From contig NVRR01000040.1 in assembly GCA_002732675.1 (NCBI GenBank), positions 1-15,570 of the forward strand: a stretch of 15,570 bases of DNA, in the 5' to 3' direction. Shown here one piece after another: positions 1 through 15,570 of this stretch. How positions within the stretch are numbered: position 1 is the stretch's first letter; the number at the start of each line of letters is the position of its first letter. The notes beneath the pieces are model-generated. The model made no database searches. It worked only from the letters and a program-made list of their open reading frames with translations, and was not told the origin of the DNA. The DNA is from Sneathiella sp. (GTDB lineage Bacteria > Pseudomonadota > Alphaproteobacteria > Sneathiellales > Sneathiellaceae). The translations under genes were made by a program, and so were the position numbers.

Positions 1-554
1 GGGTACAGCCATGGACCAACAGGCATTTGCTGAGCGAGGGCGCGCCGAAGGTCATCTACGCCATCACCATTGAGCGCCGAAACCATAAAGGTATCGTCAA
101 AGATTTCCTGCTCCGACAGGGCTTGCGTCAGCCCAAGCAACGTATCGCGTTTGATGATATCAATTTTGTTAAGGATAACATGGGCCCGCCGCCCGTATTT
201 TTTCAAGCCGTCGATAATGCGTTGGACATCCTTGGTGATCCCCTTGACCGCATCAATGATCAGGGCGACTTTGTCCGCATCCTGTGCACCGGTCCAGGCG
301 GCGTCGACCATGGCTTTTTCCAGACGCCTTGACGGCTTGAATATTCCCGGAGTATCGACAAAAATAATCTGGCTCTTCCCCTCAATAGCTATCGCCGTCA
401 CCCGGGCCCGCGTCGTCTGCACTTTCGGCGTGACAATCGCAATTTTTGCCCCAACGAGCTGATTGAGCAATGTAGATTTGCCGGCATTCGTCGCCCCGAT
501 CAAAGCAACATAGCCACATCGGGTATCACCTGTGTCTTTTAGAATTTCAGTCAC
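1..554 (-). CDS. era: GTPase Era, ribosome maturation (partial, C-terminus outside window)
   Basis: Era is an essential GTPase that binds the 3' end of 16S rRNA and assists 30S subunit assembly. The visible 184 residues are the GTPase domain. The P-loop GATNAGKST is at residues 20-28, a TTRARV switch I segment at 47-52, DTPG at 67-70, NKID at 129-132 and SAL at 159-161. The C-terminal KH RNA-binding domain is beyond the left edge. The start is a GTG at 554 that overlaps the last codons of rnc by 8 nt (rnc stops at 547). No ATG fits before the conserved TRCGYVALIG segment. The rnc-era pairing is conserved in bacteria and suggests translational coupling. Family assignment is near certain; the GTG start is inferred from position. 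Confidence 0.96.
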   Translation of the reverse strand, partial: MTEILKDTGDTRCGYVALIGATNAGKSTLLNQLVGAKIAIVTPKVQTTRARVTAIAIEGKSQIIFVDTPGIFKPSRRLEKAMVDAAWTGAQDADKVALIIDAVKGITKDVQRIIDGLKKYGRRAHVILNKIDIIKRDTLLGLTQALSEQEIFDDTFMVSALNGDGVDDLRRALAQQMPVGPWLY

Positions 555-1245
555 CTTGAAGGTCCTTCAACATTTTTCTCGCTGCTTCCTGCTCTGCTGT
601 CCGTTTGGAGGAGCCATGCCCAACAGAAGGGGCTCTCCCCTCCGCTCCTACTTCTACCGTAAAATGCGGACTATGATCCGGCCCTGTCTCCTCGACAACT
701 GTATAAACAGGCAGGATTTTCCCGTTCTTTGCCAGCCATTCCTGAAGCGCCGATTTCGCATCTTTTTGTGAGGCGTCTTCGCGCTCAAAGCGCTGCCACC
801 ATCGGGATTTAATAAAACTCCGGGCAACAGAGAAACCACCATCGAGGTAAAGAGCCGCAATGACGGCCTCCGTTACATCTTCCAAAATAGCTGGGTTTTC
901 AAGGCCGCCATTGGCCACCAGATCATCTGCCATTCTGATAAAGGCGTCCAGCCCCATTTCCTCTGCAATTTCCGCCAGAGTTTCGCGCCTGACTTGCGCA
1001 TTATAACGGCGGGACAGCTGGCCCGCGTCCGCTGTATCAAAACGCCGAAACAGCTCGTCACTAATGGCGAGCCCTAAGACCCGGTCCCCAAGGAATTCCA
1101 GCCGTTCATAATCTGTCTGCGCCTTGTTCTGTCGCCGCCCTTTGGTCAGCGAAGAATGCGTCAGCGCCGCCTCCAGCAATGATATGTCCTTGAACTCATG
1201 ATCCAGAATTGTCATGAGTTCCTGTATCGGGCGTTGTCGTTTCAT
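547..1245 (-). CDS. rnc: Ribonuclease III
   Basis: This double-strand-specific endoribonuclease processes rRNA precursors and some mRNAs. The nuclease domain shows the signature ERLEFLGDRVL, with metal-binding E47, E50 and D54, and the second acidic pair D123/E126 in EDVTEAVIAALYLDGG. A double-stranded RNA-binding domain fills about residues 160-230 (DAKSALQEWLAKNG, then SSKRTAEQEAARKML). All catalytic residues are present. I chose the ATG at 1245, which overlaps the lepB stop as ATGA and gives 232 residues, a normal family length. An in-frame ATG at 1275 would add ten residues inside lepB. Neither has a strong ribosome site, so translation probably depends on coupling to lepB. Downstream, era overlaps the end of the gene by 8 nt. 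Confidence 0.96.
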   Translation of the reverse strand: MKRQRPIQELMTILDHEFKDISLLEAALTHSSLTKGRRQNKAQTDYERLEFLGDRVLGLAISDELFRRFDTADAGQLSRRYNAQVRRETLAEIAEEMGLDAFIRMADDLVANGGLENPAILEDVTEAVIAALYLDGGFSVARSFIKSRWWQRFEREDASQKDAKSALQEWLAKNGKILPVYTVVEETGPDHSPHFTVEVGAEGRAPSVGHGSSKRTAEQEAARKMLKDLQGD

Positions 1246-1994
1246 CCGCTCAACGGAGTGAATATTCTGTTCCATCGAATGGCAAGCGGATATTTCCAGA
1301 TTTCATACCATTCAGCTGAGCCATCCAGCGACATAAAGATAATCTCCGCCCGGCCAACAAGATTTTCAAACGGGATATAACCAACGTGGGTCAGAACCCG
1401 GCTATCTGTGGAATTATCGCGATTGTCGCCCATGCCAAAGACATGTCCGTCCGGCACGGTATAAACATTCGTGTTATCCAGCCCGCCCAAATCTGTATAA
1501 TTGAGCGTATAATAAGTACGGCCGCTGGGGAGGGTTTCGCGATATTGGGCGATCCTCCTGGTATCTCCGGAATGGTTACGTTCAACAAAATCCTCAACCC
1601 GTTCACGCTTTATTGCCTTGCCGTTCAGATGCAGAAAACCATTGATCATTTGCAGCTTGTCGCCGGGCAGACCGACAATGCGCTTGATATAGTCTATGGG
1701 CTCACCAATCGGTTTCTTGAAGACAGCGACATCGCCACGCTTTGGCATCTCCCCAAAAATACGCCCTGAAATTGGACCTAGGCTAAAGGGGAAAGAATGG
1801 CGGCTATACCCATAGGAGAATTTTGAGACAAAAAGATAATCGCCAACCATCAGGGTCGGAAGCATGGATTCAGAAGGGATTTTGAACGGCTCATAGGCAA
1901 ATGTTCTGACGACAACAGCAATGAGGACCGCATAAATAATCGTCCGGATGGTTTCCCCAATCCCGCCTTTTGCCTTCGCTGTAGCTTCCTTCAT
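1242..1994 (-). CDS. lepB: Signal peptidase I
   Basis: This inner-membrane serine peptidase removes signal peptides from exported proteins. One transmembrane segment lies near the N-terminus (about residues 16-33, IRTIIYAVLIAVVVRTFAY). The family boxes follow in order: IPSESM with nucleophile S43, RGDVAVFK, YIKRIVGLPGD with general base K104, and GMGDNRDNSTDSR near 187-199. Both residues of the Ser/Lys dyad are present. I prefer the ATG at 1994 because GGA lies seven bases upstream, giving 250 residues. An ATG at 2006 and a TTG at 2030 are also in frame but lack a good ribosome site. It follows acpS after a gap of about 97 bp and couples to rnc through an ATGA overlap. Confidence 0.95.
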   Translation of the reverse strand: MKEATAKAKGGIGETIRTIIYAVLIAVVVRTFAYEPFKIPSESMLPTLMVGDYLFVSKFSYGYSRHSFPFSLGPISGRIFGEMPKRGDVAVFKKPIGEPIDYIKRIVGLPGDKLQMINGFLHLNGKAIKRERVEDFVERNHSGDTRRIAQYRETLPSGRTYYTLNYTDLGGLDNTNVYTVPDGHVFGMGDNRDNSTDSRVLTHVGYIPFENLVGRAEIIFMSLDGSAEWYEIWKYPLAIRWNRIFTPLSG

Positions 1995-2052
1995 ACCATA
2001 TTCCATACTGTTAAAATAAAGGCTCTTCAATTACACGAACGGCGCGCCCAGG

Positions 2053-2088
2053 CAACCAATTTTCAGGCTTCACTTGCAATAGTGGTTG
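2053..2088. repeat. Inverted repeat in acpS-lepB gap
   Basis: CAACCA at 2053-2058 is matched by TGGTTG at 2083-2088, with a small nested CACT/AGTG pair at about 2071-2084. On the transcribed minus strand this could fold just after the acpS stop. No T-run follows, so it does not look like an intrinsic terminator. It lies in the widest gap of the rpoZ-to-era block below rsh and may be an RNA processing or stability element. The arms are short, so chance is possible. Confidence 0.25.
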
Positions 2089-2091
2089 ATT

Positions 2092-2493
2092 TCATTTTTC
2101 AGGAATGGCGAAGATCAGGACAAACGCCTGAGCCTGTGGCGGCTCATCCGTAAGGGTCAAATGGATTTCCGCTTTCATACCCGCGGGCGTAATTCGGTTT
2201 AACTGTTCAAGCGCCCCGCCCGTCAAAAGCATCGTCGGTTTTCCGGTGGGTAAATTAATGACACCCATATCCCGCCAGAAGACACCTTTTCGAAACCCTG
2301 TTCCAAGCGCCTTAGAGCAGGCTTCCTTGGCAGCATATCTTTTGGCGTAGGATTCCACCCGATTGAGACGCTTTTCGGATTTGGTAACCTCTATATCTGT
2401 GTAAATGCGGTCAATGAACCGCTGGCCAAAACGGTCAAGGGTCTTCTCGATACGCCGGATATCGATGATGTCATTGCCGATCCCCAATATCAA
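2092..2493 (-). CDS. acpS: Holo-[acyl-carrier-protein] synthase
   Basis: AcpS transfers the 4'-phosphopantetheine of coenzyme A to a serine of acyl carrier protein, activating it for fatty acid synthesis. The protein begins [16 protein letters not shown], with Mg ligand D8. The second signature is [16 protein letters not shown], with E57. The length of 133 residues is typical. The start is a TTG at 2493, chosen because AAGGA lies seven bases upstream and because the family begins directly with I-x-G-I-G-x-D. The frame stays open to 2550, but that extension would run into pdxJ and has no homologous look. pdxJ ends 28 bp upstream. Pairing with pdxJ is common in Proteobacteria. Confidence 0.95.
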
Positions 2494-2512
2494 AAAGCTA
2501 TCCTTTTTCCAA
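2480..2512 (-). promoter_or_regulatory. Ribosome binding site and TTG start of acpS
   Basis: On the minus strand the run AAAAAGGA is followed by seven bases (TAGCTTT) and then TTG ATA TTG GGG, encoding M-I-L-G. The strong, well-spaced Shine-Dalgarno sequence decides for this TTG over the other in-frame candidates further upstream. Confidence 0.6.
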
Positions 2513-2521
2513 ATGCCATGG

Positions 2522-3265
2522 CTATGCAACAACCTGACTGCGCGCTTCATTCATAAGCCGCCGCATCTTAAGGATTGTAGTTTCCAATCCAACAAAAATA
2601 GCTTCACCAATCAGGAAATGGCCGATATTCAACTCGACAATGGTCGGGATCGCAGCAACAGGGCCAACTGTGTCATATGTCAGCCCGTGTCCGGCGTGAC
2701 ACTCAAGGCCCATTTCCTCTGCCAGTGCCGCCGCCTGGATAATGCGTTCAAGTTCGCTCTGGCGCTTCATGCTATCGGTCGTATCGCAATAGGCGCCGAC
2801 ATGAAGCTCGACAATATCAGCACTAAGCCGTGCCGCCGCCTCCATCTGTTTTGGATCGGGCTCAATGAACAACGAAACACGGATACCCGCTTCCTTCAGG
2901 CTCGTGACATAGCTCTGCAGGACATTATGTCCGCCTGCAACATCCAAACCGCCTTCTGTGGTTCTTTCCTCGCGTTTTTCAGGGACCAGGCAACTGGCAT
3001 GGGGTTTATGGCTGAGCGCTATTTCCAGCATCTCATCCGTTGCTGCCATTTCAAAGTTCAGTGGGATGGTAAGTTCGGCGGTAAGACGGGTCATATCATA
3101 ATCGCTGATATGGCGACGGTCTTCGCGCAAATGCGCCGTCAAACCATCGGCACCGGCTGCCTCTGCTATTTTGGCAGCACGCAGCGGATCCGGATGAGCG
3201 CCGCCCCGTGCGTTACGGATCGTTGCTACATGATCAATGTTGATCCCAAGACGCAGTTCTCTCAT
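2522..3265 (-). CDS. pdxJ: Pyridoxine 5'-phosphate synthase
   Basis: PdxJ condenses 3-amino-2-oxopropyl phosphate with 1-deoxy-D-xylulose 5-phosphate, the ring-closing step of the DXP-dependent vitamin B6 pathway. The 247-residue TIM-barrel protein opens with [18 protein letters not shown] (N9, D11, H12). It has [10 protein letters not shown] with H45, E48, R49 and H52, then NFEMA with E72, and GHGL with H193. These match the known active-site residues. The ATG at 3265 overlaps the stop of the preceding DUF2062 gene as ATGA, and GAGG precedes it closely. It belongs to the rpoZ-to-era transcription unit and is followed by acpS. Confidence 0.97.
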
Positions 3266-3882
3266 TTTTCCTCTGCTCCCGCATTATCGCTATCGCTTTT
3301 GCCTTCAATATTATTATTCTGACGCGCAAATCCAATCAATTTCGCCCGCTTCGCGTGAAATTTACGAATGATCGCCCGCAAAGGGTAGAAGAAAATGAAC
3401 CAGACAATCACGGCAATCGGCAAACACGAAACCAGCATGGGGTGGATAACATCGAAGAAAATATGCGATACTTGATGCCATTCCCCGTCCCAAAGCTTGT
3501 CGAAGAAAAACGTCATGGTTGCTTCGTTAAACGAGCCCTGACCGTCATCATGACCCAACATCCAATGACCAACGTTGTAAAGCAATGTCCAGATAAAAGG
3601 GAAAGTCCAAGGATTACCGATGGCTGTACCTAAGGCAGATGCAATAATATTGGCGCGGAATATCCAGGCCAGCAATCCACTAAGAATAAAATGCAGGCCA
3701 ATAAACGGCGTGAAGGAGACGGCGGCGCCAAAGGCGAAGCCTGCGGCGAGCGAATACGGTGTCCCGGGAAGCCTGGCGAGACGATATCCCACATATTTTG
3801 ACGATCTTTTGAAGCCGATTGACGGCCAGAAAAAATCGCCTACCTGGCGGGCTCGCGAAATTTTTTTACGGCGTTGGAACAT
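3262..3882 (-). CDS. DUF2062 family inner-membrane protein
   Basis: This 206-residue protein begins with a basic stretch ([13 protein letters not shown]) and has three or four hydrophobic segments: about 45-62 ([19 protein letters not shown]), about 64-80, about 89-105 and about 150-168 ([19 protein letters not shown]). The GxAxGxxxSFTPFxGLH and GNPWTFP patterns match DUF2062, a membrane family of unknown biochemical role that is often found beside pdxJ, acpS or pyrE in Alphaproteobacteria. It starts 17 bp after pyrE with AAGGG just upstream and overlaps pdxJ by ATGA, so it is co-translated with metabolic genes. Some relatives are fused to glycosyltransferase-like domains, but none is present here. 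Function is unknown. Confidence 0.85.
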
Positions 3883-3899
3883 TCCACCCTTACTCGCTT

Positions 3900-4487
3900 T
3901 TAAACTATGCTACGACTGCCGGGCTTCACCGCTGGCGTTGCCGCAAGCTCCGGCGGCAGATTGTTCAGATCATACGTTTTGACATCCATCTTCATCAGGG
4001 AAATGAGCGGAACCCCGACGTCCGCTGTTCCGTTCGACCGGTCGATCAGGCATGTTGCCCCAATCACATGTCCCCCTGCCACCTTTATGGCATCGATGCA
4101 TTCCAGGCTTGATTTGCCGGTTGTGACGATATCTTCGGACATAATGATCCGGGCGCCTTTCGGGATTTCAAATCCGCGCCGTAGGGTAAAGAGACTGTTT
4201 TCACGCTCCGTAAAAATACCCGGAACGCCGAGCTGGCGGGCCATTTCATAGCCAACAATCACCCCGCCCATTGCCGGAGAGACCACCATATCGACAGAAT
4301 TTACACCGAATGTCGCGATGACCTTCCTGGCGAGTTCTCCGCACAGGATTGCCGCGCGATCCGGATGCATCAGCACTTTTGCGCATTGCAGATAGCGATC
4401 AGAATGCAACCCGGAGCTTAAGAGGAAATGGCCTTCCAGCAGCGCATCGGTTTCCCTAAAATGGGATAATATCTCGTCGTCAGTCAT
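3900..4487 (-). CDS. pyrE: Orotate phosphoribosyltransferase
   Basis: PyrE joins orotate to PRPP to make orotidine 5'-monophosphate in de novo pyrimidine synthesis. The 195-residue protein has the PRPP-binding motif RIIMSEDIVTTGKS at 113-126, with the two acidic residues E118-D119. It also has SSGLHSDRY at 24-32, SPAMGGVIVGYE at 70-81, and FTERE...LRRGFEI with basic substrate-binding residues at about 92-107. The start ATG at 4487 has AAGGG about six bases upstream. It lies 18 bp after rsh, so pyrimidine synthesis sits directly downstream of the (p)ppGpp enzyme in one unit. This close linkage is usual in several alphaproteobacterial lineages. Confidence 0.96.
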   Translation of the reverse strand: MTDDEILSHFRETDALLEGHFLLSSGLHSDRYLQCAKVLMHPDRAAILCGELARKVIATFGVNSVDMVVSPAMGGVIVGYEMARQLGVPGIFTERENSLFTLRRGFEIPKGARIIMSEDIVTTGKSSLECIDAIKVAGGHVIGATCLIDRSNGTADVGVPLISLMKMDVKTYDLNNLPPELAATPAVKPGSRSIV

Positions 4488-4505
4488 TTTTAGCCCTTAT
4501 TTGCC

Positions 4506-6671
4506 TCAACCTGTAGCACGGTCAACGGAACTGACCACAGGGTCCGCCCGCAACGCCGCAATAATATTTGTCAGATGCCGCACATCCTGAACCTGGATAT
4601 CAACCAGCATCTCGAAAAAATCTTGACTGCGGTTGGAAATACGTAAGTTATTTATGTTGCCATTATTTGACGCGATGGTCGATGTGATACTGGAAAGCGC
4701 GCCGGGCTCATTCGCCATGATGACGGAAATACGGCCCACCGGGCTCGCCCCTTCCTGGTTCTCGGCATCCCAGGACACATCCAGCCACCTCTCCGGTACC
4801 TCTGAAAACTGCTCCAGCGTATCACAGTCGATTGTATGGATCGTGACCCCGCGGCCCGTACTGACAATCCCGACAATGCGATCTCCGGGTAATGGATGAC
4901 AGCATCCCGCCAGATGCATTGCCATGCCAGGAATAAGACCGCGAATAGGAATCGCCAAGTCGCCTTTTTTACCCTTTTTGCCTTTCTTGGCACTGATTTT
5001 TCCGACGGAAGCCGCATTTTCCGCTTCTTTCCGCCTTTCGCCAGGGAAAATAACATCAATCAGCTGGCGTCCCGTCCGCGTGCCGTCTCCCAGCATGCAA
5101 TAGACATCACTAATATCGCCAAGGTCCCATATCTTGATCGCTGCCTGAAGGGCCTTTTCAGCAAATTTCTTGCCCTCCATGCGAAAGGCTTTTTCGGCGA
5201 TTGCCTTACCCAGCTCAACATATTGATCACGCTGTTTCATCCGGGTAAATCGCCGGATTGCGGATCGGGCCTTGCCGCTCACAACAAAACTTTCCCATGT
5301 CGGCGACGGCGTCTGGTTTTTAGATCTCAGGATTTCAACCTGGTCACCATTGCGCAGGACAGTTCTGAGCGGCACAAGTCGCCCATTGATCTTGGAACCG
5401 ACACAGGTATTCCCCACATCTGTATGGACGGCGTAGGCAAAATCCACGGGGCTGCTACCAGCGGGCAGTGAAATCAGATCCCCTTTCGGCGAAAAGCAAA
5501 AAACCTGATCCTGGAACATGCTGAGCTTGGTATTTTCCAAGAACTCGTCGGGATCAACAGCGTTCTCCAGAATTTCAAGCAATTCCCGGAGCCAGCGATA
5601 ATGCTTCCCCTCCTTCACACTTTTGCCGGTGCTTTCCTTATATTGCCAATGTGCAGCCACCCCATATTCATTGATTTCATGCATTTTTCGGGTGCGGATC
5701 TGCACTTCAATGCGCTGCCGTTCGGGGCCGATGATGGTGGTATGCAAGGACTGATAATTATTACGCTTCGGGATCGAGATATAATCCTTGAACCGTCCCG
5801 GCACCATGGAATATTTCGCGTGCAAGACGCCAAGGACGTGATAGCAATCCTCTATACTGTCGACGACAACGCGAAAAGCGATGATGTCGGAGAGCTGCTC
5901 GAAGGAGACATTATTTTTCTCCATCTTGCGCCAAATTGAATAGAAACGTTTTTCCCGGCCATAGATTTCCGTCTTAATCCCCGCCTCCGCCACATCGGCA
6001 TTTAACGCGCCAATAATATGCTCGACGAGGCCTTCGCCCTCTTCTCGCAAATAATCAAGTCGGCGTTTGATGGATTTCCTGGCTTCATTATTCAGTTCAA
6101 TAAAAGCGAGGTCTTCCAGATCATCGCGAAAGCTCTGCATGCCAATCCGCTCGGCAAGTGGCGCGTAAATTTCCATAGTTTCGGTCGCGATACGCTTGCG
6201 CTTTTCCGCATTTTTTATGAAATGCAAGGTCCGCATATTGTGCAGTCGATCCGCAAGTTTAACCAGCAATACCCTGATATCATTGGACATTGCGATCAGT
6301 AATTTTCGAAAATTCTCCGCCTGCTTTGTTCGGTCGGATTGTATTTCGAGCTGGGAAAGTTTGGTGACCCCGTCTACCAAAACGGCAATTTCGGGCCCGA
6401 ATATTTCTTCAATTTGCTCTTGCGTGGCCACCGTATCTTCTATGGTATCATGCAGAAGCGCCGTAATGATCGTCGCCATATCAAGCTTCAACTCGGTCAG
6501 AATACCGGCAACTTCAATCGGATGCGAGAAATACGGGTCGCCAGAGGCGCGCACCTGACTTCCATGGGCTTTTACGGTAAAAATATAGGCTCGGTTGAGC
6601 AAATCCTCATCGGCGTGCGGGTCATAGCTAAGCACACGTTCAACAAGTTCGACCTGACGCAACATCAGCAT
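4506..6671 (-). CDS. rsh: Bifunctional (p)ppGpp synthetase/hydrolase (RelA/SpoT homologue)
   Basis: Rsh makes and degrades the alarmone (p)ppGpp and drives the stringent response. Domains in order are: an HD hydrolase (about 30-180) with H50 and HDTIED at 74-79; a synthetase (about 235-345) with RFKD at 293-296, YQSLHTT and EVQIRT; TGS (about 388-448, FAYAVHTDVG); a conserved zinc-finger-like segment with GCCHP at 589-593; and ACT (about 646-718). The RFKD motif in place of ExDD and the intact HD residues point to a bifunctional enzyme, as expected for the single Rsh of most Alphaproteobacteria. A lysine-rich linker, KKGKKGKKG, lies at 562-570. The length of 721 is usual. The ATG at 6671 has only a weak AGG upstream; an ATG at 6665 is an alternative. 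Confidence 0.96.
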   Translation of the reverse strand: MLMLRQVELVERVLSYDPHADEDLLNRAYIFTVKAHGSQVRASGDPYFSHPIEVAGILTELKLDMATIITALLHDTIEDTVATQEQIEEIFGPEIAVLVDGVTKLSQLEIQSDRTKQAENFRKLLIAMSNDIRVLLVKLADRLHNMRTLHFIKNAEKRKRIATETMEIYAPLAERIGMQSFRDDLEDLAFIELNNEARKSIKRRLDYLREEGEGLVEHIIGALNADVAEAGIKTEIYGREKRFYSIWRKMEKNNVSFEQLSDIIAFRVVVDSIEDCYHVLGVLHAKYSMVPGRFKDYISIPKRNNYQSLHTTIIGPERQRIEVQIRTRKMHEINEYGVAAHWQYKESTGKSVKEGKHYRWLRELLEILENAVDPDEFLENTKLSMFQDQVFCFSPKGDLISLPAGSSPVDFAYAVHTDVGNTCVGSKINGRLVPLRTVLRNGDQVEILRSKNQTPSPTWESFVVSGKARSAIRRFTRMKQRDQYVELGKAIAEKAFRMEGKKFAEKALQAAIKIWDLGDISDVYCMLGDGTRTGRQLIDVIFPGERRKEAENAASVGKISAKKGKKGKKGDLAIPIRGLIPGMAMHLAGCCHPLPGDRIVGIVSTGRGVTIHTIDCDTLEQFSEVPERWLDVSWDAENQEGASPVGRISVIMANEPGALSSITSTIASNNGNINNLRISNRSQDFFEMLVDIQVQDVRHLTNIIAALRADPVVSSVDRATG

Positions 6672-6818
6672 ATAGGAGCCTGGTCAAGGCCGCGCAATTC
6701 GTGCGCAGCATCGGTTACAACAAAATATCGACTGCCCGGAAAATGAATATTCCCAGACAGCCATCTCGTTTTTATTTCAAACAGAAGTCGCGCGGGAAAG
6801 ATATTCCCTATGGTCTTC

Positions 6819-7226
6819 CTAGCTTTCCACAGTCGGTTCATCAGCCTTTACTTCTGCCGGGGACGCTTCACCTTCTTCTACTGCGCCAACTTCACCCGCA
6901 GAGAATGTCTCGCTTGCCGTGTTTTCCTGAATAACGCCCGCCCATTCATTGCTTGAACTCATCAGAGCCGCCATATTGTCTTCTTCCGGCTCATCAACTT
7001 CCACGCGGCGCTGTAGAGAATGAACAAGATTTGACCTTAGCTCGTCGATATCTATCGTGCCATCACCAAGTTCGCGCAGTGAAACAACAGGGTTTTTATC
7101 GTTGTCGCGATCCACGGTTAGCATAGAGCCCGCCGCAATCGCCCGCGCCCGTCGGGCCGCCAACAGAACGATGTCAAAACGGTTCGGAATTCTTTCAACG
7201 CAATCTTCAACAGTGACGCGTGCCAT
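6819..7226 (-). CDS. rpoZ: DNA-directed RNA polymerase omega subunit
   Basis: Omega is the small RNA polymerase subunit that aids folding and assembly of beta' and forms part of a ppGpp site in Proteobacteria. The N-terminus [28 protein letters not shown] is the family hallmark. After about residue 70 the protein becomes a glutamate-rich acidic tail (EVDEPEEDN, then [10 protein letters not shown]) to residue 135, longer than in gamma relatives. The ATG at 7226 is chosen because GGAG lies nine bases upstream; a TTG two codons earlier is too close to that site. It lies 147 bp ahead of rsh, the classic rpoZ-spoT/rsh arrangement, which fits a role in ppGpp sensing. Confidence 0.95.
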
Positions 7227-7266
7227 ATACAATTACTCCAAATGTATGTGATTTAGCTTACTACAT

Positions 7267-7295
7267 ATTCTTTTGTTCATCTGATAGCAAGTCAA
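7267..7295 (-). promoter_or_regulatory. Candidate sigma-70-type promoter for rpoZ
   Basis: On the minus strand TTGACT (7295-7290) is followed by a 17-bp spacer and AAGAAT (7272-7267), about 40 bp before the rpoZ start. The -35 matches five of six consensus bases and the -10 only four, so this is a modest candidate. It may let the growth operon fire independently of folK. Confidence 0.35.
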
Positions 7296-7310
7296 ACTGC
7301 CGTAAAATCT

Positions 7311-7332
7311 ACTGAAATTTGGCCTTTTCAGT
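7311..7332. repeat. Inverted repeat ACTGAAA/TTTCAGT upstream of rpoZ
   Basis: ACTGAAA at 7311-7317 pairs perfectly with TTTCAGT at 7326-7332 around an 8-base loop. It lies just upstream of the candidate rpoZ -35. No T-run follows on either strand, so an intrinsic terminator is unlikely. It shares the core TTTCAG with the next repeat. Confidence 0.4.
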
Positions 7333-7343
7333 CAATCACTCGC

Positions 7344-7380
7344 GATTTTCAGCCCACTGATCTCCAATGCTCTGAAAATC
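7344..7380. repeat. Inverted repeat GATTTTCAG/CTGAAAATC after folK
   Basis: GATTTTCAG at 7344-7352 is matched exactly by CTGAAAATC at 7372-7380, a 9-bp stem over a 19-base loop. It lies 28 bp beyond the folK stop. It could fold in the folK transcript as a 3'-end or processing structure, or be a paired protein site with the neighbouring ACTGAAA/TTTCAGT repeat. No T-run follows. Confidence 0.45.
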
Positions 7381-7408
7381 AACAGTCTCGCTGCACACAG
7401 AAGGCAAG

Positions 7409-7927
7409 CTAATCAGAGCTGTCGCCGGCGCGTAAAATCTTGAATTCCTGGCTTTCCGGGAGGATTTTTAGCAACTCCAGAGCACTTATCCCTGACACTG
7501 GATGGCGCCATTCCGGCGCGATCTCGGCGATCGGTGCCAAAACAAATGCACGGTACTGCATCAAAGGATGAGGAACAACCGGGCCATCTGACTGATTTTG
7601 GTTGTCGGTTATTTCACCATTAAAGGCAAGGAGATCGAGGTCGAGGACACGCGCTTCCCATTTTTCTCTTCTGATTCTCCCGAATTTTTTCTCGATATTT
7701 TGCAAGGTTTCAAGAGTTGTGCCTAATTTGCTATCTGACGAAATAGATATAACAGCATTTACAAACCAAGGCTGATCGGAACTTGGTACGGGCGCGGAAG
7801 AATACCAGCTTGAGTGGCGGATGACCGGGTAATTTTTCCCAATTTCCGTCACTGCCGCTAATAATGTATGAATGGGCGATCCGAATTCTGGATGATCCAA
7901 GTTCGCCCCAAGTCCAATCAGTATCAC
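7409..7927 (-). CDS. folK: 2-amino-4-hydroxy-6-hydroxymethyldihydropteridine pyrophosphokinase (HPPK)
   Basis: HPPK transfers pyrophosphate from ATP to 6-hydroxymethyl-dihydropterin in folate synthesis. The 172-residue protein begins MILIGLGANLD. It has the family segments SSWYSSAPVP and QPWFVNAV, the signature EARVLDLDLLAF (Mg ligands D96 and D98) and HPLMQYRAFVLAPIAEIAP near the end. It is a stand-alone enzyme with no FolB or FolP fusion. I prefer the GTG at 7927 because GAGGA lies seven bases upstream; a TTG two codons earlier is almost on top of that site. It is divergent from the NYN gene and lies 182 bp upstream of rpoZ, with which it may share some transcripts. Confidence 0.94.
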   Translation of the reverse strand: MILIGLGANLDHPEFGSPIHTLLAAVTEIGKNYPVIRHSSWYSSAPVPSSDQPWFVNAVISISSDSKLGTTLETLQNIEKKFGRIRREKWEARVLDLDLLAFNGEITDNQNQSDGPVVPHPLMQYRAFVLAPIAEIAPEWRHPVSGISALELLKILPESQEFKILRAGDSSD

Positions 7928-8003
7928 ATGCAAATCCTCAAATTCGGCAGTTACGCGTTGTCTTGAGCGCTTTTCTACATAAAAAAGACATGTTTATACA
8001 AAT

Positions 8004-8019
8004 CATATCTAGAGATATG
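8004..8019. promoter_or_regulatory. 16-bp palindrome in folK/NYN divergent region (operator candidate)
   Basis: CATATCT-AG-AGATATG has seven-base half sites that match perfectly around a 2-bp centre. It sits in the 177-bp gap between folK and the NYN gene, six bases from TATAAA (minus strand, 7998-7993), which could be a folK -10. Short perfect palindromes at such positions are typical of dimeric repressor sites. No regulator is encoded nearby, so the binding protein is unknown. Confidence 0.4.
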
Positions 8020-8047
8020 GCTTCAACTTTGCTATGAATATGAAGGG

Positions 8048-8065
8048 GGGAATGAATAAATTCCC
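8048..8065. repeat. Inverted repeat GGGAAT/ATTCCC upstream of NYN gene
   Basis: GGGAAT at 8048-8053 pairs with ATTCCC at 8060-8065 over a six-base AT-rich centre. It lies 40-57 bp before the NYN start and just upstream of a TATAAT at 8080-8085. It could be an operator or a chance repeat. Confidence 0.3.
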
Positions 8066-8079
8066 GATATACATTTATT

Positions 8080-8085
8080 TATAAT
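8080..8085 (+). promoter_or_regulatory. Candidate -10 box (TATAAT) for the NYN gene
   Basis: A perfect TATAAT lies 19 bp before the ATG at 8105, in a very AT-rich stretch. No convincing -35 is found at the right distance, and the leader would be only about a dozen bases with a weak GGA. The assignment is tentative. Confidence 0.3.
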
Positions 8086-8104
8086 AATAAAATCGGATGA
8101 TTAA

Positions 8105-8713
8105 ATGCCTTTTTATTCAGAAGAACGCATTGCACTATTTATAGATGGATCGAACCTCTATGCCGCCGCGAGATCTCTTGGATTTGATATTGATTACAAA
8201 AGACTACTCGGTGAGTTTGCATCGCAAGGACGCCTCGTCCGCGCCTTCTATTATACGGCACTGATCGAAGATCAGGAATATTCCCCGATCCGTCCGTTGG
8301 TCGATTGGCTCGACTATAACGGCTATACGATGGTCACAAAGCCAACGAAAGAATTTACCGACAGCACGACGGGACGGCGAAAATATAAGGGTAATATGGA
8401 TATCGAATTGGCGATCGATATGATGGAACTTGCCCCGCATATTGACCATGCCGTGTTATTTTCCGGTGACGGTGATTTCCGACGGCTCGTTGAAGCTATC
8501 CAGCGTCGCGGTGTCCGGGTGACAGTTGTCAGCACCGTTAAATCACAACCGCCAATGATCGCTGACGAGTTACGACGTCAGGCAGATTTCTTTATAGAAC
8601 TTAAAGACATGGAGAAGAAAGTCGGTCGCGCCGTAACGCCACGCGAAAACCGTGAATACGAAGACTTCCCGGCCGAAATCGAGCCCTATGACGACGCCGA
8701 AAAATTGGCGTAG
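8105..8713 (+). CDS. NYN domain protein, LabA/DUF88-like predicted ribonuclease
   Basis: The NYN fold is a PIN-like metal-dependent nuclease fold. The 202-residue protein has the conserved acidic sites: FIDGSNLY (D14, N17), GNMDIELAIDM (D99 and D105) and LFSGDGDF (D122 and D124). The core ends near residue 165, followed by a charged tail of about 35 residues rich in Glu, Arg and Asp. All expected catalytic acids are present, so it is probably an active RNase, but the substrate is unknown. Proteins of this group commonly lie near folK, rpoZ or smpB in Alphaproteobacteria, which hints at a role in RNA turnover. It is transcribed divergently from folK. The ribosome site is weak (GGATGATTAA before ATG). 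Confidence 0.88.
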   Translation: MPFYSEERIALFIDGSNLYAAARSLGFDIDYKRLLGEFASQGRLVRAFYYTALIEDQEYSPIRPLVDWLDYNGYTMVTKPTKEFTDSTTGRRKYKGNMDIELAIDMMELAPHIDHAVLFSGDGDFRRLVEAIQRRGVRVTVVSTVKSQPPMIADELRRQADFFIELKDMEKKVGRAVTPRENREYEDFPAEIEPYDDAEKLA

Positions 8714-8796
8714 ATCAAATCTGTCCTCCGGTCTTCCGGCCTTAAAAAAATCGAACTATTTGTCCGTTGAAAACTAATAGCCAATTAGCGGCGGTT

Positions 8797-8805
8797 TGCT
8801 ATAAT
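8797..8805 (+). promoter_or_regulatory. Extended -10 promoter (TGCTATAAT) for the DUF2235-PilZ gene
   Basis: TG-C-TATAAT is a perfect extended -10 element, 23 bp before the ATG at 8829. No good -35 lies 17 bp upstream, which extended -10 promoters do not need. It implies the downstream gene is transcribed on its own, not only by read-through from the NYN gene. Confidence 0.5.
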
Positions 8806-8828
8806 TAACTCTATTGATGGGGGAGAAT

Positions 8829-10154
8829 ATGGCGCAGAAACTAATCATTTTTAGCGATTGTTGCTGGATACGACCGCAATATAGAAGCAAAAACAGGCGC
8901 GTACCTGGAAATATATCCCTGGCGCATCATTGCTTGGCGCCCAAAGACGATCTTGATGTTCCGCAAATTCCCTATTTTAGGGAGCCCCCCCAAAAACTAT
9001 TTAGTGCTGCTGGTCTGATGCGGCGCTATTTCGGCCTCGGACTACAAGCCGAAGTTTTCGATATTTATCGTTTTTTGTCAATAACTTACCAACAAGGGGA
9101 TGAAATTTACCTCCTCGGCTCTGGCCTCGGGGCATATAATCTGCGACGACTGGCCGATATGATCGACCGGGTTGGTCTGCTGGAACCCGACGACCTCCAC
9201 ATGCTGCCGGAAATATTTGAATATTATCAAATCCCTGTCGACGCCTTAAGCACACCCGCGGCAATGGAAATGAAGGAAAAGTTCAACGGCCGCCCGGTTC
9301 GTATTCGCTTTTTGGGGTGCTGGGATACGGTCGGTAGTCATGGCTTGCCCCTCCCGCTTTTCCAACAGATTTCGCAAAGCTGGATGATGCTTCATGATCA
9401 CGACGTCAATGCAAATGTTGATGCCGCCTTTCAGGCCCTGGCTCTGGACGAGCGACGCAAGCTCTTCCAGCCCGCATTATGGACCGGCGCACATTCGTCG
9501 CGCCTCGAAAAAATAGAGCAAGTCTGGTTTGCCGGATCACATGAGAATATAGTGGGCGGTAGGCGCGATAGCGGCCTGTCAGATATCGCGTTAATCTGGC
9601 TTCTCAATCGTGCTCAGGAACACGGCCTGTCGTTTGATCCAGAAAAACTGGCCGAAATTAGTGCCCCGGATATCGCGGGAAGCATTGCCCGCAAGCGGCG
9701 TTTTATATATGGGAAACCCATATCGATCGGTCGCCCTTACAACCGACCGGTGGATAGGACGAAAGGCGAAAAGCTCCATGAAAGCGTCTTGCAAAAGCAG
9801 CAGGCGGAGGGAAAATACCTGCCACCCCAACTCGCAAGCCTGCGGCCTGGCGATATTCCGGTTTTTAAGGAATTGAACGAGCCGATAGCAAACAAGCGCC
9901 GCCATTTACGGCGCAAGGTTGACTGGCCGGCGTTTTTGATCAATGGCGATGTGAAGTTAAATGCGAGCCTCGTCGATTACAGCAAAAGCGGCGCCAAAGT
10001 CTGGCTACACGGCCAGATACCAGTCGGAACATCGATCATTTTACAATCCTCCCGGAGTTTTATGGAAGGGCTGAAAAGCAAGGTTATCTGGAGCCAGGAC
10101 AATTTTATCGGGCTTGAATTTGCCGCGCCGCTCGTCGCTAATAACGCCGTATAA
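8829..10154 (+). CDS. DUF2235 hydrolase-fold protein with degenerate active site, fused to C-terminal PilZ domain
   Basis: The 441-residue protein has two parts. Residues 1 to about 340 follow the DUF2235 pattern (alpha/beta-hydrolase, the fold of Tle1-type phospholipases): EVFDIYRFLSITYQQGDEIY, FLGCWDTVGSHGLPL, ALALDERRKLFQPALW, EQVWFAGSH, SGLSDIALIWL and LHESVLQKQ. Residues about 350-435 are PilZ, with RRHLRR at 357-362 (RxxxR), DYSKSG at 383-388 (DxSxxG) and a terminal FIGLEF. The usual GFSRGA elbow reads GSGLGA (97-102), so the nucleophile Ser is Gly99. The N-terminal DGT reads DCC (10-12) and the motif after His238 is HENIVGG. Asp166 and His238 remain. I infer a c-di-GMP-binding pseudo-hydrolase. 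The start at 8829 follows GGGGGAG; a TTG at 8814 is also open. Confidence 0.85.
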   Translation: MAQKLIIFSDCCWIRPQYRSKNRRVPGNISLAHHCLAPKDDLDVPQIPYFREPPQKLFSAAGLMRRYFGLGLQAEVFDIYRFLSITYQQGDEIYLLGSGLGAYNLRRLADMIDRVGLLEPDDLHMLPEIFEYYQIPVDALSTPAAMEMKEKFNGRPVRIRFLGCWDTVGSHGLPLPLFQQISQSWMMLHDHDVNANVDAAFQALALDERRKLFQPALWTGAHSSRLEKIEQVWFAGSHENIVGGRRDSGLSDIALIWLLNRAQEHGLSFDPEKLAEISAPDIAGSIARKRRFIYGKPISIGRPYNRPVDRTKGEKLHESVLQKQQAEGKYLPPQLASLRPGDIPVFKELNEPIANKRRHLRRKVDWPAFLINGDVKLNASLVDYSKSGAKVWLHGQIPVGTSIILQSSRSFMEGLKSKVIWSQDNFIGLEFAAPLVANNAV

Positions 10155-10174
10155 AAGCCAGACCCTGATACAGA

Positions 10175-10627
10175 TTATTGATTGTCTTTCAGGAGACGTT
10201 GTTTCTCTCTGTTCCAATCACGCTCTTTTTCGGTCGCCCGTTTGTCATGTTGTTTCTTGCCTGATGCCAGCCCAAGTTGGACTTTGGCAATGCCGCGATC
10301 ATTGAAATAGAGGGAAAGCGGAATAAGCGTCTTTCCAGCCTTTTGGATAAGGCTGGCTATCTTGTTAATCTGCTTTTTATGCATCAGGAGTTTGCGGGGC
10401 CTCATTGGCTCATGGTTATTACGGTTTCCATGGCCATATTCCGAGATATGGGCGTTGACGAGATACAGCCCGTCATTCTCAAAATTCGCGTATGATTCTT
10501 GAATATTGGCCCGCCCGGCCCGCAGGCTTTTCACCTCCGTACCCTGCAGCATTAGACCCGCTTCAAATTCCTCCTCAATGAAGTAATTATAGCGGGCCTT
10601 ACGATTTTTTGCGACAGTCTGTCCCAT
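10175..10627 (-). CDS. smpB: SsrA-binding protein SmpB
   Basis: SmpB binds tmRNA and carries it to stalled ribosomes in trans-translation. The 150-residue protein has the conserved [18 protein letters not shown] start, [26 protein letters not shown] and the basic C-terminal tail ([21 protein letters not shown]) that enters the empty mRNA channel. The ATG at 10627 gives the normal family N-terminus, and an in-frame stop lies upstream inside dapA. The nearest strong Shine-Dalgarno (AAGGAG) is about 21 bases away, too far for this start. It follows dapA by 25 bp on the same strand and converges with the DUF2235-PilZ gene across 20 bp. Confidence 0.96.
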
Positions 10628-10652
10628 GGCTAATCGGTTTTCAATCCGCTCC

Positions 10653-11528
10653 TTAGTCTAACAAACCAGCATGGCGCATAGCGGCTTCCACCGCCCGTTC
10701 TGTTTCCTCACGGATCGGCACCAACGGCAGCCTGACATCAGCTTTACAGATATCAAGCAACGACATCGCGTATTTCACCGGAGACGGATTTGCTTCCAAA
10801 AACAGAGCGGTATGCAACGGCATCAATCGATCCTGCATCTCCAGCGCAATTGACCGCTCCCCATGCAGACTAGCATTTTGCAAGATGGCTACCTGCTCAG
10901 GGGCGACGTTGGCAGTCACTGAAATACAGCCGTTGCCGCCATGGGCATTAAACCCCAAAGCAGTCGCGTCTTCACCGGACAATTGGTTAAAGCTGTTACC
11001 ACAGGTCAATCGCTGCGCGGAGACCCGGCTGACATCTGCAGTGGCGTCTTTCACGCCGACAATATGTTCAAGATTCGCAAGTTTTCCCATGGTTTCCGGC
11101 GTCATATCGACGATGGAACGACCCGGAATATTATAAATATAGATCGGGATATCCACGGCATCATGAATGGCCGTGTAATGGGCGATCATACCATCCTGCG
11201 TTGGCTTGTTATAATAAGGCATGGCAATTAACGCCGCATCCGCCCCGGCCTTTTTTGCCTGAGCCGTCAAGCGAATGGCTTCCGCCGTATTATTTGAACC
11301 TGTCCCGGCCATGACCGGGACCCGCCCATTAGCAACTTCAATACAAAGCTCGACCACACGGTCATGCTCCGGGTGCGATAATGTCGGGGATTCGCCAGTT
11401 GTACCGGTGGGCACAAGCGCTTTGGTTCCGGATTTTATCTGCCAGTCACATAAGGATTGGAACGATTTTTCATCCACGCGCTCTCCGTCGAAGGGAGTGA
11501 CAAGCGCTGTGATTGATCCTCTAAACAT
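10653..11528 (-). CDS. dapA: 4-hydroxy-tetrahydrodipicolinate synthase
   Basis: DapA condenses pyruvate with aspartate semialdehyde, the first committed step to diaminopimelate and lysine. The 291-residue TIM-barrel protein begins [13 protein letters not shown]. It has [10 protein letters not shown] (T43 and T44), YIYNIPGRS (Y132), VGVKDATAD with Schiff-base K160, and [17 protein letters not shown]. All catalytic residues are present. The ATG at 11528 has GAGGA seven bases upstream. The frame is open for another 45 codons upstream, but that stretch is not family-like and lies in the promoter leader. smpB follows by 25 bp, so the two are probably co-transcribed. pepN is divergent across 266 bp. 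Confidence 0.97.
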
Positions 11529-11613
11529 GACATGGTCCTCAATTTTATTTACATGAATGCCCGGCGACACCGCGACCGAAAAACCCAGCTTCCAGCGTAT
11601 TTCTGCACACCGA

Positions 11614-11632
11614 ACGCCTGTTTTATAGGCGT
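11614..11632. repeat. Inverted repeat ACGCCT/AGGCGT over the dapA -10
   Basis: ACGCCT at 11614-11619 pairs with AGGCGT at 11627-11632 over a seven-base loop that contains the dapA -10 box. The placement suits a repressor site or a hairpin at the start of the transcript. Confidence 0.35.
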
Positions 11633-11649
11633 GGCAGTAAATATGGCAA
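11622..11649 (-). promoter_or_regulatory. Sigma-70-type promoter for dapA
   Basis: On the minus strand TTGCCA (11649-11644) and TATAAA (11627-11622) are separated by 16 bp. Each box matches five of six consensus bases. The predicted transcript would begin near 11615, leaving a leader of roughly 85 bases before the dapA ATG. No riboswitch-like structure was recognised in the leader. Confidence 0.55.
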
Positions 11650-11794
11650 GAAGTAACTGGCAAATAGGGACCGCAATGCCATCTTTAAAGGGTATTTTTA
11701 GCATAGTCTATTTCTCGCCTCGCCCCGTAAAGCTCTTGATCGGGGAGGTATTCAGTCTATCTTGACACAAGGCACCTCAACACAGAAAGCTTGC

Positions 11795-14431
11795 ATGTCA
11801 AAATCCTCGGCGCAACCAGCCACCATTTATCTGAAAGACTACGCACGGCCCGATTTCCTGATCAAAACCGTAAACTTGACGGTCGAGCTCGGAGAAAAGG
11901 TGACGACTGTCACCTCTCGCCTGTCGATGGTACGAAACCAGCCAACCGCAAAAACGCTGTCCCTTAATGGCGAAAAACTGGCGCCGATTTCCGTGAAGTT
12001 AAATGGTAAATTTTTGGCGAAGGAGGCCTACGACGTAACGGAGGAATATCTCAATCTGGCGATAGATAGTGATATTTCGGCGTTCGACCTGGAAATTGTC
12101 ACGGAGCTTAAACCGCAGGAAAATACAGCCCTTGAGGGACTTTATAAATCCAACGGGAATTTCTGCACTCAATGCGAGGCGGAAGGCTTCCGCAAAATAA
12201 CCTATTTTCTCGACCGCCCCGATGTAATGGCGGTATTTACAACAACTATTATTGGTGACGCCGGTCTTTATCCGGTGATGCTGTCCAATGGGAATTTACG
12301 CGGACGTCAAGAGCTTGCCGATGGCAGATTGAGTGTTTTCTGGCATGATCCCCATCCCAAACCCGCCTATCTTTTCGCCCTTGTCGCCGGAGACCTCGCA
12401 TGCGTTGAGGACCATTTCACGACGCGGTCAGGGCGTGACGTCACGTTGCAAATATTTGTCGAACATGGGAACGAGGACAAATGCGGTCATGCCATGGTAT
12501 CGCTCAAAAAATCCATGACATGGGATGAAGAACAGTATGGCCGCGAATATGATCTGGATATCTTCATGATCGTCGCTGTCAGTGACTTCAATATGGGCGC
12601 GATGGAGAATAAGGGCCTAAATATCTTTAATTCCAAATATGTTCTGGCCTCCCCCGAAACAGCGACGGATGCAGATTTTGACGGTATTGAAAGCGTCATT
12701 GCCCATGAGTATTTTCATAACTGGACGGGCAACCGGATTACCTGCCGCGACTGGTTCCAGCTCACCTTAAAAGAAGGCTTGACGGTTTTCCGCGACCAGC
12801 AATTCTCGGCGGATATGAATTCTGCGGCTGTTAACCGGATTAACGACGTCCAGCGACTACGATCCGCTCAATTTCCCGAAGATGCGGGCCCCCTCGCCCA
12901 TCCTATCCAGCCGCAAAGCTATGTGGAAATCAATAACTTCTATACGGCAACCGTGTATGAAAAAGGCGCGGAAGTGATCCGCATGATCCATACGCTGCTG
13001 GGGCCGACAAAATTCCGCGACGGTATGGATCTTTATTTTGAACGCCATGATGGTCAGGCGGTGACGACCGAAGAGTTTGTCGCGGCGCTTGAAGGTGGCT
13101 CCGGGATTGACCTGACGCAGTTCCGCCGTTGGTATATCCAGCCGGGCACGCCCACCATCACCGTAAAAGAAGAATTCGACGAAGCACGCGGACAGTTCAG
13201 ACTGTCGCTGGAGCAAAGCAACCCCAAGGCTGGCAATAATTTCAAACCGCTGCAAATTCCGGTTCGTCTTGGCCTGCTGGATGAAGACGGCCAAAGCATC
13301 GATATCCCAGACCAGAGCGGAACGATGCAGAGTGAAACTATCCTGAATTTTACAGAGAAAAAGACGGTTTTTACCTTTGAAGGAATTAAAAAACGGCCGA
13401 GGATATCTCTGTTCCGGCATTTTTCCGCGCCGGTAAAAATTAAACAAAAAATGGATAATGACGCGCTTGGCTTTCTATTCGCCAAGGATACCGATTTGTT
13501 CAATCGATGGGAATCGGGACAGCGGCTAGCAACGAGCATTCTGCTCGACCAAATCAAGGACTTTGACGGGCGCGTAACGGAGCCCCTCCCTGACGTTTTT
13601 ACCTCGGCTTTTGACCAATTACTGGCAGATAAAACGCTGGACCCGGCCTTCATTGCTCTTGCAATGACCCTGCCCAGCGAACAGGATATTGCGCAAGCGA
13701 TGCCAGTCGTCGATACAGACACCATCCACACCATACGAAATGCCGCGCGCGCCGGTATCGGGGCTCGGTTCGAAAATCGGCTTTCCGGCCTCTATCAAGA
13801 ATGTGTTTCATTAGAAGAAACATCGAACCAGCCTGGCAGCGGTATCCGGAAACTCAAAAATACTGTCCTCCGTTATTTGGCGGCGACGGGCCAGAAACAG
13901 TATCTTGACCTCGCCGCCGTCCAATATGACGCATCGCAAAATATGACGGATACTGTCGCCGTTATGTCTATTCTGGGCGATAGCGAGGAGCCATCTCGGA
14001 ATCGAATTTTCTCCGACTTTTATGGGAAGTGGCAGAATGATCCGCTTGTGATCGACAAGTGGTTTAGCCTTCAAGCAATGACGGCGCGGTCATCCGCATT
14101 GGACGATGTAACAGAATTAATGTCCCATCCGGCTTTCACATTTTACAATCCAAATCGGGTGAGATCCCTGATCGGTGCATTTGCCGCCGGTAATCCTGTT
14201 CATTTCCATGAAAAAACAGGTCGGGGATACAAATTACTGTCAGACTGTATCGGCAAGCTCAACGTCATTAACCCACAGATTGCCGCACGAATGGTGGTGC
14301 CATTGGGTCAATGGCGGCGTTATGATGCTAATCGGCAGCAGCTTATGAAAAAAGAACTCGAAAAAATCCTGAATATTCCGGATTTATCCAATCATGTTTA
14401 CGAAATGGCAAACAAAAGCCTGCATAATTGA
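11795..14431 (+). CDS. pepN: Aminopeptidase N, M1 family zinc metallopeptidase
   Basis: PepN removes N-terminal residues from peptides in the cytoplasm. The 878-residue protein matches the length of the E. coli-type enzyme (about 870). It has the substrate-binding GAMEN motif at 268-272 and the zinc site HEYFHNWTGNRIT with H304, E305 and H308, followed after 18 residues by E327 (KEGLTVFRD). The N-terminal beta domain contains NGNFCTQCEAEGFRKITYF, and an Ig-like domain plus C-terminal helical domain follow. There is no signal peptide. I chose the ATG at 11795 since homologues begin just before YLKDY; a TTG at 11762 is also in frame. The ribosome site is weak. It is divergent from dapA. Confidence 0.96.
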   Translation: MSKSSAQPATIYLKDYARPDFLIKTVNLTVELGEKVTTVTSRLSMVRNQPTAKTLSLNGEKLAPISVKLNGKFLAKEAYDVTEEYLNLAIDSDISAFDLEIVTELKPQENTALEGLYKSNGNFCTQCEAEGFRKITYFLDRPDVMAVFTTTIIGDAGLYPVMLSNGNLRGRQELADGRLSVFWHDPHPKPAYLFALVAGDLACVEDHFTTRSGRDVTLQIFVEHGNEDKCGHAMVSLKKSMTWDEEQYGREYDLDIFMIVAVSDFNMGAMENKGLNIFNSKYVLASPETATDADFDGIESVIAHEYFHNWTGNRITCRDWFQLTLKEGLTVFRDQQFSADMNSAAVNRINDVQRLRSAQFPEDAGPLAHPIQPQSYVEINNFYTATVYEKGAEVIRMIHTLLGPTKFRDGMDLYFERHDGQAVTTEEFVAALEGGSGIDLTQFRRWYIQPGTPTITVKEEFDEARGQFRLSLEQSNPKAGNNFKPLQIPVRLGLLDEDGQSIDIPDQSGTMQSETILNFTEKKTVFTFEGIKKRPRISLFRHFSAPVKIKQKMDNDALGFLFAKDTDLFNRWESGQRLATSILLDQIKDFDGRVTEPLPDVFTSAFDQLLADKTLDPAFIALAMTLPSEQDIAQAMPVVDTDTIHTIRNAARAGIGARFENRLSGLYQECVSLEETSNQPGSGIRKLKNTVLRYLAATGQKQYLDLAAVQYDASQNMTDTVAVMSILGDSEEPSRNRIFSDFYGKWQNDPLVIDKWFSLQAMTARSSALDDVTELMSHPAFTFYNPNRVRSLIGAFAAGNPVHFHEKTGRGYKLLSDCIGKLNVINPQIAARMVVPLGQWRRYDANRQQLMKKELEKILNIPDLSNHVYEMANKSLHN

Positions 14432-14521
14432 GTTAAATTGTCCGATACTGCGAATAGCAAAGGTTTCAATGGATAGGGTGATACGGCACATAACGGAAAA
14501 ATAAGCAGGCAAATACAGATT

Positions 14522-14872
14522 ATGCGTAAACAGTTGGTCTTTCTCGCGTCCGCCGCCCTCCTCGCGCTCTCCCCCCTAGAGAGTGCGGCAACAGAAAAAG
14601 CTGCGCCCAATTCCAGCGTGACATCGCAAAAGCCAGATATCGTAGCCCATGCGCTTTTCAGCGCTCGCCTCACCCCGCGCCCAAGAACAAGACCCATGGG
14701 GCTGCAGTTACCTCCTCATCCCCTCGCAACGGGATTGTTGAACGAAGCGGATCTCAAAATATACCGGCAGGCATTTGCTGCCGCCACCGATCGTCAATGG
14801 CACAAAGCCCGCGCCGCCCTGAAAAAAGTGGAAAAACTAAGCCAGAGCGGGGCCTTTGAGGGTCGCCGCTAG
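14522..14872 (+). pseudogene. Short secreted ORF, probable N-terminal remnant of a soluble lytic transglycosylase
   Basis: The 116-residue product begins with a clear signal peptide (RK, then LVFLASAALLALSP, likely cut after ESAA). A Pro/Arg-rich stretch (TPRPRTRPMG) follows, then LNEADLKIYRQAFAAATDRQWHKARAAL at 73-100. This last part resembles the first alpha-superhelix repeat of Slt-type lytic transglycosylases (x-D-x-x-x-Y-R-x-A-F-x-x-x...W-x-x-A), often encoded near dapA and galU in Alphaproteobacteria. The remaining several hundred residues, including the catalytic domain, are absent. The stop codon overlaps the galU stop by 4 nt. I infer a deletion remnant; a real small periplasmic protein is the alternative. 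The ribosome site is weak. Confidence 0.5.
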
Positions 14873-15570
14873 GTTGACGATAGAGCCTTTTCAAACATCG
14901 CCCGCGCCGCCGGACCCAGTGTTTTGTGATTGAGCGCAAAGTGTGTGACGGCGCGCAAATAGCCCAGCCGATCACCGCAATCAAAATCAGCACCCTCATA
15001 CTGATAGCCATAAAAGGGCTGTTCTTTCATCAGGCGCGCCATGGCATCGGTCAGTTGAATTTCCCCGCCCGCGCCGCTTTTCTGATCAGCGAGAAGCCCC
15101 ATCACTTCGGGTTGTAAAATATAACGCCCGGTGATTTTCAGATTTGATGGTGCTGTCTCAAGGCTGGGTTTTTCCACCATGCCGCGCATTTCGATCAGTC
15201 GGCCATTTTGCGCCTTGGGATCAATCACCCCGTATTTGCTGACATCTTCGTGGGGAATTTCATCGACCGCAATAATATTACCGCCCGTCTCATTATAGGC
15301 GTCCACCATTTGCGCCAGACAGCCGGGCGCGCCCTGGATCAACACATCAGGCAGCAAAACCGCAAACGGCTCGTCGCCAATAATATCGCGGGCGCACCAG
15401 ATCGCATGGCCCAACCCCAAAGGGGCCTGTTGGCGCACAAAACTCATCGAGCCGGGCTCAGGCAGGCTCTCGGCCAGCATCTCCAGCACATCGCGTTTGC
15501 CCTTGCCCTGTAAAATGGTTTCCAGCTCAAAGGCGCGATCAAAATAATCCTCAATGGCGCTTTTGGCCCG
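14869..15570 (-). CDS. galU: UTP-glucose-1-phosphate uridylyltransferase (partial, N-terminus outside window)
   Basis: GalU makes UDP-glucose from UTP and glucose 1-phosphate for envelope polysaccharides. The visible 233 residues begin with RAKSAIEDYFD, the segment after the N-terminal nucleotide-binding loop, which lies beyond the right edge. Further family motifs are QQAPLGLGHAIWCA, FAVLLPDVLI with the metal-binding Asp, KYGVIDP, MVEKP, GRYIL, GAGGEIQLTDAM and DCGDRLGYLRA. The C-terminus is normal (FEKALSST). It meets the short lytic-transglycosylase-like ORF tail to tail with a 4-nt overlap, with no terminator between. By eye it looks richer in GC than the pepN region. Confidence 0.95.
   Translation of the reverse strand, partial: RAKSAIEDYFDRAFELETILQGKGKRDVLEMLAESLPEPGSMSFVRQQAPLGLGHAIWCARDIIGDEPFAVLLPDVLIQGAPGCLAQMVDAYNETGGNIIAVDEIPHEDVSKYGVIDPKAQNGRLIEMRGMVEKPSLETAPSNLKITGRYILQPEVMGLLADQKSGAGGEIQLTDAMARLMKEQPFYGYQYEGADFDCGDRLGYLRAVTHFALNHKTLGPAARAMFEKALSST

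What the first reader, a model, noticed from the sequence alone, without database searches (positions are those of the whole stretch)
8829..10154. DUF2235 hydrolase-fold protein that has lost its nucleophile and gained a PilZ domain
Seen: the expected G-F-S-R-G-A elbow reads G-S-G-L-G-A, so Gly99 replaces the nucleophilic Ser; the N-terminal D-G-T reads D-C-C; the usual H-S-D-V-G-G-G reads H-E-N-I-V-G-G. Asp166 and His238 remain, the rest of the fold is well kept, and the reading frame is intact over 441 codons. Seen: a C-terminal PilZ domain with intact RxxxR and DxSxxG. Known: DUF2235/Tle1 proteins use Ser-Asp-His catalysis, and those PilZ motifs bind c-di-GMP. Inference: this is a c-di-GMP receptor built on a pseudo-hydrolase, acting as a binding or scaffold module, or an enzyme with a displaced nucleophile (Ser98). 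Its insertion next to conserved housekeeping genes suggests lineage-specific recruitment.
Basis: partly seen in the sequence, partly recalled or inferred. Interest (0 to 1): 0.7.

Follow-up and report, generated by a model that had tools for sequence, protein, structure and literature searches.

The report
Dead hydrolase fused to c-di-GMP sensor
Most examined genomes of the bacterial genus Sneathiella carry a protein in which an enzyme-shaped domain has lost its cutting residue yet is kept under strong selection, joined to a domain expected to sense the bacterial messenger c-di-GMP, so it is probably a sensor or binding protein, not an enzyme.

Summary
The 441-aa ORF at 8829-10154(+) has a DUF2235/Tle1-like domain (E 1.9e-53) and a C-terminal PilZ domain (E 6.5e-5, just over cut-off). 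The nucleophile Ser is Gly99; Asp166 and His238 are kept. It is not isolated decay: an orthologue was found in 21 of 24 Sneathiella genomes. All 21 distinct orthologues covering the elbow read G-[AS]-G-[LR]-G-[AG]; all 127 other distinct DUF2235 proteins collected, Sneathiella paralogues included, keep Ser. PilZ motifs are kept. The gene lies between NYN and smpB in 12 of 12 readable loci; dN/dS was 0.056-0.086 in the 5 of 9 pairs measurable. DUF2235-PilZ fusions with intact Ser occur sporadically in Gammaproteobacteria, so the architecture is not unique and may predate the loss. AlphaFold gives a confident model (pLDDT 89.5); Foldseek's top matches are Tle1 and PilZ proteins, Tle1 at low TM-score. 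Best reading: a genus-wide c-di-GMP receptor on a pseudo-hydrolase. c-di-GMP binding, inactivity, and partner or ligand are inferred.

The parts
8829..10154 (+). DUF2235/Tle1-like pseudo-hydrolase plus PilZ protein, 441 aa
   Evidence: orthologues
8838..9608 (+). Tle1-like (DUF2235) alpha/beta-hydrolase domain, residues 4-260
   Evidence: Pfam PF09994 E 1.9e-53; Foldseek first hit Tle1 4o5p, E 1.3e-6, TM-score 0.35
9117..9134 (+). former nucleophile elbow, residues 97-102 GSGLGA; Gly99 in the place of the nucleophile Ser
9324..9326 (+). Asp166, acid of the former triad, invariant in 19 of 19 orthologues
9540..9542 (+). His238, base of the former triad, invariant in 19 of 19 orthologues
9891..10121 (+). 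PilZ domain, residues 355-431, with RxxxR (357-361) and DxSxxG (383-388)
   Evidence: Pfam PF07238 E 6.5e-5; motif conservation; Foldseek matches to PilZ structures, many with c-di-GMP
8778..8805 (+). extended -10 promoter-like site (10 of 12 matches, TG before the second hexamer), possible promoter of the gene
   Evidence: consensus match only, number of such sites not above shuffles
8105..8713 (+). NYN-domain gene, conserved upstream neighbour
   Evidence: Pfam PF01936 E 9.1e-42; synteny
10175..10627 (-). smpB, conserved convergent downstream neighbour
   Evidence: Pfam PF01668 E 4.2e-59; synteny

Best explanation
A core protein of Sneathiella that works as a c-di-GMP receptor with a catalytically dead Tle1-like hydrolase domain. 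Shown by sequence: the nucleophile is lost in every orthologue that covers the elbow; the acid, the base and the predicted fold are kept; other family-conserved glycines (positions 53, 55, 66, 242) are replaced; the PilZ ligand motifs are kept; the protein is under purifying selection. Inferred: c-di-GMP binds RxxxR/DxSxxG in the PilZ domain and changes how the pseudo-hydrolase domain sits; that domain, no longer hydrolysing, binds a ligand (plausibly a lipid-like or phosphate-bearing molecule in the old pocket) or a protein partner, so that its binding is switched by the c-di-GMP level. It descends from an active hydrolase, plausibly one already fused to PilZ.
For: Orthologue in 21 of 24 Sneathiella genomes (own genome, 20 of 23 relatives). 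Of the 3 without a hit, the neighbour NYN gene is also not found in 2 (G002, G006), and in G012 the contig ends about 420 bases after NYN, so absence is not shown. Elbow without Ser in 21 of 21 distinct orthologues against Ser in 127 of 127 others (51 of 51 in the aligned set). D10, D166, H238, R357, R361, D383 and G388 invariant in 19 of 19; S385 in 18, Cys in one. One clade, support 100/100, stem 1.08. NYN-gene-smpB order in 12 of 12 loci readable on both sides, of 13 examined; gene tree and neighbour-protein tree show the same main groups in 13 rows. Whole-gene dN/dS 0.056-0.086 in 5 of 9 pairs. c-di-GMP enzymes: 6 GGDEF and 3 EAL matches in the window's incomplete genome, EAL in 11 of 11 Sneathiella genomes searched. 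AlphaFold pLDDT 89.5, pTM 0.84. Foldseek top matches: Tle1 (4o5p, 6sjl, 6ski) and PilZ proteins, several with c-di-GMP (PA0012, VCA0042, BcsA complexes).
Against: No binding or activity data. The window's PilZ scores just above Pfam's cut-off (23.6 against 22.5 bits), and one orthologue has DxCxxG. The acid and base of the triad are kept without exception, which a pure scaffold would not need. In G009 the gene is split over two frames. The Tle1 matches (4o5p, 6sjl, 6ski) have TM-scores of only 0.32-0.35 and rmsd of 8.6-10.2 A over the two-domain model. dN/dS rests on nearly saturated dS (0.88-1.86) in five pairs of one subgroup; in the other four of nine pairs dS was saturated. The bootstrap of the tree had not settled. 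Ligand or partner unknown.
Confidence: 0.66

Rival explanations
1. The protein is still an enzyme, but with another chemistry: the kept Asp10, Asp166 and His238, with newly fixed residues (Arg19, Ser20, Arg23, Arg66), do general-base or phosphate chemistry without a serine nucleophile, gated by c-di-GMP.
For: D10, D166 and H238 invariant in 19 of 19; sites fixed in Sneathiella and rare outside: R19, S20, R23 and G99 in 17 of 17, R66 and E75 in 16 of 17; purifying selection.
Against: Glycines at family positions 53, 55, 66 (51 of 51 outside) and 242 (50 of 51) are replaced; that they line the canonical site is inference. No serine-free DUF2235 enzyme was met in two paper searches.
Confidence: 0.17
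2. Pseudo-hydrolase scaffold in which PilZ no longer binds c-di-GMP and serves only as a protein-protein module.
For: Low Pfam score for the window's PilZ; a related gamma protein (L170) has a PilZ-like tail, by eye, that Pfam does not recognise and that lacks the motifs.
Against: RxxxR kept in 19 of 19; in DxSxxG the Asp and Gly in 19 of 19 and the Ser in 18 of 19.
Confidence: 0.13
3. Hydrolase with displaced nucleophile Ser98.
For: The window species has Ser98; 3 of 21 distinct elbows have Ser there.
Against: Ala98 in 17 of 19 full-length orthologues; by general knowledge of the fold the residue before the nucleophile is not at the elbow apex.
Confidence: 0.02
4. Decaying gene on its way to loss, or a sequencing error.
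For: One genome with a split frame (G009). The protein evolves faster than its neighbours: in the seven more distant loci 35-39% identity to the window, against 50-86% for the named neighbours (the small orf116, 40-44%, apart).
Against: Open frame and kept motifs in 19 full-length orthologues, dN/dS 0.056-0.086 where measurable, loss of Ser in 21 of 21.
Confidence: 0.02

Closest known systems
DUF2235 / Tle1-like phospholipase domain (PF09994; Tle1 4o5p, TleB 9j3f)
   Same: Profile match, D10, Asp and His of the triad; first Foldseek hit
   Different: No nucleophile Ser, altered glycine positions, housekeeping neighbours, no VgrG gene recognised in the window; TleB uses Ser240-Asp280-His347 (passages of PMC12421835)
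DUF2235-PilZ fusions of Marinobacter, gamma proteobacterium HdN1 and others (loci L045, L046, L047, L050, L057, L060, L142)
   Same: Same domain order, PilZ recognised by Pfam and motifs kept; among the nearest relatives in the tree
   Different: Ser kept: GFSRGA, or GASRGA in L142; in the six loci examined none of the window's neighbour genes was found nearby (L142 not examined); sporadic: full-length matches in 2 of 369 gamma genomes, one with an unrecognised PilZ-like tail
PilZ-domain c-di-GMP receptors (YcgR, MapZ, Alg44, BcsA, VCA0042)
   Same: PilZ fold in the model and RxxxR / DxSxxG motifs
   Different: Output partner here is a pseudo-hydrolase; no such pairing found in the paper searches made
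Alpha/beta-hydrolase-fold receptors and pseudoenzymes (plant KAI2 receptors; DPP6/DPP10 channel subunits)
   Same: A hydrolase fold used for perception or binding (starts of the abstracts of PMC8837635 and PMC4873792 in the listing)
   Different: Other families and kingdoms, no PilZ; KAI2 keeps its catalytic serine (recall)

Membership tests
DUF2235/Tle1-like domain (PF09994) | profile match over the domain | tested here: met
   E 1.9e-53, 182 bits against 27
DUF2235/Tle1-like domain (PF09994) | catalytic Ser in GxSxG | tested here: not met
   Gly99; 21 of 21 distinct orthologues, 19 of 19 full-length
DUF2235/Tle1-like domain (PF09994) | Asp and His of the triad | tested here: met
   D166 and H238 in 19 of 19
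T6SS phospholipase effector Tle1 | phospholipase activity | not testable with these tools
   needs an assay; sequence speaks against the canonical serine mechanism
T6SS phospholipase effector Tle1 | VgrG or immunity gene in the neighbourhood | tested here: not met
   the twelve neighbours recognised by Pfam are ribonuclease III, signal peptidase, ACPS, PdxJ, phosphoribosyltransferase, RelA/SpoT, RNA polymerase omega (Rpb6 family), HPPK, NYN, SmpB, DHDPS and peptidase M1, plus a nucleotidyl transferase ORF at the contig end; of two further ORFs one (14522-14872) has no match and one (3262-3882) was not scanned
PilZ c-di-GMP receptor | PilZ profile match | tested here: met
   window 23.6 bits against 22.5; 13 of 13 rows of A2 at E up to 1, 7 of them Sneathiella; 4 of 4 Sneathiella rows, one of them (L040) also in A2
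PilZ c-di-GMP receptor | RxxxR and [DN]xSxxG motifs | tested here: met
   19 of 19 for R, R, D, G; 18 of 19 for S
PilZ c-di-GMP receptor | measured c-di-GMP binding | not testable with these tools
   needs ITC or DRaCALA
DUF2235-PilZ fusion with gamma members | common origin of the fusion | tested here: inconclusive
   AU test with 7 gamma fusions p 0.457, with 8 p 0.227: not rejected, not shown

The most novel reading that the evidence does not exclude
The dead elbow has become a ligand site: G-x-G-x-G at the strand-helix turn, with Arg19 and Arg23 (17 of 17) and Arg66 (16 of 17) fixed in the clade, binds the phosphate of a nucleotide or lipid head group, so that one protein reads two signals, c-di-GMP in PilZ and a second ligand in the former active site.
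Probability: 0.12. Interest if true: 0.75.

Novelty: new variant of a known kind. Interest (0 to 1): 0.52.

Why it matters
c-di-GMP receptors with a pseudoenzyme output domain of this kind are not known to me (recall), and no paper on a DUF2235-PilZ protein turned up in the searches made. Nature offers a matched pair here: fusions with the Ser kept in Gammaproteobacteria and without it in Sneathiella. This makes it testable whether c-di-GMP control preceded the loss of catalysis, and what a Tle1-like domain does once it stops hydrolysing.

Tried and rejected
Displaced nucleophile Ser98: rejected by orthologues. Isolated decay or sequencing error: rejected. Fusion unique to Sneathiella: rejected, gamma fusions found. 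Sequence search of the PDB with the single protein found nothing at E up to 1; a profile found 6 sequences, among them Tle1 and TleB. No phage relative at E 1e-5; 107 plasmid records match at under 60% identity, and none of the 15 listed extends beyond residue 358. NCBIfam: no match. The first genome-contig scan found no relative. Neighbourhoods of six gamma fusions were read by eye, without family searches; no theme shared by all was seen. The second structural aligner was not available. Paper searches without use: (in part).

Counting notes. In one search one of the 127 (L082) was scored at a wrong site; one search shows GFSRGA at its elbow and finds GxSxG in 127 of 127. Two distinct orthologue rows (L021, C-terminal half of L022) do not cover the elbow and were left out of the 21; one of the 21 (L039) is titled only Sneathiellales. 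The 19-row table left out L021, both L022 pieces and L039. The tree used 68 of 172 collected proteins (150 distinct), residues about 1-275, elbow columns left out. A first form of this report said that D-C-C occurs in 4 of 19 orthologues; recounting gave 3. It also gave neighbour identities too narrowly, and named neighbours by recall; two searches were made to check the names.

Full report
What is there. The ORF at 8829-10154(+) encodes 441 aa. Pfam finds the Tle1-like/DUF2235 domain at residues 4-260 (E 1.9e-53) and PilZ at 355-431 (E 6.5e-5, 23.6 bits, cut-off 22.5); NCBIfam finds nothing. The elbow reads GSGLGA (97-102) in place of the family's GFSRGA. Asp166, His238 and Asp10 are kept. 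The neighbours are housekeeping genes: ribonuclease III, signal peptidase, ACPS, PdxJ, a phosphoribosyltransferase, RelA/SpoT, RNA polymerase omega, HPPK and NYN on one side, SmpB, DHDPS and peptidase M1 on the other.

The genus. The window's genome is incomplete (65.9%). Orthologues were found in the window genome and in 20 of 23 same-genus genomes. In the other three the NYN gene is not found either (G002, G006), or the contig ends about 420 bases after it (G012), so these do not show absence. In G016 the match begins at a contig end, and in G009 the gene is split over two frames.

The loss of the nucleophile is fixed. In 19 full-length orthologues Gly97, Gly99 and Gly101 are invariant; residue 98 is Ala in 17 and Ser in 2. 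Counting distinct sequences, with the N-terminal half in G009 and locus L039 (titled Sneathiellales), 21 of 21 lack Ser; all 127 other distinct DUF2235 proteins collected have it. Those 127 are a sample near to the query (best 80 of 554, and the loci) and include Sneathiella paralogues with GFSRGA (L027, L028, L029, L031). This speaks against a sequencing error or a recent decay, and against Ser98 as a conserved replacement nucleophile. Other family positions changed too: Gly at 53, 55 and 66 (51 of 51 outside) and 242 (50 of 51) are replaced, while Arg19, Ser20, Arg23 and Gly99 (17 of 17) and Arg66 and Glu75 (16 of 17) have become fixed or nearly so. DGT reads DxS in 15 of 19, DCC in 3 and DGC in 1.

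PilZ is kept. R357, R361, D383 and G388 are invariant in 19 of 19, S385 in 18 of 19. Pfam recognises PilZ in 13 of 13 rows of alignment A2 at E up to 1, 7 of them Sneathiella, and in the four Sneathiella rows given to (L040 is in both). The genus has c-di-GMP enzymes: 6 GGDEF and 3 EAL matches in the window genome, EAL in 11 of 11 genomes searched.

Selection and place. In the five of nine pairs whose whole-gene dS could be estimated, dN/dS was 0.056-0.086; dS was 0.88-1.86 and all five pairs lie in one subgroup, so this is rough; in the other four dS was saturated. The gene lies between NYN and smpB in 12 of 12 loci readable on both sides, of 13 examined. In three of them (L032, L034, L035) about 1 kb separates NYN from the gene; in L034 this holds an ORF on the other strand that looks like a lipoprotein by eye and has no Pfam match. 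In another genus of the same family (G024) the NYN-smpB interval holds a uracil-DNA-glycosylase-superfamily ORF (Pfam E 1.7e-20), and no relative of the window protein was found in that genome at E up to 1e-5. The gene tree and a tree of four neighbour proteins (13 rows) show the same main groups, as expected from vertical inheritance. The protein evolves faster than its neighbours: in the seven more distant loci 35-39% identity to the window against 50-86% for the named neighbours.

Where the architecture comes from. In 385 alphaproteobacterial genomes, matches at E up to 1e-25 were found in 41; those covering the PilZ part were only in Sneathiella, 5 genomes with the window's own. In 398 genomes of the phylum one further full-length match appeared, in G729. 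In Gammaproteobacteria the fusion with Ser kept occurs in four Marinobacter species, HdN1 and a MAG; G729 is the only one of 129 genomes of its genus with it (E up to 1e-110), and 2 of 369 class genomes, G729 and G1175, had full-length matches (E up to 1e-90); the PilZ-like tail of G1175 (L170) is not recognised by Pfam. In the tree the 17 rows of the pseudo-form make one clade (100/100, stem 1.08); a branch of 98/86 parts them, the 8 gamma fusions and 6 single-domain proteins (two of Pelagibius, one Sneathiella paralogue) from the other 37; the bootstrap had not settled. A clade of the pseudo-form with the 7 recognised gamma fusions costs 1.5 log units and is not rejected (p 0.457; with L170 p 0.227). 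PilZ may have been present before the nucleophile was lost, but this is not shown. L142 has GASRGA: the Phe-to-Ala change with the Ser kept.

Structure. AlphaFold from a 59-row alignment gave pLDDT 89.5 and pTM 0.84, with a strand at 92-99 and a helix from 100, as at a nucleophile elbow. Foldseek against the PDB ranks Tle1 first (4o5p, E 1.3e-6, but TM-score 0.35 and rmsd 8.6 A) and then mostly PilZ structures, many with c-di-GMP. Domain orientation is not judged, as no coordinates or error map were given.

Mechanism. I judge a c-di-GMP receptor on a pseudo-hydrolase most likely (0.66). The kept Asp and His are the best argument for the rival that some other chemistry remains (0.17). Binding of c-di-GMP, lack of activity, and ligand or partner are inferred.

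Literature. DUF2235 proteins use a Ser-Asp-His triad (TleB Ser240-Asp280-His347; passages of PMC12421835), and an early survey filed DUF2235 with lipid-acting alpha/beta hydrolases (passages of PMC3482391). Searches for DUF2235 with PilZ, Tle1 with PilZ, PilZ with pseudoenzyme, Sneathiella with PilZ, and PilZ domain with hydrolase domain listed no paper on such a protein; only openly licensed papers are held. In the one Sneathiella paper listed, the word PilZ was not in the held part of the text.

Noticed in passing
L174 (G024), 2121-2783 +: In another genus of the same family the NYN-smpB interval holds a uracil-DNA-glycosylase-superfamily ORF (Pfam E 1.7e-20), so the pseudo-hydrolase gene seems to occupy a variable slot.
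   Followed up: partly
L034 7043-7693 -: Lipoprotein-like ORF (by eye, no Pfam match) on the opposite strand between NYN and the pseudo-hydrolase gene; L032 and L035 have a gap of similar size there.
   Followed up: partly
L022 (G009:C11): The orthologue is split over two frames in one otherwise complete genome; assembly error or pseudogene, not told apart.
   Followed up: no
L017/L044: PilZ motif reads DxCxxG, the only Ser change among 19 orthologues.
   Followed up: no
L142 (G729): Gamma fusion with GASRGA elbow: Phe-to-Ala change but nucleophile kept, resembling a half step towards the Sneathiella GAGRGA.
   Followed up: partly
window 14522-14872 +: Small ORF after pepN, no Pfam match, found in 8 of the 13 Sneathiella loci by tblastn at 38-58% identity.
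   Followed up: no
window 7900-10300: Terminator-like sites are 8 against 2.8 (sd 1.3) in shuffles, 6 of the 8 on the minus strand; unexplained.
   Followed up: no
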